In this document: piece after piece, positions 1 to 64,000 of the stretch
Position numbering within the stretch: the stretch's first letter is position 1
Layout: every line of letters begins with the position of its first letter
NCBI GenBank assembly: GCA_016790075.1
Contig: JAEUPP010000024.1
Location: 62,001-126,000, forward strand
Direction: 5' to 3'
DNA length: 64,000 nucleotides
DNA from: Rhodanobacteraceae bacterium
Lineage (GTDB): Bacteria > Pseudomonadota > Gammaproteobacteria > Xanthomonadales > Rhodanobacteraceae
Position numbers and translations under genes: made by a program
Notes under the pieces: generated by a model
What the model was told of the DNA's origin: nothing
Database searches by the model: none
Seen by the model: the letters and a program-made list of their open reading frames with translations, nothing else

Positions 1-406
1 CCGCCGAACGGTTCGCGACTTCCTGCGCCATCTGCAGCTGCCGCCGCAGCGACTTCACTTCATCGCGGAGGCCTTCGATGCGCGCCCGCTGCATCGGATC
101 GCTCACACCGTCGAGCAAACCATCGGTCTCGGCTTTCGACGCCTTGCTGGCCTTGGGGCGGCCGTACAGCGCCGCGTGCGCGGCGATCAGCGCGCGGTAA
201 GGCGCACCCGACGGATTTCGCAGCGCGCGCTCGGCCGGCCCGCCCTTGGCTTGGCACAGCGCCCCCAGGACGCCCAGGGAATAGTCGGTGCTCCCGCGCG
301 CGTGCTGCTCCTGGCAGACGTCGTGAACGATCTGCAGGGACCGCCGTCGGCGGGGGTCGGCGCCCTCGGACATCCGCAACAGCACTTCTTCAGGACGCTC
401 GCTCAT
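1..406 (-). CDS. gmtX: GmtX-like gamma-mobile-trio protein, 3' end beyond window
   Basis: An open minus-strand frame starts at an ATG (404-406) that overlaps the stop of the upstream 845-aa gene as ATGA. It runs without a stop to the window edge, so at least 135 residues are coded and the C-terminus is missing. A conserved-looking core, KGGP..RALRN..G.PYRALI, lies around residues 52-75, and the last visible part is a charged coiled-coil-like segment. As I remember the family, this matches the small third member (GmtX) of the gamma-mobile-trio, whose biochemical role is unknown to me. Position and coupling to the GmtZ-like integrase support the call. The island probably ends not far to the left. 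Confidence 0.6.
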   Translation of the reverse strand, partial: MSERPEEVLLRMSEGADPRRRRSLQIVHDVCQEQHARGSTDYSLGVLGALCQAKGGPAERALRNPSGAPYRALIAAHAALYGRPKASKASKAETDGLLDGVSDPMQRARIEGLRDEVKSLRRQLQMAQEVANRSA

Positions 407-2940
407 TCGTAGTTCTCCGTTGATGGCTCCAGTGAGATCGCTTCACGGACCGGCGGCGCGAGCGCAGGGCGCCCGTCTCGGTCTGCTGCATCGCCGTTGC
501 CGCTGAGGGCTGCGATCACACCCGCGGCCACCCTCGCCTCCAGCTGCGATTCCTTCCCGTCCAGCAAAGCCAGGGCGCGTTCGCGCCCGAACTGCACGTC
601 GAGCAGCCGCATCAGTTCGTTGCCGCGAATCAGCGCTTCTTCCTCCGACAGTTCCAACAGCACCGGCAGCTGCCCGCTTCGTACCAACAGCCGGTCGAGC
701 AACTGCGACCGCCGCAGGCTCGCCGCGCGCGTTTCGTCGCACGGATGAACGGTGGCGGCTTGGCACACCGCATCCATCACGTCGAGATCGGAAGTCGCCC
801 AGACCGCGGTTTGCAGGTCGCCCAGATCGCCGGCGAGCACGAGGTTCAACCCGCCCTGCCCTGCGCCGATCGCCTTGCACCGCTCGACCAAGCCGTAAAC
901 CGCGTGCAGCGTGCCAGCGTGGTTGGCCAGCGAGGCGTCGGCGACGTCGAGCCGCTCCTGCGCGCGCCGCACCGCCTGCGGGTCGCCCTCCTCGCGCGCT
1001 TTCTGCGCGTCGAACAGCGCGTCGTTGGCGGCGGTCAGATCCGATTCGGCGCGCTCGCGGGTTTTCTTGGCCACTTCCACGTTCACGCTCGACGCGTTGA
1101 AACGCGCGACGAGCCCTCCCAGGAATGCAGGCCCGGTGATGTGGAAGCGGCAGCGCGTGCAATTGCGCGGGCCACCCGGAACCGGGCCGTACCCGCCTTT
1201 GAGCAGCTTCGGGCCTCCGCGGTCGCACAGCTGCCCGCCCACGGGGCAGATGCCCGTGTCGACCACCATCCAGGAGGCCGGCGCGCTGCGATCCAACGCT
1301 GCGACGCCGGTGGGATCGTTGGCGACGAAGCCTTCGGCTTTGCGCGTCTCCGAGCGGAGATACCGCGCGAACTCGGCCTGGGCGCCGGTGTCGATTTTCG
1401 ACGCCGCTTCCGCCATGCTTTTCTTCATCGTCTCGGGGTCGATCTTGACGTAGTAGAGCGTCATGAGGAGCGCCGCGTGCCCCGCGATGCATTTCGACAA
1501 AATGTGGAGCGGCACGCCGCCCTCCGTGGCCAACAGGGTGATCAACGTCACCCGAAGCGTGTGTAGGTCGTAGCGCGATTTGCGCTGGACGTAGCCGTCT
1601 TCCCGGGGCGGCAGCGCGAAAGTCAGTCGGATGCGCGATCCGTCCAACAGCCGCTGGCCTTGCGTGTACAAACGATCTTCGAGCGAGACGACCGCCTTGT
1701 CCCACAGTCCCAACAGGCGGCCGCCGGTCACCGGATGGTTGGGATCGGTACCGCACGGATCGCGCATCAGGAAAAAAGCCGACCCCGAGCGAGGGACTGT
1801 CGCGAGCGAAACGTTTGGTTCGCGGATCCGGGACCACGCCAACGGCTCGGAAATCGGATTGTATCGACGTTGCCAAGCCTCCAACTGCGCCACGATCCGG
1901 ATGGCCTCGTCGTGTTGCCAGGGAATCGAATAGCCCTCTTCCGCGGCATCGGGAAAGCGATCCGCCGATTTGTTGGTGTTCACGAAAAAGCCGGTGCTGA
2001 CCTCGCCGGTGTGCGCGTCGCGGAACGCACGCAGGAATCCCCGTTGGACGCCTTCATGAGGGTGAGCTGCATGCGGTGAATCGTTGGGAATCCAGCGCCC
2101 ATCCCGGTAACACTCGGAATCCCCTTCGCCGGATTCGAGCATGCGCACCTGAAACGATCGCAGCGGCAGCAGCAACTTGAGCGCCAGGGCGGTCGCGCGC
2201 ACGGGGCACCACACGCGCACCCGTTCTCCGGTGTCGCCGTCGACCACGTCGACCCAATCGCCCTGGCGTTTGGCCCAGTCCCAGTCCTTCTCGGTCAACA
2301 TAGTGAACGCCTCCCGCAGCAGCCGGCTCGGCAGGGCTTCGCGGTACGTTTCGGAGGGAACGGGCGGTTTCTCCAGGCGAACGAGCGGGTTCCAGTGGTC
2401 CGGACTGACCAGGAGGCGCCCCAGATCGTCGGGCGCCGTCAGCCGATGCTGCAAATACCAATCGAACCACGCGGCGGCCGTGTTGTTCACCTCAGGGCCG
2501 GCGTACCCACGCCGCGCGAGATAGGACGACAACGGGATCGGGTTGACGTAGTCGCGCCTGCAGAACGCGTGCGGCTCGCGCGCGACCGACGGATGGGCCA
2601 ACAGGTAGTCCAACAACAGGTTGCCGACGGTGATGGCGCGCTTCAAGGACGTGTGTTCGCGCGCCCATTCGGTCAGCTCGGAACGCCACGCGTCCACGCC
2701 CCGCCCGGCCGCCCATTCGAACCGCACGTCTTGCCGCGCGGGCAGCGGTCTGGCTCCGTCGGCGCCGGCGCTCGATTCGTTTGCTCGGCGCCCTCGGGGA
2801 AAACGCGCGTTCCGGGCGCGTTCTTTCCGCGCACGGCGACGATCGTCCGCGAGCGATTCGAAACCACCGCTCGCTGGATCGCCGCACGGGCTCGAAGACG
2901 GATGCGCCGAGGCGCCGGAATTGGTCGTGCCATGTGTCAT
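403..2940 (-). CDS. gmtZ: GmtZ / VPA1269-family tyrosine integrase-like protein
   Basis: This 845-aa protein is the largest member of the island-end operon and probably takes part in DNA strand exchange for island movement. Tyrosine-recombinase features are visible in the expected order: an arginine in LLPLRSFQVRML near residue 261, the box H460-T-L-R463, G487-H488, and tyrosines at 496-497 (LYYVK). A cysteine cluster at about 580-620, ending in CTRC, could bind zinc. The N-terminal 100 residues are Arg/Ala-rich. Its ATG overlaps the end of the GmtY-like gene (ATGA), and its own stop overlaps the next start. Length and layout fit the VPA1269/GmtZ family. The gene name rests on recalled family features, not on a database search. 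Confidence 0.7.
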   Translation of the reverse strand: MTHGTTNSGASAHPSSSPCGDPASGGFESLADDRRRARKERARNARFPRGRRANESSAGADGARPLPARQDVRFEWAAGRGVDAWRSELTEWAREHTSLKRAITVGNLLLDYLLAHPSVAREPHAFCRRDYVNPIPLSSYLARRGYAGPEVNNTAAAWFDWYLQHRLTAPDDLGRLLVSPDHWNPLVRLEKPPVPSETYREALPSRLLREAFTMLTEKDWDWAKRQGDWVDVVDGDTGERVRVWCPVRATALALKLLLPLRSFQVRMLESGEGDSECYRDGRWIPNDSPHAAHPHEGVQRGFLRAFRDAHTGEVSTGFFVNTNKSADRFPDAAEEGYSIPWQHDEAIRIVAQLEAWQRRYNPISEPLAWSRIREPNVSLATVPRSGSAFFLMRDPCGTDPNHPVTGGRLLGLWDKAVVSLEDRLYTQGQRLLDGSRIRLTFALPPREDGYVQRKSRYDLHTLRVTLITLLATEGGVPLHILSKCIAGHAALLMTLYYVKIDPETMKKSMAEAASKIDTGAQAEFARYLRSETRKAEGFVANDPTGVAALDRSAPASWMVVDTGICPVGGQLCDRGGPKLLKGGYGPVPGGPRNCTRCRFHITGPAFLGGLVARFNASSVNVEVAKKTRERAESDLTAANDALFDAQKAREEGDPQAVRRAQERLDVADASLANHAGTLHAVYGLVERCKAIGAGQGGLNLVLAGDLGDLQTAVWATSDLDVMDAVCQAATVHPCDETRAASLRRSQLLDRLLVRSGQLPVLLELSEEEALIRGNELMRLLDVQFGRERALALLDGKESQLEARVAAGVIAALSGNGDAADRDGRPALAPPVREAISLEPSTENYE

Positions 2941-4427
2941 CGCAGAACTTCCTCAAGTTCAGTTGGCACCGCCGCGGCGATGCGTGCAGAGGCCTCACAG
3001 AGAGTCCGAGAGACCTCGCTGATGTCGGCTTCGGTGTAGACGTCTTGTGAGTCGGGCGAGCGGTGGTGCATCGCGCGCATCACGATCAACCGATCGACAC
3101 CGGCCCTCTTCAGCGCGCGGCCATACGCGTGCCGGTGGCCGTGCGGCGTGGTGCCGCGATCTTTGGCCGGCACGAGTCCGATGCGCCGAACCGCGCGCGC
3201 GTGCGCCTGCTCGTAGGCGGCGAGGGTGTACGGGTCGCCGCGGTGCTTCTTGTTTTCGCTCACGAAGAGAAACGGGTGCGGTGCTTTCGTACGGACGCTG
3301 CAGTAGGCGTTGAACAGCGTGAGGAACAGCTCGCCCCAGAAAGGGGCGAACCAGTGCACGCGCGTGCGGTGCAACCGGGGCTCGCACAACGCGAGCCGTT
3401 TCCAACCCGCATGCAGCCGGCCTTCGGCGCGGTGGCGCGGAACCATTCCGTACCGGTGCTGCAGGCAGTCCTTCCGGTTTTTGTACTGGGCACCTTCGGA
3501 CCGAGGCGGCGCGCCTTTGGACGGGTGGTACAGGTACACGAGCGCGCTGTCGGGGTTGTCCGGGTCGACGCCGACGTCCCCGACCCAGAGGTGGAACGCC
3601 TCGGAAACCCGCAGTCCTCCGCCGTGCTGCAAAATCGCGATCAGCATGTCGCGCAGACGAAACCGCCGGGCGAGCGCCGCTCCCCACGGAGCGCGCCGGC
3701 GGAAACCGTGGAGCAGCAAGCGCGGAAACAACTTCGCGTCGAACGCTTTGACCGGCCCCGGTGAGTCGCCGTATGGCCGAACGCGGACGCTGCGCTTGCG
3801 GTCCGCGGCCTCGTGACGCAGGCGGCGAAACGCCGTCTTCACCAGGGCGTTCGCGGAGCGCCGATCCTGCCACCGCAGCGCCATGCACCGCTCGGCGGCC
3901 GTTGCGGTGCGCCAGGCGTTGACGATGGGTCGACCCGTGCGGTTGCAGAGCCAGTCACAGAAGCCGTTGAGCAGGAACAGCAGCCGCGACGCGCGCGGCG
4001 CGGCACACGGCGGCCAGTTCAACCCGCGGCGTTCGTGCTCGCTCAAATGCTGGGTACCGGCGAGCAGCGTTTCGACGAAGGCGCGCAGCACGTCCGTCGG
4101 CATGCGATCGATGCCCGGGTCGAATCCAGTGATCCCGGGCGCACCGGCGGAGCTCGCGATCGAGGCGCCATCGGCTGTAGGCGTCCCAGCGCCATCGCCC
4201 GATTTTCCGCGCCAAGCGAGGTAATCAAGCAGCAGGCCCACGGCGCGCACGACTTCGCGCTGCCAAGGCACCCGCTCCTCGGCGCCCGTTTCCAGGAAAT
4301 ACTGCACCAGCGGCGAAAACGGCAACAACGGCTTGGATTCGGACTCCCGGACGTACAGCACGTGGAGCGACGCGTCGGCTTCGCGCGGCCGCGCCACGCG
4401 GGTGTAAACAGCAAGGCAACTCACCAT
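2937..4427 (-). CDS. gmtY: GmtY-like tyrosine recombinase
   Basis: A 496-aa protein with a C-terminal tyrosine-recombinase domain. R273 lies in GGGLRVSEAF, the box is H429-G-H-R432, a His-His-Arg follows at 454-456, and the likely nucleophile is Y464 in DVYTEADIS. The frame is open up to 4952, but I chose ATG 4427. The start overlaps the preceding 82-aa gene as ATGGTGA, and the upstream reading frame would lie inside two other genes. It is followed by the GmtZ-like gene with an ATGA overlap. Its likely role is integration and excision of the island together with that partner. Confidence 0.7.
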   Translation of the reverse strand: MVSCLAVYTRVARPREADASLHVLYVRESESKPLLPFSPLVQYFLETGAEERVPWQREVVRAVGLLLDYLAWRGKSGDGAGTPTADGASIASSAGAPGITGFDPGIDRMPTDVLRAFVETLLAGTQHLSEHERRGLNWPPCAAPRASRLLFLLNGFCDWLCNRTGRPIVNAWRTATAAERCMALRWQDRRSANALVKTAFRRLRHEAADRKRSVRVRPYGDSPGPVKAFDAKLFPRLLLHGFRRRAPWGAALARRFRLRDMLIAILQHGGGLRVSEAFHLWVGDVGVDPDNPDSALVYLYHPSKGAPPRSEGAQYKNRKDCLQHRYGMVPRHRAEGRLHAGWKRLALCEPRLHRTRVHWFAPFWGELFLTLFNAYCSVRTKAPHPFLFVSENKKHRGDPYTLAAYEQAHARAVRRIGLVPAKDRGTTPHGHRHAYGRALKRAGVDRLIVMRAMHHRSPDSQDVYTEADISEVSRTLCEASARIAAAVPTELEEVLR

Positions 4428-4669
4428 GCGGCACCTCCCGTGGAACGATGGACGTGACGGCGTGCGCGGCGCCGCAACAGGCGGTTGAGTTCGTGGGCCG
4501 TCAGACGAGCTAACTCGTCGCGCGCCAGCCCCAGGTGGAGCAGTCGACGCGCGACGCGACGCACTTCGTCCTCGGCTGTGTGCGATCGGTGCGCGACATC
4601 GCGGTGCGAAAGGCGGGTGCTCGTCAGGAAGCCGACGGCGTTCGCGAGCGGTGCTGAGGCAAAGCTCAT
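4421..4669 (-). CDS. Small unknown protein in GMT-like operon
   Basis: An 82-aa frame starts at ATG 4669, which overlaps the stop of the upstream HTH gene (ATGA). It ends at 4421, overlapping the start of the GmtY-like gene. The product is basic, and its C-terminus is rich in arginine and histidine (residues about 62-75). The middle part, ARRLLHLGLARDELARLTAHE, reads like one amphipathic helix or a short helix-turn-helix. I do not recognise the family. The two overlaps filling an otherwise empty 240-bp gap between coupled genes are the main evidence that it is translated. Confidence 0.55.
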   Translation of the reverse strand: MSFASAPLANAVGFLTSTRLSHRDVAHRSHTAEDEVRRVARRLLHLGLARDELARLTAHELNRLLRRRARRHVHRSTGGAAW

Positions 4670-5127
4670 CGAGCGACCTCCTGCACGAACGCGTTCGGAC
4701 CAGCGGTCGAGCTGCGGCGCACTGGTGAGTCGGTGTGGAGCTGGCGCAGACGTGCTGCGGCCGCGTCCAACGCGAACGCCGCGCGGATCCGCATGAACTG
4801 CGAGTAGCTGAGAGTCGGCAGACAGGCGGCTGCCTCGGCGCAGTATCTCTTCCAGTGAAAGCGCCCGCTTTTGCCGGGATGACCTTCTTCCAAGGAGTCG
4901 AAATCGGGGACGGCGTATTTCTTGGACGGCGTGCGGCTGTTGAACAAAGCATTGAGGGTTTGCGCGTCGCAGCCGTCCAAGTCGTCGGCGGTCAATTTCG
5001 ACTTGGCGAGGAGGCGGCGGTAACGCCGCACCCGGCGGCGATCGCAACCGACCAATCGGGCGATCGCGGCGTTGGTTTTGCGGGGACTTTCCAACAGAAG
5101 GCGAATCAAGAGTTCCAGCGTTTCCAT
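4666..5127 (-). CDS. HTH protein resembling the N-terminus of IS21 IstA, first gene of GMT-like operon
   Basis: A 153-aa protein. Residues 3-45 form a helix-turn-helix (RKTNAAIARLVGCDRRRVRRYRR). A PDFDSLEEGHPGKSGRFHWKRY stretch at about 73-94 and a YSQFMR motif near residue 109 follow. The HTH, PDW-like and YSQF order resembles the DNA-binding N-terminal part of IS21-type IstA, but no DDE catalytic domain follows. It is therefore probably a DNA-binding accessory or regulator, not a transposase. AAGGAA stands 7 bp upstream of ATG 5127. It leads a five-gene coupled operon, so it may repress or activate that operon or bind the element end. Confidence 0.6.
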   Translation of the reverse strand: METLELLIRLLLESPRKTNAAIARLVGCDRRRVRRYRRLLAKSKLTADDLDGCDAQTLNALFNSRTPSKKYAVPDFDSLEEGHPGKSGRFHWKRYCAEAAACLPTLSYSQFMRIRAAFALDAAAARLRQLHTDSPVRRSSTAGPNAFVQEVAR

Positions 5128-5480
5128 GCATCGGTTCCTTGTAGGGCGGGAAAATCCGGGCGCACGAGTCCGCTCTCGTCCCCAAAGGGCGAGCTTGACG
5201 GGGGGTGGGGAGCCGCTACGATGCAGGCGTTGTCAGCATGTCGCAAAACCCTCGGGGGCCAACCAGACTGCCAGGTCGGTTGCGCCCCTTTTTCGTACGC
5301 CCAATAAGTAGGCGACGTACCGTTTGTGTGGCTACATGTTGGCGATCTCCGGCGTTTCGGGCACTCGACGCGGGCCGTCGAGCCGTTATCAAATCTTTTG
5401 TTATTGCAGAACAGCAGAATTACGGCCGACACCGTAAATCGGTTGGCCGATTCGTCAAGCGGGCGTTGGGTTTGCGCCGA
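5128..5480. other. Gene-free gap: promoter region of GMT-like operon, possible oriT
   Basis: No convincing gene. Transcription of the leftward operon beginning at 5127 must start here. The stretch 5155-5220 is G-rich with short inverted repeats. At 5262-5290 an inverted repeat CAACC/GGTTG is followed directly by GCGCCCC. This layout recalls MobQ-type origins of transfer (an inverted repeat followed by a GCGCCC core), and a relaxase gene lies next door. The oriT reading is tentative. Confidence 0.35.
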
Positions 5481-6986
5481 TTAGGGAGCGCAGCGACGGC
5501 GACCGGGCCGCGGCGCTGGAATTCGCGGTTTGAATGCGGGACGACGGCCGGGCGCGAGCCGTGCTGTGACTCGGTTTGGAGCAACCGAGGCCGGCTCGTC
5601 GAGCAACGAATCAAACGGCGCGGGGCGCCCGCCCTGAACGCCCGTAACGCGACCGGATTCTTGTCTTCCGTACAAGTTCGATTCATCAACGCCGCGTTGC
5701 AGCGATTCGATGGGATTCAATTCCAACCGACGTAGTCCACGCCGGTACTCCGCCCACTGTCGGCGGGTCAGGCCGCGTTGTTCCGAGACATCGGTCCGAT
5801 CCAAACACGATCGCGCCGATTGCGGATGGACTGCGCGGTCGGAATGGCTGCGGTCAACGCGGGTGGCCTGCGCCACTGAATGAAGCAGCGCGGACGTCCG
5901 GTCGTCACGGTATCGATTCGCCCGCCCCTGACGCCACAGTTCGGCCAATTGGGCGTATTCGGCCGCTTGGTCCCGGACCGATCGCAGTTGCTCTGACAAA
6001 GTCAGCTCGAGCTGACGCGCGTCCGCTTGGATGGCCTGCATGTACAGCTCGACCGGGTCGCGGGTGCGCGAGGCATGCCGACTACCGGTGGTTCCGCTCA
6101 CGCGGGTCGAAGTCGTTGGGCGGGGCCGAGCTCGGCTCGGACCGTTGGAAGTGTCCTCGGGACCGCGCACACGCGAGTGAGCATCGGTACGATACCGGTT
6201 CGCCAGCTTACGGCCGTGCCGAGCGACAGAACGGTTGTCCCGCTGCACGTTTCGGTTTTCGTGGACAACGGGGCTGAAGTGGCCTTTCCTCGCCGCCCCG
6301 GTGGCGGAAACGCCCTGGTGGCGCGTGGGCGTTCGCGTCAGGCGCACCACTGCATCCAGGTCGCCCCGCTCCGCGGCTTCCTCGGCTTGAACGGTCAGAG
6401 GGCGAGGGTCAACGGTGGTCGCGATTCCGGCGTGTTCCAGTGCCGCGTTGATGCGGGCGGCCACGTTTTCGCGCATGCGCTCCGCTTCCGCCGGACCGGT
6501 GGTTTTGTCGTCCAGCACTCGGGTTTTCGGGCCGAGTCCGTCGGCACGAACCTCGCGCGTGGTCATCATCAAGTGGGCGTGGACGTTGCGATCGTCGCCG
6601 GCCTTGTCGGGCGCGTGTACGGCAACCAGCACCGCAACCCGGTACTGCTCCACCAGGTCCTGCCCGATGGTGTGCGCCAGCTCGATTTGAGCGGCCTGCG
6701 GAAGCTCAGCAGGCAACGCCACGATCAGTTCGCGGGCCGTCCGGGCGTTGCAGCGGACCTCCGCCTTCTCAGCTCGGTTCCACAGGGTCGAGGTGTCGAG
6801 CGCCCACGAGGCGTCAGCTGGGGCCAACATGCGGGCGTCGAGCACGCCGCCCTTGCGTCGGTAATCGTGGGTCCGTTCGAGGCGTTCATCCTTCAGCTTA
6901 CCGCCACAGCGGTAGGCTGCAGCGGCGACGGCGCTTTGGCCGCGGGAACGACTGAGGGTGGAGAGGCGGGAGTAGTAGATGGCCAT
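5481..6986 (-). CDS. MobA/MobL-family relaxase
   Basis: A 501-aa protein expected to nick the island's origin of transfer and lead the strand into a recipient, using a conjugation machine supplied in trans. The N-terminus MAIYYSRLSTLSR...QSAVAAAAYR is typical of MobA/MobL proteins. The metal-binding motif appears as H-A-P-D...D-R-N-V-H-A-H near residues 125-140. No helicase domain follows, and the C-terminal half is Arg-rich and low in recognisable motifs. I chose ATG 6986, not the upstream start at 7058, because the family begins exactly at MAIYY/MAIFH. A TraD-like gene lies about 2.3 kb away on the other strand. Confidence 0.85.
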   Translation of the reverse strand: MAIYYSRLSTLSRSRGQSAVAAAAYRCGGKLKDERLERTHDYRRKGGVLDARMLAPADASWALDTSTLWNRAEKAEVRCNARTARELIVALPAELPQAAQIELAHTIGQDLVEQYRVAVLVAVHAPDKAGDDRNVHAHLMMTTREVRADGLGPKTRVLDDKTTGPAEAERMRENVAARINAALEHAGIATTVDPRPLTVQAEEAAERGDLDAVVRLTRTPTRHQGVSATGAARKGHFSPVVHENRNVQRDNRSVARHGRKLANRYRTDAHSRVRGPEDTSNGPSRARPRPTTSTRVSGTTGSRHASRTRDPVELYMQAIQADARQLELTLSEQLRSVRDQAAEYAQLAELWRQGRANRYRDDRTSALLHSVAQATRVDRSHSDRAVHPQSARSCLDRTDVSEQRGLTRRQWAEYRRGLRRLELNPIESLQRGVDESNLYGRQESGRVTGVQGGRPAPFDSLLDEPASVAPNRVTARLAPGRRPAFKPRIPAPRPGRRRCAP

Positions 6987-7099
6987 GCAACGAACCGAAA
7001 CATTGACCGTAGCTTGACCACATTCAGGCGAACCGCAAGTACGCCGAGAGTGCGCCACTACTTCCTTACTCTAAAAAATCTCTCGCCGCCGGTCCTTCC

Positions 7100-7924
7100 C
7101 TACGATCTGGCCGCATGTGGCGGGCCGTATTTTTGCTCCATAATTTTGTTTGCTTCTTTCAGAAGCTCTTTATTGAGAATAATATCAACGAATATCTTAA
7201 GCTTGAGAACTTCTTCTCCGGTAATCTGCCTCGGCAAATTCTGAGCGTGGGCAGTTTGACTGCTTCTAACGGCATATAGCTCTCTCATTTCCTCGACGAC
7301 ATCGTCGCGAAACCCGAGACTCCTGATGCACGATTGAAGCTGCTTTAATTCATTCTGCAATTTTGCCACACCAAGAACCCGCCGTGTCACAAAATGTTCA
7401 AGCGCCCGGTAGAAGCACATAAAAGCATCACGCCGGAAATCGATTTCGCAAAATTGCATCCGCAATAACAGAAGCCCCCGGCAATACTCGTCTTCAAGAA
7501 CGTGCGTCGATCCTCTGGCAAATACGCCAAACAAGAGAGCGGTGCGATACTCGTCCATGTCCGAAAATGGGAATCGATGCTCTGAATCACCGACCCTAGG
7601 CGCGACTATCAAAGAGATTGTTTTTCGAGCATCGCCTCCGATGTCATCGGTGATCGTAAACTGAGGATGAACCCAGGGATCGTTTTCCCAATAGAAGTAC
7701 CCGAGTGCGCCAACGTTCAAGGCAAGGATCAGTGCCTTTGTGATTACGTGGGCGTTGCGAATGTTCTCGCTCTCCGGCAACGAAGGATTGGCGCGCACCG
7801 ATAGACGAATCCGATTGTCGTCGATCCGCGAAGCTCGCACATTCGCCTCTTCGGACTGGAACCGCCTGAATGAACTGTGCTGGATCAGATGACCTTCCGA
7901 GATTAAGACGCATGAGATCCACAT
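7100..7924 (-). CDS. Unknown 274-aa island protein
   Basis: The start at ATG 7924 is set by an AGGAG eight bases upstream; the longer frame reaching 8245 has no such signal and runs through a hairpin cluster. The product is a soluble-looking mixed alpha/beta protein. One hydrophobic stretch near residues 48-65 (ITKALILALNVGALGYFYW) could be buried or a single membrane helix. The C-terminal 80 residues are helical with charged heptads. Base composition is clearly more A+T-rich than the flanking genes, suggesting separate acquisition. I recognise no family. It lies among mobilisation genes, so it may be cargo such as a defence or regulatory protein. Confidence 0.6.
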   Translation of the reverse strand: MWISCVLISEGHLIQHSSFRRFQSEEANVRASRIDDNRIRLSVRANPSLPESENIRNAHVITKALILALNVGALGYFYWENDPWVHPQFTITDDIGGDARKTISLIVAPRVGDSEHRFPFSDMDEYRTALLFGVFARGSTHVLEDEYCRGLLLLRMQFCEIDFRRDAFMCFYRALEHFVTRRVLGVAKLQNELKQLQSCIRSLGFRDDVVEEMRELYAVRSSQTAHAQNLPRQITGEEVLKLKIFVDIILNKELLKEANKIMEQKYGPPHAARS

Positions 7925-8594
7925 CTTTGAGCTCCTGCGCAAGTCTTGCCGATGAATTCTCGTGCATTTATTAATCTTAGTGTGCTGTCGGCGCAACGCG
8001 CCGGGGTACGGGGCAACGCCCCGAGCAAGCGCGGCCCACCGGCCGCGGCAAACCCAGAGGGGTTTGCGTCCTTGCGCCCTCCGCTTGAAAGCTCGTGACC
8101 CACCCCATCGCCGGGCCGTCGAGTTCTGGGCATTCGCCAGTCTCCCGGCAACGATTTTTCTTCTCGACCACCTCGCCACACTCCGCCGACCCGCTGGCGG
8201 TTGATCCGATGGCATTTCGACCGCCGGCCTCCGCAAGAACTGCACCTAAGCGCATCAGCCGGACCGCCGGAATGACTCGACCTTCGGGGGAAGAATTTCC
8301 GTGCACTTAAAGAAAAACGAGCGCCGGTGGATCCAGTGCTGCAGCAGCTCCCGCGCAAGCCACACCCAGCTTTCTTTGCTGCGCGGAATCCGGCGTCAGC
8401 AGTCGCAACGTGGTCCGTTGTTCCAATCGATTCAGCGCGGCAGTGCTGCTCCGATTTGCGAAGCGCGGCCAAATACCCAACCGAAGAGAACAACCGAGTC
8501 ATCGGCGTGCGCACCTCCACGACGCAATGCGGCGGTCCTTGTGCGGCGAATCGCTTTCGATATTCCTGAATCCTCCTTCAATTCGGAACCGCCG
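7925..8594. other. Gene-free gap holding a cluster of four hairpins
   Basis: About 670 bases separate two divergent transcription units. Long frames exist on the minus strand, but their translations are Arg/Gly/Ser-rich and look like shadows of GC-rich DNA. Four near-adjacent perfect inverted repeats occupy 7990-8066 (listed separately). The rest, 8100-8594, shows no feature I can support apart from the promoter regions it must contain. Confidence 0.5.
7990..8066 (-). repeat. Cluster of four consecutive hairpins
   Basis: Four perfect stem-loops follow one another: 7990-8002 (5-bp stem, AAC loop), 8009-8023 (6-bp stem, AAC loop), 8031-8046 (6-bp stem, CACC loop) and 8049-8066 (7-bp stem, AGAG loop). 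They occupy almost the whole 77-base stretch and begin 66 bases upstream of the 274-aa gene. They could be a structured 5' leader, a small RNA, a recombination site or a protein-binding repeat. No T-tract follows on either strand, so a simple terminator is unlikely. The strand given is that of the nearest downstream gene. Confidence 0.55.
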
Positions 8595-9290
8595 ATGACC
8601 GCCGATCACCGCCTCTCGCTTTTCGAGTTTCTGCACGCGGCCGACCGCCTGCTTTGGTCGTACCGCTCCGCCATCGACCGCAACGCTCGCGCCCGACTCA
8701 CGTCCGACGATCTACTGCTCAACGATTTCTGTGCCAGGGCCGCCTCGCGCGCCCGTTGCCTGCTCGACGACGAACTGGCGCGTCGCGCGCGTGACGGAAG
8801 AGTCGAGCCCCACCCGACGGCCGAACGGAATGGTGGGGATGCAACCCCGGCTGCTTCGGATGAGGAAGGCGGCGAAGCTGCCGGGTCCGGCGGTGGGCGC
8901 GGCCGCGCCCGACGTCCGCACGCCACGGGGATGTCCAAGCTGCATGCGGCCATTCAGGCCCGCCGAACCGCCGAAGCTCAGCGTGCCGCTGCGGCGGCAA
9001 GCTCGCGCGACCGGTCTTCGGGCGATGCAGCCGACGAACCGCGCCCGGACGACTCCGAGTGGGACGAGTCCACGTCATCGGCAACCTTTGACGGCCCCAG
9101 TCCGGATGAGGGCTGGGAACACGGTCCAGACCCGTTCGCAACGGACCCGGCCACGACTTCCACGTTCGGCGGGGCGCGCGCAGAACTCTCGGCTAGCAAC
9201 ACACGGTCCGGTCCGGAAGTTCCGCCAACCACGAGTGGAGAAGGCTCTGAGCCGAGCCACGGTCCGTCACGCCGGAGGAGCCCGCGATGA
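8595..9290 (+). CDS. Unknown protein coupled to TraD-like gene
   Basis: I take ATG 8595 (MTADHRLSLFEFL) as the start, giving 231 aa; the frame is open further upstream but that part reads as noise. Residues 1-75 are helical and contain LFEFLHAADRLLWSYRSAIDR. Residues 90-231 are low-complexity, rich in Gly, Ala, Ser, Asp and Pro, and probably disordered. The stop overlaps the ATG of the next gene (ATGA), so the two are translated together. That neighbour is TraD-like, so a role in mobilisation (for example a TraC-like or relaxosome accessory protein) is plausible but not shown by any motif I know. Confidence 0.55.
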   Translation: MTADHRLSLFEFLHAADRLLWSYRSAIDRNARARLTSDDLLLNDFCARAASRARCLLDDELARRARDGRVEPHPTAERNGGDATPAASDEEGGEAAGSGGGRGRARRPHATGMSKLHAAIQARRTAEAQRAAAAASSRDRSSGDAADEPRPDDSEWDESTSSATFDGPSPDEGWEHGPDPFATDPATTSTFGGARAELSASNTRSGPEVPPTTSGEGSEPSHGPSRRRSPR

Positions 9291-9709
9291 GCGCCTCGGC
9301 CAAGATCAACCAACGGGTCGCGGAAATGACGGATCGCCTCGCCACGCTCAAGTCCCGCCAACTCCTGCGCGAACTGCAGCTGGAACAAAAGGCGCGCGAG
9401 CTGATCCGCAAACGCGACGCCCGGCGTCGCTGGGAGCTTGGTACGGCCATACTTGAAGCAGGCTTTGGCGAGTGGCACGCCCTCGAAGTGGTCGGCGTGC
9501 TGCTGGAGGCCAAAGAACGCATCGGGGACTCGCCGACGCAGCGGCTGGCCGTTCGGATTCGCGCGGAGGGCCACCTCTACCGCCGACGCCGGACGGAGCG
9601 AGGCGCTCAGAAACCCGCGAGCGAATCGAGCGCCGCCCCCGAACCGCAGGACGGCGGTGGACTGATCGCAGCGATGTTCGACGCCGAACGGCAATCTGAT
9701 AGACCCTGA
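9287..9709 (+). CDS. TraD/MobC-like mobilisation accessory protein
   Basis: A 140-aa basic protein. Residues 5-50 form a long charged helix (RLATLKSRQLLRELQLEQKAR). This is followed by RRRWELGTAILEAGFGEWHALEVVGVLLEAK, which resembles the small TraD proteins found beside MobA/MobL relaxases (R-R...ELG.L..KAG...LLG.LL). Such proteins are thought to help the relaxase at oriT. It overlaps the preceding gene by four bases and points away from the relaxase gene. The last 35 residues are Pro/Ala-rich and probably flexible. Confidence 0.6.
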   Translation: MSASAKINQRVAEMTDRLATLKSRQLLRELQLEQKARELIRKRDARRRWELGTAILEAGFGEWHALEVVGVLLEAKERIGDSPTQRLAVRIRAEGHLYRRRRTERGAQKPASESSAAPEPQDGGGLIAAMFDAERQSDRP

Positions 9710-10030
9710 GCGCGCTTTGCACCCTGGCGCTGAGCCGTCGAAAGTGCTGGCCGGCGGCTCATCACTTCCGCGTGGCGCCGTACGTCAGACGCGCCCACAG
9801 TCCGGCACAGAGTCGCGGGGTCGCTGGATCGTAGGTAGCGCTGTTCAAACCGGGGTACCTCAGGCCAATTGACGCGACCGACCAACATGATCACCACTTC
9901 TGGCCAGGTAGACCACATCGCCGGCACAGTGAGAGGACGCTCTGTCCCGCAGCAGACGTGAACGGACAGTTCCGGGGCAAGAGCCGAACGCTTTCGCTAT
10001 CGTTGTCACTCGTGTCAAAAGGGGAAACTC
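9710..10030. other. Gap between mobilisation genes and HEPN/MNT pair
   Basis: A 7-bp inverted repeat TGAGCCG/CGGCTCA at 9731-9761 lies just after the TraD-like stop. It may end that transcript, although no T-run follows. The remaining sequence should carry the promoter of the HEPN gene; I see no convincing -10/-35 pair. Confidence 0.35.
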
Positions 10031-10549
10031 ATGCTCGATGTCCAGGCAGACTGCTTCCCGCCCGGCCTAGGCCATGCAGAGCTTGGTCGACTTGCGCTGG
10101 TTTACGCTCGATTCGAATTTGCAGTGAAAACTTCGGGCTATGCCAAGTCCAGCTCAGGTCAGGACATTGGAACGGCAGACTGTGACTGGGGAGCGTTTAC
10201 CGCCGACTTGGAAGCCGCGGGATTTCCAGAGCAGTGCCGACCCTTCCTCAATGCCGCACTAGAAGAGTTTCAGAGGGCGCCGACAAAGAAGCTAATGTAT
10301 GACCCGAGATCCCGCCAGCTTCTCTGGCGACCGCTCGAACAGAAACCCACTTGGTCCGACACGCGGATGTTGCTCGAATGCGCCCGGCAAGTTCGGCACA
10401 ACGTGCTGCACGGATCGAAATCATGGCCACCAGACGATGAGGACCGGGGGAGAGACCCGCTCCTGGTTCAATTTGCTTTGGACGTGCTTGACTGCTGCCT
10501 GCAACTTATGCCGGACACTAGGCGGGCTTTTGATAAGGAATACGGCTAG
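10031..10549 (+). CDS. HEPN-domain protein, probable ribonuclease toxin
   Basis: A 172-aa all-helical protein. The HEPN active-site motif R-X4-H is present as R122-H-N-V-L-H127 followed by GSK, which resembles the R-N-N-x-x-H-G-G-K form of HEPN toxins. HEPN proteins of this kind cleave RNA. The gene is followed after 49 bases by a nucleotidyltransferase-fold (MNT) gene, the usual antitoxin partner, which acts by modifying the toxin. An AGGGGA-type ribosome site precedes ATG 10031. The arrangement HEPN then MNT on a mobile island fits an addiction or phage-defence module. Confidence 0.7.
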   Translation: MLDVQADCFPPGLGHAELGRLALVYARFEFAVKTSGYAKSSSGQDIGTADCDWGAFTADLEAAGFPEQCRPFLNAALEEFQRAPTKKLMYDPRSRQLLWRPLEQKPTWSDTRMLLECARQVRHNVLHGSKSWPPDDEDRGRDPLLVQFALDVLDCCLQLMPDTRRAFDKEYG

Positions 10550-10598
10550 AGGCAATCGTGCAGCGTCGCTCCAATCCACACACTACTTAGGCACCCGA

Positions 10599-11294
10599 AT
10601 GCGCGCCCTGTCTTCAAAACTAGAACTCGCAGCCGAACTCAAGCCATTTGAAGCTGACTCAGCGCGTGAGGGGTGGACGCCAGGCAGCGATCGACCCATC
10701 GTGGTACGGGGCCCGGAAGCGGGCCGCTTTACCGTCGTGAGCGGTGTGGAAGCCTACGTTAGAAACCGGCACAACGTCATTGTTGACGTTGTGCCTGCCG
10801 CAGACGCGACGATTGACGACTACGGCGCAGAAGAAAGAGCGGCACTCGCGCGAGGCCGCCCCGATGCGCAGCTGCCGGAAGACATTGATGCTTGGTTACG
10901 CGACCTCGTCGCGCACACTTCGGAGGTACGGGAAATCTGGTGGTTCGGTTCGCGAGTGAGCGGAACAGCCCGCCCCGAATCAGACTGGGACATTCTCATC
11001 AAAGGACCGCCAGGGCTCGTGGCTCGCATGGCGACGGGACTTCATTTCCATCGCGACGACGTTGACCTCCTCGTGTGCGAAGACAATGCGAATATTGCGG
11101 TTAATCCATGGGTCGACAGCAAAAGTCTCAGTATTAACGTCGGATGGCACGAGCTCACTAACGACTATGCGGAGTACGACGGTACGAAGCCTGTCGGAAG
11201 CGAATCCGACGACGACGATGACGATGACGGCCGTTCCTGGGATGTTCGGCGGTGCAGAGCCATACTTGTCTGGCCAAAGGCGTGCGCCAGCTGA
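10599..11294 (+). CDS. MNT-family nucleotidyltransferase, probable antitoxin
   Basis: A 231-aa protein starting at ATG 10599; the frame is open upstream but overlaps the HEPN gene. The minimal-nucleotidyltransferase signature is complete: G117-S118...G122...S128-D129-W-D131, with a further acidic residue at D156 (DDVDLLV). MNT antitoxins are known to attach AMP to a tyrosine of the partner HEPN toxin; this HEPN's last residues include FDKEYG, so a tyrosine is available. The N-terminal 95 residues are an extra domain not found in minimal MNT proteins. The C-terminus has a run of seven aspartates (about residues 204-210), which is unusual. Confidence 0.7.
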   Translation: MRALSSKLELAAELKPFEADSAREGWTPGSDRPIVVRGPEAGRFTVVSGVEAYVRNRHNVIVDVVPAADATIDDYGAEERAALARGRPDAQLPEDIDAWLRDLVAHTSEVREIWWFGSRVSGTARPESDWDILIKGPPGLVARMATGLHFHRDDVDLLVCEDNANIAVNPWVDSKSLSINVGWHELTNDYAEYDGTKPVGSESDDDDDDDGRSWDVRRCRAILVWPKACAS

Positions 11295-11406
11295 GCCGTG
11301 TCTCGCTTGCCGATAGCGCGCGCGTGAGGCGTGCCCTTTCCCCGCAGTCGCGCCCGATCAGAAATTTTCTTCGACCGGCTGCAGGGGCTGCGGACCGATC
11401 GAGAGG

Positions 11407-12957
11407 TCATTTCAGGAGCGGACGGATCAAATCCAACTGCAGCCACTTGCTCCATCTCAGTCCCGGAAACAACTCGGCCAGCTCCGCAGCGGTCCACGCC
11501 CGCATGTAGTCGGCCTGATGAACGTCGTCGCCGGCCTCGTGGCCGACGAACGCGCGGCGCCGCTCGGCGGGTAGGCCGCTCGCTTGCAGCTCTTGAACGA
11601 CGGTCTTCCGCAAGCTGTGAAAGCCGAGGATGCCGGTCGATCGCCGCGGTCGAATGCCGAGTCGGTTCAAGTGGAAGCCGAACCCTTTGGAGATCGAGTT
11701 TCCGGCACCAGCCTTACCGTCGATGCGCATCTCCGGAAACAGCCGCGTTTTCTCCTCCCGCCGCAAGCGCTCGACGCGGTCGAGCAAGCCCAGTCGAACC
11801 AAGTCCGGATGGATCGGCACCACGCGCCGCGAAGCCGCCGTTTTCAGCGATTGGCCGTCCGAATCGGTCGTGATCCGCATGCACGGGACGCCCTGCTCTT
11901 CCACAAAGTCGGCCAGATAAAGCTGAGCGATCTCGCTCACGCGCGCGCCGGTGTAAAGACCGATCAAGGCGGCCCATCGGACGTGCTCCGTGCGAACCCT
12001 AGCCAGGTTGTCGGGTTTGAAGATCAGTTGAAGCGCGACCAGGTCGAAGGCCTCCCACTGGAAGCCTTCCGCTCGGCGGGCAGCTTTCTCTTTCTTGGAG
12101 AAGACCACCGCGCCTTTGGCCGGGTTGGCTCCGGAAAGCTTGCCGCGCGTACCGAGGAAGGCGAACAACTGCGCCAAGTGGGAAACCATGTTCCCGACGG
12201 TTCGCTTCGTCGCACCGGCCTGACGCTTGGGACCAGGCTGCACGGACGTACCGGCCAGCAGCATGCCGTGCGCCCACTCGCCGACCGCTTCCCTGCCGAT
12301 GGCGGAAACCGGAACCCCCTCACCGACCGACGCGGCAAACGACTCGAACGCGCGCCGCCGCTGCGCCCAGGTATTCGGCTTCAACCCGCGGGACTCGGCC
12401 TCGGTGTAGAGCTGGATGGCTTGGCGCAAGGTCAGTTGGACCGGCTTGCGCGGAGCCGCCGTTGGAGGCGCCGTCGGAGCTGGCAGCGCGGCGCGGGAGC
12501 GCGAACGCGGCCGAGCCACCTGTGGTGTTTGAGCGGCCTGAGCCGAGACGAGTAACCGACTGAGCACCTCCAAGACGCTTCCGACCTGATCGCGCGCGTG
12601 GTCCGCCGGCATTGGGCTCAGCTGCGGCGTTGGGGAATCGAAAGCGGAAGCTCGGTGGATCACTGGGGCGTTCGGCTGCTCGAAGTCCAGCGGCAGTGTC
12701 CGAGGCAGGCGCTCGCGCTTGTAGGCCAGAGCTTCGCCCAAGGGATACCAGACCGCGGAACCCCGCTTGTCGTCGTCACCGCGATACGGGTACGGGGGCT
12801 TCGGCGGGCGCGTGCGGCGCCGTTCCTTCAGCTGATCGATGCCCAACCCGGTGATGAGCCCAACCTGGCGGGTCGAGAGCGGCAGACTCGGATCCAACGC
12901 CCAGACGCCTTTTGAAATCAGCAGCTCATCGCTGATTCTTTCTCTTTTCTTCGGCAC
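11407..12957 (-). CDS. Tyrosine-type site-specific recombinase (516 aa)
   Basis: The C-terminal catalytic domain is complete: R339 in GLYTGARVSE, H447-S-L-R450, G472-H473 and nucleophile Y484 in QADYMR. A SAM-like core-binding domain lies at about 170-280, and the N-terminal 165 residues include an HTH-like LSTRQVGLITGLGIDQL and a Pro/Ala linker. It starts with GTG. It is probably the integrase of a separate element nested in the island, or a former one, since another integrase lies beside the tRNA. No matching excisionase gene is adjacent. Confidence 0.85.
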   Translation of the reverse strand: MPKKRERISDELLISKGVWALDPSLPLSTRQVGLITGLGIDQLKERRRTRPPKPPYPYRGDDDKRGSAVWYPLGEALAYKRERLPRTLPLDFEQPNAPVIHRASAFDSPTPQLSPMPADHARDQVGSVLEVLSRLLVSAQAAQTPQVARPRSRSRAALPAPTAPPTAAPRKPVQLTLRQAIQLYTEAESRGLKPNTWAQRRRAFESFAASVGEGVPVSAIGREAVGEWAHGMLLAGTSVQPGPKRQAGATKRTVGNMVSHLAQLFAFLGTRGKLSGANPAKGAVVFSKKEKAARRAEGFQWEAFDLVALQLIFKPDNLARVRTEHVRWAALIGLYTGARVSEIAQLYLADFVEEQGVPCMRITTDSDGQSLKTAASRRVVPIHPDLVRLGLLDRVERLRREEKTRLFPEMRIDGKAGAGNSISKGFGFHLNRLGIRPRRSTGILGFHSLRKTVVQELQASGLPAERRRAFVGHEAGDDVHQADYMRAWTAAELAELFPGLRWSKWLQLDLIRPLLK

Positions 12958-13974
12958 TTACTTCTCCCGCAACGCCGCAGAGCGTTGTCGGGCGGCGAGC
13001 TTACCGATCGATTGGAAGACACTTGAGATAGCCGAACTTGCTGACTGGCCCCTCAACTTCTCCGGACCTAGGAAGATCGCCGAACAACGCAGGGCGCGAC
13101 CTAGCCTCCTACGCACATAGGGAAGCGGCGTAGACGGGGCCGACGGGTGAAGTGGCCAGAGGCTAGCGTGACCACGCTCGAAACGAACTGACCGATCAAA
13201 AACAGGCCATGAGCAAACGAACGTTGGAAAGGAGCGTAAGAACTTAGGGCTGGACTTGGGCCAGCTCTAAGCGAGACGGCAGTTCAAGAGCACGACGCGC
13301 AACGCACGCGTAAAAAGCAAAGACTGGTCAACTCGAACTGCGTAAGTGGTCGGTGAGGCAGTGATCAGTGCCGAATCTGAGAACTGGCTCATGCCGGAGA
13401 TCACGAATTGCCGACCAGTTCGAGCGCATCGATGATTCCCCCGGCCAAAGGTTCGGAATGAAGCGACGCGGCGAACAACAGCGAATCTACAAAACTCTTG
13501 GCGGGGTAGCATTCACCGACCTCGCTGGTAAACCAAGCGAAGAGTTGCCTACCTAACAACCTGTTGGGAATTACCTCATTTCGCGCCAAACGATCGACGC
13601 ACTCAATCTGACTGGCCTGATCGGGACGCTGGCACTACCTCCGCCTCCTGTCAGGTCGGCGCAGGCTCCCACCAGCGATCCAGAAGCCATTGAGACATCG
13701 GCGCATCGCAAGAGCGATTCTCCACCAATTACCGAACACAGCAAGTCGGCAACGCAGTACCCTTCAACCCCGGACTTTGCCAGTAATCACTGGCACACCT
13801 GCTGAGGGAAGGTCAATCGTACGAATGCAGCCTGCCGACAAAGTCGCGGTGCAACACCTGTAGTCAAGCGAGCGGTTTCGAGGCTTGTTCGGGCCATTCC
13901 GAGCTTGAACAACTGCCTGTGTAAGTTCGATGCAAGTTTTCATCTTCGTGGCCAGTGACAAGAGGAGCAATAAG
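12958..13974. other. About 1 kb without a supported gene
   Basis: Several short frames overlap on both strands at 13267-13589, and a frame without a start codon runs from 13557 to 13804. None has a good ribosome site or a recognisable product. Composition is close to neutral with no long repeats that I can see. It may contain decayed genes or the attachment site of the neighbouring recombinase. Confidence 0.4.
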
Positions 13975-14865
13975 ATGATCTATGTGCATTCAGGGGATGA
14001 GGGTATCGACAAGCTGGTGAAGCGCTTTTGTGCCCCGCTATTCGCCACCACGGAGTTTCTGCAGGGCGGGCACAATGAGTCGACCACAAGCGCCACCGTC
14101 ACCTTCGTCCGGTACCAGGGAAAGATCTATGCTGTAACCTGTCACCATGTCCTGTCGGCGTTCTTTGCAGAGGCCATAAGAACAAAGCAGCGTATTGCTC
14201 CAGCGATTCATTCCGGAAAGACAGTTCGCCAATTTGCGTCCTACAGCCGAGAGGGCAAGTACCGGTGGAGTTTCCTGAGTTGCCGGGACTTTCCTGAGGC
14301 ATCAGATATTGACAGTGCTGCAGAGCTGGATGCGCTAGACCGAGCGAATGCGGACCGACCAGACATCGCGATCGCCGACATAACCGAGGTTTGGCATGCT
14401 GTTCAGGAAAACCGTGACGCAGAATCGATCGACCTCGACGCGTGGGTCGAGCCTGATTGGTCGGTTGTTCAACCAGTATGGGTCGCTTACGGGTTTCCCA
14501 ACGGGCACAAATCTCTCGTGCAGGACAAAGTGGCCGCACCGATGCCACGCGTTGCAGTTGAACTGGCATCTTCGCTGCCGTCCATCGAGAGGCCGACCTA
14601 TGTGCTTTGTTCAACGCTAGAGATAGAGCACGGATGGGGTTTCAGTGGATTGAGTGGCGGCCCCGTCTTGGTCGCCCATAACTCCGATGACCGCTACGCG
14701 TTTGTTGGCCTAACCTTCGAAGGATCTCCGAGCTCCAAGGATCCGGAGCAAAATGCGGAGGCTTTTCTTGGAAAGAGCGATATAGTGTTGCGGGGCTATC
14801 ACCTCACTCCACATGCGTTCAAAGAGTGGCTGTCAAATCGGAAGTTCGGCGTAGAGCTCGTCTGA
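13975..14865 (+). CDS. Trypsin-like serine protease, cytoplasmic
   Basis: A 296-aa protein without signal peptide. The start at ATG 13975 is fixed by GAGGAG seven bases upstream, not at 13930. A trypsin-fold triad is visible in order: H57/H58 in AVTCHHVL, D130 in RPDIAIADI, and S227 in G-L-S-G-G-P. The spacing fits the peptidase S1/S46-like trypsin-like domain. Intracellular trypsin-like proteases of this kind occur in mobile islands and have been tied to phage defence in several systems, but no partner such as a NACHT ATPase is present here. Lower GC than the neighbours points to transfer. Confidence 0.7.
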   Translation: MIYVHSGDEGIDKLVKRFCAPLFATTEFLQGGHNESTTSATVTFVRYQGKIYAVTCHHVLSAFFAEAIRTKQRIAPAIHSGKTVRQFASYSREGKYRWSFLSCRDFPEASDIDSAAELDALDRANADRPDIAIADITEVWHAVQENRDAESIDLDAWVEPDWSVVQPVWVAYGFPNGHKSLVQDKVAAPMPRVAVELASSLPSIERPTYVLCSTLEIEHGWGFSGLSGGPVLVAHNSDDRYAFVGLTFEGSPSSKDPEQNAEAFLGKSDIVLRGYHLTPHAFKEWLSNRKFGVELV

Positions 14866-15215
14866 TGGCGAATCAGTGGGCGCACTGCGGAAAATAACCT
14901 ACCCATCTCCCGCAAAACTCCGTCTACCAGCTCACGTAGCTTGCGAATCGGATGATCCGCCAGCACCCGTGCAGCCACCGAGACTTACGAAAACTTTCCT
15001 AGCTTCTGGGTATCGGCCCTGCGCATTGGTCGCTGTGCGATTGATCAGGCCTATGATTGTGCATCCAGCGGCGGGTTTCGACAGCCTGCTGACGGCTACC
15101 AGTCATTTCAGTGCGCTTATTAAGGTAAAGCCACCGGCTCATTTGACGTGTCAAAGACCGCAGGGTTGCGAACCCTGAATTCTTTGGTAGCGTAAAAGTA
15201 AATCGGAGCCTAACC
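14866..15215. other. Gap downstream of protease gene
   Basis: A frame of 100 codons exists on the plus strand but has no ribosome site and reads as Pro/Arg-rich noise. No repeat or terminator stands out. The region is A+T-richer towards its right end, where the small 15216 gene begins. Confidence 0.3.
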
Positions 15216-15341
15216 ATGAGTATGTTAAACATAACCAGCTCAATACTATTTGTTTCGACCGTGGCGCTCTGCTGCTGCGTCGCATATAGGGAATGCAAAA
15301 GGTCGGTAGTCGACCCTAAAGAGACCAGACAAGGTCTTTAA
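15216..15341 (+). CDS. Possible 41-aa single-span membrane peptide
   Basis: A GGAG stands about eight bases upstream of ATG 15216. The product has a hydrophobic helix at residues 5-24 (ITSSILFVSTVALCCC) followed by a charged tail with a KRSVVDPKE stretch. Size and shape recall small membrane toxins or regulatory peptides. The stop lies 26 bases inside the convergent 104-aa membrane gene, so the two 3' ends overlap in antisense. Nothing identifies a family, and translation is uncertain. Confidence 0.35.
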   Translation: MSMLNITSSILFVSTVALCCCVAYRECKRSVVDPKETRQGL

Positions 15342-15630
15342 CGAAAACATACAATACCGGGTAGATTATCCCTAATGCGCCAAGAACTGCCGACATGATG
15401 GTCCAAGTATAAATTGATTTCTTTCTCTGCTCTGTCCGCCCACTTACGTCGATATCCCATAACTCTTGAGATATTTTCCTGACTGTAAGCACGTAAATTA
15501 AGGCTAGCGTGCACAGAAAAAACATACCAGCTGCAGGAGTACCGTATTTATATGGGATATATACCCACAAGACGAGCGATAGCACTATCGCTATTCCCTG
15601 AGCGGCAAAAGTGATTCGAGTAATACCCAT
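15316..15630 (-). CDS. Small membrane protein, unknown
   Basis: A 104-aa protein with three predicted membrane spans: about 7-27 (ITFAAQGIAIVLSLVLWVYI), 32-50 and 75-98. A basic loop (RTEQRKK) lies between spans two and three. GGAGG with six-base spacing precedes ATG 15630. Codon use is A+T-rich relative to the surroundings. I do not recognise the family. It stands alone between the protease and the tRNA-proximal integrase and overlaps the convergent 41-codon frame at its 3' end. Confidence 0.6.
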   Translation of the reverse strand: MGITRITFAAQGIAIVLSLVLWVYIPYKYGTPAAGMFFLCTLALIYVLTVRKISQELWDIDVSGRTEQRKKSIYTWTIMSAVLGALGIIYPVLYVFVKDLVWSL

Positions 15631-15768
15631 TGAACACCTCCGAAAAAATTGAATTCTTCAGTCAAAGCTGAAAGTCCTTCGGCGAGCGACCATTGCCCGC
15701 TACACCGCCTTCACGCCAAACCATTCTTTGCTTACTGCGCTTCTTTTCTTAGCGCCTCCGCCATCCGT

Positions 15769-17304
15769 TCAGCCACGGTCCGAGTCCTCCTCTCCGCTTG
15801 CCGCGAATCCTCGAAGTACGCCCCCAAACTGCCCCGCCCGATAAGCCGCCAGCGGCGGCACGGGCAAACTGGCCGCAATCCGGTCGATTCGCTCCTTGCG
15901 GTGGGGCACGGTGGACGCGTCGATGTAGTGCCGCGCCTGGACCGACCGCGCCTCGTGTCCGGTCAATGCCCCGACTTGGGCTTCCGAGAACCCCAACTTG
16001 TCGCCTGCCGTGATGAAGGTGTGGCGGGTCGAGTGGTACGACACAGCTTTGTCACTGATTCCGCAGGCGCTGCGAAGCAGTGTTCTGTTGAACCACTTGC
16101 CGACTCGATCCCCCGGCCCATTCTTCGCCCCCACGGAGCCGCCCGGAAACAACGCGGCGAATCCCAACGCCTTCACGTCGGCGGCGTAATCCAGAAGGCC
16201 CAGCGCCAACAGCCGTTCCGGCACGGGCACGAAGCGCTTGCTCTGAGCGTTCTTGACCGACTTGGCGCCTTCGCCCGTGATGTGGAAGCCCCAGACACCG
16301 CTCACCTCCGCCAAGTCGCTCACCAGCAGTTGGGCGGCTTCGCTCAACCTAGCCCCGGTGAAGAGACCGAACAGCGGAATCCAGAAATACATCGGGTCGT
16401 CGTCGCACTGCTCCGCCCGCCGTACCGGGTCGAACAGCGCGCTCAGTTCTTCGGGCCGAAACCCGCGCTTGGTCTTGGTGTACTTGTCGGCGTTGGTCTG
16501 CAGGCGCAGGCCGGCCAATGGGTTGTGCGCCAATTCCCGGCGCTGGACCGACCAATTGAAAAACGTCCGCAACCGGTCGAGGTGTTTTTCCATCGTCCGG
16601 ATGCTGAGCCCACCCTCGCCCCGCGTCTTGGCCTTGGCCACGATGGCCTTGGCGCTCAAACCGCGGTAGGCGGGCAGCACGCGGGCGCGGGCCGGCCAGG
16701 AGGCAAGCGCCTCCCGAAACGCGTCGACGTGCGTCGGCCCCAGGTCCGCCATGGGGATGTCGTCGGTGAGGTCGCAGAACAACGCCACGCTGTGTTCGGC
16801 CTCCAACTGCGTGGATGCGGCGCGGCTGGTCGAGGAGTAGTGGGCGAGGAAGCGCTTGGCCGACTCATGGAGGGTCGGTCCCGATGGAAGCGCCCGTGAA
16901 GCGCTCGCCGCACGCCAGGCACCCGCACCTGGCAGACCGGGGATGACCGCCTGCAGGACCGACAGGGCTTCCATCACCCGCGCGTGGCCAGCGGGGCCGT
17001 CGGCCTTGATCGTCAGCAAACCCGGCACGTTGATTTCGTAGCCGGTGCTGACGGGGAAGACCACCGACTGAATCGCGCCCTCAAGCTGACTTTTTGTATC
17101 CAAGTCCCCTCCGGCGCATCGGATACTTTGTATCGCCTGCGCCAAAGCATAGCCCATGCGAGCGGCCAACAGGCGCGCGGCATCGCCCGTTGAGCGCAGG
17201 GGGCGCACCAGATACCGGGTGCCTGTCTTGGCACGGATGTCAGCAGGAAGGAGGAACCGGGCGTAGAGCCCACTGGGACGGCGAAGCAAGAACGCCTTCG
17301 GCAC
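15769..17304 (-). CDS. Tyrosine integrase of the tRNA-Arg island
   Basis: A 511-aa integrase. The N-terminus MPKAFLLRRPSGLYARFLLPADIR matches the arm-binding start of DUF6538-type integrases. Core-binding domain about 150-290; catalytic residues R319 (GLFTGARLSE), H424-S-T-R427, G449-H450 and Y460 (RHYIDA). GTG start. It lies, with an excisionase-like gene, between the island and the 3' end of tRNA-Arg(CCU), the usual position for an integrase that targets the tRNA. It should cut and join at the tRNA 3' end during insertion and excision. Confidence 0.88.
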   Translation of the reverse strand: MPKAFLLRRPSGLYARFLLPADIRAKTGTRYLVRPLRSTGDAARLLAARMGYALAQAIQSIRCAGGDLDTKSQLEGAIQSVVFPVSTGYEINVPGLLTIKADGPAGHARVMEALSVLQAVIPGLPGAGAWRAASASRALPSGPTLHESAKRFLAHYSSTSRAASTQLEAEHSVALFCDLTDDIPMADLGPTHVDAFREALASWPARARVLPAYRGLSAKAIVAKAKTRGEGGLSIRTMEKHLDRLRTFFNWSVQRRELAHNPLAGLRLQTNADKYTKTKRGFRPEELSALFDPVRRAEQCDDDPMYFWIPLFGLFTGARLSEAAQLLVSDLAEVSGVWGFHITGEGAKSVKNAQSKRFVPVPERLLALGLLDYAADVKALGFAALFPGGSVGAKNGPGDRVGKWFNRTLLRSACGISDKAVSYHSTRHTFITAGDKLGFSEAQVGALTGHEARSVQARHYIDASTVPHRKERIDRIAASLPVPPLAAYRAGQFGGVLRGFAASGEEDSDRG

Positions 17305-17450
17305 GAAAGTGATGCCTGTTCGATGACTGGACCGCCGATGATGATCGGAGTCGGCCGCTCCCCTCGCGGGCCCACGACGTTCGAGTCATGGCGCCATCGG
17401 CCAGCCGGCCGCTGGATCGTGACCCTGCGAATCCCAGACGAGCCATGACG

Positions 17451-17882
17451 TCAAACGGACTGAAGCGTTGCCCTCAAGCTCTCGGCTTCCAGCAAAGCCA
17501 GCACTTCGCTCATGAAGTGATTCGCCCGCGCCCGGCGCTGCGCCTCCCGCACCTTGTTGGGCAGTCGGCCCCGCCGCGGCGCGTCGATTGCGTGCTGCGG
17601 CTTCGAGGCGACGCTCCGTCGAGGCGGGCCAACTGGTGGCGCCGAAACCTCCGCCGGATCAGCTAAGCCGTCCATCCAGTCGGCCAAGGCCGTGATCGGG
17701 ACCAGCCAGCGCCCCATGACCTTCCGCAGACCGGGCAAGAGGTCGCCCCGGCGCAGCCCCGCGGTGACGGCTTCGCGTCCGGCGCGGTTGCCGTCCCGCC
17801 CCAATACCTTGGCGACGTCGTCCGCCGTCAGCATGGCCTTGCCGGGAAACATCTCGCGCAGGAGGTCGAGCGTCGCACCCAT
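17451..17882 (-). CDS. Excisionase/MerR-like DNA-binding protein
   Basis: A 143-aa basic protein. Residues 15-70 form a winged-helix-like region: LTADDVAKVLGRD, then GLRRGDLLPGLRKVMGRWLVPITALADWMD. This has the look of a helix-turn-helix followed by a wing with the R-W-x-V-P-x-x-x-L motif shared by AlpA/PrtN-type excisionases and regulators. The rest is Pro/Arg-rich with a final charged helix. It is 146 bases upstream of the integrase on the same strand and next to A-rich direct repeats, so directionality control of the integrase is its likely task. Confidence 0.6.
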   Translation of the reverse strand: MGATLDLLREMFPGKAMLTADDVAKVLGRDGNRAGREAVTAGLRRGDLLPGLRKVMGRWLVPITALADWMDGLADPAEVSAPPVGPPRRSVASKPQHAIDAPRRGRLPNKVREAQRRARANHFMSEVLALLEAESLRATLQSV

Positions 17883-17920
17883 GGGTTTCCTCGCAGTCGA
17901 GGGCCAGCCTACCCGCCAGG

Positions 17921-18046
17921 GCGGGGAAAATTTGGGGAAAATCCCGCCCCATTTTCGGCTGTTTTGGCCTGTTTTCGTCTGCTGGCCTGCAGCACACCAG
18001 CGAGAGGAAAATGCCCTAAAACCGCAGGAATTTCAGCATTTTCGAG
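17921..18046. promoter_or_regulatory. Repeats between excisionase-like gene and tRNA: candidate attachment region
   Basis: GGGGAAAAT occurs twice as a direct repeat (17923-17931 and 17934-17942), followed by CCCCATTTTC in inverted sense. GAAAATGC (18007-18014) and GCATTTTC (18036-18043) form an 8-bp inverted repeat that ends three bases before the tRNA 3' end. Such short A-rich repeats beside an att core are typical integrase/excisionase arm sites. The second copy of the att core was not found in the window. Confidence 0.45.
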
Positions 18047-18123
18047 TGGCGGCCCCGATACGATTCGAACGTACGACCTTCCCCTTAGGAGGGGGACGCT
18101 CTATCCAACTGAGCTACGGGGCC
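18047..18123 (-). tRNA. tRNA-Arg(CCU)
   Basis: A complete cloverleaf can be drawn. The acceptor stem is GGCCCCG/CGGGGCC, with discriminator G and an encoded CCA (18047-18049). The D arm has AGCTCAGTTGGATAGAGC. The anticodon stem TCCCC/GGGGA has loop CTCCTAA with anticodon CCT, and the T arm has GTTCGAATC. The 3' end faces the island and is the likely integration target; the gene stays intact after insertion. Confidence 0.95.
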
Positions 18124-18438
18124 GGAGGTCACTGCTGCTGGCAGTGTGCTGAGTGGAGCCTCGGCGGGGCCGCATCTTAGCAGAGCCGCCGCGACCTTCA
18201 CCGTCAGCGGTTGAAGCGGACGCGACGGGTGAGCCGGATCCGCCCGGCATCGGCACCTGCCCCCTGCTTGAGGGCAGTGGCCATGACGGTGCCATTTCCC
18301 TCAGTCCCAACAGGACCACCGCCGCGCTCACCGGGCAGTGCCGGCCCCATTGCTATAATCCGACCCCTTTGCGCCTGCCGCGCCACGTTGCGGCCCTGAC
18401 GGTGGGCGCTGCCGCCTTCCTTCGCATCCGGAGTCCCC
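18124..18438. other. Gap between tRNA-Arg and amaB
   Basis: This divergent region must carry the tRNA promoter (leftward) and that of amaB (rightward). A perfect TATAAT stands at 18354-18359, about 80 bases before the amaB start, with only a weak -35 upstream. Frames here are GC-rich noise. Confidence 0.4.
18354..18359 (+). promoter_or_regulatory. Candidate -10 box of amaB
   Basis: TATAAT in an otherwise GC-rich stretch, 80 bases before the gene. No good -35 hexamer stands 17 bases upstream, so an activator may be needed or the match may be chance. Confidence 0.35.
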
Positions 18439-19974
18439 ATGTCGCAGCAAATCCTTAAGGCCCTGAACCTGGCCGAGATGAATTCGGGCACCTATCTCGG
18501 CAACGGCGAGTGGTCGCCAACCAGCGACGCCGGCGTGCTTGAGGCGATCAATCCGAGCAACAACGAAGTCATCGCCCGCGTGCATGCGAGTTCTGAAGCG
18601 GACTACGAGACCATCATCAGCCGCGCGCAGGCAGCCTTCAAGGTGTGGCGCACCACACCGGCGCCCAAGCGCGGCGAAGCCATACGCCTCTGTGGTGAAG
18701 CCTTGCGTCAGCACAAGGATGCACTGGGTTCGCTGGTCGCGCTGGAGATGGGCAAGATCAAGCCCGAAGGCGACGGCGAAGTGCAGGAAATGATCGATAT
18801 CGCCGACTTCGCTGTCGGCCAGTCGCGCATGCTCTACGGCTACACCATGCATTCGGAGCGTCCCGGCCATCGCATGTACGAGCAGTGGCATCCGCTGGGC
18901 CTGGTCGGAGTGATTTCGGCGTTCAATTTCCCGGTTGCGGTCTGGGCCTGGAACTCCTTCCTCTCGGCAATCTGCGGCAACATCACGATCTGGAAACCGT
19001 CGCCAAAGACGCCGCTGTCGGCGATCGCTGCCCTGCAGATCTGCAACGCGGCACTGAAGGCCGGTGGTTTCCCGGACATCTTCTTCCTGTTCAACGACGC
19101 CCAGACCGAACTCGCGCAGAGGTTCGTCGACGATCGGCGTATTCCGCTGATGAGCTTCACCGGCTCGACCGAAGTCGGCCGCCGCGTCGGCGAGCGCGTC
19201 GCACAGCGCATGGGCCGTTCGCTGCTGGAACTGGGCGGCAACAACGCGATCATTGTCGACGAGACCGCTGATCTCAAGCTCGCGATCCCGGGCATCGTCT
19301 TCGGCGCGGTCGGCACCGCTGGTCAGCGTTGCACGACGACGCGCCGCCTGTTCGTACACGAGTCGATCTATGACAGCGTGCTCGCAACCCTGGTAAGCGC
19401 CTACCAGCAAGTCGAAGGCAAGATCGGCGATCCGACTCTGCCGACCACGCTCATGGGTCCGCTGACCGACAAGGCCTCGGTGCAGCGTTATCTCGGCGCC
19501 ATCGAAAAAGCCAAGGCCGCCGGTGGCACAGTCGCAAGCGGCGGCGCCGCGCTGACTGATCGTCCCGGCAACTTCGTATTGCCGACCATCATCACCGGCC
19601 TCAAGAACAGCGATGAAGTGGTGCAGCACGAAACCTTCGCCCCGATCCTGTATGTGATGCCGTTCAAGACGCTGGACGAAGCCCTGGACTACCAGAACGG
19701 CGTGCCACAGGGACTGTCGTCGTCGATCTTCACGCAGAATGTCAGGTCGGCAGAAGCCTTCCTGTCTGCAGCCGGCTCGGACTGCGGCATTGCCAATGTG
19801 AATATCGGCACCTCGGGTGCGGAAATCGGCGGCGCGTTCGGCGGTGAGAAGGAGACAGGCGGCGGCCGCGAATCAGGTTCCGATGCCTGGAAGGCGTATA
19901 TGCGCCGTCAGACCAACACGATCAACTACTCCAACGCACTGCCGCTGGCCCAGGGCATCAAGTTCGATTTCTGA
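18439..19974 (+). CDS. amaB: ALDH7-family dehydrogenase (L-aminoadipate-semialdehyde/piperideine-6-carboxylate dehydrogenase)
   Basis: A 511-aa NAD(P)-dependent aldehyde dehydrogenase of the antiquitin (ALDH7) type, which oxidises alpha-aminoadipate semialdehyde in lysine catabolism. Active-site residues are in place: N163 in SAFNFP, E264 in LLELGGNN and nucleophile C298 in GQRCTTTRR. The cofactor-binding FTGSTEVG is at 240-247. Full length for the family, with the start at ATG 18439 and a strong terminator 40 bases after the stop. It stands as a single gene just beyond the tRNA and belongs to the chromosome, not the island. The substrate is inferred from the family. Confidence 0.88.
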
Positions 19975-20013
19975 TCCACTGCATCCCCGGCCGAGCCGGG
20001 GTACGGGTATCGA

Positions 20014-20038
20014 GGGGCCGCGCAAGCGGCCCCTTTTT
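20014..20038 (+). terminator. Rho-independent terminator of amaB
   Basis: A perfect 8-bp GC stem GGGGCCGC/GCGGCCCC with a GCAA tetraloop is followed directly by TTTTT. It lies 40 bases after the amaB stop. Confidence 0.9.
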
Positions 20039-20161
20039 GTTTGGCGCTTTCCTCGGTATGGAGCACATGGCCGCTGTGTCGACATTGGAAGAGATTTCTT
20101 CTGCCGCCCCACGGCTGTACGGCAGCAGCCCCCCAAATGCTACATGCCGCAACCAATATCG

Positions 20162-20171
20162 CATCTAGCGG
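20162..20171 (+). repeat. Target-site duplication, left copy
   Basis: CATCTAGCGG directly before the IS left end; the identical right copy is at 21627-21636. Confidence 0.9.
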
Positions 20172-21626
20172 CAATACTGTTCAGATACGCAGCACCGGTG
20201 TCGGTTGATGCTTCAGATGAAGCAGCTCGCCGCGATGGCGAACGTTGAAGCTGCTCATCTTGCGCTTGACTCCGCGCGGGTTGAAGCGGCCGCGACTGCT
20301 GACGCATCGGCCGCGCGCGATCTCGTCGAGCAGCGCATCGCGCCAGGTCGCCAATCGCTCAGGGGGGAACGGCCGCAGCTTGCGGCATCTTGCGCTTGAT
20401 CACCCGCACGGCGTGCGTGAAGCTCAGCCGATCAGGATCGAGCCCGCGCGGCCACGCGGCTTTTGCCATCAACTGGCGAATCGCGAAGTGCGCCAGCAGT
20501 AAGCCCCACAGCTCTTGTTGAACCAGCTCCGGAGTCTTGCTGCGCAGCACGGTGCTGTTGGCGCGCAGGTGCGTCTTGAACTCGTCGAAGACGCCCTCGA
20601 TTTCCCAGCGCTCGTGGTACAGCGCGGCCAGTTCCAGCGCCGGCGCCTGCTCGGGATCGAGGATAGTGGTGATCAGCCGATAGCTGTCCTGCACCGGGGG
20701 GGCCGAGTCGTGCAGCGTGTAGTCGATGACACGCACGATCTGCCCTGCGCAGCGCTGCCGGTCCGCACTGTCAAAGACGGCGCTGAGAAACGATCCATCG
20801 GGCAGCGTTCGCTGTACCGGGAGCTTGAGGTTGGATTTGACCCGCCAAGCCAGCTTGGCGCCGCTGGCGCAGGCGATGCGCCAGAGCTTGAAGCCGTAGA
20901 AGTTGCGGTCGGCCAGCACCAACATGTCGGGCTTGAGCTTTGCCGGCAACAGCTGCGCCGCCATGGCCTGCTCGCTATGGCCATAGGGCGCCACCGCGGC
21001 GGCCGTCACCGCATGCGTGCCGCACTCCACCAGACCCAGCACGCGCGCCTGCGGGAAGGCGCTCTGGCCGCGTGAGGCGCCCGGATAGCCAAAGTGCTCG
21101 GCGTTGGCCGCCTCATCGGCAACATCCATGCAACTGCCGTCCAGCGCCATGATGCGAAGGCCACGATACCAAGCCCCCGGCGCTCCCGGATCGGCCAACG
21201 GGCGCAGCACGCGCTCGGCGAGCTCGCGCATGACCTGCGCGCCCAACCGGGTCCGCGCCTGGGAGATCGCTGACTTGCTGGCCTGCACCGCGCCGGCCTC
21301 GCCGCCACCCAGCCATTGCAGCCCCTCGCACACCACCCGCAACACTTCCTCCAGCGGCGCCTCGCGCCACAGCGCCAGCGCCATCACGTAGTACACGACC
21401 GCCGGTGCCGGCAGAAGTCGCTCGCGTTGGCTCGCCTTGCCAGTGTCGGCCAACACCTCCTCGATTAACCCCCGAGGGCACACGCTTGCCAGCACGCCAG
21501 CGCTGATCAGATGCGCAATGTCCACCTTCGCCGGCAGCGCCTTGCGGGTTCTCGCCATCGCCCTGTGCCCATCGAAGCCTCGATGGGCATGGATTATCAG
21601 CGATTTTTTCTATCTGAACAGTATTG
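20172..21626 (-). mobile_element. IS4-family insertion sequence, 1455 bp
   Basis: Perfect 16-bp terminal inverted repeats (CAATACTGTTCAGATA at 20172-20187, its complement at 21611-21626) frame a single transposase gene. The 10-base target duplication CATCTAGCGG is present on both sides (20162-20171 and 21627-21636) without a mismatch, which indicates a recent insertion. A duplication of 10 bases is in the range known for IS4. The element landed between amaB and the first giant exported protein and appears to break no gene. Confidence 0.93.
20359..21558 (-). CDS. IS4-family transposase, apparent frameshift near the C-terminus
   Basis: A 399-aa DDE transposase. Catalytic aspartates lie in MALDGSCMD (about 137) and LADRNFYGF (about 217); the glutamate is in YHERWEIEGVFDEFK, the YREMM-like signature of IS4. 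Translation stops after a run of six C residues on the coding strand (complement of about 20371-20376). With five C residues the frame would continue through ERLATWRDALLDEIARGR to a stop at 20181, only nine bases from the IS end, giving about 460 aa. The homopolymer could be a mutation, a sequencing error or a slippage site. The element may be inactive if the tail is needed. Confidence 0.85.
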   Translation of the reverse strand: MARTRKALPAKVDIAHLISAGVLASVCPRGLIEEVLADTGKASQRERLLPAPAVVYYVMALALWREAPLEEVLRVVCEGLQWLGGGEAGAVQASKSAISQARTRLGAQVMRELAERVLRPLADPGAPGAWYRGLRIMALDGSCMDVADEAANAEHFGYPGASRGQSAFPQARVLGLVECGTHAVTAAAVAPYGHSEQAMAAQLLPAKLKPDMLVLADRNFYGFKLWRIACASGAKLAWRVKSNLKLPVQRTLPDGSFLSAVFDSADRQRCAGQIVRVIDYTLHDSAPPVQDSYRLITTILDPEQAPALELAALYHERWEIEGVFDEFKTHLRANSTVLRSKTPELVQQELWGLLLAHFAIRQLMAKAAWPRGLDPDRLSFTHAVRVIKRKMPQAAAVPP

Positions 21627-21636
21627 CATCTAGCGG
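21627..21636 (+). repeat. Target-site duplication, right copy
   Basis: CATCTAGCGG directly after the IS right end; identical to 20162-20171. Confidence 0.9.
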
Positions 21637-21974
21637 CCAATTTCCCGCACCGCGCGCCTGCTGTAGGTTCTGACCAAACGCTCATGTTGCGAGCGTCAGA
21701 CCACGCCCCGAGCCACGCCAAGGCCGTAGTATAAAAATACTTACTCGCATTTGTTCTGATGTCATGAAATCGAGCTAATTTCTGATCACTCGTTAACCTG
21801 CCACAATTTTTTTCCTCACACCCGCCGCGATATCGCTGATAGTAGGCCGCAGCAGGATTGCGATACGCACAGTGACGGACTGCCAAGTGCAGCAATTCGC
21901 GCGATAGCCAGGGAATTCCTCGTCAATCGACTTCATGCGTTGGAGCTTGCGTAGCGGCTTCAGGGGGTGTTCGC
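21637..21974 (+). promoter_or_regulatory. Upstream region of first giant gene with conserved leader
   Basis: The part from 21803 (ACAATTTTTTTCCT) to the start codon shares blocks with the region before the second giant gene. These are the T-run block, ATCGCTGATAGTA (21833-21845), GACTTCA near 21930, and GGCTTCAGGGGG just before the start. The distance from the T-run to the start codon is 172 bases in both copies. It probably contains the promoter and leader. Before the IS insertion it joined directly to the amaB 3' flank. Confidence 0.5.
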
Positions 21975-24900
21975 GTGCTTTCACAAAAAGCCACAAATTT
22001 TACGAAATTTTGCCTTCCGCTGATCATCCTGGCTGCAGGGCAAGACGCCCAGGCAAATATCACCGGCACGGTGTTCCGCGACCATGATGCCGATGGTGTC
22101 ATTGATGCCGGCGAACCCGGGCTTGGCAGCATTGCAGTCACGGCCTATGACGCAGCCGGCACCAGCGTGGCTACGGCAACAACGTTTGATCAGGCCTGCT
22201 CCGCCAATGGCACACCGGTTGCGGCCTGCACCGCAGCCAATACGCCTGCCCTGGGCAGTTACACCCTCGTGATTGCCAGCGGTGGACCGTATCGGATCGA
22301 GTTCACCGGTGAAGCAACGAACACGTTCGCGACCGCCGCCTTCGGTGCGGACCACCCGACCTCGGTGCAATTCGTCGCGACAAGTACCGCGACGGTCAAT
22401 GCAGGGTTCAATAACCCCGCTCAATATTGCGCAGGGCCGACCCCGCCCGCAGTCGTTGCCAGCTTCTTTACCTTCGGCAACCCGACACCAGGTTTCACGA
22501 CGCTGCATGGCTTCGACTACGACGCACGTGGCACCAGCCATGATGCTGATCCGGTAGCTGCCGGCGTACAGCCACAACGCAGCTATGGCCTGTCGAACGA
22601 GACCGGCGCGGTTTATGGCATTGCCTATCAAAACCGCACGCAAAGCCTGTTTTCATCCGCTTACGTACATCGGGGCTCGCCGCTAGGCTCGACCGGCGAT
22701 ACGGGCACGATCTATCGCTCAGCCGGTGTGACACGCGACACGACCAACATCGCTGCGGCACCGTTTATTACGGTCAACGGCCTTGCGGGCATCGATACTG
22801 GTGCCAACCCTCACCCCACGGGAACCGACTGGACGCTCGATGCGGATACGTACGCAGTTGTGGGCAAACGCGGGCTCGGCGATCTGGATATCTCCGAGGA
22901 CGGGTTGACCCTGTACACGGTGAATCTGTTGCAGCGTGAGGTACTGGTGCTGCCTATTGGTACCGGGCCTACGGCACCAACCGCGGCACAGATCGTACGT
23001 GTGCCGGTGCCGGTTCCATCGAGTTGCAATGGCGCAGCACCGAGTGTCGCGGCACCAAGCACGGACGATATACGACCGTTTGCGGTCACGTACTTCGACG
23101 GAACCCTATATCTGGGCATGGTCTGCACCGCACAGAGCATGCGGGGGGCGGGCGCCACGCTGACCAGCGCCAAAGCCGCGATGCGCGGCTATGTCTATGC
23201 GATGAATCCGGCTACGAATACCTTCTCGGCCACCCCCATCATCGAGTTTCCGCTTAACTACCCGCGCCAGTTCGTGAATGCCGGACTCGATGGCGATTGG
23301 AATCCCTGGAACGATACCTTTCAGCCGCCCGATGCCCCGGGCACGGCAAGTAGCTGGGCATACCCGCAACCGCTATTGACCGGGATCGCATTTGACGCGC
23401 AGGGCCGCATGGCAATTGGCCTGCGCGACCGACTTGCGGACCAGGCGTTTGACACCTTGGATCAAGGCCCACTGGGCAACCAAGCCGACCAGACGCGCCA
23501 GGGCGGCGATCTGCTGCTGGCCTGCCGCAATGGCCCCGCGGGTGCCTGGGCACTCGAAAACGCCGGCAGCTGTGGCACCAGCACTACCAGCGATCCGAAC
23601 AGCACAGGAGCCGGCACCAACATCGACTCGGGTCCAGGTGGTCGCGAATTCTACTGGGAGGAACACTACGACTTTGACTTCAGCCCGGACTATCACCGTG
23701 AGACCGCCATGGGCGCCCTGCTGTGGCGTCCGGGCAGCGGCAATTTCATGTCGACCGTGTTTGACGTCGATGGCACTTTCAATGCGGGAGTGCGCGTATA
23801 TCGCAACGACAATGGCGCCAACGCGCAGTTTGCCGGCGGCATACGTCACGAGTTCCGCCTCTACGACGACGGCACGTCGGACTTCGGCAAGGGCGGAGGT
23901 ATCGGCGACATCGAGCTGATTTGCGAAAGCCCGCCAGTGGAACTGGGCAATCGGGTATGGCGCGACGCAAACAACAATGGCCGCCAAGATCCAGGCGAAC
24001 CGACATTCGCCAACGTGGTGATCAGTCTCTATAACGCCGCCGGTGTGCAGCTCGGCAGCGCGACGACCGACGCCAACGGGCATTACCTGTTCCTGTTCTC
24101 CGTCGGCGCCAACGACGCCAATACCACTGACAACGCGATCATCCTGCCCGACCCTTACGGACTTAGCGTGACCTTGCTGGTTGCGCCGGCCAACTTCACG
24201 GCCGGTGGAGCACTCGTGGGTTTCAGGCCCACACTGGCCAGCACCAGCGGCCTGACCCGCGATTCCAATGGTGTCGCAACCACGGTGGGCGGCGGTGGCC
24301 CTTCCGGCACCGGCTTTGTTGCTACCGTCGGCCAGCCTGGCCGCAACGACCACACGATCGACTTCGGTTTTGGTATTGCAGATCTCGGTGATTTGCCCGA
24401 CACCGGCGCCGGCACAGGTCCGGGCAATTACGCGACGCTCCGTGCCGATACCGGCGCTGCCCACCCGATTGTTCCGGGTCTGCACATGGGGGCGACCGTT
24501 GATGGTGAAGCCGATGGCCAGCCCAGCACCGGTGCTGACGGCGACGATGCGAATGGCATACCCGATGACGAAGACGGCGTGAACACGGCCGATCTCACGC
24601 TACAGCGCGGTGTTGCGCCGGCCGTGCGCGTAACCGCCACCAACACCTTGGGCACTGCCGCCCTGCTCTGCGGTTTCCTCGACTACAACGCTGACGGTGA
24701 TTTCACCGATGCCGGTGAAGCCGCACAAATCGCGGTGCCCAATGGCAGCAACGCAGCGCTGTTCACGCTGAACTTCGGCACGATACCCAACAGCTCTGCC
24801 AGCGCCAGCTACGGCCGTTTCCGCCTCGCCACCGATGCGGCCTGCAGCCCTGCCGGCACCGCAACGAATGGCGAGGTGGAAGATTATACTATTGTAATTG

Positions 24901-26468
24901 GCTCGGGCATACTCAGCCTTGGCAATCTGGTCTGGCTGGATCGCAATAACAATGGCCGCGTCGAGGCCGGCGAACCTGGGTTTGTCGGCGTCCCCGTCGT
25001 GCTGTATCGCGACAGCAACAACGACGGCACACCCGACGGTGCTGCGCTGGCCAGCATGAATACCGATAGCAACGGCAATTATTTGTTTACCGGTCTTGAT
25101 CCCGACACCTATCTGGTCGAGATCACGCCGCCCGCAGGCTATCGCACCAGCACCGGCACCGGACTGCGCCCGCTGCAACCCACCGGCACTTACGAACCAG
25201 CCCCCGATCCGGACAACGACCTCAATAACGACGACAACGGCAACTTGACGGCACCGACGATTCGTTCCGCGCCGGTAACGCTGAGCACCGGTGCGGAACC
25301 GATCGACGATGACGACACCGATCCCAACAGCAACCTCAGTATCGACTTCGGTCTGTTCGGTAGTTTCGACCTTGCCCTGCGCAAGACACTGACGGCGGGT
25401 CAGCCAGGACCGTTCCTGCCGGGCCAGGACGTGACCTTCGATATCGCCGTATTCAATCAAGGCAGCATCCCGGGTACGGATATCGTCGTCGCCGACTACC
25501 TACCGCCCGGATTCCTGTTGAGTCCGACGGAGACCAACTGGACCTCAGTCAACCCCGTGCTGGCGACCCGCACCATCCCGGGCCCGCTTGCACCGGGCGC
25601 ATCAACCCTGATCACGATCCGTCTGCGCATCCAGCCCACTGCGGTGTCGCCGCTGGTCAATCGCGCCGAGATCGCTGCCGCGGATGACGACAGCAATCCC
25701 AATACCACGCCACTACCCGATATCGACTCGACCCCCGACAGCGATCCGGCCAACGACCCTGGCGGCGCCGTTGACACACCGTCGGACAACGCGATCGATG
25801 GCAACGGCACCGGCATTCGGGGCGGCACCGATCCGGCCACTGACGAGGATGATGCCGATCCGGTGCAGATCGTGCTGGGCGGCGGACCCTCGCCACTCGG
25901 TCTGGCCAAGGAGGCGCAGATACTGTCCGTCACCGGCGGCGGTTACGGCGACGGCGCGACAGTGAACCGGGGGCAGATCGCCTATGTGATCGTCGTGCGC
26001 AACTACGGTCAGGATCCTATCGACAACCTGCAGATCGTCGAAGATCTGGTAACCACCTTCGGCACCGGCACGAACTGGAATGTTGTCGACGTTACCGCCC
26101 CGACTCTCACGCTCAATCCGGCCTATGACGGCCGCACGAGCACCAACCTGCTGGCCGGTAGTGACAGCCTTGGTGCCGGGGCGACAACGACGCTGCGCCT
26201 GGTCGTCAGCGTGCTGTTCACGCCGGGCGAGATCTACACCAACCAGGTCCTGGGCAGCGGTTTCATTCGCGGCGGCGCGGTGTCGGATCTGTCCACTGCC
26301 GGCACCGATCCCGCACCGGGTGGCGGCAATCCCAACGACTACAGCACACCTACCGGCACGCGCCTGGGCACACAAGCCATTCCGGCGCTGTCAGTCTGGT
26401 CACTGGGCCTGCTGCTGCTGGGTCTGACCGCACTCGCCTGGCGGCGGCGCCGCGTATTGCCACGGTGA
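21975..26468 (+). CDS. Giant exported SdrD_B/GEVED/DUF11 protein with IPTL-CTERM-like tail (1497 aa)
   Basis: GTG start after CAGGGGGTGTTCGC, the same context as in its paralogue. Signal peptide 1-27 (cleavage after AQA). SdrD_B-like beta domains lie at about 28-140 (ITGTVFRDHDADG), 655-780 (ELGNRVWRDANNNGRQD) and 980-1130 (SLGNLVWLDRNNNGR). A 500-residue conserved domain at 145-650 has propeller-like IYGIAYQ and GDLDISEDG repeats. One GEVED domain (805-970, ending GEVEDY), a DUF11-like domain (1131-1295) and a second one (1309-1455) follow. The tail IPALSVWSLG, a hydrophobic helix and RRRRV form an IPTL-CTERM-like sorting signal, known to be read by exosortase H. Expected to be displayed at or released from the outer surface. 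DxDxDG-like stretches suggest calcium binding. Confidence 0.8.
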   Translation: MLSQKATNFTKFCLPLIILAAGQDAQANITGTVFRDHDADGVIDAGEPGLGSIAVTAYDAAGTSVATATTFDQACSANGTPVAACTAANTPALGSYTLVIASGGPYRIEFTGEATNTFATAAFGADHPTSVQFVATSTATVNAGFNNPAQYCAGPTPPAVVASFFTFGNPTPGFTTLHGFDYDARGTSHDADPVAAGVQPQRSYGLSNETGAVYGIAYQNRTQSLFSSAYVHRGSPLGSTGDTGTIYRSAGVTRDTTNIAAAPFITVNGLAGIDTGANPHPTGTDWTLDADTYAVVGKRGLGDLDISEDGLTLYTVNLLQREVLVLPIGTGPTAPTAAQIVRVPVPVPSSCNGAAPSVAAPSTDDIRPFAVTYFDGTLYLGMVCTAQSMRGAGATLTSAKAAMRGYVYAMNPATNTFSATPIIEFPLNYPRQFVNAGLDGDWNPWNDTFQPPDAPGTASSWAYPQPLLTGIAFDAQGRMAIGLRDRLADQAFDTLDQGPLGNQADQTRQGGDLLLACRNGPAGAWALENAGSCGTSTTSDPNSTGAGTNIDSGPGGREFYWEEHYDFDFSPDYHRETAMGALLWRPGSGNFMSTVFDVDGTFNAGVRVYRNDNGANAQFAGGIRHEFRLYDDGTSDFGKGGGIGDIELICESPPVELGNRVWRDANNNGRQDPGEPTFANVVISLYNAAGVQLGSATTDANGHYLFLFSVGANDANTTDNAIILPDPYGLSVTLLVAPANFTAGGALVGFRPTLASTSGLTRDSNGVATTVGGGGPSGTGFVATVGQPGRNDHTIDFGFGIADLGDLPDTGAGTGPGNYATLRADTGAAHPIVPGLHMGATVDGEADGQPSTGADGDDANGIPDDEDGVNTADLTLQRGVAPAVRVTATNTLGTAALLCGFLDYNADGDFTDAGEAAQIAVPNGSNAALFTLNFGTIPNSSASASYGRFRLATDAACSPAGTATNGEVEDYTIVIGSGILSLGNLVWLDRNNNGRVEAGEPGFVGVPVVLYRDSNNDGTPDGAALASMNTDSNGNYLFTGLDPDTYLVEITPPAGYRTSTGTGLRPLQPTGTYEPAPDPDNDLNNDDNGNLTAPTIRSAPVTLSTGAEPIDDDDTDPNSNLSIDFGLFGSFDLALRKTLTAGQPGPFLPGQDVTFDIAVFNQGSIPGTDIVVADYLPPGFLLSPTETNWTSVNPVLATRTIPGPLAPGASTLITIRLRIQPTAVSPLVNRAEIAAADDDSNPNTTPLPDIDSTPDSDPANDPGGAVDTPSDNAIDGNGTGIRGGTDPATDEDDADPVQIVLGGGPSPLGLAKEAQILSVTGGGYGDGATVNRGQIAYVIVVRNYGQDPIDNLQIVEDLVTTFGTGTNWNVVDVTAPTLTLNPAYDGRTSTNLLAGSDSLGAGATTTLRLVVSVLFTPGEIYTNQVLGSGFIRGGAVSDLSTAGTDPAPGGGNPNDYSTPTGTRLGTQAIPALSVWSLGLLLLGLTALAWRRRRVLPR

Positions 26469-27040
26469 GTCGAGCACGCCACAGGCGGGGAACGGCACGG
26501 GCCCACCCCGCCTGCAGCCACGGCCAGGCGATCCGTCGTCGGCGGCGGTCGCGGTGCGTCTGCATGTCCTCACGCGGCCCGTTCCTGCGCCAAAATCAAC
26601 GCGGAATTTCTTTTCGCCACCGGGGCGATACAACGACCAGCGAAGACGCATCCCCTGCGAAGCCAAGCACCCGCACCGGCGCCCGGAATTCGCTGTAGTT
26701 CAATTAGATTTCAATGCATTACAGATGGCATCAACACCGGTCGACCAGACCGGAGCCGGAGTCGTCCGGGGCCTCGACGGGCCGGACCATGCGCTCTTTT
26801 CACAAAAATTTTTTTACCTTATTTCAGTTTCTTTCAACCGGACTGAAACCGTTCAAGCCACGGTTGTAACAATTTTTTTCCTTTGACACACTCCGACATC
26901 GCCGATAGTAAGCCGCGGCCTGACAGCAATGCGCACGGCGAGGAATCGTCCAGTGCGGCCAGGCGCGCCAAGGCAGGGGGTTCTGATCGATTGACTTCAC
27001 AGGTCGGGGCTTGGTTATCTGGCTTCAGGGGGATGTTCGC
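26469..27040 (+). promoter_or_regulatory. Intergenic region between giant paralogues, with terminator-like hairpin and conserved leader
   Basis: The left end holds a hairpin (listed separately). The part 26560-26830 has no gene I can support. From 26869 (ACAATTTTTTTCCT) to the GTG at 27041 the sequence parallels the leader of the first giant gene, including ATCGCCGATAGTA and GGCTTCAGGGGG at the same offsets. Confidence 0.5.
26482..26514 (+). terminator. Hairpin after first giant gene
   Basis: CAGGCGGGG and CCCCGCCTG form a perfect 9-bp stem around a 15-base loop, 13 bases after the stop. No T-tract follows, so it may act with Rho or protect the mRNA end. Confidence 0.5.
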
Positions 27041-30000
27041 GTGCGGCAGCAAATTATTGTGAGTTTCAGGAAAGTTTGCCTTGCGACACTGGGTTGTCTG
27101 GTTTGGCAAAGCGCACAGGCAAATATCAGCGGCAACGTTTTCCGCGACTACGACGCCGACGGCGTTGCTGATGCGGGTGAACCTGGGCTGGGTGGCATCA
27201 CCGTTACGGCCTACGATGCCGCCGGCAACAGCGTCGCCACAGCTACCACCTTCGATCAGGTCTGCTCCGGTGCCGGTACGCCGACGGCGGCCTGCACCGC
27301 GGCAAACACGCCTGCGCTGGGTAGCTATGCCCTGGTGATCGCAAGTGGCGGGCCGTTCCGGGTTGAGTTCACCGGTGAAGCCGCGACCACGTTCGCAACC
27401 GCCGCCTTCGGCAGCGACAACCTGACCTCGGTGCAGTTCGTCGCAACGAGCACGGCCACGGTCAACGCAGGTTTCAATAATCCTGCACAGTACTGCGCCG
27501 GGCCCACTCCACCCGCCGTCGTAGCCGGCTTCTTCGCGTTCGGCAACCCGACGCCAGGCCTGCCTACGCTGTTTGGTTTCGACTATGACGCCCGCGGCAC
27601 CAACCACGACGCCGACCCGAACACGGCCGGCGTGCAGGCGCAGCGCGAGTACGGTCTGACCAGCCAGACCGGCGCGATCTACGGCATCGCCTATCAGCGC
27701 CGCACGCAAAGCCTGTTCTCTGCCTCCTATGTTCACCGCGGCTCACCCCAAGGGCCGGGCGAGAACACCGGCACTATCTATCGCTCGGCCGGTGTCACCC
27801 GCAACACCACCAATATCGCCGCGACCGAGTTCATCACGGTCAACGGCCTGGCCGGCATCGATACCGGTGCAAACCCCCATCCTACCGGCACCGACTGGAA
27901 CCTTGACGCCACGACCTACGGCGCGGTCGGCAAGCGCGGCCTCGGTGATCTCGAAATCTCCGAAGACGGCCTGACGCTGTACACAATCAACCTGTTCCAG
28001 CGCGAGGTACTGGTGCTACCGATCGGCACCGGCCCGACCGCACCGGGTGCGGCGCAGATCGTGCGCGTGCCGGTACCGGTACCCACGAGTTGCAACGGCG
28101 CCACCCCTAGCGCGGCCGCGCCCAGCACTGACGACATCCGCCCGTTCGCGACCAAGTTCTTCGATGGCACGCTGTATATCGGCATGGTCTGTACCGCGCA
28201 GAGCATGCGCGGCGCGGGCGCGACGCTCGCGGCAGCCAAGGCGGCGATGCGCGGCTACGTCTACGCGATGAACCCGGCGACCAATACTTTCTCGTCCACA
28301 CCGGTCTTTGAGTTCCCGCTGAACTACCCGCGCCGGTTCATCAACAACGGTGTAGGCACGGCTACGACCGACGGCGAATGGAATCCCTGGAACGACACCT
28401 ACCAGTCCGCCGACGCCATAGGCAGCGCGAACTTCTGGCTGTATCCGCAGCCCATGCTCACGGACATCGAGTTCGACAGCCAGGGCCGCATGGCGATCGG
28501 CCTGCGCGACCGTCTCGCCGATCAGGCCTACGATGTCGGCGATCTCGGCCCCGCTGGCGACCAGAACGATCAGACGCGCCAGGGTGGCGACCTGCTGCTC
28601 GCCTGCCGCAACGGCGCCGGCGGCAGCTGGGTGCTGGAGAATGCTGGTGCTTGCGGCACCAGCGCGACCAGCGATCCGAACAGCACCGGGGCGGGCTCGA
28701 ATGTGGGTTCGGGCCCCGGCGACCGCGAGTTCTACTGGGAGGAGTACTACGATTTCGACTTCTCCCCGGACTTCCATCGTGAAACCGCCATGGGTTCGCT
28801 GCTGTGGCGCCCGGGCAGCGGCAACTTCATGTCGACCGTGTATGACGTCGACGGCACGTTCAACGCTGGCGTGCGCGTGTATCGCAACGATAACGGCGCC
28901 AATGCGCGCCTGCCCGGCAATATCCGCCATGAGTTCCGCCTCTATGAAGACGGCACGTCGACCTTCGGCAAGGGCGGAGGCATCGGTGACATCGAAATCC
29001 TCTGCGAGAGTCCGCCGGTCGAACTCGGCAACCGCGTCTGGCGCGACAGCAACCGCAACGGCCGGCAGGACCCGGGGGAACCCGTGTTCGCCAATGTCGT
29101 CATCAACCTTTACAACGCGGCCGGCGCGCAGCTCGGCAGTGCGACGACGAACGCAAGCGGCGACTTCCTGTTCCTGTTCACGGTCGGCGCAACGGATGCA
29201 AACCCGAACGACAACAATGTAATCCTGCCGGACCCCTTCGGCACTGCGGTCACCCTGCTCGTCGCACCGGCCAACTTCACCGCTGGCAATCCCCTCGCCG
29301 GTTTCACAGCCACGCTGGCCAACACCGGCGGCGCGCTGCGTGACTCCAACGGCGTGGCCGTAACCGTCGGCGGCGGTGGCCCCAGCGGCACCGGCTTCGC
29401 CACGACCGTCGGCGAGCCGGGTCGCAACGACCATAGCATCGACTTCGGCTTCGGCATCGCCGACTTCGGCGACCTGCCCGACACCGGCGCAGGCAGCGGC
29501 ATTGGCAACTATTCCACATTGTCCACCGATAACGGCGCAACCCACGGCATAGTCCCCGGCCTGTTCCTGGGGGCGACTGTCGACGGCGAAAGCAATGGCC
29601 AGCCCGGCGCCGCCGCAAACGGCGATGACAGCAACGGCGTTCCGGACGACGAAGACGGCGTGACCGTGGCTGACCTGAGCCTGCGTGTAGCCGCCGCCGC
29701 CAACATCCGCGTGAATGCGACCAACACCACGGGCGCGGCGGCGCAACTCTGCGGCTTTGTCGACTTCAATGGCGACGGCGATTTCGCCGACGCGGGCGAA
29801 GCCGCCAGCGCGGTCGCCGTGCCGAACGGCTCGAACAACGTCCAGTTCACGCTCGCCTTCGGCAGTGTGCCCGCCGGATCGGCCGCCGCCACCTATGCAC
29901 GCTTCCGCCTCAGCGACGTCATCGCCGCCTGCGCGCCAAACGGCCCGGTCGGTTCGGGCGAAGTCGAGGACTATCCGGTCGGCATCACAGCGCTGGATTT

Positions 30001-33000
30001 CGGCGACCTGCCGGATACCGGCGCCGGCACCTCGACCGGCAACTACAACACGCAGGAAGCCGACAGCGGCGCGAATCACCGCATCGTTGCCGGCCTGTTC
30101 ATGGGCGGCTCGGTCGATGCCGAAGCCAACGGCCAGCAAGGCATCAATGCGGACGGCGATGATGTTGCCGGCGCGCCCGATGACGAGGACGGCGTCACCG
30201 TGGCCGACCTGCAGTTCGTCACCGGTTCGACCGCGACGGTGCGTGTCAACGCAACGAACCTGACCGCTGCCGCTGCGACGCTCTGCGGCTTAGTCGACTT
30301 CAACGGCGACGGTGATTTCGGCGACACGAACGAAACGGCGTCGGTAACGGTGAACACCGCGACCAACAATGTCCAGTTCACGCTCAACTTCGGCACGGTA
30401 CCCGCGGGTGTGGCAAGCACTTACGCGCGCTTCCGCCTGAGCAGTCCGGCCGCTGCCTGCACACCCAGCGGTTCCGGCGGCGACGGCGAGGTCGAGGACT
30501 ACCGGGCCGGTGTAATTCCTCAGGACCTGGGCGACCTACCCGACCCAACGGCTGGCATCGGCTCGGGCGACTATTCCACACTGCTCGCGAACAACGGTCC
30601 ACGGCATCCACGTACCGCGACCGCACCCGGTCTCGGCCCGACCGTCGATACCGAAGCCGACGGCCAGCCCAATGTCGCCGCAAGCGGCGACGGCGCCGAC
30701 GAAGACGGCGTGACCCTGCCGGCGCTGTTCGTCGGTGCGAACGCAACAGTGACTGCAGTAGCGTCCAACCCGAGTGGCGTTGCCGCGCAGCTCTGCGGTT
30801 TCCTCGATTTCAACGGTGATGGCGATTTCAGCGACGCGGGCGAAACCCTGCCGGCGACCGCCGTTGCGCCCGGCACCGTGAACGGCAGCTTCCCGCTGAA
30901 CTTTGGCACCGTGCCGGCCGGTTCCGCTGCAACGACCTACGCGCGTTTCCGCATCAGCAGCAGCACGGCTGTCTGCACGCCAGTCGGTCCTGCACCCGAC
31001 GGCGAAGTGGAAGACTACGTCGTTACGATCGGCACGCTGGATTTCGGCGACCTGCCGGCCCCGCTCTATCCGACCCTGCTCGCCGGCAACGGCGCACGCC
31101 ATCCCATCATCAGCGGGCTGCGCATGGGTGCCAGCGTCGATGCGGAAGCCGACGGTCAGCCGAATGCAGGCGCCAGCGGTGACGACACCGGCGGCACGCC
31201 CGACGACGAAGACGGCGTCACTGTCAGCGACCTGAGCCTCGTCTCCGGCAGCAGCGCGAATGTGCGCATCACGGCGACCAATACCAGCGGCAGCGCCGCA
31301 CAGCTCTGCGGCTTCATCGATTTCAACGGCGACGGCGACTTCACCGACAGCAACGAAACGGCCCCAGCCACCGCAGTGCCGAACGGCAGCACAAACCAGC
31401 AGTTCACGCTGAATTTCGGCACCGTACCGGGCAGCGTCGCCACCAGCACCTATGCGCGCTTCCGCCTCTCGACCGACACCGGCGCCTGCAACGCCGCCGG
31501 TGCTGCGACGAACGGCGAAGTCGAGGACTACGCGGTCAGCATAGGCCTGGTCGATCTCGGTGACCTGCCCGATACCGGCGCCGGCAGCGGCAATGGCAAC
31601 TATTCCACCCTGCTGGCCGACAACGGTCCACGCCATCCCGTCGTTGCCGGCCTGCGCCTTGGCACCAACGAAGATGGCGAAGCCGACGGCCAGCCATCAC
31701 TCAACGCGAACGGCGACGATACCAACGGCACACCCGACGACGAGGACGGCGTGACCGTGGCCGATCTGACGCTGACCGGCGGCACTCCCGCCACGGTGCG
31801 CGTCAATGCGACCAATACCACGGGCAACGCGGCGCAGCTCTGCGGTTTCATCGACTTCAACGGCGACGGCGATTTCGCCGACCCCAGCGAGGCCGCCCCC
31901 GCCGTCGCCGTGGCCAGCGGATCGAACAACCTGCAGTTCACGCTGAACTTCGGCACCGTTCCGACCAACGCAGTCAGCAGCACCTACGCCCGCTTCCGCC
32001 TCAGCACCGGCGCCGCGGCCTGCAGCGCCGTCGGCATCGCAGCGGACGGGGAGGTCGAGGACTATCCGGTCGGGATTGCGCAGGTCGACTTCGGCGACCT
32101 GCCCGACACCGGGCCGGCCGTAGGGCCGGGCAACTATTCCACGCGGCTGGCCGACAACGGCCCGCGTCATCCCATCGTGACCGGCCTGCGCCTGGGTGCT
32201 GTCGAGGACGGCGAGGCCGACGGCCAGCCCGGCAGTGCTGCCGACGGGGACGACACCAACGGCACACCCGACGATGAGGACGGCGTCACCGTGGCCGACC
32301 TGGTGCTCAGTCGCGGCGCAACGGCCACGGTGCGTGTCAATGCGACCAACACCACCGGCAATGCCGCGCAGCTCTGCGGCTTCATCGACTTCAACGCCGA
32401 TGGCGACTTCGTCGATAGCGGCGAAACCGCGCCAGCTGTGGCGGTCGCAAACGGCAGCAACGGTGCGCAGTTCAGCGTCGGTTTCGGCACAGTGCCGCTG
32501 ACCGCAGCGGCCAGCAGCTATGCGCGCTTCCGTTTGTCCACCGACATCGGCGGCTGCCAGCCTGACGGTGCCGCAAGCAACGGCGAAGTCGAGGACTACA
32601 CCGTCAGCATCGGCCTGCTTGACCTCGGCGACTTGCCCGATACAGCGGCCGGTAGCGGCAATGGCAACTATTCCACCCTGCTTGCCGACAACGGCCCGCG
32701 TCACCCTATCGTCAGCTCCTTGTTCCTCGGTGCCACCGAAGACGGCGAGGCCGACGGGCAGCCGAACGCCGCCGCCAGCGGCGACGGTGCCGACGAAGAT
32801 GGTGTCACGCTGGCCGATCTGAATCTGACGGCCGGCAGCGCTGCGACCATCCGTGTCGTTGCGACCAACACCAGTGGCAGCGCGGCACAGCTTTGCGGCT
32901 TTGTCGACTTCAACGGCGACGGCGATTTCGCCGATGTGGGCGAGGCCACGTCTGCAGCCGTCGTCAACGGCAGCAATGGCGTGACCTTCCCACTGGCGTT

Positions 33001-35296
33001 CACCGTTCCGGCCAATGCCGTGACGGCGAGCTACGCGCGCTTCCGCCTGTCTACCGACACCGGCGTATGCAGCCCGGTCGGTGCCGCGCCAAACGGCGAG
33101 GTCGAGGACTATCCGGTCGGCATCGCAGCGGTCGACTACGGCGACCTGCCGGATACCGGCGCCGGCAGCAGCAGTGGCAATTACGCCACCCTGCTCAGCG
33201 ACAACGGCGCACGTCATCCCATCGTGCCGGGCCTGCGCCTGGGCACGAACGAGGACGCCGAGGCTGACGGCCAGCCGAATGCAGTCGCCGGCGGCGACGA
33301 CGCGAACGGCATACCCGACGACGAGGACGGTGTGACCGTCGCCGATCTCGCACTGCAACGCGGTGCCGCACCAGCCATACGTGTGACGGCGACCAACACC
33401 ACCGGCAGCACGGCGCTGCTCTGCGGATTCCTCGACTACAACGCCGACGGTGATTTCGCCGACGCAGGCGAAGCGGCCCAGAGCAGCGTGCCCAACGGCA
33501 GCAACGCTGTCGTGTTCACACTGAACTTCGGCGCCGTCCCCAGCACTGCGGCAGCGGCGAGCTACGCCCGCTTCCGACTGTCCACCGACTCCACCTGCAC
33601 GGCGGCCGGCGCGGCAGCGAACGGCGAAGTCGAGGACTATCCAATCACCGTTGGCGGCACCTTCGATCTCGCGCTGCGCAAGACGCTGACTGCTGGACAG
33701 CCGGGACCGTTTACGGCGGGCTCGGACGTGAGCTTCGACATCGAGGTGTTCAACCAGGGCACCGTCCAGGCCACCACCATCGTCGTCAACGACTACATCC
33801 CAGCCGGCTTCGCGCTGAGCCCGACCGAGACGAACTGGACCAGCGTCAGCACCACGCTCGCAACGCGCACGATCACCGGTCCGCTCGCACCGGGCGCATC
33901 GACAGTCGTCACGATCCGTCTGCGCATCCAGGCCGGCGCCGTATCGCCGCTAGTCAACCGCGCCGAGATTGGTTCAGCCGACGACGACGGAAACGCCTCG
34001 ACGCCGCCGCCGCTGGACATCGACTCGACACCAGACGGCAATCCGGGCAACGACGCCGGCGGTGCCCCAGGCTCCGCGGCCGATGACGCGATCAACGGCA
34101 ACGGCACCGGAACACCAGGCGGCACCGACCCGCTTACCGACGAAGACGATGCCGATCCGGCGCAGATCACGTTCGGCACCGGTTTCGACCTTGCCCTGCG
34201 CAAGCGGCTGACGGCCGGCCAGCCCGGTCCTTTCCTGCCGGGCCAGGACGTCACGTTCGACATCACCGTGTTCAACCAGGGTACCGTCCAGGCCACGACC
34301 ATCGTGGTGAATGACTACATCCCGGCCGGGTTCGAGCTGAGCCCCACCGAACTGAACTGGAACCCGGTCAGTCCGGTGCTGGCGACGCGCACGATCGACG
34401 GCCCGCTTGTGCCAGGTGCGAACACTACGGTCACGATCACCTTGCGCATCCTGCCCGGCGCGGTGTCGCCGCTGGTCAACCGGGCCGAGATCGGCCGGGC
34501 TGACGACGACGCAGACTCCTCGACACCGCCACCGCTGGACATCGACTCCTCGCCCGATGGCAATCTGAGCAACGACGCCGGCGGCGCCCCGGGCTCGGGT
34601 TCCGACGACGCCATCAATGGCAACGGCACCGGTGTACCAGGCGGCACCGACCCGCTTACCGACGAGGACGACGCCGACCCGGCGCAGATCACACTGGGCA
34701 CACCGGGCGGCACCTCGCCGCTGGGTCTGGCCAAGCAATCGCAGGTGCTGGCCATCACGGGTGGCGGCGGCTACGGCGATGGGGCTACGCCGGGCACGGC
34801 GCAGATCGCCTATGTGATCCTCGTGCGCAACTACGGCACGCAGCCGGTCGACAATCTGCAGATCGTCGAGAATCTGGTAACGACCTTCGGCGCCGGCACG
34901 AACTGGAACGTAGTCAGCCTGACTTCGCCCACGCTGTCGTTGAATCCGGCCTACGACGGCCGTGCCAGCACCAACCTGCTGGCCGGCGGCGACACGCTGG
35001 CAGTCGGCGCAACAACCACCCTGCGGCTGGTGGTCAGCGTGCAGTTCGCGCCGGGGGCGGTCTTTACCAACCAGGTGCTCGGCACCGGCCTGGTCGGCAA
35101 CGTCGCGGTATCGGATCTGTCTCATGACGGCACCGATCCCGCTCCGGGCGGCGGCAATCCGAGTGACAACAGCACGCCGACGGGCGTGCGCCTTGGCCTG
35201 CAGCCCGTTCCAGTGCTGTCGCTGTGGTCATTCGGCCTGCTGCTGCTGGGCCTGGCCGCACTCGCCTGGCGCCAGCGGCGTGTACGGCAAGTCTGA
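27041..35296 (+). CDS. Giant exported protein with eight GEVED repeats and IPTL-CTERM-like tail (2751 aa)
   Basis: Paralogue of the preceding giant gene. I use GTG 27041, not 27011, because it matches the first gene's start context exactly. Signal peptide about 1-27 (QSAQA, then NISG). The N-terminal SdrD_B-like and 500-residue domains align with the first protein up to about 800. Eight GEVED repeats of about 170-180 residues follow (807-2205), each opening with D-x-GDLP and closing with GEVEDY or a variant. Two DUF11-like domains start at about 2207 and 2382 (FDLALRK), and a third at about 2562. The tail PVLSLWSFG, a hydrophobic helix and RQRRV is IPTL-CTERM-like. Probably a long surface stalk or adhesin; the function is inferred from architecture only. 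Confidence 0.8.
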   Translation: MRQQIIVSFRKVCLATLGCLVWQSAQANISGNVFRDYDADGVADAGEPGLGGITVTAYDAAGNSVATATTFDQVCSGAGTPTAACTAANTPALGSYALVIASGGPFRVEFTGEAATTFATAAFGSDNLTSVQFVATSTATVNAGFNNPAQYCAGPTPPAVVAGFFAFGNPTPGLPTLFGFDYDARGTNHDADPNTAGVQAQREYGLTSQTGAIYGIAYQRRTQSLFSASYVHRGSPQGPGENTGTIYRSAGVTRNTTNIAATEFITVNGLAGIDTGANPHPTGTDWNLDATTYGAVGKRGLGDLEISEDGLTLYTINLFQREVLVLPIGTGPTAPGAAQIVRVPVPVPTSCNGATPSAAAPSTDDIRPFATKFFDGTLYIGMVCTAQSMRGAGATLAAAKAAMRGYVYAMNPATNTFSSTPVFEFPLNYPRRFINNGVGTATTDGEWNPWNDTYQSADAIGSANFWLYPQPMLTDIEFDSQGRMAIGLRDRLADQAYDVGDLGPAGDQNDQTRQGGDLLLACRNGAGGSWVLENAGACGTSATSDPNSTGAGSNVGSGPGDREFYWEEYYDFDFSPDFHRETAMGSLLWRPGSGNFMSTVYDVDGTFNAGVRVYRNDNGANARLPGNIRHEFRLYEDGTSTFGKGGGIGDIEILCESPPVELGNRVWRDSNRNGRQDPGEPVFANVVINLYNAAGAQLGSATTNASGDFLFLFTVGATDANPNDNNVILPDPFGTAVTLLVAPANFTAGNPLAGFTATLANTGGALRDSNGVAVTVGGGGPSGTGFATTVGEPGRNDHSIDFGFGIADFGDLPDTGAGSGIGNYSTLSTDNGATHGIVPGLFLGATVDGESNGQPGAAANGDDSNGVPDDEDGVTVADLSLRVAAAANIRVNATNTTGAAAQLCGFVDFNGDGDFADAGEAASAVAVPNGSNNVQFTLAFGSVPAGSAAATYARFRLSDVIAACAPNGPVGSGEVEDYPVGITALDFGDLPDTGAGTSTGNYNTQEADSGANHRIVAGLFMGGSVDAEANGQQGINADGDDVAGAPDDEDGVTVADLQFVTGSTATVRVNATNLTAAAATLCGLVDFNGDGDFGDTNETASVTVNTATNNVQFTLNFGTVPAGVASTYARFRLSSPAAACTPSGSGGDGEVEDYRAGVIPQDLGDLPDPTAGIGSGDYSTLLANNGPRHPRTATAPGLGPTVDTEADGQPNVAASGDGADEDGVTLPALFVGANATVTAVASNPSGVAAQLCGFLDFNGDGDFSDAGETLPATAVAPGTVNGSFPLNFGTVPAGSAATTYARFRISSSTAVCTPVGPAPDGEVEDYVVTIGTLDFGDLPAPLYPTLLAGNGARHPIISGLRMGASVDAEADGQPNAGASGDDTGGTPDDEDGVTVSDLSLVSGSSANVRITATNTSGSAAQLCGFIDFNGDGDFTDSNETAPATAVPNGSTNQQFTLNFGTVPGSVATSTYARFRLSTDTGACNAAGAATNGEVEDYAVSIGLVDLGDLPDTGAGSGNGNYSTLLADNGPRHPVVAGLRLGTNEDGEADGQPSLNANGDDTNGTPDDEDGVTVADLTLTGGTPATVRVNATNTTGNAAQLCGFIDFNGDGDFADPSEAAPAVAVASGSNNLQFTLNFGTVPTNAVSSTYARFRLSTGAAACSAVGIAADGEVEDYPVGIAQVDFGDLPDTGPAVGPGNYSTRLADNGPRHPIVTGLRLGAVEDGEADGQPGSAADGDDTNGTPDDEDGVTVADLVLSRGATATVRVNATNTTGNAAQLCGFIDFNADGDFVDSGETAPAVAVANGSNGAQFSVGFGTVPLTAAASSYARFRLSTDIGGCQPDGAASNGEVEDYTVSIGLLDLGDLPDTAAGSGNGNYSTLLADNGPRHPIVSSLFLGATEDGEADGQPNAAASGDGADEDGVTLADLNLTAGSAATIRVVATNTSGSAAQLCGFVDFNGDGDFADVGEATSAAVVNGSNGVTFPLAFTVPANAVTASYARFRLSTDTGVCSPVGAAPNGEVEDYPVGIAAVDYGDLPDTGAGSSSGNYATLLSDNGARHPIVPGLRLGTNEDAEADGQPNAVAGGDDANGIPDDEDGVTVADLALQRGAAPAIRVTATNTTGSTALLCGFLDYNADGDFADAGEAAQSSVPNGSNAVVFTLNFGAVPSTAAAASYARFRLSTDSTCTAAGAAANGEVEDYPITVGGTFDLALRKTLTAGQPGPFTAGSDVSFDIEVFNQGTVQATTIVVNDYIPAGFALSPTETNWTSVSTTLATRTITGPLAPGASTVVTIRLRIQAGAVSPLVNRAEIGSADDDGNASTPPPLDIDSTPDGNPGNDAGGAPGSAADDAINGNGTGTPGGTDPLTDEDDADPAQITFGTGFDLALRKRLTAGQPGPFLPGQDVTFDITVFNQGTVQATTIVVNDYIPAGFELSPTELNWNPVSPVLATRTIDGPLVPGANTTVTITLRILPGAVSPLVNRAEIGRADDDADSSTPPPLDIDSSPDGNLSNDAGGAPGSGSDDAINGNGTGVPGGTDPLTDEDDADPAQITLGTPGGTSPLGLAKQSQVLAITGGGGYGDGATPGTAQIAYVILVRNYGTQPVDNLQIVENLVTTFGAGTNWNVVSLTSPTLSLNPAYDGRASTNLLAGGDTLAVGATTTLRLVVSVQFAPGAVFTNQVLGTGLVGNVAVSDLSHDGTDPAPGGGNPSDNSTPTGVRLGLQPVPVLSLWSFGLLLLGLAALAWRQRRVRQV
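29461..33655 (+). repeat. Eight tandem GEVED-coding repeats
   Basis: Unit starts, judged by the GDLP codons, are near 29461, 29996, 30523, 31039, 31552, 32086, 32623 and 33133, a period of about 510-540 bases. Units 5, 6 and 7 look closest to one another (shared ADNGPRHP). Unit 8 is closest to the single unit of the first giant gene (shared ALQRG, then CGFLDYNADGDF). Confidence 0.85.
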
Positions 35297-35311
35297 TATC
35301 AGGCGTTCCAA

Positions 35312-35340
35312 GGCGGGAACGGCGCCAGTCCGTTCCCGCC
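35312..35340 (+). terminator. Hairpin after second giant gene
   Basis: GGCGGGAACGG and CCGTTCCCGCC form a perfect 11-bp stem with a 7-base loop, 15 bases after the stop and just before the next gene. No T-tract follows. It may limit read-through into the TolB-like gene. Confidence 0.6.
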
Positions 35341-35345
35341 GGCGT

Positions 35346-37643
35346 GTGTGCTGGAGCAGCCGCACCGGCGGCGCCGCAATTGCATTTTTTGCAAATTACC
35401 TGCTTTTATCGTTTTCAGATTCTTACGCCCAGACGATACCGCCGCTGGTCTATGTCGAGCGCCAGATTCCGGCGGACGGCAATGCCTATTGGCCGGCCAG
35501 GGCCCTGCCGGGCGTAGGCGCGTATGCGCGCCTGCGTCCCGCCGCACCAGCCCGGCTACGCGTGCGCGACGGCGACGGCAGCCTGCGCACCCTGCTCGAC
35601 GGCGGCGCAGCGAACGCCACACTGATCGATATGGCCGGGCCAGCGGTCAGCTGGGACGGAACGCGCATCGCGTTTGCCGGACTTGCGCCGGGCAACTGGA
35701 GCAGCGCCGCGGGCGCAAACCCAGGCGGCTGGCGCATCTATCTGATCAACGCCGACGGCAGCGGCCTGCAGGCGGTCACGCACAGCGATATCAGCGCCGA
35801 CTATTCGCAGTTCGGTACCGGCACGGCACCCTGGCCATACGATGACTACGATCCGGCCTGGCTGCCCGACGGCCGCCTCGTATTCGCTTCCACGCGCTGG
35901 CCGGCCTTCGCCCACCATGCTGACGCACGCACTTCCAATCTGTGGATCGTCGGCACCAACGGCGCCGGGCTGCACCGCATCACCAGTGAACGCAACGGTG
36001 CGGACCGGCCGCTGCTCGACCCGGTCAGCGGCAAGATTGTCTACTTTCGCTGGTGGCGTAACCATCGCCTGCCCGAGGACAGCCTGGCCGAGGTCGCACT
36101 CGTTCCGGATCAGCCGCAACTGGGCTGGCAGCAGCAGTCGGGACTCAGCACGCAAGGATTGCCGCCCGCGCGCAACAGCTGGCAAATCGTCAGCATCAAT
36201 CCGGATGGTGCGGAGCTGGTGCTGTTCGCCGGCAAGCCAGAAGCCGATGCCGACGGCTTCGGCTACGGCGGCGGCTTCGCCGCGAACGGCACGCTTTACG
36301 CAAACTATTTCCCGTCGCACCACCTCGCCGACGCCGCCGGCTTTGGCGGCATCCGCAGCTATCGCCGTGGCGCAACGCAATGGAACACCCACTCGGGCGT
36401 GACCCGCCGCGATGCCGCGCAACGCCTGCCGGGCACACCGGAAGCCGCGCAGCTTTACACCGGGCCGTATACGACCGATGCCGAAGTGCTGCCGGATGGA
36501 CGCCTGGTATTCGCGCGTGCCGCCGACACGAGCCAGGACTATGGGCTGTGGATCGCGGCACCCGGCGGTGCAGCCCAACCCCTCGTCGATACGCCCGGTG
36601 TGGCGGAGCTGCGCCCGCGGGTACTGGCCGCACGCACGCCGCCGCCAGTATTGCCCGACGTCTACCGCGACCAGCCGCTGAGCGCGCCCTACCCCCAGTT
36701 CCTGCCGCCACCGGCCGGGGCGGCGATGCGCGACGGCAGCTTTGTGTTCGACGCGCGCAACGTCTATGCGAACGCGGCGGTCGATGTCGACATACCCAGC
36801 GCGCCGGCCGTCGGCAGCGCCGCCAGCATTCGCTTCTACGCCGATCATCAGCGCCGGGCCGTGGGCACGTTTCCCTCGCTGGACTGGCCGCTGCTGCTCG
36901 GCGAGCAGGCGATTTCCGCGGCGGGCCGGGTCTCGGCCAATGCACCCGCATTCCTGCCGCTGTTTGAACAGCTACGCACCGCGGCAAGTGCTGGCTATAC
37001 CGTGCCGCGCACCGGCTGGCCGCGGGGCGACGGCCGCGCCTATGTCGCCGGCATGAATCATGATCGCGCCGGTGTGGCAGCCCAATGCAGCGGCTGCCAT
37101 GCCGGCCATACCTTGATCCCGGTGCCCAGCGAAACCGACGCCCCCTGGTCGAATCTCGCCCCCGGCGCCCAGCTCAGCGCGAGTTCCACCCGGCCGGGCG
37201 GCCGGCGCGAAGGGCTGGTCGACCGCCAGGTATTTCTCGGCCCTATCCGCAACTACTGGACCTCGGCACCGGGGCAGGTCAGCGGGCAATGGGTAGAGCT
37301 TGAATTTCCGGTACCCGTGGCCGTGCGCCGCGTACGCCTGTACAACCCGCGCCCCGGCGACGAGGCCAACAGCAGCCTGCAGGTGACGGCGACGCGCGTG
37401 ACCCTGCGTGACGCCAATGGCACCGTACTGGACACGCGCACTACTGGCAGCCTGCTGCTGTTTGGCTCCGATGTGGGTTTTGCCGATATCGCAGCACGCC
37501 GCGTGCGGGTGGAGATACTGGGCGTTACCGGCACCTTCGACGGGGCCTCTGCAGCCGGGCTGGCGGAGATCGAAGTCATCGCCCAGGGCCTGGCGGTCAA
37601 TGCCGCGGCGGAAGACCGTCTGTTCCGTACCGAGTTCGAGTAG
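35346..37643 (+). CDS. Exported TolB-like propeller protein with CxxCH motif and discoidin-like C-terminus
   Basis: The frame has no ATG near the front. GTG 35346 gives a signal peptide (IAFFANYLLLSFSDSYA, cleaved before QTIPP) and 765 residues. The start PPLVYVERQIP and PD40-type repeats (SWDGTRIAFAGL, WLPDGRLVFASTR, VLPDGRLVFARA) make a TolB-like propeller, similar to the alpha subunit type of hydrazine synthase. C581-S-G-C584-H585 is a possible haem c site. Residues about 605-750 (SASSTRPGG, then QWVELEFPVPVAVRRVRLYNP) look like an F5/8 discoidin domain. The protein ends DRLFRTEFE. Likely periplasmic or surface-bound; enzymatic role unknown. Confidence 0.65.
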   Translation: MCWSSRTGGAAIAFFANYLLLSFSDSYAQTIPPLVYVERQIPADGNAYWPARALPGVGAYARLRPAAPARLRVRDGDGSLRTLLDGGAANATLIDMAGPAVSWDGTRIAFAGLAPGNWSSAAGANPGGWRIYLINADGSGLQAVTHSDISADYSQFGTGTAPWPYDDYDPAWLPDGRLVFASTRWPAFAHHADARTSNLWIVGTNGAGLHRITSERNGADRPLLDPVSGKIVYFRWWRNHRLPEDSLAEVALVPDQPQLGWQQQSGLSTQGLPPARNSWQIVSINPDGAELVLFAGKPEADADGFGYGGGFAANGTLYANYFPSHHLADAAGFGGIRSYRRGATQWNTHSGVTRRDAAQRLPGTPEAAQLYTGPYTTDAEVLPDGRLVFARAADTSQDYGLWIAAPGGAAQPLVDTPGVAELRPRVLAARTPPPVLPDVYRDQPLSAPYPQFLPPPAGAAMRDGSFVFDARNVYANAAVDVDIPSAPAVGSAASIRFYADHQRRAVGTFPSLDWPLLLGEQAISAAGRVSANAPAFLPLFEQLRTAASAGYTVPRTGWPRGDGRAYVAGMNHDRAGVAAQCSGCHAGHTLIPVPSETDAPWSNLAPGAQLSASSTRPGGRREGLVDRQVFLGPIRNYWTSAPGQVSGQWVELEFPVPVAVRRVRLYNPRPGDEANSSLQVTATRVTLRDANGTVLDTRTTGSLLLFGSDVGFADIAARRVRVEILGVTGTFDGASAAGLAEIEVIAQGLAVNAAAEDRLFRTEFE

Positions 37644-37714
37644 CCCTACGCCGACGATGAACCCGCGGCGCATCCATGGCACGATGCGCGCCCCCGCGCT
37701 GCCGCCCTGTCCGC

Positions 37715-38746
37715 ATGTATCAGCTCGCCCGTCCGTTCCTGTTCTGCCTCGACGCCGAAAAAGCCCATGAGCTGGCCCTGTCGTCGATGGAACTCGCCTA
37801 TCGCTGCGGCCTCAATCCACTACTGGCCACACGCCCAGCACCGCTGCCGACCGGATTCTGTGGCATCACCCTGCCAAATCCGGTAGGGCTGGCGGCTGGC
37901 CTGGACAAGAACGCGGCCCATATCGACGCGTTGGCGGCCCTGGGCTTTGGTTTTGTCGAAGTGGGCACGACCACGCCACGGCCACAGCCGGGCAACCCCA
38001 AGCCGCGCCTGTTCCGCCTGCCCGAGCACGAGGCCATCATCAATCGCCTGGGTTTCAACAATGCCGGCGTCGAGGCGCTGGTGAAAAATGCCGAAGCCTC
38101 GCGTTTTACCGGCGTGCTTGGCATCAACATCGGCAAGAACAAGGACACGCCGAACGAAAACGCCGTCGACGACTACCTGTACTGCCTGGACCGCGTCTAT
38201 GCACGCGCGAGTTATGTGACCGTCAATATCTCCTCGCCGAACACCCAGGGCCTGCGCGACCTGCAGGAAGAGGAAACGCTGAAACGGTTCGTTGCCACCT
38301 TGCGCGAGCGCCAGGAACGCCTCGCCGCGCAACATGGCACACGCAAGCCGATGCTGCTCAAGATCGCACCGGACCTCAGCGACACGGAGCTCGACGCCAT
38401 CGCCGAGGTGTTGCTAGCAACTGGCATCGACGGGCTGATCTGCACCAATACGACGATTGCACGCGACGCCGTCGCCGGTCATCCGCGCGCCGGGGAATCC
38501 GGCGGGCTGTCGGGCCGCCCGGTATTTGCCCGCTCCACCGCCGTTCTCGCCGGCATGGCGCAGCGCCTTGCCGGGCGTATTCCCCTGATCGGTGTCGGCG
38601 GCATTCTCGCTGGCGCCGACGCCGCCGCGAAATGCGCGGCGGGCGCGACCGCGGTGCAGGTCTACAGCGGTCTGATCTATCGCGGTCCGGCTCTGATCAC
38701 CGACTGTGTAACCCACCTGCGCCAGCGCGCGGGCGCGCACCCATGA
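37715..38746 (+). CDS. pyrD: Dihydroorotate dehydrogenase (quinone), class 2
   Basis: A 343-aa FMN enzyme that oxidises dihydroorotate to orotate in pyrimidine synthesis, at the inner membrane with quinone as acceptor. The N-terminal helix [21 protein letters not shown] is the membrane-association part of class 2 enzymes. Recognisable segments are [50 protein letters not shown] (with the catalytic serine) and LKIAPDL. ATG 37715 is chosen because the family starts MYxLxRxxLF. It overlaps murB by four bases. Confidence 0.96.
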
Positions 38747-39801
38747 ATGATTTCCGGGTCGCGCCGGCACGCCTGGACGGCAACGGCTACAGCATCCTCG
38801 AAGACGCGAGCCTGGCCGGGCGCAACACCTTGCGCGTGAACGCCCGCGCGGCGCTGCTGGTGGATGTGCGCAACACCGACGCACTGGCCGAAGTGCTGGC
38901 GTTTCCGCTGATCGCCCGCCAGCCCCTGCTCGTACTCGGCGAAGGCAGCAATATGTTGCTGACCGGTGACGTGCCCGGTGCCGTGCTGACCCTTTCCACA
39001 CGCGGCATCACAATCACCGCGGAAAGCAATGGCCAGGTGCTGGTGCGCGCCCAGGCCGGCGAGAACTGGAATGAGCTGGTGCATTGGACCCTGGGTCACG
39101 GCCTTTCCGGGCTGGAGAACCTGGCGCTGATTCCTGGTACCGTCGGCGCCGCACCGATACAGAACATCGGCGCCTACGGCGTCGAGCTGGGCGAATTTGT
39201 CGACCAGGTCGAGGCCTGGGATCGCCAGAGCGGTGTGCTCGTGCAGCTGGACCAGGCCGCCTGCGGCTTCGCCTACCGCGATTCGATCTTCAAGCGCGAT
39301 CCCGCGCGCTATATCGTGACGGCGCTGCAGCTACGCCTGTCGCGCACACCGTCGCTGCGCCTGGACTATGCCGGCGTGCGCGAGGAACTCACCGCCATGG
39401 ACGCGGGCGAGCCCACGCCGCCACTGGTGGCCGAAGCGATCTCACGGCTGCGCCGGCGCAAGCTGCCGGACCCGGCCTTGATCGGCAACGCCGGCAGCTT
39501 CTTCAAGAATCCCATCGTCGATGCGGCCAGCGCCCTGGGGCTGAAACAGCAGCATGCGACGCTGCCGTTGTGGCCGCTGCCGGACGGGCGCTGCAAGCTG
39601 TCGGCAGCCTGGCTGATCGAGCAAAGCGGGTTCAAGGGAATGCGCGAAGGCGATGCCGGCATCGCCGCGCAGCATGCACTGGTGCTGGTCAACCACGGCC
39701 AGGCCAGCGGTGCGGCGCTCTGGGCGTTCGCACAACGCGTACAGTCCGGCGTCGCCCAGCGCTTCGGCGTTCTGCTCGAAGCCGAGCCGCGGATCGTTTG
39801 A
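38743..39801 (+). CDS. murB: UDP-N-acetylenolpyruvoylglucosamine reductase
   Basis: A 352-aa FAD enzyme reducing UDP-GlcNAc-enolpyruvate to UDP-MurNAc in peptidoglycan synthesis, in the cytoplasm. The FAD-binding part contains [10 protein letters not shown] and [25 protein letters not shown] carries the catalytic region, and NAGSFFKNP matches the type I MurB serine region. The start ATG 38743 overlaps the pyrD stop as ATGA, so the two are translationally coupled. Length fits the E. coli type. Confidence 0.96.
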
Positions 39802-39911
39802 CAGAAAGTTACTACCGCCAGTCCCGAACCCCGGTAGATTTGCGATTGCCTTCACGGCACACGCCCGCCTATGCACTAGGCTGCTACAGGTCTTTGCTTT
39901 CCGGATACGTC

Positions 39912-41708
39912 ATGGCCAGCCCCCTCGCGAGCCCAGCTCTGAATCGTCGTCAATTGATTCAATCACTGGCCGGCAGCATCGGCCTGATCGACCCCGCTGC
40001 CGCGATGCGCCGGCCCGGCAAGGCACCACTGCAACAAGCCGCCAAGGCCAGCGCACAACCCGAACTTGCCATTCCACCCGGGCCGGTGCGCTGGCTGCAG
40101 AAGGCGACCTTCGGTTTCCACCAGGGCGACTATGTCGCGTTCTACAGCCTGCCCGGTGCTACCGACGACACCCGTTGGCAGAGCTGGGTCACCCGCCAGC
40201 TCGATCCGGCCGCCATCGACGACAGCAGCTGCGATACGCGCCTGGCCTCGGCCGGCTTCACCACATTGGGCAAGACCCTGCAGCAGCTGTGGAGCCAGCA
40301 CCGCTCAGTCACGACCAACTACTCGCTGCGCATGCAGCCCATCGCCGAAACCGAGTGCGCGACAACGATCCGCGCGATCTATTCGCAACGCCAGCTGTTT
40401 GAGGTCATGGCCGATTTCTGGCACGACCATTTCAGCACCTTCGGCTGGGACTACGACGCCGGCCCACTGTTCGTGCACTACGACCGCGATGTGATCCGGC
40501 CCCACGTGTTCGGCAATTTCCGCACGTTGCTCGAGGCGGTCGCGCGTTCGACCACGATGATGTATTACCTCGATCTCTACGCCAGCACCGTCGCCGGACC
40601 CAACGAGAACTACGCGCGCGAGCTGATCGAGCTGCATACGCTGGGCGCGGAGAACTATGCCGGCGTCATGGACCCTACCGACCCATCCCTGCCGGTCGGT
40701 GTTATCGGCGACGGGCTCACCGCGCGGCTCAAGTACGTCGATGAAGATGTCTACGAAGCCACGCGCGCACTGACCGGCTGGACCATCAGGAACGGCCATT
40801 GGCAATTCCCGGCCGACAACGACGGCACCTTTGTATTCCGCGACTCCGCCGACTGGCACGATCGCTTTACCAAGTACGTGCTCAACCGCCGCTTCGCACC
40901 CGACCAGGGCCAGCAGGATGGCTACAAGCTGTTCGATCTGCTGGCCGCGCATCCCGGCACCGCGACCTTTATCGCGCGCAAGCTCTGCCGCCGCTTCATT
41001 GGCGACGACCCGCCGGCCAGCCTGATCAGCAGCATTGCGCAACTGTTCCAGAGCACGGCGCAGGCGCCCGATCAGCTCAAGCAGGTTACCCAGGCCATTC
41101 TGCTCAGCAACGAGTTCAAGAGCACCTGGGGGACCAAGGTCAAGCGCCCTTACAACGCCCTGGTCGGAGCCCTGCGCGGCACACTGGCAGAATTCACCCC
41201 GACCCTGGCGACCTATGGCACGGACTGGAGTACCAAGGACGAGATCAACTCGCGGGTACAGCAGGCCGGGCAGCGCAAGTTCTACTGGCCGGCACCCAAC
41301 GGCTATCCGGATCGCGCCGCCGCCTGGAGCAGCAGCGGCAGCCTGGCCATGACCTGGAAAATGCTGGCGCGGCTGACCGAGATTCACCAGCAGGTCGGCT
41401 ACGACAGCAATCGCCCCTATGTCATCGACATACTGGGGCGTACCAATGCGGCGATTCCGGCCGGCGGCCGCACGGCGACCGCGATCGTGAACTACTGGTG
41501 CGACCTGATCCTCGGCTTCCGGCCCGAGCCGGTCTACACCAAGGCCATCGACTTCCTGCGCCAGAACGCGGGACCGAACGAAGTGCTCACGCTCAACGAA
41601 GCCTGGGCTGGCGGCAGCACGCCCAACCTCAAGAACCACTACACCCAGTCGCGCCTGCGCTCCACGATCGCACTGATCCTGTGCAGCCCCGACAACCTGC
41701 GCCGCTGA
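39912..41708 (+). CDS. DUF1800 family protein
   Basis: A 598-aa protein. The N-terminal LNRRQLIQSLAGSIGLIDPAAA resembles a weak Tat-type export signal. Family features include WLQKATFGFHQGDY, a DFWHDHFST segment near residue 170, NENYARELIELHTLG and ALTGWTI. DUF1800 genes are nearly always followed by a DUF1501 gene, as here after ten bases. The pair is thought to work outside the cytoplasm, but the reaction is not established. Start ATG 39912 was taken from the motif-bearing N-terminus; the open frame upstream overlaps murB. Confidence 0.85.
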   Translation: MASPLASPALNRRQLIQSLAGSIGLIDPAAAMRRPGKAPLQQAAKASAQPELAIPPGPVRWLQKATFGFHQGDYVAFYSLPGATDDTRWQSWVTRQLDPAAIDDSSCDTRLASAGFTTLGKTLQQLWSQHRSVTTNYSLRMQPIAETECATTIRAIYSQRQLFEVMADFWHDHFSTFGWDYDAGPLFVHYDRDVIRPHVFGNFRTLLEAVARSTTMMYYLDLYASTVAGPNENYARELIELHTLGAENYAGVMDPTDPSLPVGVIGDGLTARLKYVDEDVYEATRALTGWTIRNGHWQFPADNDGTFVFRDSADWHDRFTKYVLNRRFAPDQGQQDGYKLFDLLAAHPGTATFIARKLCRRFIGDDPPASLISSIAQLFQSTAQAPDQLKQVTQAILLSNEFKSTWGTKVKRPYNALVGALRGTLAEFTPTLATYGTDWSTKDEINSRVQQAGQRKFYWPAPNGYPDRAAAWSSSGSLAMTWKMLARLTEIHQQVGYDSNRPYVIDILGRTNAAIPAGGRTATAIVNYWCDLILGFRPEPVYTKAIDFLRQNAGPNEVLTLNEAWAGGSTPNLKNHYTQSRLRSTIALILCSPDNLRR

Positions 41709-41718
41709 GGAGACCCGT

Positions 41719-43083
41719 ATGGTGCATCGTCGCGATTTCCTCAAGACCTGTGGCGCCGGCTGTGGTGCGGTCGCGCTGGCAGGCGGCAGCAAGCTCGCAT
41801 TCGCCGCGACCAAGGCCAATGCCTACGACACCCTGGTCGTGGTTTTTCTGCGCGGCGGCATGGACGGGCTCAGCCTGTTCTCCCCCGGCGGCAGCAATGT
41901 GAACCGTGCTGCCTACGAAACCGCACGCCCGACCTTGAAGATTCCCCTGAGCGGCACTGGCGCCGGACTTCCGGTCAGCAGCGACCAGTGGCGGCTGCAT
42001 CCGCGCGCGACGCAACTGCGCGACCTGTATACCGCCAACAAGCTCGCCGTCGTACTGGGCACCGGCATGCCGGCGCCGGTCACGCGCAGCCATTTCGATG
42101 CGCAGATCAATATGGAAGTCGGCCTGGCCGGCCAGGGCGGCGGCATAGGCTGGCTGACGCGCGTGCTCGAAACCGCCAACCTGCCCGGCACGGTACAGAT
42201 CCCCGCCGTAAGCGCCGGCAGCATTACCGCGACCAGCCTGCTCGGCAGTACCGAAACCATCACCATGGGCAACGGTGCCGACTTCCGCATCGATTCGGGC
42301 TCCTGGGCCTGGAACGTCGAACCGGATTTCCTGACCACGGCGCCGCCCGGCGCGCGCGGCCTTTTCGGCGTACTGCCAGAACTCTGGAGCGAGGCCGGAG
42401 CGCTGGAAGAGGCAGGACGCCAGACCCTGGACGCACTCAACGTCATCAAGCCCATCGACTTCACGACCTATGCCGCCGCCAACGGCGCGGTCTACGAATC
42501 CGGCAGCAGCTTCGCGCAGCAGCTCAAGATGCTCGCCCAGCTGATCAAGCGCGATGTAGGCCTGCGCATCGCCACCGTCGATCTCGGCGGCTGGGACACG
42601 CACGACGGCCAGGGCAGCCCGGTCAACAGCTACGACTTCTTTGGCAACAAAGTGGAAGAGTTGTCAAAGGCACTTAGTGCTTTTTATACCGACCTCAACG
42701 GCGCCGGCGCAGCAAACTACGCCGCAACGACCAGCGTCGTCGTCATGACCGAATTCGGCCGCCGCGTACGCGAGAACGACGACGGCGGCACCGACCACGG
42801 CTACGGCAACATCATGCTGGCCCTGGGCGGTTCCGTGAACGGCGGCCAGACCTACGGCAACTTCGCCGGCCTGGCCACCAACCAGCTCTACGCCGGCGCC
42901 GATGTCATGGTCACCACCGACTACCGCCGCGTCATGTCCGAAGCCGTCATCCGCCGCCTGCGCAACCCCAACGTCTACTACGCCTTCCCCGGCTACTCCG
43001 GCTACACCCCGCTGGGCATCTTCCAGGGCACCGATCTGCCGCCGCTAGGCAATGACCGGATTTTTGCCAGTGGGTTTCAGTGA
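41719..43083 (+). CDS. DUF1501 family protein, Tat-exported
   Basis: A 454-aa member of the sulfatase/alkaline-phosphatase-like superfamily. The N-terminus HRRDFLKTCGAGCGAVALAGG is a twin-arginine signal. Typical family segments are VVVFLRGGMDGLS, GGWDTHDGQGSPV and MTEFGRRVRENDDGGTDHGYGNIMLALGG. GAGGAGA precedes ATG 41719, ten bases after the DUF1800 stop, so they form an operon. It ends in DRIFASGFQ, a tail related to that of the TolB-like protein. Confidence 0.88.
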   Translation: MVHRRDFLKTCGAGCGAVALAGGSKLAFAATKANAYDTLVVVFLRGGMDGLSLFSPGGSNVNRAAYETARPTLKIPLSGTGAGLPVSSDQWRLHPRATQLRDLYTANKLAVVLGTGMPAPVTRSHFDAQINMEVGLAGQGGGIGWLTRVLETANLPGTVQIPAVSAGSITATSLLGSTETITMGNGADFRIDSGSWAWNVEPDFLTTAPPGARGLFGVLPELWSEAGALEEAGRQTLDALNVIKPIDFTTYAAANGAVYESGSSFAQQLKMLAQLIKRDVGLRIATVDLGGWDTHDGQGSPVNSYDFFGNKVEELSKALSAFYTDLNGAGAANYAATTSVVVMTEFGRRVRENDDGGTDHGYGNIMLALGGSVNGGQTYGNFAGLATNQLYAGADVMVTTDYRRVMSEAVIRRLRNPNVYYAFPGYSGYTPLGIFQGTDLPPLGNDRIFASGFQ

Positions 43084-43207
43084 GTGGGGCGGAGCGGGAA
43101 TTGGGCCATTCCTCTGAATCGTCTTGGACTACGTTCGTGCTGAGCGCACCTTACTATGAGAAAGCCCACATTTTGCAGGCTTCCTCCTATCCAGCAGATA
43201 TGTAAGG

Positions 43208-43687
43208 TTATTGATGCAAAGACTTGGCCCCGATTTCTTCGATCAGCCGGATGAGGTAAGGCCCTTTCCAGGAATCAGAAGCAAGCGCAGCGGCCGCCAG
43301 ATCAACAAAACGAGATCTGCTATTCCATTTTTGAACATACGACCGGTGCAAGTGAGTGTAATTGAACTCCCGCAAGGGGTCTTCTTCACGATCCGACAGA
43401 TGGTCGATCAAAAGATAGTCATCAGGATCGGCCACCTCCATTTCGCACACAATGCACTTCCTCTTCCCAGGCCCGACCCTTGAAGCCCATTCGTCAACGC
43501 GACGAAGCGCATCGATTCCATGCATGTGTTTGCGAACGCAGGCCTCATGGAAGGCCCCATCCGAGAACACGAAGCAAGCATCGAGCTCATTCACAACAAA
43601 GGGCGGAAATGAGCAGGTCAGCTCGTTCTGGTTGATGACCCGCCCACACAGCGCGCACACGCTTTTGCCATAAATCAATAGTGCCAT
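43208..43687 (-). CDS. Small cysteine-rich protein downstream of RHS locus
   Basis: Taking ATG 43687 the protein has 159 residues; the frame is open to 43894. Two CxxC pairs (CALCG near 11-15 and CIVCE near 95-99) with nearby histidines (GAFHEACVRKH) suggest a zinc-ribbon or treble-clef fold. G+C is lower than in the flanks. It is the last of a row of leftward small genes behind the RHS gene and may be an orphan immunity or accessory protein. I do not recognise the family. Confidence 0.5.
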   Translation of the reverse strand: MALLIYGKSVCALCGRVINQNELTCSFPPFVVNELDACFVFSDGAFHEACVRKHMHGIDALRRVDEWASRVGPGKRKCIVCEMEVADPDDYLLIDHLSDREEDPLREFNYTHLHRSYVQKWNSRSRFVDLAAAALASDSWKGPYLIRLIEEIGAKSLHQ

Positions 43688-43752
43688 TGCGCTGTGACCC
43701 GCATCGCGCCGTAATCCTTTGACTTGTGGGTGCTCAGACTTCGCTCGCAGGG

Positions 43753-44010
43753 TCATATGCCTGCAGTGGCGGCCTCGTATTGGTCGGCTGCATAACGACA
43801 ACTTGGGAAGCGGTTCGCGATGTCGCGAAGCGCGTGGCCGAATGTCGCTGAATGATCTTCCTGCTTGAGTAGCAGGCCCGGCAAGTATTCGCATTGATCC
43901 AGCAGGTCCGCGATTTGCTCGTCCAGAGCCCTTCCGTACGCAAGCAATCTTGCTTGGATAACAAGGCCTTGAATGGCTGCTATCGCTGCCCGTTGCTTAG
44001 TTGCGTTCAT
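43753..44010 (-). CDS. Small helical protein, possible orphan immunity protein
   Basis: An 85-aa, mostly helical protein (KQRAAIAAIQGLVIQARLLAYG, then DQIADLL-like helices). GGAGGG stands about nine bases before ATG 44010. A 67-codon frame (44014-44217) ending in SDYTGGW runs up to its ribosome site and looks like the tail of a broken toxin tip. That would make this its immunity gene. The role is inferred from position. Confidence 0.45.
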   Translation of the reverse strand: MNATKQRAAIAAIQGLVIQARLLAYGRALDEQIADLLDQCEYLPGLLLKQEDHSATFGHALRDIANRFPSCRYAADQYEAATAGI

Positions 44011-44013
44011 TGA

Positions 44014-44217
44014 TTACCACCCTCCGGTGTAATCGGAGCCGACATTTGGGATAGGCGTTCCCCGACAATCTGGCAGCATAAGAACTGGATGTGGTGTCGA
44101 CCCTGCTTGGGTTTGCTGGAATGTCTGCTGCCCGCGTGACATCGAAAACCGTGTATTCACATCAATCACTGATTTTGGAGACCGCAACGCAGCTTGACGC
44201 TCGAAGCGTTCAAGCAT
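44014..44217 (-). pseudogene. Possible remnant of an older RHS toxin tip
   Basis: A 67-codon frame ends four bases before the next small gene, whose ribosome site lies over its last codons. The C-terminal HPVLMLPDCRGTPIPNVGSDY reads like the end of a globular domain. There is no good ribosome site and no recognisable RHS core in front. The overlap of its end with the next gene's ribosome site recalls toxin-immunity junctions. Weakly supported. Confidence 0.25.
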
Positions 44218-44243
44218 CGAGCGCGGTCAAGACAGCTACCGAA

Positions 44244-44699
44244 TCATCCCGCCGAACAGCTCAGATGGACGCGAATGTCCACGATACCTCCTGCGGAAAA
44301 CACTACATTCCTAAGCCTCAGCGTCTCAGCGAAGGCAGCTAAATCGGAAGGAAGTGAACTCACCGCGATAGGCTTGGACGGAACAGCAACCGGCTCGTAC
44401 GCATGCAGTGCATCGCGCCCTGTCCGATTAACATCAGTCCAGTCGTAGACGAACAACCCTCGCTCAGCCAAATCTATAAAATCATCGGGCCTGTTGACTG
44501 ACACGAGAAGTTGAGCCTGCGATACAGGCGGCAATTGGCAAAGCTGTTCTTCAACATCTTCGACAGGCATGTTCCCGGCATCAAGCGCTACGACAGGAAT
44601 CGGACCTATGCCTGCGGTAATGAATGCGCCCAAGTGTCCTTCCCGATCCGAGGCAAGCCACACGCAGTCGATCCCTTCTGGGTACGGTCTCAAGTTCAT
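44244..44699 (-). CDS. Probable immunity protein for the RHS deaminase tip
   Basis: A 151-aa protein beginning MNLRPYPEGIDCVWLASDREGHLGAFITAGIGPIP. That start occurs, as far as I recall, in proteins encoded just behind polymorphic toxins. Its ATG lies 12 bases after the RHS stop, the classic toxin-immunity spacing, and both genes have lower G+C than the RHS core. It should bind and block the deaminase domain in the producing cell. No experimental family name can be given with confidence. Confidence 0.6.
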   Translation of the reverse strand: MNLRPYPEGIDCVWLASDREGHLGAFITAGIGPIPVVALDAGNMPVEDVEEQLCQLPPVSQAQLLVSVNRPDDFIDLAERGLFVYDWTDVNRTGRDALHAYEPVAVPSKPIAVSSLPSDLAAFAETLRLRNVVFSAGGIVDIRVHLSCSAG

Positions 44700-44711
44700 T
44701 CATCATTCCTC

Positions 44712-47700
44712 TCATTCGTCAGTTTTAAAGCGGGTATTCTGCGGAAACGAATCGCGCCCAAAGGTAGCCTCGCAGCGAGGGCACACAGGCACTTCGACCC
44801 CCGTTCTTGGCCGAACAGCCTCTGTGAATCGCACATCGCCCTTCACTCCACCAAGCGCATCGACAACGTGATTTTCTGCACACTTTCCGTCACCACATGC
44901 GCGAGCAGCGACTTCACCTGTCTTGACGTTGTAGCCGGCCGTCACGGTCGCGGGTGCCTTGCCCTTCAGCGGTGCTAATTCAGCCGAAAGAGCATCACGC
45001 GCGGCCCTCGCTTCGGCGAGCTTCCCCTTTGCAGCACCGGAGACTTTCCCAAAATACCTCAGATTCTTGGCATACGGAATCAGTCCGACTGCTGCCCAGA
45101 ATCGTGAAGCTTCGTCGCCGGACAATGGCGACCTACCTGTCACCAATTCGTAGGCGGAAGTTGCTGCTCCTCCGGCGCCGGTAAGTCCGGCAATTGTCTC
45201 CACTCCTCTTGCCGCTTGCTTCGTTCCTTCTTTAGCTATCGCCGCAGTAGCGTTCGACATGCCGTACCGCTCGCAAACGGCAGCAATGCGAGAGGCAGCG
45301 CATCCTTCGCGCCCATCCGGATCGACGAACTTGTAGGGATTGTTGTTCGCATACCAATATCGGTTGAATGAACTGGCTGAGGCTGCGTTTGGATCTGTTG
45401 CTAAAAATCGTCCAGCAAACGGATCGTAGTAGCGCGCCTGCATGTAGATCAGGCCAGTTTCTGCATCGGCGACGTGACCGGTAAAGGACGGGGTGGATTG
45501 CGGAGACGGCCCCCAGCCGTAGGGCTTGTAGTCATTGCGTGCCGAGGGTGCACCGCTGGCATTCGTGGTGCGTACGGGCGAGCCCAGGGCGTCGGTGTGG
45601 AGGTACTGGCGTCCGGCTGTGCCGTCTTCGGCGATGAGATGGCGGCCAAGGTAGATGTAGCGCTTGGTACCGCCGGTGGCTGCGGAATATGGCGTATCGC
45701 TGGTCTGGAAGCCGCTACGGAAAATGCCGTCGCTGGCGGGGCTGCTCTGGTACATGAGCTGGCCGGCCTGGCTGTAGACCTGCACGGCGGTGACGCCGGA
45801 CTTGGTGATGCTGGTGCGGCGACCGTGGCCGTCGTAGCGGTAAGTCGCGGTGGCCGGGTTGACGGCGGTGACCCGGTCGGCCAGATCCACGGCGAAGGTC
45901 TGTGCGGCACCGGTGGTTGCCCGCGCGGTAGCTCGGCCGCGAGTGTCGTAGCCATAGGTGACCAGAGATGTCCCGCCAGCGGTGGCTTCGATCCGGTCGA
46001 GACGCTGCGTTGTCCCATTGTAAACAAAGGACCAGTCACCGAAAGCGGGATTGATGCTGCGGCGCAGGTTATCCAGCGGGTCGTAGATGAACGAATGTGT
46101 GCCCGCCCAGAGCGGCGCATTGGTCGCATCCGTCAGTCGACCCCTGTCGTCATAAAGCATTGTTCGCGAGAAGGCGCCCGAGAGGTCGTCGACGATGTCT
46201 TTGACGTTGGCGTTCTCGTCATAAACGTAACGATCATTGAGCACGCCAGCATCAAGGCTGCGGCTGGGCAGGCCACGCAGATTCTGTTCTGTTGAATGCG
46301 CAATGGTGTTGCCATAACGCAGGCTTTTCAGGCCGCCGTTGGGATACCAGGAGATCTGCGAAGCGTAGTTGCCCACCTGAGTGGCCTGCCCCAATGCGTT
46401 CGGCGCATAGGCCACGCTGCTGTTGTCGGGATAGGTTAGCGCGGAGACGTGGCCATTCGGTGTGTGCGTATAGCCGAGCGCGTAGCTGCTCGTTCCGTTG
46501 AGCTGCAGCGTCTCGCTGATCATCAGGCGGCGCTTGTTGTAGTCCGTCGTCCATAGACTGTTGTCGGACGTGACGGTTCTGGGCAGGCCATCGGGGGTGT
46601 AGGTGACAACAATGTCGGGGCTGCTGTCGCCGAAACGTGTGCGCCACAGGCGGTCGCGCTGGTCGTAGTCGTAGTTGACCTTCTGATTCGCCGCGACGAG
46701 TTCACGCTGACAGGCTGCAGGGTCCGTCAGTCCTTGGCCGCTGGCCTTCCACTCGACAAGATTTAATGCGTTGTAACTGAAAACCGTGGCGCCGCTTTCG
46801 GGCTCGATGGTCTTGCACAATAGCTGGTTCTGATCGTAGACATAGCGTCGCGTCACGCTGAGCGCATTGCCGTTGTAGGTGCCGCTGCGCGTCATGGTCA
46901 GCGGCTTGCCGAAAACGTCGCGCGTGAAGGTCGTGGTCGTTGCCAGCGGCTCTTCAATCGTGAGCGGCGCGGAGTCGCTGGGCTCGTCGAAGACCTGGAA
47001 CGTCATGCTGGTGGTCTTGCCGCGCGCGTTCGTGAACTGTGTCTTGAACGGCGAGGTGTAGACGGTGCTCGTGGTCAGTGTGCCGAGCTCGGAATCCTGT
47101 GTGGTGCCGGTGATGCGCCCCAGGGCATCGTAAGTCGTCGTCGTGCCGGCGCTGGCCGATGCCGAGCTCGCGGCGAAACTGACGAACGTCTCGCGGTTTG
47201 CATAGTCGTAGCCGCGACGGGTGTAGCGTTCGGTCACCGCCTGTGCGGTGATATCGTATTCGGCGGTCAGCCGCGGGCGCATGCGCTGGTCGTAGTGCGC
47301 CACGAGGCGTGCGTTGCCGATACTGGTGGTCTGGCGCCAGTGGGCACCCGTGAACCCCGCGGCCGGGTCGTTGGTGACGAAGTCGTATTGGATACTGGTC
47401 GGTAGCCAGTTGACTGTATCGCCAGCGGGATAGGTGATTCCCGTGAGGCGCCGCAGCTTGTCGTAACCGTAGATCGTCGTGAAGCTGTTCTCGTCGGTTA
47501 CCGAGCGAATATCGCCTGCATCGTCAACGGCTGCGCTGATGCTGGTGTTGTCTGCATACGTCACGCCCTGCGGTACGCCACGCTTGAACGTGCCCAGCGT
47601 CGTCGTGTTGGGGCCGATCGTGAGGGTTTCGAGCGTCCCGTCCGGCCGCCAGGTCATCGTGTTCTGCTGGCGGCCAAACACGGTGGAGCGTGTCGGATTG

Positions 47701-49142
47701 CCTATGGGATCGTAGTCGGTGTCTACCTGAGGGACAGAAGGCAAAGTCGAGTTGGTCACCGTGTCGACGAGGTCGAGCACCCAGATTCCGCGCTTGTCGT
47801 CGTAGGCCGTTGTTTCAGTCTTGCTGTGCAGTACTGCACTACTGGACAGCAGCCGGCTTTCGCGCTTGACCCGAAGGGGCCGCGCCATGGCATCAAACGT
47901 CTCATGCGTGCGCGTGAGCGTGACACCTTGCTGCGGCAAAGTAATCGTGGTCGACAGGAGTGGCCGCACGCTGCCCGAAGCACTGTCGTCGCCACCGGCG
48001 CCGCCGCCGTAGCGCGAGGGAAACACATAGCCGGCGAGCGGAGCGAACGCCGTATCCGGGCCAGTCACGTAGGTGTTGGCCTGGGTGCGCAGCGTAATGC
48101 CGTTCTGAATGGTCGCCATGGCGACCAGTTGACCTTCAATGGCCGATCCAGCGGGCGCTCCAGCCGTCGTTGCGCCATAAACCGCTGAGAAATCGTTTCG
48201 CACCAGGCTGCCATCCGGCTGCGTAACGGTCGTACGCACGTGACGGTCATCGTTAAGGGGGGCGTAGCTGTATGACCACAGCTGCGAACTGGCGCCGGTG
48301 TCAGAGATGGTCTTTGATTTCAACCGGAACGCATCAATGTATGGTGCAACGATGTATTTGCCGCCGCCGCCCGGCTGGATTTGGCAGTTGCTGGCGCTGA
48401 AGTTGTACCGGTCGCTGCGTTCGAGCTTGAAACGGAAATCACCGGTTGCACCCGAGGGATGAGTGATGCGCAGACCGAAATCGCCACCGGGTGTGCTGAT
48501 TTCCGGAGGCAGGCATTCACTGCCCGACGGTTTGGGCGCGAGATAGGTGACGTAGAGATAGGTAAATGGCGATGGCGGATTCAGACTCTGGTAGTCGAAC
48601 TGCCAGGTCGATACGTTGTCCGGCAGGGTTACTGAGGTCAGGCGTTGTAGGGTGTCGGGCTGTTGTGTGTAGCCATAGGTCCAGGTGCGTGTTTCTGCGG
48701 GGACCGATAGCGTGATGCTGGCCGACTGAAGGCGGCTCTGTACGTAAGTCAGCGTAATAGCGCGACCGTCGCTAGCCGTGATCGACGTCGGATGGCCGTT
48801 GCCGTTGTAGAAATAACGCACCCAATTGCCGTAGCGGTCGGTGACTTCGCTGGCGAGCAGAAACACAGCCTTGCGCGCATTGCTCTCCGTACCGGATGTC
48901 ACGGTGGGAATGGCGCGTTCGATATAGACATCGAAGCGGTAGGACACCCCGTCGCGCGTCGTCATGACAAAGTCACGTAGGGTGGGCCTTGGCCCACCGT
49001 CCTGAAGCACACCCGCTGCAATCGCAATCGCTGCCCGGTACGCAGCAGTCCGATCACCGTCTGGCTCAATCCAGCCGCGCTGCCGCGGCGTGGTCAGCAT
49101 CCTTGCCCTAGCCCCGCCGCAAAGGGTGTCGGACGGCACCAC
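44712..49142 (-). CDS. RHS-repeat protein with C-terminal YwqJ-like deaminase toxin, 5' end probably lost
   Basis: A 1476-aa frame. YD/RHS repeats (RYFYNGNGHPTSI, YNALNLVEW and others) fill residues about 85-1240. The core ends with the conserved ARYYDPFAGRFLATDPN and NNPYKFVDPDG before about 1280. The variable tip has a pre-toxin TGRSPLSGDEASRFWAAVGLIPY segment and a zinc deaminase motif C1421-A-E1423 with C1454-P-R-C1457, as in YwqJ-type nucleic-acid deaminases. No signal peptide, PAAR or other N-terminal domain is present, and the frame is closed just upstream of GTG 49142. The gene therefore seems truncated at its 5' end, and secretion may be lost. Confidence 0.8.
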   Translation of the reverse strand: MVPSDTLCGGARARMLTTPRQRGWIEPDGDRTAAYRAAIAIAAGVLQDGGPRPTLRDFVMTTRDGVSYRFDVYIERAIPTVTSGTESNARKAVFLLASEVTDRYGNWVRYFYNGNGHPTSITASDGRAITLTYVQSRLQSASITLSVPAETRTWTYGYTQQPDTLQRLTSVTLPDNVSTWQFDYQSLNPPSPFTYLYVTYLAPKPSGSECLPPEISTPGGDFGLRITHPSGATGDFRFKLERSDRYNFSASNCQIQPGGGGKYIVAPYIDAFRLKSKTISDTGASSQLWSYSYAPLNDDRHVRTTVTQPDGSLVRNDFSAVYGATTAGAPAGSAIEGQLVAMATIQNGITLRTQANTYVTGPDTAFAPLAGYVFPSRYGGGAGGDDSASGSVRPLLSTTITLPQQGVTLTRTHETFDAMARPLRVKRESRLLSSSAVLHSKTETTAYDDKRGIWVLDLVDTVTNSTLPSVPQVDTDYDPIGNPTRSTVFGRQQNTMTWRPDGTLETLTIGPNTTTLGTFKRGVPQGVTYADNTSISAAVDDAGDIRSVTDENSFTTIYGYDKLRRLTGITYPAGDTVNWLPTSIQYDFVTNDPAAGFTGAHWRQTTSIGNARLVAHYDQRMRPRLTAEYDITAQAVTERYTRRGYDYANRETFVSFAASSASASAGTTTTYDALGRITGTTQDSELGTLTTSTVYTSPFKTQFTNARGKTTSMTFQVFDEPSDSAPLTIEEPLATTTTFTRDVFGKPLTMTRSGTYNGNALSVTRRYVYDQNQLLCKTIEPESGATVFSYNALNLVEWKASGQGLTDPAACQRELVAANQKVNYDYDQRDRLWRTRFGDSSPDIVVTYTPDGLPRTVTSDNSLWTTDYNKRRLMISETLQLNGTSSYALGYTHTPNGHVSALTYPDNSSVAYAPNALGQATQVGNYASQISWYPNGGLKSLRYGNTIAHSTEQNLRGLPSRSLDAGVLNDRYVYDENANVKDIVDDLSGAFSRTMLYDDRGRLTDATNAPLWAGTHSFIYDPLDNLRRSINPAFGDWSFVYNGTTQRLDRIEATAGGTSLVTYGYDTRGRATARATTGAAQTFAVDLADRVTAVNPATATYRYDGHGRRTSITKSGVTAVQVYSQAGQLMYQSSPASDGIFRSGFQTSDTPYSAATGGTKRYIYLGRHLIAEDGTAGRQYLHTDALGSPVRTTNASGAPSARNDYKPYGWGPSPQSTPSFTGHVADAETGLIYMQARYYDPFAGRFLATDPNAASASSFNRYWYANNNPYKFVDPDGREGCAASRIAAVCERYGMSNATAAIAKEGTKQAARGVETIAGLTGAGGAATSAYELVTGRSPLSGDEASRFWAAVGLIPYAKNLRYFGKVSGAAKGKLAEARAARDALSAELAPLKGKAPATVTAGYNVKTGEVAARACGDGKCAENHVVDALGGVKGDVRFTEAVRPRTGVEVPVCPRCEATFGRDSFPQNTRFKTDE

Positions 49143-49539
49143 GCGCCCGTAGGCTCACCGGACTGCTGTGTGCAGCAGCCGACTTGGGGTGAAGAAAGCT
49201 CAGGCAGTGTGTCCATAGCTGCCACCGCACTTGGTCCGGCCGTCGGGGCCAGCAGGGCAATGGATGACGCCTCTACTCAGGCACTGGCCTACCGGCACCC
49301 TGCCCCGGACATCCGGCGCTCGCTCCCCACCCGCCAAACCGATAAATTGCCCCCTTTGCGATGGAAACCGGCCTTGTGCCACCGGAACCGTGGCCTCCGC
49401 AGCATGGCCATGACCGCTGAACCAGGGGTATCCGTGGGCCCGATTGCCGGGCAGCTGGATGCCATATGTGATTTCGACATGAAGAACACCACCGCGACGG
49501 CCAGGTGCCATCGCGCAAAAAAGTGAAGGGATGGACTGA
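49143..49539. other. Divergent gap between RHS and type III R-M operon
   Basis: About 400 bases. Overlapping frames on both strands are GC-rich shadows. It must contain the promoter for the rightward R-M operon; I see no clear hexamers. The missing RHS 5' part is not recognisable here in other frames. Confidence 0.35.
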
Positions 49540-51144
49540 ATGCCAACATTGAACTGGATCGGCAAAGAAGCCGTCGTCAAACACCACAAGGATGTACCGT
49601 TTCGGCTGTTGGAGCCGGTACCGGAACTCTCCTGCAACCCGGCGGATTCCGGCAATCTCATCGTTCAGGGCGACAATCTGCACGCGCTCAAGGCACTGCT
49701 GCCGCGCTACGCGGGCCAGGTGAAGTGCATCTACATCGACCCGCCGTACAACACCGGTAACGAGGGCTGGGTATACAACGACAACGTGAACAGCCCGGAG
49801 ATTCGCCAGTGGCTGGGCGAGGTGGTCGGCAAGGAAGGCGAAACGCTGGACCGGCACGACCGCTGGTTGTGCATGATGTACCCGCGCCTGGTGCTGCTGA
49901 AGCAGTTCCTGCGCGAAGATGGAGCGATCTTTGTTTCCATCGACGACAACGAAGTAGCAACGCTACGGTTGCTGATGGATGAGATTTTTGGGGCGAAGAA
50001 TTTCGTAGCGACTGTGCTGTGGCAGAAGGTCTATTCGCCAAAGAACTCGGCACGTCATCTCTCCGAAGACCACGACTACATCGTCATCTACGCAGCCAAG
50101 GCCGACGCGTGGAAACCGAGTTTGCTTGGGCGCACTGGCGAGCAGAATGCAGCCTACAAAAACCCCGACAACGACCCAAGAGGGATATGGAAAACCAGTG
50201 ACTTGTCGGCACGCAACTATTACGGTGACGGCACGTACTCAGTGATAAGTCCTTCTGGCCGCGTTATTGAAGCACCGCCAAAAGGACGCTACTGGACTGT
50301 TTCAAAAGCACGTTTCCAAGAACTTGATCGAGGCAACCGCATTTGGTGGGGCAAGAAGGGCGATTCTATCCCGCAGCTGAAACGATTTCTGTCCGATGTT
50401 AAAGATGGTGTGGTGCCGCAGACGATGTGGTTCTACAAAGATGTCGGGCACACTCAAGAAGCGAAAAAAGAATTGCTCGAATTGGTCGACTTCGACACAT
50501 CTGACGACGTTTTTATTACGCCAAAACCCACCCGCCTCCTCCAGCGCATCCTGCAGATTGCCACCGACAAGGATTCCATCATCCTCGACAGCTTTGCCGG
50601 TTCTGGCACGACTGGCCACGCTGTGCTCAAGCAGAACATCGAGGACGGCGGCAATCGCCGGTTCATTCAGGTCGAAATGCTTCCCGAGGTAGCAACCGCG
50701 ATTACGGCGGGCCGAACCAAGCGAGCTATTTCTGGTTACACCAACGCGAAGGGCACTGCCGTCGAAGGACTAGGCGGAGGCTTCCAGTTCTGCCGCCTGT
50801 CCGCCGAACCGCTGTTCGACGCGGACGGCCAAGTGCGCAGCAATGTGACATTCGCACAACTGGCCGAATTCGTCTGGTTTGCCGAAACCGGCACCGGCTT
50901 CACCGGCACCGCCGATTCGCCGCTGCTGGGCATGCACGAAGGCCGCGCGATTTACCTGCTCTACAACGGCATCCTCAAGGACAAGTCTGTCGCCGGCGGC
51001 AACGTGCTTACCGGCCCAGTGTTCGATGTGCTGCCGAAGTTCAGCGGCCCCAAAGTCATCTACGCCGCTGCCAACCGCATGGGCACCCGCGCCTTGCGTG
51101 AAGGCATCACCTTCAAGCAGACCCCTTACGCGCTCGAGGTGTGA
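49540..51144 (+). CDS. mod: Type III DNA methyltransferase (Mod), N6-adenine
   Basis: A 534-aa beta-class N6-adenine methyltransferase. The catalytic D67-P-P-Y70 comes before the AdoMet-binding F352-A-G-S-G-T-T358, with the target-recognition region between them (about 150-320). This motif order is that of type III Mod subunits. It should methylate one strand of a short asymmetric site, and with Res form the restriction complex. A GAAGGGA ribosome site precedes ATG 49540. The stop lies five bases before the res ATG, so the genes are co-transcribed. Confidence 0.92.
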   Translation: MPTLNWIGKEAVVKHHKDVPFRLLEPVPELSCNPADSGNLIVQGDNLHALKALLPRYAGQVKCIYIDPPYNTGNEGWVYNDNVNSPEIRQWLGEVVGKEGETLDRHDRWLCMMYPRLVLLKQFLREDGAIFVSIDDNEVATLRLLMDEIFGAKNFVATVLWQKVYSPKNSARHLSEDHDYIVIYAAKADAWKPSLLGRTGEQNAAYKNPDNDPRGIWKTSDLSARNYYGDGTYSVISPSGRVIEAPPKGRYWTVSKARFQELDRGNRIWWGKKGDSIPQLKRFLSDVKDGVVPQTMWFYKDVGHTQEAKKELLELVDFDTSDDVFITPKPTRLLQRILQIATDKDSIILDSFAGSGTTGHAVLKQNIEDGGNRRFIQVEMLPEVATAITAGRTKRAISGYTNAKGTAVEGLGGGFQFCRLSAEPLFDADGQVRSNVTFAQLAEFVWFAETGTGFTGTADSPLLGMHEGRAIYLLYNGILKDKSVAGGNVLTGPVFDVLPKFSGPKVIYAAANRMGTRALREGITFKQTPYALEV

Positions 51145-51149
51145 GCCCA

Positions 51150-53861
51150 ATGAATTTTCCGAATCGCGGATTCGCACCAAAAACCTATCAACAGCAAGTG
51201 CTCGACAGCGTGGAAACCTATTTCAAGGCCTGCCACGAGCTGCCGTCGCCCTCGATTGCCTTCACCGCCACTACCGAACGCCTGTGGGGGCGTGGTTTGC
51301 CGTACAACCCCTTGTCGGGCTTTCCGGCCGATATGCCGTACTTCTGCCTGCGCGTGCCCACCGGCGGCGGCAAGACCTGGCTGGCGGCCAAAAGCGTCCA
51401 ACTCGCCAATACTCATCTGTTGCGTTGCGAACACAGCGTGCTTCTGTGGCTGGTGCCCAGCAAGCCGATCCGCGAGCAGACCATCAAGGCAATGAAGGAT
51501 CGCAGCCACCCGTATCACGCTGCACTGCGCGAGGCGGGGCCGGTCACGGTGCTCGATCTCGAAGAAGCCAAGAGCGTCACCCGCGCCACGCTGGATACCT
51601 CGACCACGGTCATCGTCGCCACGCGGCAGGCATTCCAGGTAGAAGAGGAAGAATGCCGCAAGGTGTATCAGTCCAGCGGTGCGCTGATGCACCACTTCGA
51701 CAACCTGTCGCCGACGCAGCGCGATGAGTTGCTGACCGATGGCGAGGGCAACGAACGCACCACGCCGTTTTCGCTGGCCAACGTGCTGCGCCTGCGCCGC
51801 CCGTTCGTGGTGGTGGACGAGGCACACAACAACCGCACCGAACTGGCCTTTGACATGCTGGCACGCTTCCGCCCCAGCGGCGTGATGGAACTGACTGCCA
51901 CGCCCGATCTGGAGCGCACACCCAGCAACGTCCTGCATAGCGTGTCCGCCGCAGAGTTGAAGGCGGAAGAAATGATCAAGCTGCCGGTGGTGCTGGAAAC
52001 AGAACCCAACTGGCAGCAGTGCCTGGCCGATGCCATTGGCCGCCGCGATGCCTTGCACAAGTTGGCGGATGAGGAACGCCGTGCCGGCGCGGCTTACCTG
52101 AGGCCCCTGGTATTGATCCAGTCCGAACCGCGCCGCACAGGTAGCGAGACGCTGGATTTCGAAAAAGTAAAACACGAGCTGATCACCAACCACGGCATTC
52201 CCGCGAACGAAATTGTGGTAGCCACCGGCGAGGAAAAGGGGCTGGAGCAGGTCGATGCCGATTACAAGCTGGGTATTGCCGACCCGGCCTGCCCGGTGAA
52301 GTTCGTGATTACACAGAAGGCACTGGCTGAAGGGTGGGACTGCCCGTTTGCCTACATTCTGGTGAGCATGGCTGCTCTGTCGTCGGCCACCGCGGTGGAG
52401 CAATTGCTGGGGCGCGTGTTGCGGCAGCCCGGTGCCAGCCATCGCAATGCCAGGGCCCTGAATCAATCCTATGCCTTCGTAGTGTCACGCAACTTTGCCG
52501 AAACCGCAGGTGCCCTGCGGGATCGTCTGGTGGCAGGCGCAGGCTTCGAGCGGCGCGAAGTCACGGAGTTCGTCACTGCCGCAAAGGCCGAGCAGGCAAG
52601 GCTGGATTTGGAGGGCTACGCCGGGCGCGTAGTCGTTCGGCCCGTAGCAATTACCTTGTCCGAAAAGCCCGACCTGAAGCGTGTGCCAAAACCGGTGCGC
52701 GACAAGGTCAGCTGGGACGGCAAGCTCAACACGCTGACGATCAGCACGCCGCTCACCGAAGACGAAGCCGAAGTGCTCAAAGCATCGGTCACTTCAGAAA
52801 CCGCCGCGGCGGCGATTGTGCAGGCCGCTGAAGTCAGCCGCACCACGGCAATTGAGTTCTTCCAGACGCCGGCCGAGTTGGGTGAGCGCTTCCGCGTGCC
52901 GCAGTTGGCCTTGCGCGTACAGGGCGAACTGGTGCTGTTTGATGACCCGGAGGTGCTGGAGTATCCGTGGGACCTTTCGCCCTACGACGCCGCCCCCACA
53001 ACCGATGACCTGACGGCATTGGGCGCGGCACTGAAGGTTGCGGAAGGTGGCGAGATCGACATCGACGAGGGCGGCCACGTCGTTACGCGCTTCCTGCCGG
53101 AGTTACAGCGCGATCTGGGCCTCGTCTATCAACCGGAAAACTGGGATGAGGTCCGCATCGCCACCTGGCTATGCCGCAAGCTGCCCGAACCGTCGCTGAC
53201 ACATGCCAGCAAGCAGGCGTTTGTCGCCGCGTGGCTCACCGATCTGCTACGCCGGGAAGCGTTCACGCTGGCACGCGCCAACCTGCAGAAATTTCTGATG
53301 CGCAATCTGCTTGAGGCGCGTATTCGTGAACTTCGCAGGCAAGCCGTCGGCAAGGCGTTCCAACAGGCGCTGTTCGGTGACGATGCGGCCACGCGGGTGA
53401 CGGTGACCGATCAATACGCCTTCGAGTTTCACGCCCAGGCCTATGCCCCCAGCCGCGACTACGATGGACGCTTCGGGCACTTCGATTTCCGCAAGCACTT
53501 CCATGGGCGCATGGGTGACTTCGACAGCAAGGAAGAGTTCGAATGCGCCTGCCAGCTGGATATCTGGGCTCAGCAGGGCCGCATCCAGTTCTGGGTACGC
53601 AACCTGGTTCGGCGCGAAGGCAGTTCATTCTTCTTGCAGAAGGCTGGTGGCCGCTTCTACCCGGACTTCCTCTGCCAGTTGCCAGAGGCGGCAAGTCAGC
53701 CAGGGCCGATTCTCGCGGTTGAATACAAGGGTGCAGATCGATGGATTGGGGCTGAAGATGACCGCCTGATCGGTGGCCTGTGGGCCAACCTGTCGGATGG
53801 CCGCTGCCGATTTGTCATGGTCAAGGACAGACGCTGGGACTGGGTTGAGGAGAAACTGTAA
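51150..53861 (+). CDS. res: Type III restriction enzyme Res subunit
   Basis: A 903-aa superfamily 2 helicase with nuclease. Walker A P70-TGGGKT, DEAH box D223-E-A-H, and helicase motif VI around VEQLLGRVLRQPGA. The C-terminal PD-(D/E)xK nuclease is visible as FYPDF followed by LAVEYKGAD. ATG 51150 is preferred because GAGGTG stands eight bases in front; a GTG at 51141 overlapping the mod stop is possible. It translocates or slides on DNA with Mod and cuts unmethylated sites. It overlaps the next start as TAATG. Confidence 0.92.
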   Translation: MNFPNRGFAPKTYQQQVLDSVETYFKACHELPSPSIAFTATTERLWGRGLPYNPLSGFPADMPYFCLRVPTGGGKTWLAAKSVQLANTHLLRCEHSVLLWLVPSKPIREQTIKAMKDRSHPYHAALREAGPVTVLDLEEAKSVTRATLDTSTTVIVATRQAFQVEEEECRKVYQSSGALMHHFDNLSPTQRDELLTDGEGNERTTPFSLANVLRLRRPFVVVDEAHNNRTELAFDMLARFRPSGVMELTATPDLERTPSNVLHSVSAAELKAEEMIKLPVVLETEPNWQQCLADAIGRRDALHKLADEERRAGAAYLRPLVLIQSEPRRTGSETLDFEKVKHELITNHGIPANEIVVATGEEKGLEQVDADYKLGIADPACPVKFVITQKALAEGWDCPFAYILVSMAALSSATAVEQLLGRVLRQPGASHRNARALNQSYAFVVSRNFAETAGALRDRLVAGAGFERREVTEFVTAAKAEQARLDLEGYAGRVVVRPVAITLSEKPDLKRVPKPVRDKVSWDGKLNTLTISTPLTEDEAEVLKASVTSETAAAAIVQAAEVSRTTAIEFFQTPAELGERFRVPQLALRVQGELVLFDDPEVLEYPWDLSPYDAAPTTDDLTALGAALKVAEGGEIDIDEGGHVVTRFLPELQRDLGLVYQPENWDEVRIATWLCRKLPEPSLTHASKQAFVAAWLTDLLRREAFTLARANLQKFLMRNLLEARIRELRRQAVGKAFQQALFGDDAATRVTVTDQYAFEFHAQAYAPSRDYDGRFGHFDFRKHFHGRMGDFDSKEEFECACQLDIWAQQGRIQFWVRNLVRREGSSFFLQKAGGRFYPDFLCQLPEAASQPGPILAVEYKGADRWIGAEDDRLIGGLWANLSDGRCRFVMVKDRRWDWVEEKL

Positions 53862-54931
53862 TGGTCGAGGGAAAACCGCCGAAGTCGCCCCGAAAAACCG
53901 ACGTTTCCGTTGTCCGTTCCTCAGCAGCGGAATACCTCACCTTCGTCGCTGCCAGCGGCCAGGGTGGCGTGGAGGCGGTGTATGCCGATGAAAGCATCTG
54001 GCTGACCCAGAAGATGATGGGGGTGCTCTACGACGTGGAAACCAACACCATCAACTACCACCTGAAAAAGGTGTTTAGCGACAGTGAGCTGGAGGAAGCT
54101 GCAGTTATTCGAAAATTTCGAATAACTGCCGCCGACGGCAAGAGCTACGGCACCCAGCACTACAAGCTGCCCGCCATCATAGCCGTAGGCTACAAGGTCA
54201 GTTCCGAACGCGCTGTGCAGTTCCGCAAGTGGGCCACGGGCATCATCGAGCAGTTCACCATCAAGGCCTACGTCATGGATGACGAGCGGATCAAGGCCGG
54301 TGGTTCCGTGCTCGCCGACCAGTATTTTGAAGAGCAGTTGCAGCGCATCCGCGAGATCCGCCTCTCGGAGCGCAAGTTCTACCAGAAGATCACCGACATC
54401 TACGCCACGGCGATGGACTACGACGTGGCGGCGCAAGCCACCAAGCGTTTTTTCGCCACGGTGCAAAACAAGCTGCATTGGGCCATTCACGGTCAGACGG
54501 CAGCCGAGGTCATCTACCACCGAGCGGACGCCGACCAGCCCAACATGGGGCTGAGCACATGGAAGGATGCACCAGCGGGCAAGATTCAGCGATTCGATGT
54601 GGCCGTGGCCAAGAACTACCTGACCGAGCACGAAATGGCGCAGCTTTCCCGCCTGGTCAACGCCTATCTTGACGTGGCCGAGGACATGGCCCAGCGCAAG
54701 ATCCCGATGACCATGCAGGACTGGGAAACTCGCCTGAACCGCTTCATAGCAGCCACCGACCGCGAGGTGTTGCAGGACGCTGGCAACGTCTCAGCGGAAA
54801 TCGCCAAGGCCCACGCCGAGAGCGAATTCGAGAAATACCGCATCGTGCAGGACAGACTGTTTGAAAGCGATTTCGACCGGCTGCTGAAACAGATTGAACC
54901 TGCCAGCACGCCCGGCATGGACGAGAACTGA
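53861..54931 (+). CDS. rhuM: RhuM-family protein in R-M operon
   Basis: A 356-aa protein. The N-terminal half has the RhuM pattern IWLTQKMMGVLYDVETNTINYHLKKVF and ITAADGKSYGTQHYKLPAIIAVGYKVSSERAVQFRKWAT. The C-terminal part is helical, with QNKLHWAIHGQTAAEVIYHRAD typical of the family. The biochemical function of RhuM is unsettled; Fic/DOC-like relations have been suggested. Its start overlaps the res stop as TAATG, so it is part of the R-M operon. RhuM genes are commonly found inside restriction loci. Confidence 0.85.
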   Translation: MVEGKPPKSPRKTDVSVVRSSAAEYLTFVAASGQGGVEAVYADESIWLTQKMMGVLYDVETNTINYHLKKVFSDSELEEAAVIRKFRITAADGKSYGTQHYKLPAIIAVGYKVSSERAVQFRKWATGIIEQFTIKAYVMDDERIKAGGSVLADQYFEEQLQRIREIRLSERKFYQKITDIYATAMDYDVAAQATKRFFATVQNKLHWAIHGQTAAEVIYHRADADQPNMGLSTWKDAPAGKIQRFDVAVAKNYLTEHEMAQLSRLVNAYLDVAEDMAQRKIPMTMQDWETRLNRFIAATDREVLQDAGNVSAEIAKAHAESEFEKYRIVQDRLFESDFDRLLKQIEPASTPGMDEN

Positions 54932-54936
54932 AGCGC

Positions 54937-55494
54937 ATGGCAACGAAGAAATCACCCAAAACCTCCCCCAGTTGGAGCGGCGTCAAGACCAGGCTGGTCG
55001 ACTTCGACCGCGCTGCGCTGCTGGGTCTGGTGCAGGACCTGTATGCGGCCAGCAACGACAACAAAGCTTTCCTGCATGCCCGTTTCGGTTTGGGGGATGA
55101 CCCGCTGGAGCCCTACAAGAAGGTGATCACCCGCTGGATCAATCCGCCGGACGCGCGCAGTCCGATGTCGGTCAGCAAGGCGAAAAAGGCGATCAGCGAC
55201 TACAGGAAGGCGCTGGGCCAACCTGAGGGCCTGGCCGAACTCATGCTGTTCTATTGCGAGGAAGTGTTCGATTTTCTGGCCGGTTGCGGCATGGAGGACG
55301 AAGGCTTCTATGACGCGCTGGTGCGGATGTTCGAGCAAGCACTGAAATACGTGCTGGCCTTGCCGAAGGCACAGCAGGCGGCATTTCTGGCCAGGCTCGA
55401 CCGGGTACGTCAGCTCGGGCAAAACATCGGCTGGGGCGTGGGTGATGATTTCAACTATTTCTGGTCGGAAGCCGGATTGGCGGGTGAGCAATAG
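54937..55494 (+). CDS. DUF6155-like protein, last gene of R-M operon
   Basis: A 185-aa, mostly helical soluble protein. The segments GVKTRLVDFDRAALLGLVQDLYAAS and KAFLHARFGLGDDPLEPYKK resemble, as I recall, the DUF6155 family of unknown function. The ATG lies five bases after the rhuM stop, so it belongs to the same transcript. It may be an accessory or regulator of the R-M system, but no catalytic motif is visible. Confidence 0.6.
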   Translation: MATKKSPKTSPSWSGVKTRLVDFDRAALLGLVQDLYAASNDNKAFLHARFGLGDDPLEPYKKVITRWINPPDARSPMSVSKAKKAISDYRKALGQPEGLAELMLFYCEEVFDFLAGCGMEDEGFYDALVRMFEQALKYVLALPKAQQAAFLARLDRVRQLGQNIGWGVGDDFNYFWSEAGLAGEQ

Positions 55495-55497
55495 CAG

Positions 55498-55745
55498 AGA
55501 GTCACCAAGGTAAGAGCGCCTCGACATCGGTGAGCAACTGAGCGCATGGCAGGTGAGTGAAGCACAGCGGAGATAGCGGTAGGGTTTTTCGCCGTTGGCT
55601 CTAGCGATTCCGATGAGGCTGCAGAGGGTGGCACTGGCGGGATGTCGGCGAACAGGAAGCTTTTGAAAGGACGAATAGTGTTTTCGCAACGGTTGTTACC
55701 GATGGGCCAGGCGGGTTCTTGACGAAGCGGATGAGTTTTGGCCAC
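55498..55745 (-). pseudogene. IS66-family transposase fragment
   Basis: On the minus strand the translation gives PAWPIGNNRCENTIRPFK and FLFADIP, then in a neighbouring frame ASATLCSLIGIARANGEKPYRYL. In order these match the C-terminal end of IS66 TnpC (W-P-I-D-N-N-x-x-E-N-x-I-R-P-F, then ANLYSLIETAKANGLEPYxYL). At least one frameshift and the absence of upstream parts show that it is a relic. It marks the right edge of the accessory block. Confidence 0.8.
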
Positions 55746-55988
55746 TGGTTATGTGAATAGCCGCAAGCTCGTTGTGCAGCACGGCAAAGGCGCAGCCGGC
55801 GGCGCCCCGGCAGCCGTTTTCGGCATTGAATGGCTATGGCCTACCTGGCCGTGGCCGAAGGCATGCCTCTTGCCCTTGATTTCTTTCGATTTTCCCAGCC
55901 GCGCACCAGGCTGAACCCCGCATTAGCGCCGCCACAAGCCTCTGCTACACTCGCCCTCCCGCCCCGATTGGGCTTGCTGCCGCCACTG
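55746..55988. other. Gap before corC
   Basis: The frame of corC is open upstream of its chosen start, but the extension is Pro/Leu-rich and not part of the family. The region probably carries the corC promoter; no clear hexamers are seen. Confidence 0.3.
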
Positions 55989-56831
55989 ATGAGCGAGGAT
56001 CACCCTAGTCCACCCGCCCACCGTTCCTGGTTCGAGCGTCTTAGCCAGGCACTGTCGGGCGAACCGCGCAATATCGAGGAACTGCTGGAGGAACTGCGCC
56101 AGGCGCAGGCCAACGGCCTGCTGTCCAACGACACCTTATCCATGGTCGAGGGCGCGATCGAGGTCGCCGACCTCACTGTTGCCGATGTCATGGTTCCGCG
56201 TGGGCAGGTTGTCAGCCTCGCGGCCAGCGCGCCGTTCAAGGACAACCTCGATATCGTCATCCAGTCGGGGCATTCGCGTTTTCCGGTACATGGCGACGAA
56301 AAGGACGAAATCCTCGGGATATTGCTGGCCAAGGATCTGCTGCGCTGCCTGTCCGATGGCGTACCGGCCGACGTGCGCATGCTGTTGCGCCCGGTAGCAC
56401 TGATACCGGCATCGAAGAAGCTCAATATCCTGCTCAAGGAATTTCGCCTCTCGCACAACCACATGGCCATCGTGGTCGACGAATACGGCGGGGTGGCGGG
56501 GCTGGTCACGATTGAAGATGTGCTGGAGCAGATCGTCGGCGATATCGACGACGAACACGACGACGAAGACGATGGTCCGTCGCGTCTCGTCACCGAAGTC
56601 GACGGTCAATGGCTGGTCAACGCGCTGACGCCGATCGGCGACTTTAACGAGCGCTTCGGCAGTGCATTCCCCGATGAAGAGTTCGACACCATAGGCGGCA
56701 TGATCACTGCCGAGTTCGGCCACCTGCCGGAAACCGGTGAGGAAATCTCGCTGGGCGGTTTCCATTTCTACGTGAGCAAGGCGGACGACCGCCGCGTGCA
56801 TCAGTTCACCGTTCGCGTGCATGCCAGCTAA
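55989..56831 (+). CDS. corC: CorC/YbeX-type CBS-domain protein
   Basis: A 280-aa cytoplasmic protein of the magnesium/cobalt efflux group. Two CBS domains (about 65-180: VADVMVPRGQVVSL, SRFPVHGDEKDEILGILLAKDLL, then HNHMAIVVDEYGGVAGLVTIEDVLEQIVGDI) are followed by a C-terminal transporter-associated domain (EDDGPSRLVTEVDGQWLVNALTPI). There is no DUF21 membrane domain, as usual for CorC. Start ATG 55989 (MSEDHPSPP) chosen from family length. It overlaps the next gene by 11 bases. Confidence 0.9.
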   Translation: MSEDHPSPPAHRSWFERLSQALSGEPRNIEELLEELRQAQANGLLSNDTLSMVEGAIEVADLTVADVMVPRGQVVSLAASAPFKDNLDIVIQSGHSRFPVHGDEKDEILGILLAKDLLRCLSDGVPADVRMLLRPVALIPASKKLNILLKEFRLSHNHMAIVVDEYGGVAGLVTIEDVLEQIVGDIDDEHDDEDDGPSRLVTEVDGQWLVNALTPIGDFNERFGSAFPDEEFDTIGGMITAEFGHLPETGEEISLGGFHFYVSKADDRRVHQFTVRVHAS

Positions 56832-58110
56832 GCTGCTGCAGCCGCGTTTTCTGCCGCTGCTTGCCGGGCTGTTGCTGCTGCTGTTCACCGGCGGCCTGCG
56901 GGCGCAGCCGGCCACCGAGGCCGAACCCGGCAGCGAGCTGCAGATCTCGCTGCTGACCTTCGGCCCCGGCGAAATCTACTGGGAACGGTTTGGCCACAAC
57001 GCGATTGCGATTCGCGATACGCGTAGCGGCGATGCGCTGAGCATCAACTACGGCATCTTCGACTTCGAGGAAGAAGCGTTCTTCCTGAACTTCCTGCGCG
57101 GGGACATGCGTTATTCCATCGCCGCGACGTCGCTGGAGCAGGATCTTGCCTACTACCGTGAGCAAGGTCGCGCGGTGCTGGAACAGGAGCTCGATCTGAC
57201 GCCCGCCCAGCGGCTGGCGCTGCGCGATTTCCTGCTGTGGAACCTGCGCCCCGAGAACGCCAGGTACCGCTACGAGTATTTCACTTCGAACTGCTCCACC
57301 AAGGTGCGTGACGCGCTTGACCGCGTACTGGACGGTGCCATACGGCGCAGCCTGGAGACGCGCTCGCGCGGCTATACCTATCGGCTGCAGGCCGACAGCC
57401 TGCTCGCACCGATAGCCGGGCTGATGCTGCCCATGGACCTGGGCCTGGGACCGTATGCTGACCGGCGCCTTTCGTTCTGGGACGAAAGTTTTGTCCCGGC
57501 CGAGTTCGCGCGGCATCTGCCGCTGGTACAGATTCCGGCAACCGATGGCTCGAGGAAATCGCTGGTGCGCGCGACGCGCGTCCTCGGCGAGGCCAGTCCC
57601 GTGCTGGCCGCGGCAGAGCGCTCCTTTCTGCGCCGCCATGGTCCCTACCCCATAGGTTATGCAGCGCCAGCTGTGATGATCGGCGGCGGGTTTGGTCTGT
57701 TGCTGCTGCTGCTCGCGCGCTCGACGCGACCACGCGCCGCACTGGCATTTGCGGCGCTCGCCAGCCTGTCGGCCTTGAGCGCCGGACTGGCGGGCTTGCT
57801 GCTGGCCGCACTCTGGCTGTTGACCGAGCACGTATCCGCCTGGCGCAACGAAAACCTGCTGCTGCTCAACCCGCTGCTGCTCCTGCTGCTGCCGGCGCTC
57901 TGGCGCACAAGGCGAATCCCAGCACACGGCAGCCGCAGCACCAGAGTACTGGCGGGATTGATCCTGCTGCTTGCGCTGTTCGCGCTCGCCGGCAAGACAC
58001 TGCCCTGGTTTACACAGCAGAACGCGGTATGGATAGGGCTGCTGCTGCCGCCACATCTTGTGATCGCGTGGCGCCTGTTGCGCGGCAGAGCGCACGATGC
58101 GGTGGACTAG
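56821..58110 (+). CDS. DUF4105 (Lnb-like) membrane protein
   Basis: A 429-aa protein with a signal helix (residues 9-28) and a periplasmic N-terminal domain with LLTFGPGEIYWERFGHNAIAIRD and YEYFTSNCSTKVRDALDRV. The H and C in these segments fit the DUF4105/NlpC-like papain fold. Four or five membrane spans follow (about 282-420). In corC-like neighbourhoods, lnt encoding an apolipoprotein N-acyltransferase is often found. Here an Lnb-like protein occupies that place, which hints at lipoprotein processing, but this is inference. Confidence 0.75.
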   Translation: MPAKLLQPRFLPLLAGLLLLLFTGGLRAQPATEAEPGSELQISLLTFGPGEIYWERFGHNAIAIRDTRSGDALSINYGIFDFEEEAFFLNFLRGDMRYSIAATSLEQDLAYYREQGRAVLEQELDLTPAQRLALRDFLLWNLRPENARYRYEYFTSNCSTKVRDALDRVLDGAIRRSLETRSRGYTYRLQADSLLAPIAGLMLPMDLGLGPYADRRLSFWDESFVPAEFARHLPLVQIPATDGSRKSLVRATRVLGEASPVLAAAERSFLRRHGPYPIGYAAPAVMIGGGFGLLLLLLARSTRPRAALAFAALASLSALSAGLAGLLLAALWLLTEHVSAWRNENLLLLNPLLLLLLPALWRTRRIPAHGSRSTRVLAGLILLLALFALAGKTLPWFTQQNAVWIGLLLPPHLVIAWRLLRGRAHDAVD

Positions 58111-58219
58111 CCCGTATTCCTCACACTCCTGATGCTAGGGCCGCCGCTACGAAAGGGCATGAGAATTGCGGGCTGGCGCCTCAATGGCGAGTTGTAGCAA
58201 ATGCCACTAGTATCAGCCT

Positions 58220-59002
58220 ATGCGCGTGCTACTGACTACCCTCGCGACTATCCTGTCGCTATTTGCCTGCGCCGCCAGCGCTGCGGAACGGCTGCAGGTC
58301 AGGCTAGCAACACTGGAGTGGCCGCCTTATGTCGGCGCCGCGCTGAAGGGCCAGGGTTATGCAGCCGAAGTCATTCGCGCTGCCTGCTCGCGGCGCAATG
58401 TCGATGTGCAATTCGATCTGATGCCCTGGGCACGTGCACTGATGCTCGCGCGACACGGCGACTACGCCGGCGTGATGCCCGAATACCAGAATGCGCGACG
58501 CGAGGCGGAGTTCGCGTTTTCGGCCTCGTTCCCCGGTGGGCCGGTCGGGCTGTACAAGCGCCGCCCGGACAAGATCGCCTACGCGGTCGATCCGGCACAG
58601 GATCTGGATGCGGCGCTGCGCAGCATTTCGCAATACCGCATCGGCATCGTGCGCGACTATGTCAACAACACCACATTTGACCACGCCGACTATCTGCAGC
58701 GCGAAGAAGCCGCGAATGACAATGTAAACCTGCGCAAGCTCGTACACCGCCGTGTCGATCTCGTCTTCATCGACCGCTGGGTGGCCGAATACCTGCAGCA
58801 GCATGATGCGATGCTGCGCGGTGCCGAGCTTGAAATGCTGCAACCTCCGATCGAGGAGCCTGCGCTGCACATTGCCTGGTCACGGCATTCCGCCACCGCC
58901 GCAGCAGCGCGCCCGCTCTGCGACGCGGGCCTCGCGGAGCTGCTGGAGGACGGCACGATAACGCGGCTGCGCGAACGCCATGGCCTCGCATCGAAACCCT
59001 GA
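58220..59002 (+). CDS. Periplasmic solute-binding-like protein
   Basis: A 260-aa protein with signal peptide 1-21 (LLTTLATILSLFACAASA). The SBP_bac_3 fold is suggested by LQVRLATLEWPPYVG, GQGYAAEVIRAACSRRNVDVQFDLMPWARALMLARHGDYAG, and the closing GLAELLEDGTITRLRERHG. No ABC permease or ATPase gene is adjacent, so it may be an orphan binding protein or a sensor partner. The c-di-GMP gene behind it is convergent, not in operon. Confidence 0.75.
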   Translation: MRVLLTTLATILSLFACAASAAERLQVRLATLEWPPYVGAALKGQGYAAEVIRAACSRRNVDVQFDLMPWARALMLARHGDYAGVMPEYQNARREAEFAFSASFPGGPVGLYKRRPDKIAYAVDPAQDLDAALRSISQYRIGIVRDYVNNTTFDHADYLQREEAANDNVNLRKLVHRRVDLVFIDRWVAEYLQQHDAMLRGAELEMLQPPIEEPALHIAWSRHSATAAAARPLCDAGLAELLEDGTITRLRERHGLASKP

Positions 59003-59012
59003 GCCCGCGTTA

Positions 59013-61052
59013 TCAGCCCGTTGCGGCCAGCCGCAGCTTTGCATAGCCCAGCGCGTCGCTCTCGCTCAGTCCACAGCCAAACAGCATACCTTGCAGCAGA
59101 TCGCAGCCGATGTCCTCGAGGAAGCGCCGCTGCCCGGGTGTTTCCACACCCTCGGCCGCGACTTGCAATCCCAGGCTATGACCCAGGCCAACTATGGCCC
59201 GCACTATGGTGGCGTCGCTGAGGTCCGTCAGCACATCGCTGACGAAGCTCATGTCGATCTTGAGCTTGCTCACTGGCAACTGCTTCAGATAACCCAGCGA
59301 AGCATGGCCGGTGCCGAAATCGTCGATGGCGATGCCGATGCCGAGCGCGCGCAGGCGGCGCAGTGATTCGGCCGCGTACTTGAGATTGTCGACGATCGCG
59401 GTCTCGGTAATTTCGAGTTCCAGCGCCGCACCGGGCAGGCCGTGTGCCTCAAGCGCTGCCGCAACACGCTCGTGCAGGCAGCCGTCGCGCAACTGCGCAC
59501 CGGAGACATTGACCGATATCGGCGCGGCATAGCCGGCGCGGCGCCAGAGTACTGCATGGGCGCAGGCCTGCTGCACGACCCAGTTGCCCAGTACCTGGAT
59601 GGTGCCGTTCTCTTCCGCCAGGCGGATAAAGCTCGCGGGCCGCAGCAGACCAAATTGCGGATGATTCCAGCGCAGCAGCGCTTCCATTCCCTGTACGCGG
59701 CCATTGCCCGCCGCAACCAGCGGATCGAATACCAGCTCCAGCTCATCGCCTATCGTGCTGCGGCGCAGATCCCGGCTCAGGCGCCGCCGTGTCGCCGACT
59801 CGTCGTTTCGCGCGGCATCGAAGAACGCGGCGCCGCTGCCACCTTCGCCCTTGGCATAGGCGAGCGCCGACTCGGCATTGCGCAACAGGCTCTCGGCGCT
59901 GTCGGCATCGTCCGGATACAGCGCGCTGCCGGCCCGTATCTCGATCTGGAAATGACCTGCCGGCAACTCGATGGGGCGCGCAACCGCGGCACGGACCTCG
60001 GCCAGCAACTGCTCGACGGCCGTGCGCGATGCGGCATCAAACAGCAGCAATGCAAATTTGTCTTCGACCACACGCGCTACGAATACGCCGTCGATCATGT
60101 CGAGGCGGCGCGCGAATTCGCGCAGCAAGTCATCACCGACGGCACGGCCGTAGGTATCGTTGGTCGCGCGCAGGTTGCACAAATCCACAATCAACAGGGC
60201 CAGCGGTATGCCGCGCGAGGCCGCAGTCGTGACCGCATGGCCAAGCCGTGTCAGCAGCAGATAGCGGTTGGGCAGTCCGGTCAGGTCGTCGAACTGCTGC
60301 AGGAAGGTCGCGCGGGCTTCCGCGTCTGCACGGCGCGCGAGGTTTTCGCGGACACCGTCAAACAGCGAGTTCACTGCCCGCGCCAGCTGGCCGAGCTCGT
60401 CCCGCTCGTGCCCCTTGGGCACCTCGACCGCGGCGGTCTCCAGCGACATCATGTCGCTATCGGCCAACTCGCCAGCCAATTGCTCCAGTGGTCGCGTCAG
60501 CACCCGGTTGACCACAGCCAGCAGCACCAGGCCGAGCAGCACCGCCCAGGCCAGTCCGACCCCGAACACGAGGGAAGTACGTGCAAGGAAATCGCGGCCA
60601 AGCTGGTAGGTGTCGATGCTGACGCCGAGCTCGCCCAGTACCGCGCCGCTGCCCGGGTCCGTCAGCAGTTCGCGATAGTCGCGCTGTGCTCCGAACAGGC
60701 TGTCGCTGATGACACGCCACGGGCTGCGCGCGAGCTCGCCCTCGTGCCGCGCCAGCACCGTCGCCGGCAACATGCGGATTTCTGCGCGAAAGACCCCCGG
60801 GTAGGCGGCCAGCCCTTCCAGCACCTGGCCGGCGAGCTCGCTGTCGATCTCGTAGACCGACTCCGTCGCAGCGCGCTTGAGTGTGGTCAAGGCCTGGTGG
60901 CCGGCATGATCAAGCTCGCTGCTGTTGCGGCGCGCGTCGGCCAGCACCTGGACCAGCGAGAGCACACCACCGATCAGCAGAGTGCTCAGCAGCACTATGC
61001 GTGTCAGTCGGGTGCTCAGGCGATCAAGGTGCGGCGGACGTTCTATCTCCAC
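59013..61052 (-). CDS. Membrane c-di-GMP phosphodiesterase with degenerate GGDEF and intact EAL domain
   Basis: A 679-aa protein starting at GTG 61052 (AGGT seven bases upstream). Two membrane spans (about 14-36 and 165-190) flank a periplasmic sensor domain, then a HAMP-like segment. The GGDEF site reads V-V-E-D-K-F, so cyclase activity is unlikely. The EAL domain keeps its key residues: EALLRW, NVSGAQL, E in ITET, IDDFGTG, LKIDMSF, VAAEGVET and LLQG. It should hydrolyse c-di-GMP in response to a periplasmic signal, affecting motility or biofilm. Confidence 0.88.
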   Translation of the reverse strand: MEIERPPHLDRLSTRLTRIVLLSTLLIGGVLSLVQVLADARRNSSELDHAGHQALTTLKRAATESVYEIDSELAGQVLEGLAAYPGVFRAEIRMLPATVLARHEGELARSPWRVISDSLFGAQRDYRELLTDPGSGAVLGELGVSIDTYQLGRDFLARTSLVFGVGLAWAVLLGLVLLAVVNRVLTRPLEQLAGELADSDMMSLETAAVEVPKGHERDELGQLARAVNSLFDGVRENLARRADAEARATFLQQFDDLTGLPNRYLLLTRLGHAVTTAASRGIPLALLIVDLCNLRATNDTYGRAVGDDLLREFARRLDMIDGVFVARVVEDKFALLLFDAASRTAVEQLLAEVRAAVARPIELPAGHFQIEIRAGSALYPDDADSAESLLRNAESALAYAKGEGGSGAAFFDAARNDESATRRRLSRDLRRSTIGDELELVFDPLVAAGNGRVQGMEALLRWNHPQFGLLRPASFIRLAEENGTIQVLGNWVVQQACAHAVLWRRAGYAAPISVNVSGAQLRDGCLHERVAAALEAHGLPGAALELEITETAIVDNLKYAAESLRRLRALGIGIAIDDFGTGHASLGYLKQLPVSKLKIDMSFVSDVLTDLSDATIVRAIVGLGHSLGLQVAAEGVETPGQRRFLEDIGCDLLQGMLFGCGLSESDALGYAKLRLAATG

Positions 61053-61210
61053 AAGCAACCTGCTGGGTGATCGAGCGGATGCGAGTGTAACTGACTCCGA
61101 GCATGGGAGCCGGCCCGTACTGCCGCCCACGCGCCCAGGGCGCGCGGCGCCGTGGCGCCGCTGATGCCCCATCTGCGCTAGGCTTGGGCACCACCTACCT
61201 TGCCGTGCCG

Positions 61211-62458
61211 ATGCGCCAACCGCCTCCGAATCGCATCAATCTTGGCGTTCTGCTGACTGTGGTCGCATTGCATGCGGCGGTGTTTGCCTATGCGCTGCAA
61301 GCGCCGGCGCCACAATCCGCCGTAGCGCCACAGCGGAGCGAACCGGCTGCGACCAATCCCCCGGCTGCACCGCACCGGCCGCCCCAGTCCCCGGCGACGG
61401 CGCAAGACAAGGACAGTCAGGCTGTTGCCGAGCCAGTGCTAGACGACCCAAGCCGCGAATTCACACCGCGGCGCTGGCACGATAACCAGGTCGCAGCCGC
61501 ACAGGCCCAGGACCGGCGCCGTTTCGGCGCCTCCCCGGAGCTGGCGCCCGCGGCAGTGCCGGCAGCTATCGAGCGCAGACTGCGCGCCGGCGACGCCGCA
61601 GCCGCAGCTGCCGCAGCGGAACTGCAGGAGGACTGCAGCGAGCTCGGCAACATGGCGGGACTGGCGCCAACCTTGGATGCAACCCTGCTCAGCGGGCTCG
61701 GCACCGATACACAGGCGCTGGTGCGCACCGCTTTTGAAGCACGGGTACGGCGCCTCGCCCAGCGGCAGCAACGCTGTGCCGCATGGCACGCTGAACGCGA
61801 GCGCATGGCGCAGGCGCGGCGCGACTACGCCGCACGTAGCGACGCGGACACGTTTGAGAAACTACGCACCAGCCTGCAGCTGGAGCCGCCGACTCCGGGC
61901 CTGCTTGAGCGGTTGCGTGCGGAGCTGCAGTCGCTCTGGGAAAGCCAGTCGCAAAGCCGCGTCGGCCGCGCCCTGGTGCTGCAGATGCTCGCCCACGACA
62001 ACGAGGCGCAGGATCGCGTCGGCCTGCGCCTGCTGCTGGAGCTGGCCGAACGCGATGATGCGCAGGTCGAATTCGCCGCGAATGTACTCAGTCGCGGCTT
62101 CGGCCAGTTGCCGCCGCAACCGGAGCTCGCGCTGCACTGGCAGCGCCGCGCGGCCGAACTCGGTGCCGACGCCGCCATCGACGCGCAACTGACCGACACC
62201 ACCGCTGCGCCAGCACAGATCTGGGCCTGGCACGCCTGGCGCATCTGGCTCAACGCACACGGCTGTTATGTCGACTCGGTCCGTGCAGAAGATGCGCTGC
62301 TCGCGGCGGATCTGCGTGCACTGGAGCAGCTCGGCACGCGCCTGTCGGCCCCGGAACGGCTGGAGGCAGGACGCCTCTATCTGCAGCGCAGGCAGACGTT
62401 CGGCGACCGGGCTCGCGCGATACGCCATTGCGACACGCAGGCGCTGATGCAGCACTGA
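61211..62458 (+). CDS. Unknown membrane-anchored protein, Sel1/TPR-like end
   Basis: A 415-aa protein. One N-terminal helix (about 8-28, INLGVLLTVVALHAAVFAYAL) anchors it, followed by a Pro/Ala-rich linker (30-90) and a helical region with many RR and AEL motifs. Residues about 260-340 (ALVLQMLAHDNEAQDRVGLRLLLELAERDDAQ, then LALHWQRRAAELGADAAI) look like Sel1/TPR-type repeats. I recognise no family. It is divergent from the EAL gene and 104 bases before corA. Confidence 0.6.
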   Translation: MRQPPPNRINLGVLLTVVALHAAVFAYALQAPAPQSAVAPQRSEPAATNPPAAPHRPPQSPATAQDKDSQAVAEPVLDDPSREFTPRRWHDNQVAAAQAQDRRRFGASPELAPAAVPAAIERRLRAGDAAAAAAAAELQEDCSELGNMAGLAPTLDATLLSGLGTDTQALVRTAFEARVRRLAQRQQRCAAWHAERERMAQARRDYAARSDADTFEKLRTSLQLEPPTPGLLERLRAELQSLWESQSQSRVGRALVLQMLAHDNEAQDRVGLRLLLELAERDDAQVEFAANVLSRGFGQLPPQPELALHWQRRAAELGADAAIDAQLTDTTAAPAQIWAWHAWRIWLNAHGCYVDSVRAEDALLAADLRALEQLGTRLSAPERLEAGRLYLQRRQTFGDRARAIRHCDTQALMQH

Positions 62459-62562
62459 GGCTGCTCTTTCAGTCCCGGCGGCCAGCACGGACCAGCGGCT
62501 GGACGGTTTGCGGCACTCCTGGCTTGGGGCATCATTGCGGCGCCTTTGCTGTCGAGCTGCCC

Positions 62563-63579
62563 ATGAATCTTGCGCCGCCACCCCCGCTGTCCCTGCCCGT
62601 CGATCCGCATGCGATGGTCGTGAACTGTGTGGCGTACTCGACCGAGACCGGCCAACGCCTGCGCGACATCACGATTGCCGAAATCAGCGAAGTGCTCAAG
62701 GACAGCAGCAACTTCGTCTGGGTCGGTCTGCATGAGCCCGACGAAAGCCTGCTCGAACGGCTGCAGGAAGAGTTCGACCTGCATGAACTCGCGATCGAGG
62801 ACGCGCATGCGGCCCATCAGCGCCCCAAGATCGAGGTCTACGGCGATTCGCTGTTCATCGTTGTGCACACCGCGCAGGCCGTCGCCGGCAAGATCGAGTT
62901 CGGCGAAACCCATATCTTTCTTGGCCGCAACTACCTGGTCACGGTGCGCCACGGCGCCTCGTTGTCCTACCAGCCGGCGCGGCGCAGCTGTGAACAGACG
63001 CCTGAACTGCTCGCGCTGGGGCCCAGCTACGGCCTCTACGCAGTACTCGACTTCATCGTTGACAACTTCATGCCGATAGTGCGCGAGTTCCGCAGCGAAC
63101 TGCAGGAGCTGGAGAAGGACATCTTCGAAGACACCTTCAAGCGCGACACTATTCGCAACCTGTATGAGTTGAAAAAGGAACTTGTCACGTTACGGCTCGC
63201 GGTGGCGCCGCTGCAGGACATTCTCAATCAGCTCATGCGCTTTCATCCGAGCCTGATCCGCGACGACGTGCGCCTCTACTTCCGCGACGTATCCGACCAT
63301 GCGGCACGCATCAACGAGGCCACCGACACCATGCGCGAGATGCTGACCGCCGCCATGAGCGTGAACATGTCGCTGGTGACGGTCGCGCAGAACGAAGTGG
63401 TCAAGCGGCTCGCCGGCTGGGCCGCGCTGCTCGCCGCCCCTACCCTGCTCGCCAGCTGGTACGGCATGAACTTCAAGAACATGCCCGAGCTGGACGGCGG
63501 TTATCACTACTTCATCGGCGCGACCATTGCGATCATCTGCGGCCTGTTCCTGGTGTTGCGTCGCGCGAAGTGGCTTTGA
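62563..63579 (+). CDS. corA: CorA magnesium/cobalt channel
   Basis: A 338-aa protein of the CorA family. The long cytoplasmic funnel domain (1-275) includes FVWVGLHEPDESLLERLQEEF and DTFKRDTIRNLYELKKEL. Two C-terminal spans are joined by the Y-G-M-N-F signature with the loop KNMPELDGGYHY, and the basic end RRAKWL fits. ATG 62563 is the first plausible start after the upstream gene. Forms a pentameric channel for magnesium in the inner membrane. Confidence 0.95.
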   Translation: MNLAPPPPLSLPVDPHAMVVNCVAYSTETGQRLRDITIAEISEVLKDSSNFVWVGLHEPDESLLERLQEEFDLHELAIEDAHAAHQRPKIEVYGDSLFIVVHTAQAVAGKIEFGETHIFLGRNYLVTVRHGASLSYQPARRSCEQTPELLALGPSYGLYAVLDFIVDNFMPIVREFRSELQELEKDIFEDTFKRDTIRNLYELKKELVTLRLAVAPLQDILNQLMRFHPSLIRDDVRLYFRDVSDHAARINEATDTMREMLTAAMSVNMSLVTVAQNEVVKRLAGWAALLAAPTLLASWYGMNFKNMPELDGGYHYFIGATIAIICGLFLVLRRAKWL

Positions 63580-63960
63580 CTGGGCTTGCGCCGACGCCAA
63601 GGCCATACGAGCTTCTCATCGAAATTCCTGCGGACGCTCCTCAGCTCGTGCTGCCGTTCTCGCACCCGCAACCTTCGGACGTGCGCGACTACAGCGTGGA
63701 ATTCGAACTGCCGGATGGGCGCACGCCGCGTTTGATCATCGGCTGCCAGCAGCGGGCAGCCTGCTCTCGTTCGGCCTGTCTGCTGCTGTGCTGCCCGAAG
63801 GCCGCTATCACGCGCGCCTGATCGCCATCGGCAACGACGGCAGTCGGCGCGAGGACCAGGAGCATCACTTCGTGTTGCGGCGGTCAGCGGCTTGTGCTGG
63901 GACAACCGGCAATGGCTGGCGCTGCGACGCCAGCAGCAGGCCTATGCCGAGCAGAACCAG
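63570..63960 (+). pseudogene. Frameshifted gene fragment after corA
   Basis: Frame one gives RPYELLIEIPADAPQLVLPF and DYSVEFELPDG before running into noise. A neighbouring frame continues with LLSFGLSAAVLPEGRYHARLIAIG and EHHFVLR. Together these read like the C-terminal beta domain of an anti-sigma-like or similar protein, lacking its 5' part and carrying one shift near 63730-63760. No ribosome site is visible, and it overlaps the convergent end of lgt. Confidence 0.4.
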
Positions 63961-64000
63961 CGGCAGCGACAGCAGCTGCCCCATGGTGACCCAGCCAAAG
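63865..64000 (-). CDS. lgt: Prolipoprotein diacylglyceryl transferase, C-terminal end only
   Basis: The minus-strand frame entering from the right edge reads FGWVTMGQLLSLPLVLLGIGLLL and then a short polar tail to a stop at 63865. The motif with W-x-T-M-G-Q-x-L-S-x-P is the last membrane segment of Lgt, which attaches the diacylglyceryl group to prolipoprotein cysteines. About 45 codons lie in the window; the rest is beyond 64000. Confidence 0.85.
   Translation of the reverse strand, partial: FGWVTMGQLLSLPLVLLGIGLLLASQRQPLPVVPAQAADRRNTK

Follow-up and report, generated by a model that had tools for sequence, protein, structure and literature searches.

What ties two small helix-turn-helix (HTH) genes to the recombinase genes of a gamma-mobile-trio (GMT) locus, and does their coupling mean that five products work as one machine? 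The question is raised by a stretch of 64,000 nucleotides from a Rhodanobacteraceae bacterium (contig JAEUPP010000024.1, positions 62,001 to 126,000), hereafter the window, at whose start five leftward genes overlap at every junction. A preliminary description of this span regarded the two small genes as obligatory first genes and suggested that the whole is one machine of five subunits. Our analysis favors another reading, to which we assign a probability of about 0.5: a mobilizable GMT island with accessory or regulatory HTH proteins and a cis-antisense RNA over the HTH operon.

Organization of the operon

All five reading frames lie on the minus strand, and neighboring frames overlap, from HTH to gmtX, by 4, 7, 4 and 4 nt, the 7-nt overlap between the 82-aa gene and gmtY being ATGGTGA. 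The leftward operon with start/stop overlaps is thus confirmed. The first gene (4666..5127) encodes an HTH protein of 153 aa and the second (4421..4669) a basic protein of 82 aa; gmtY (2937..4427, 496 aa), gmtZ (403..2940, 845 aa) and gmtX follow contiguously in that order. The last gene is cut at the window edge, its 5' part (2..406) covering 135 of 236 aa, and the entire gene is located at L002:9696-10406. The span 1..5127 is adjoined by a relaxase gene (5481-6986) and an RNA-like unit (5193-5294), which the preliminary description did not mention.

The assignment to the GMT family is borne out by the protein profiles. GmtY, a tyrosine recombinase (NCBIfam NF040693, 391.5 bits, cut-off 340; PF00589, E = 5e-10), and GmtX (NF040692, 154 bits, cut-off 40) pass their cut-offs, and GmtZ, a large tyrosine recombinase-like protein, stays just under its own (NF047926, 584.1 bits, cut-off 600), with a near full-length match (E = 3.8e-175) and a match to PF13009 Integrase_2 (E = 1.1e-59). 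A profile of five GmtY sequences was aligned to the XerC-like recombinase of PDB 4a8e (E = 9.1e-5), and residues R273, H429, R432, H455 and Y464 of GmtY, read by eye, fit the R-HxxR-H-Y pattern. No match to the GmtY patterns was confirmed in viral contigs.

As had been proposed, the 153-aa protein is similar to the part of IS21 IstA that binds DNA, its N-terminal region: a single BLASTP comparison with the IstA of locus L160 gave 35% over 110 aa (E = 3e-12), and the IS21 transposase model NF033546 matches weakly (E = 5.2e-4). This match is confined to profile positions 8-112 of 294, the DDE catalytic domain being absent, and no IstB is encoded in the operon, where the HTH gene is followed by the 82-aa gene and gmtYZX. 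A fold search of the PDB with the HTH structure model returned nothing at E 0.001, and the best match of the HTH profile among PDB sequences had an E of 0.22. The 82-aa protein has no match in NCBIfam, Pfam or PHROGs at E 0.1. It scores 24.3 bits with an HMM built from 11 HTH sequences, including three IstA N-termini, against a best score of 9.8 in 1000 shuffles, and we therefore reject the idea of a novel basic protein in favor of a second IstA-N-type HTH, without a second domain. Its predicted structure is all-helical (mean pLDDT 71.6). Presumably, the two IstA-N-type proteins bind the DNA of the island.

Distribution of the HTH genes among GMT loci

Besides the window, the survey of 92 GMT loci (86 with at least 1 kb upstream) showed a same-strand HTH gene 5' of gmtY in four, all from Tahibacter/Lysobacteraceae. 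With so few loci from one clade, the HTH is rejected as a general GMT part, and the small genes cannot be called obligatory. The preliminary description would have been contradicted by the absence of both small genes elsewhere; the 82-aa gene was indeed seen only in the window and in none of the other loci examined, whereas the HTH gene recurs. A scan for the HTH in 369 genomes of the class returned the window's genome, G001 and a weak match in G190 (E = 3.8e-4, with internal stops), and tblastn found none in plasmids or viral contigs.

The two small proteins could be subunits of the recombination machine, serving directionality or end binding, in which case coupling would fix a five-subunit ratio and the hairpin described below would be a mere promoter region with a terminator. 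All junctions overlap, as this explanation would have it, and the HTH is similar to IstA-N, which binds transposon ends. However, 88 of the 92 loci have no same-strand HTH gene of the family ahead of gmtY. Moreover, the HTH is uncoupled in four of the five GMT loci of the clade, being separated from gmtY by 180-547 nt, and it also heads IstA/IstB operons; therefore, it is not tied to GmtYZX. The claim of one five-subunit machine thus finds no support in the relatives, and we consider the subunit explanation somewhat unlikely.

A cassette of relaxase, putative RNA unit and HTH beside two recombination engines

The gene 5' of the HTH gene in the window (5481..6986, minus strand) encodes a MobQ/MobA-type relaxase of 501 aa, counting its ATG (PF03389 MobA/MobL, E = 1.1e-41; NF041496 MobQ, 194.9 bits, cut-off 200). 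The window and the four other GMT loci of the clade all have a MobQ relaxase at this position, so that each has its own relaxase linked to the integrase module. In all five, an antisense-RNA-like unit is found on the opposite strand, made up of a sigma70-like promoter, two stem-loops that covary and an end resembling a terminator. Four further loci contain the same cassette joined to full istA and istB genes, so the relaxase-RNA-HTH cassette is linked to two different recombination engines. One of them, L193, was found by the HTH protein in a search that scored 15 candidates per genome, and is arranged as relaxase, RNA unit, HTH, istA and istB. The genome of Tahibacter aquaticus DSM 21667 has three copies of the cassette with GMT and one with IstAB. 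The distance between relaxase and HTH is ~3.4 kb in L160 and ~2.2 kb in L011. In the relaxase tree, the engine-swap test with all 9 rows was borderline (AU p 0.047 for a single clade of GMT loci); when the partial L160 sequence is left out, the GMT loci form one side of a branch supported at 97/97.

An ordinary GMT island might also have captured a decayed IS21 together with plasmid-derived mobilization genes at its edge, with the linkage being accidental. IS21 does land there, since in plasmid locus L021 an opposite-strand copy adjoins gmtY. The order of the genes is, however, retained in 5/5 clade GMT loci and in the four IstAB loci, although the window HTH is only 29-36% identical to those of the other four GMT loci, and such conservation is more in keeping with long co-inheritance than with a recent accident. 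We regard accidental capture as very improbable.

The locus is probably part of an integrative and mobilizable island, whose extent and movement we infer. When the Mob-side flanks of the window and of L012 were searched for an empty site in the 8 genomes of the genus, none was found: neither flank matched any of the 7 other genomes over a long stretch, and the island ends were not located.

A candidate antisense RNA in the HTH leader

By sequence pattern alone, the HTH leader of the window contains a divergent promoter, a sigma70-like match at 5195-5222 of the plus strand (one found in the scan, 0.1 expected). The candidate RNA, ~66 nt long (~5229-5294, plus strand), would be complementary to the HTH leader; it lies ~102-167 nt upstream of the HTH start codon on the opposite strand and does not overlap the ribosome-binding site. 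Its first stem-loop is weak in this copy, with a stem of ~3 bp, and the second (~5253-5289) is strong, terminator-like and followed by TTTTT. The unit as a whole (5193..5294) has an MFE z of -2.39 and scores 63.5 bits with CM R1, in whose own seed this sequence is included; Rfam has no family at this position. On the minus strand, a sense sigma70-like promoter, TTGACG-N16-TACGGT (5431..5458), would place ~300 nt of leader before the HTH gene, and a promoter-pattern match stands at a comparable place in 9/9 HTH leaders (background ~0.054 per 520 nt). A consensus pattern scan listed neither the terminator/RNA hairpin of the window copy nor the sense promoter. Judging from these patterns, a ~66-nt RNA antisense to the HTH leader is probable, and we suppose that it would be made and would act as a repressor.

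The unit was first spotted by eye, in 9 copies. A scan of the 8 genomes of the genus returned these and two more copies (35.1 and 32.3 bits), each of which lies at a relaxase-HTH-IstAB locus, as well as one 22.4-bit match with no relaxase, HTH or IstAB genes nearby. Across 299 genomes of the order, one match was added (31.5 bits, at the relaxase-HTH-IstAB locus L160), but the filters were stricter than in the genus scan and missed the 35.1-bit copy of G001, so other copies of similar strength in the order may have escaped it. The weak members L160:4345 (23.9 bits) and L193 (22.9 bits), accepted on position, promoter and hairpin, score no better than matches without a relaxase or HTH nearby, namely L162 (26.9 bits, inside an rpsA-like reading frame) and L161 (23.7 bits). 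Among the other GMT loci, the RNA model gave a single chance-level match of 15.1 bits in 76 loci (80 of the 92 surveyed, minus the four of the Tahibacter clade); accordingly, the unit is rejected for these other GMT loci.

Over 14 copies, 89.5% of 220 cells are paired and the two helices covary with a score of 0.601, compared with 0.049-0.160 in slid controls, the helix positions having been picked on the same alignment as counted and the alignments A7 and A10 having been fitted to the model, so that both are biased towards the structure. The first alignment, made with MAFFT alone, gave 0.405 against 0.016-0.196 in the controls. Covariation of the paired stems, together with the recurrence of the unit before uncoupled recombinase genes, argues against the subunit explanation given above.

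The divergent unit might instead work as a DNA element: the HTH proteins or the relaxase could bind it as an operator or as a palindrome linked to attachment or to oriT. Covariation is possible in DNA palindromes too, and at the loci where the unit was accepted, its neighbor is an HTH gene and a relaxase gene is in the vicinity. Nevertheless, promoter, short spacer, small stem and terminator-like stem, followed by a T-run in most copies, are arranged as in an RNA gene, and the columns that do not vary in the unit alignment include promoter positions. A DNA element is thus unlikely in our estimate.

Coupling and RNA copy number

Where the HTH gene is coupled to the next gene, a single RNA copy was found (4/4 loci); where it is uncoupled, a second copy precedes the recombinase (5/5 loci, the two copies of L160 depending on the weak L160:4345). 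As this match follows the relaxase lineage, it may reflect one event and not repeated evolution. Shared control is a better reading of start/stop coupling than a five-part machine.

Proposed mechanism

In the antisense-controlled island that we propose, cutting and joining of the island would fall to GmtY and GmtZ together with GmtX, and the relaxase would carry the circular form from cell to cell, aided by a conjugative element. The two IstA-N-type proteins would have an accessory or regulatory role, binding DNA but leaving it uncut. The sense promoter just after the relaxase gene would make the HTH leader and the divergent promoter the complementary RNA of two stem-loops, and pairing between them would block or attenuate the HTH operon. 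Since each gene after the HTH gene overlaps its predecessor, one antisense RNA could control all five; in the uncoupled relatives, the second RNA copy stands in front of the recombinase. As a more tentative suggestion, which we hold possible, a portable cassette of MobQ relaxase, FinP-like RNA and IstA-derived HTH may plug into chemically unrelated DNA-integration engines (the tyrosine-recombinase trio or a DDE transposase), with translational coupling or a second copy of the RNA keeping each engine subject to a single antisense brake.

Relation to known systems

The window shares with GMT islands all three of GmtY, GmtZ and GmtX, in the same order and coupled, and differs in that a relaxase, HTH genes (two here) and the RNA unit precede gmtY. 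At the only border mapped here, in plasmid pOZ181, gmtY is the outermost gene, with 125 bp between it and the junction; in the window it is preceded by the relaxase, HTH and 82-aa genes. Defence-like genes are likewise found in the wider region of the window, including a capP-like gene at L002:1743-2591. Pycsar-type effector genes were also observed near the GMT genes of the relative L012. With IS21, the window has in common the IstA-like N-terminal region of its HTH proteins, and four sister loci have full istA and istB, whereas the window operon is without the DDE domain and IstB.

Strand-biased circularizing elements (SEs), GInts, Tn554 and RITs resemble the locus in having several tyrosine recombinases, and the first three also in a small accessory protein. 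SEs apparently have no mobilization system, according to passages of PMC10214605, which further describe GInts as putatively non-mobilizable; in contrast, the window locus has a relaxase gene.

FinP has two stem-loops, of which the second is a terminator, and RSF1010 is of the MobQ type. Short cis-antisense RNAs act on the leaders of control genes in FinP/traJ, Inc/repZ and RepX, and RepX of pRSF1010 is called a structural mimic of FinP, according to passages of PMC9977716. The window candidate would be alike as a short cis-antisense RNA of two stem-loops in a leader. It differs in its proposed target, an HTH-recombinase operon, in having no Rfam match and in lying farther from the start codon, whereas FinP overlaps the ribosome-binding site. 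Our literature search did not find antisense RNA, tyrosine recombinase, integrative and leader together, nor gamma-mobile-trio with relaxase; the latter says little, the founding GMT paper being outside the search. To our knowledge, no control circuit has been described for GMT.

If the proposal is true, linkage of GMT to a relaxase, together with the antisense-RNA-like leader, would provide a cell-to-cell route for defence-rich islands and a testable switch, and start/stop coupling would be explained without the need for a five-part machine. The cassette before IstA/IstB would then be evidence that modules for control and for transfer move separately from the recombination engine.

Composition of the operon

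The five-gene operon of the preliminary description, in which a 153-aa helix-turn-helix (HTH) gene and an 82-aa gene lead gmtY, gmtZ and gmtX, is borne out, with neighbouring genes overlapping by 4, 7, 4 and 4 nt. Of the core products, GmtY and GmtX score above the NCBIfam cut-offs and GmtZ 16 bits below its own.

By BLASTP, the 153-aa product shares 35% identity over 110 aa (E 3e-12) with the start of an IstA transposase, its first ~110 residues; it also matches the IS21 model at E 5.2e-4, and is without the catalytic part of IstA. The 82-aa product resembles the first HTH of the IstA-N-type family: an HMM of 11 sequences, of which 8 are small HTH proteins and 3 the N-termini of IstA, scores it at 24.3 bits versus 9.8 for the best of 1000 shuffles. 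Its predicted structure is all helices, at modest confidence.

Distribution among GMT loci

Both small genes had been proposed as obligatory leading genes, a claim that our survey of 92 GMT loci does not support. These comprise 8 plasmid loci, 4 from a 398-genome phylum sample and 80 from a genome-collection scan, retained from 117 confirmed relatives; 86 of them include 1 kb or more of sequence ahead of gmtY. A member of the HTH family precedes gmtY on the same strand in 4/92 (5/93 with the window), and the 82-aa gene was not found at any other surveyed locus. The four are three copies in Tahibacter aquaticus and one in Lysobacteraceae bacterium SCN 69-320; genus-mates of the window genome include T. 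aquaticus DSM 21667 and SCN 69-320. The match at the plasmid locus L021 is an IS21 on the opposite strand, adjoining gmtY. Ten of the 92 loci, most of them betaproteobacterial, have a member of a different small family (~102 aa; e.g. L025:5613-5918) directly before gmtY; the HTH model does not match this family.

In a 91-row GmtY tree that is flagged for long branches, the window row among them, a single branch (SH-aLRT 95) sets the five HTH-bearing loci apart from the rest. In all five, a gene for a MobQ-type relaxase lies upstream of the HTH; phmmer (E 1e-3) found none at the other GMT loci, some of which have little upstream DNA.

A putative antisense RNA between relaxase and HTH

These five loci also have an RNA unit between the relaxase and HTH genes, on the opposite strand from the operon. 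This unit, for a putative antisense RNA, consists of TTGAC, 17 nt, TAnnnT, ~35 nt and a strong hairpin, followed by a T-run in most copies. It recurs before gmtY in four of the five, which makes nine copies in all. A MAFFT alignment of the nine gave a two-helix structure with 79.2% of 144 cells paired and a covariation score of 0.405 versus 0.016-0.196 for slid controls, the helix positions having been picked on the same alignment as used for the pair counts. Their single-strand folding z-scores range from -2.39 (window) to -5.83, and the unit matches no Rfam family. With 14 copies, aligned to the RNA model, 89.5% of 220 cells are paired and the covariation score is 0.601, with slid controls at 0.049-0.160.

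Across 8 genus genomes, the RNA model recovers the nine known copies, a 22.4-bit match that has neither relaxase nor HTH nearby, and two at 35.1 and 32.3 bits (L152 and L153), both flanked by a MobQ relaxase on one side and, on the other, by a small HTH gene with istA and istB behind it. The scan of 299 genomes of the order, whose stricter filters missed one of these two copies, adds a 31.5-bit match (L160) and four at 21.5-25 bits that we treat as chance; the two inspected, L161 and L162, have no relaxase or HTH nearby. The L160 order is relaxase, ~3.4 kb, HTH, RNA unit, istA, istB, with a second, weaker RNA copy before the HTH. When the HTH alignment was run against a family sample of 233 genomes, 11 open frames shorter than 300 aa matched: eight known cassettes, a new one in T. 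aquaticus (L193: relaxase, RNA, HTH, istA, istB), and G1147 and G1165. The last two were rejected as IS21-like pieces with no relaxase and no credible RNA unit, the G1147 contig being 4,620 bases. This brings the known cassettes to nine, of which five carry GmtYZX and four IstAB.

Upstream of the HTH, all nine leaders have a sense promoter match at 331-439 nt and an antisense promoter at 62-105 nt, on a pattern background of 46 in 442,000 nt (leader sites counted in), or ~0.054 per 520 nt; with two near-copy pairs among the loci, the independent leaders are fewer than nine. The RNA model also weakly matches the sense promoters at L153:3564, L193:6572 and L160:4122, and at these loci the sense and antisense promoters have a GCTACG-like context in common, as if both were derived from one duplicated sequence.

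A single RNA copy was found at each locus whose HTH has a 4-nt overlap with the following gene (window, L152, L153, L193), and two at those with a gap of 180-1448 nt after the HTH (L160 and the four other GMT loci of the clade, L009-L012). Since the relaxase tree splits the same four loci from the same five (95/96), this match between coupling and copy number may reflect a single historical change. Engine type requires at least two changes on that tree, by a borderline test that depends on the partial L160 relaxase.

Borders and neighbourhood

For one canonical GMT island, a border could be placed from an alignment of pOZ181 (L024) with an island-free IncHI2-type plasmid stretch (L138). In this one example, the 11,216-bp insert lies exactly within the loop of a hairpin resembling an intrinsic terminator (L024:5785), and the element ends have in common an inverted TATACAGTTAA.

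Homology within two near-copy pairs (L010/L012 and L152/L153) starts at about the second relaxase codon, and the codon before that point varies over 8 loci (ATG, GTG, CTG, TTG, ATC). The island may end at this relaxase start (window 6986, L010:3656, L012:3629; also L152, L153 and L193), the start codon then being set by the joined DNA.

Window positions 11407-18123 are likely an integration hotspot beside the GMT: two integrase-like genes (11407-12957 and 15769-17304; Pfam Phage_integrase matches under the gathering score) are followed there by a tRNA-Arg gene (18047-18123). A capP-like metallopeptidase gene (PADLOC E 2.9e-39) lies ~7 kb past gmtX, at L002:1743-2591 (53743-54591 of contig C41, of which the window is 62001-126000); a CBASS-type regulator is thus a possible cargo item. 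SCN 69-320 has genes for a Pycsar-type TIR effector and a 2TM effector (L012:11820-13327) downstream of its GMT operon.

Proposed control of the operon

The mechanism proposed for the window operon would work along the lines of FinP/traJ and Inc/repZ control as outlined in PMC9977716, although the window RNA unit stands outside known RNA families and leaves the ribosome-binding site uncovered. The favoured reading of the window operon is a GMT recombination module controlled by a relaxase-linked putative antisense-RNA cassette, with two IstA-derived predicted DNA-binding proteins.
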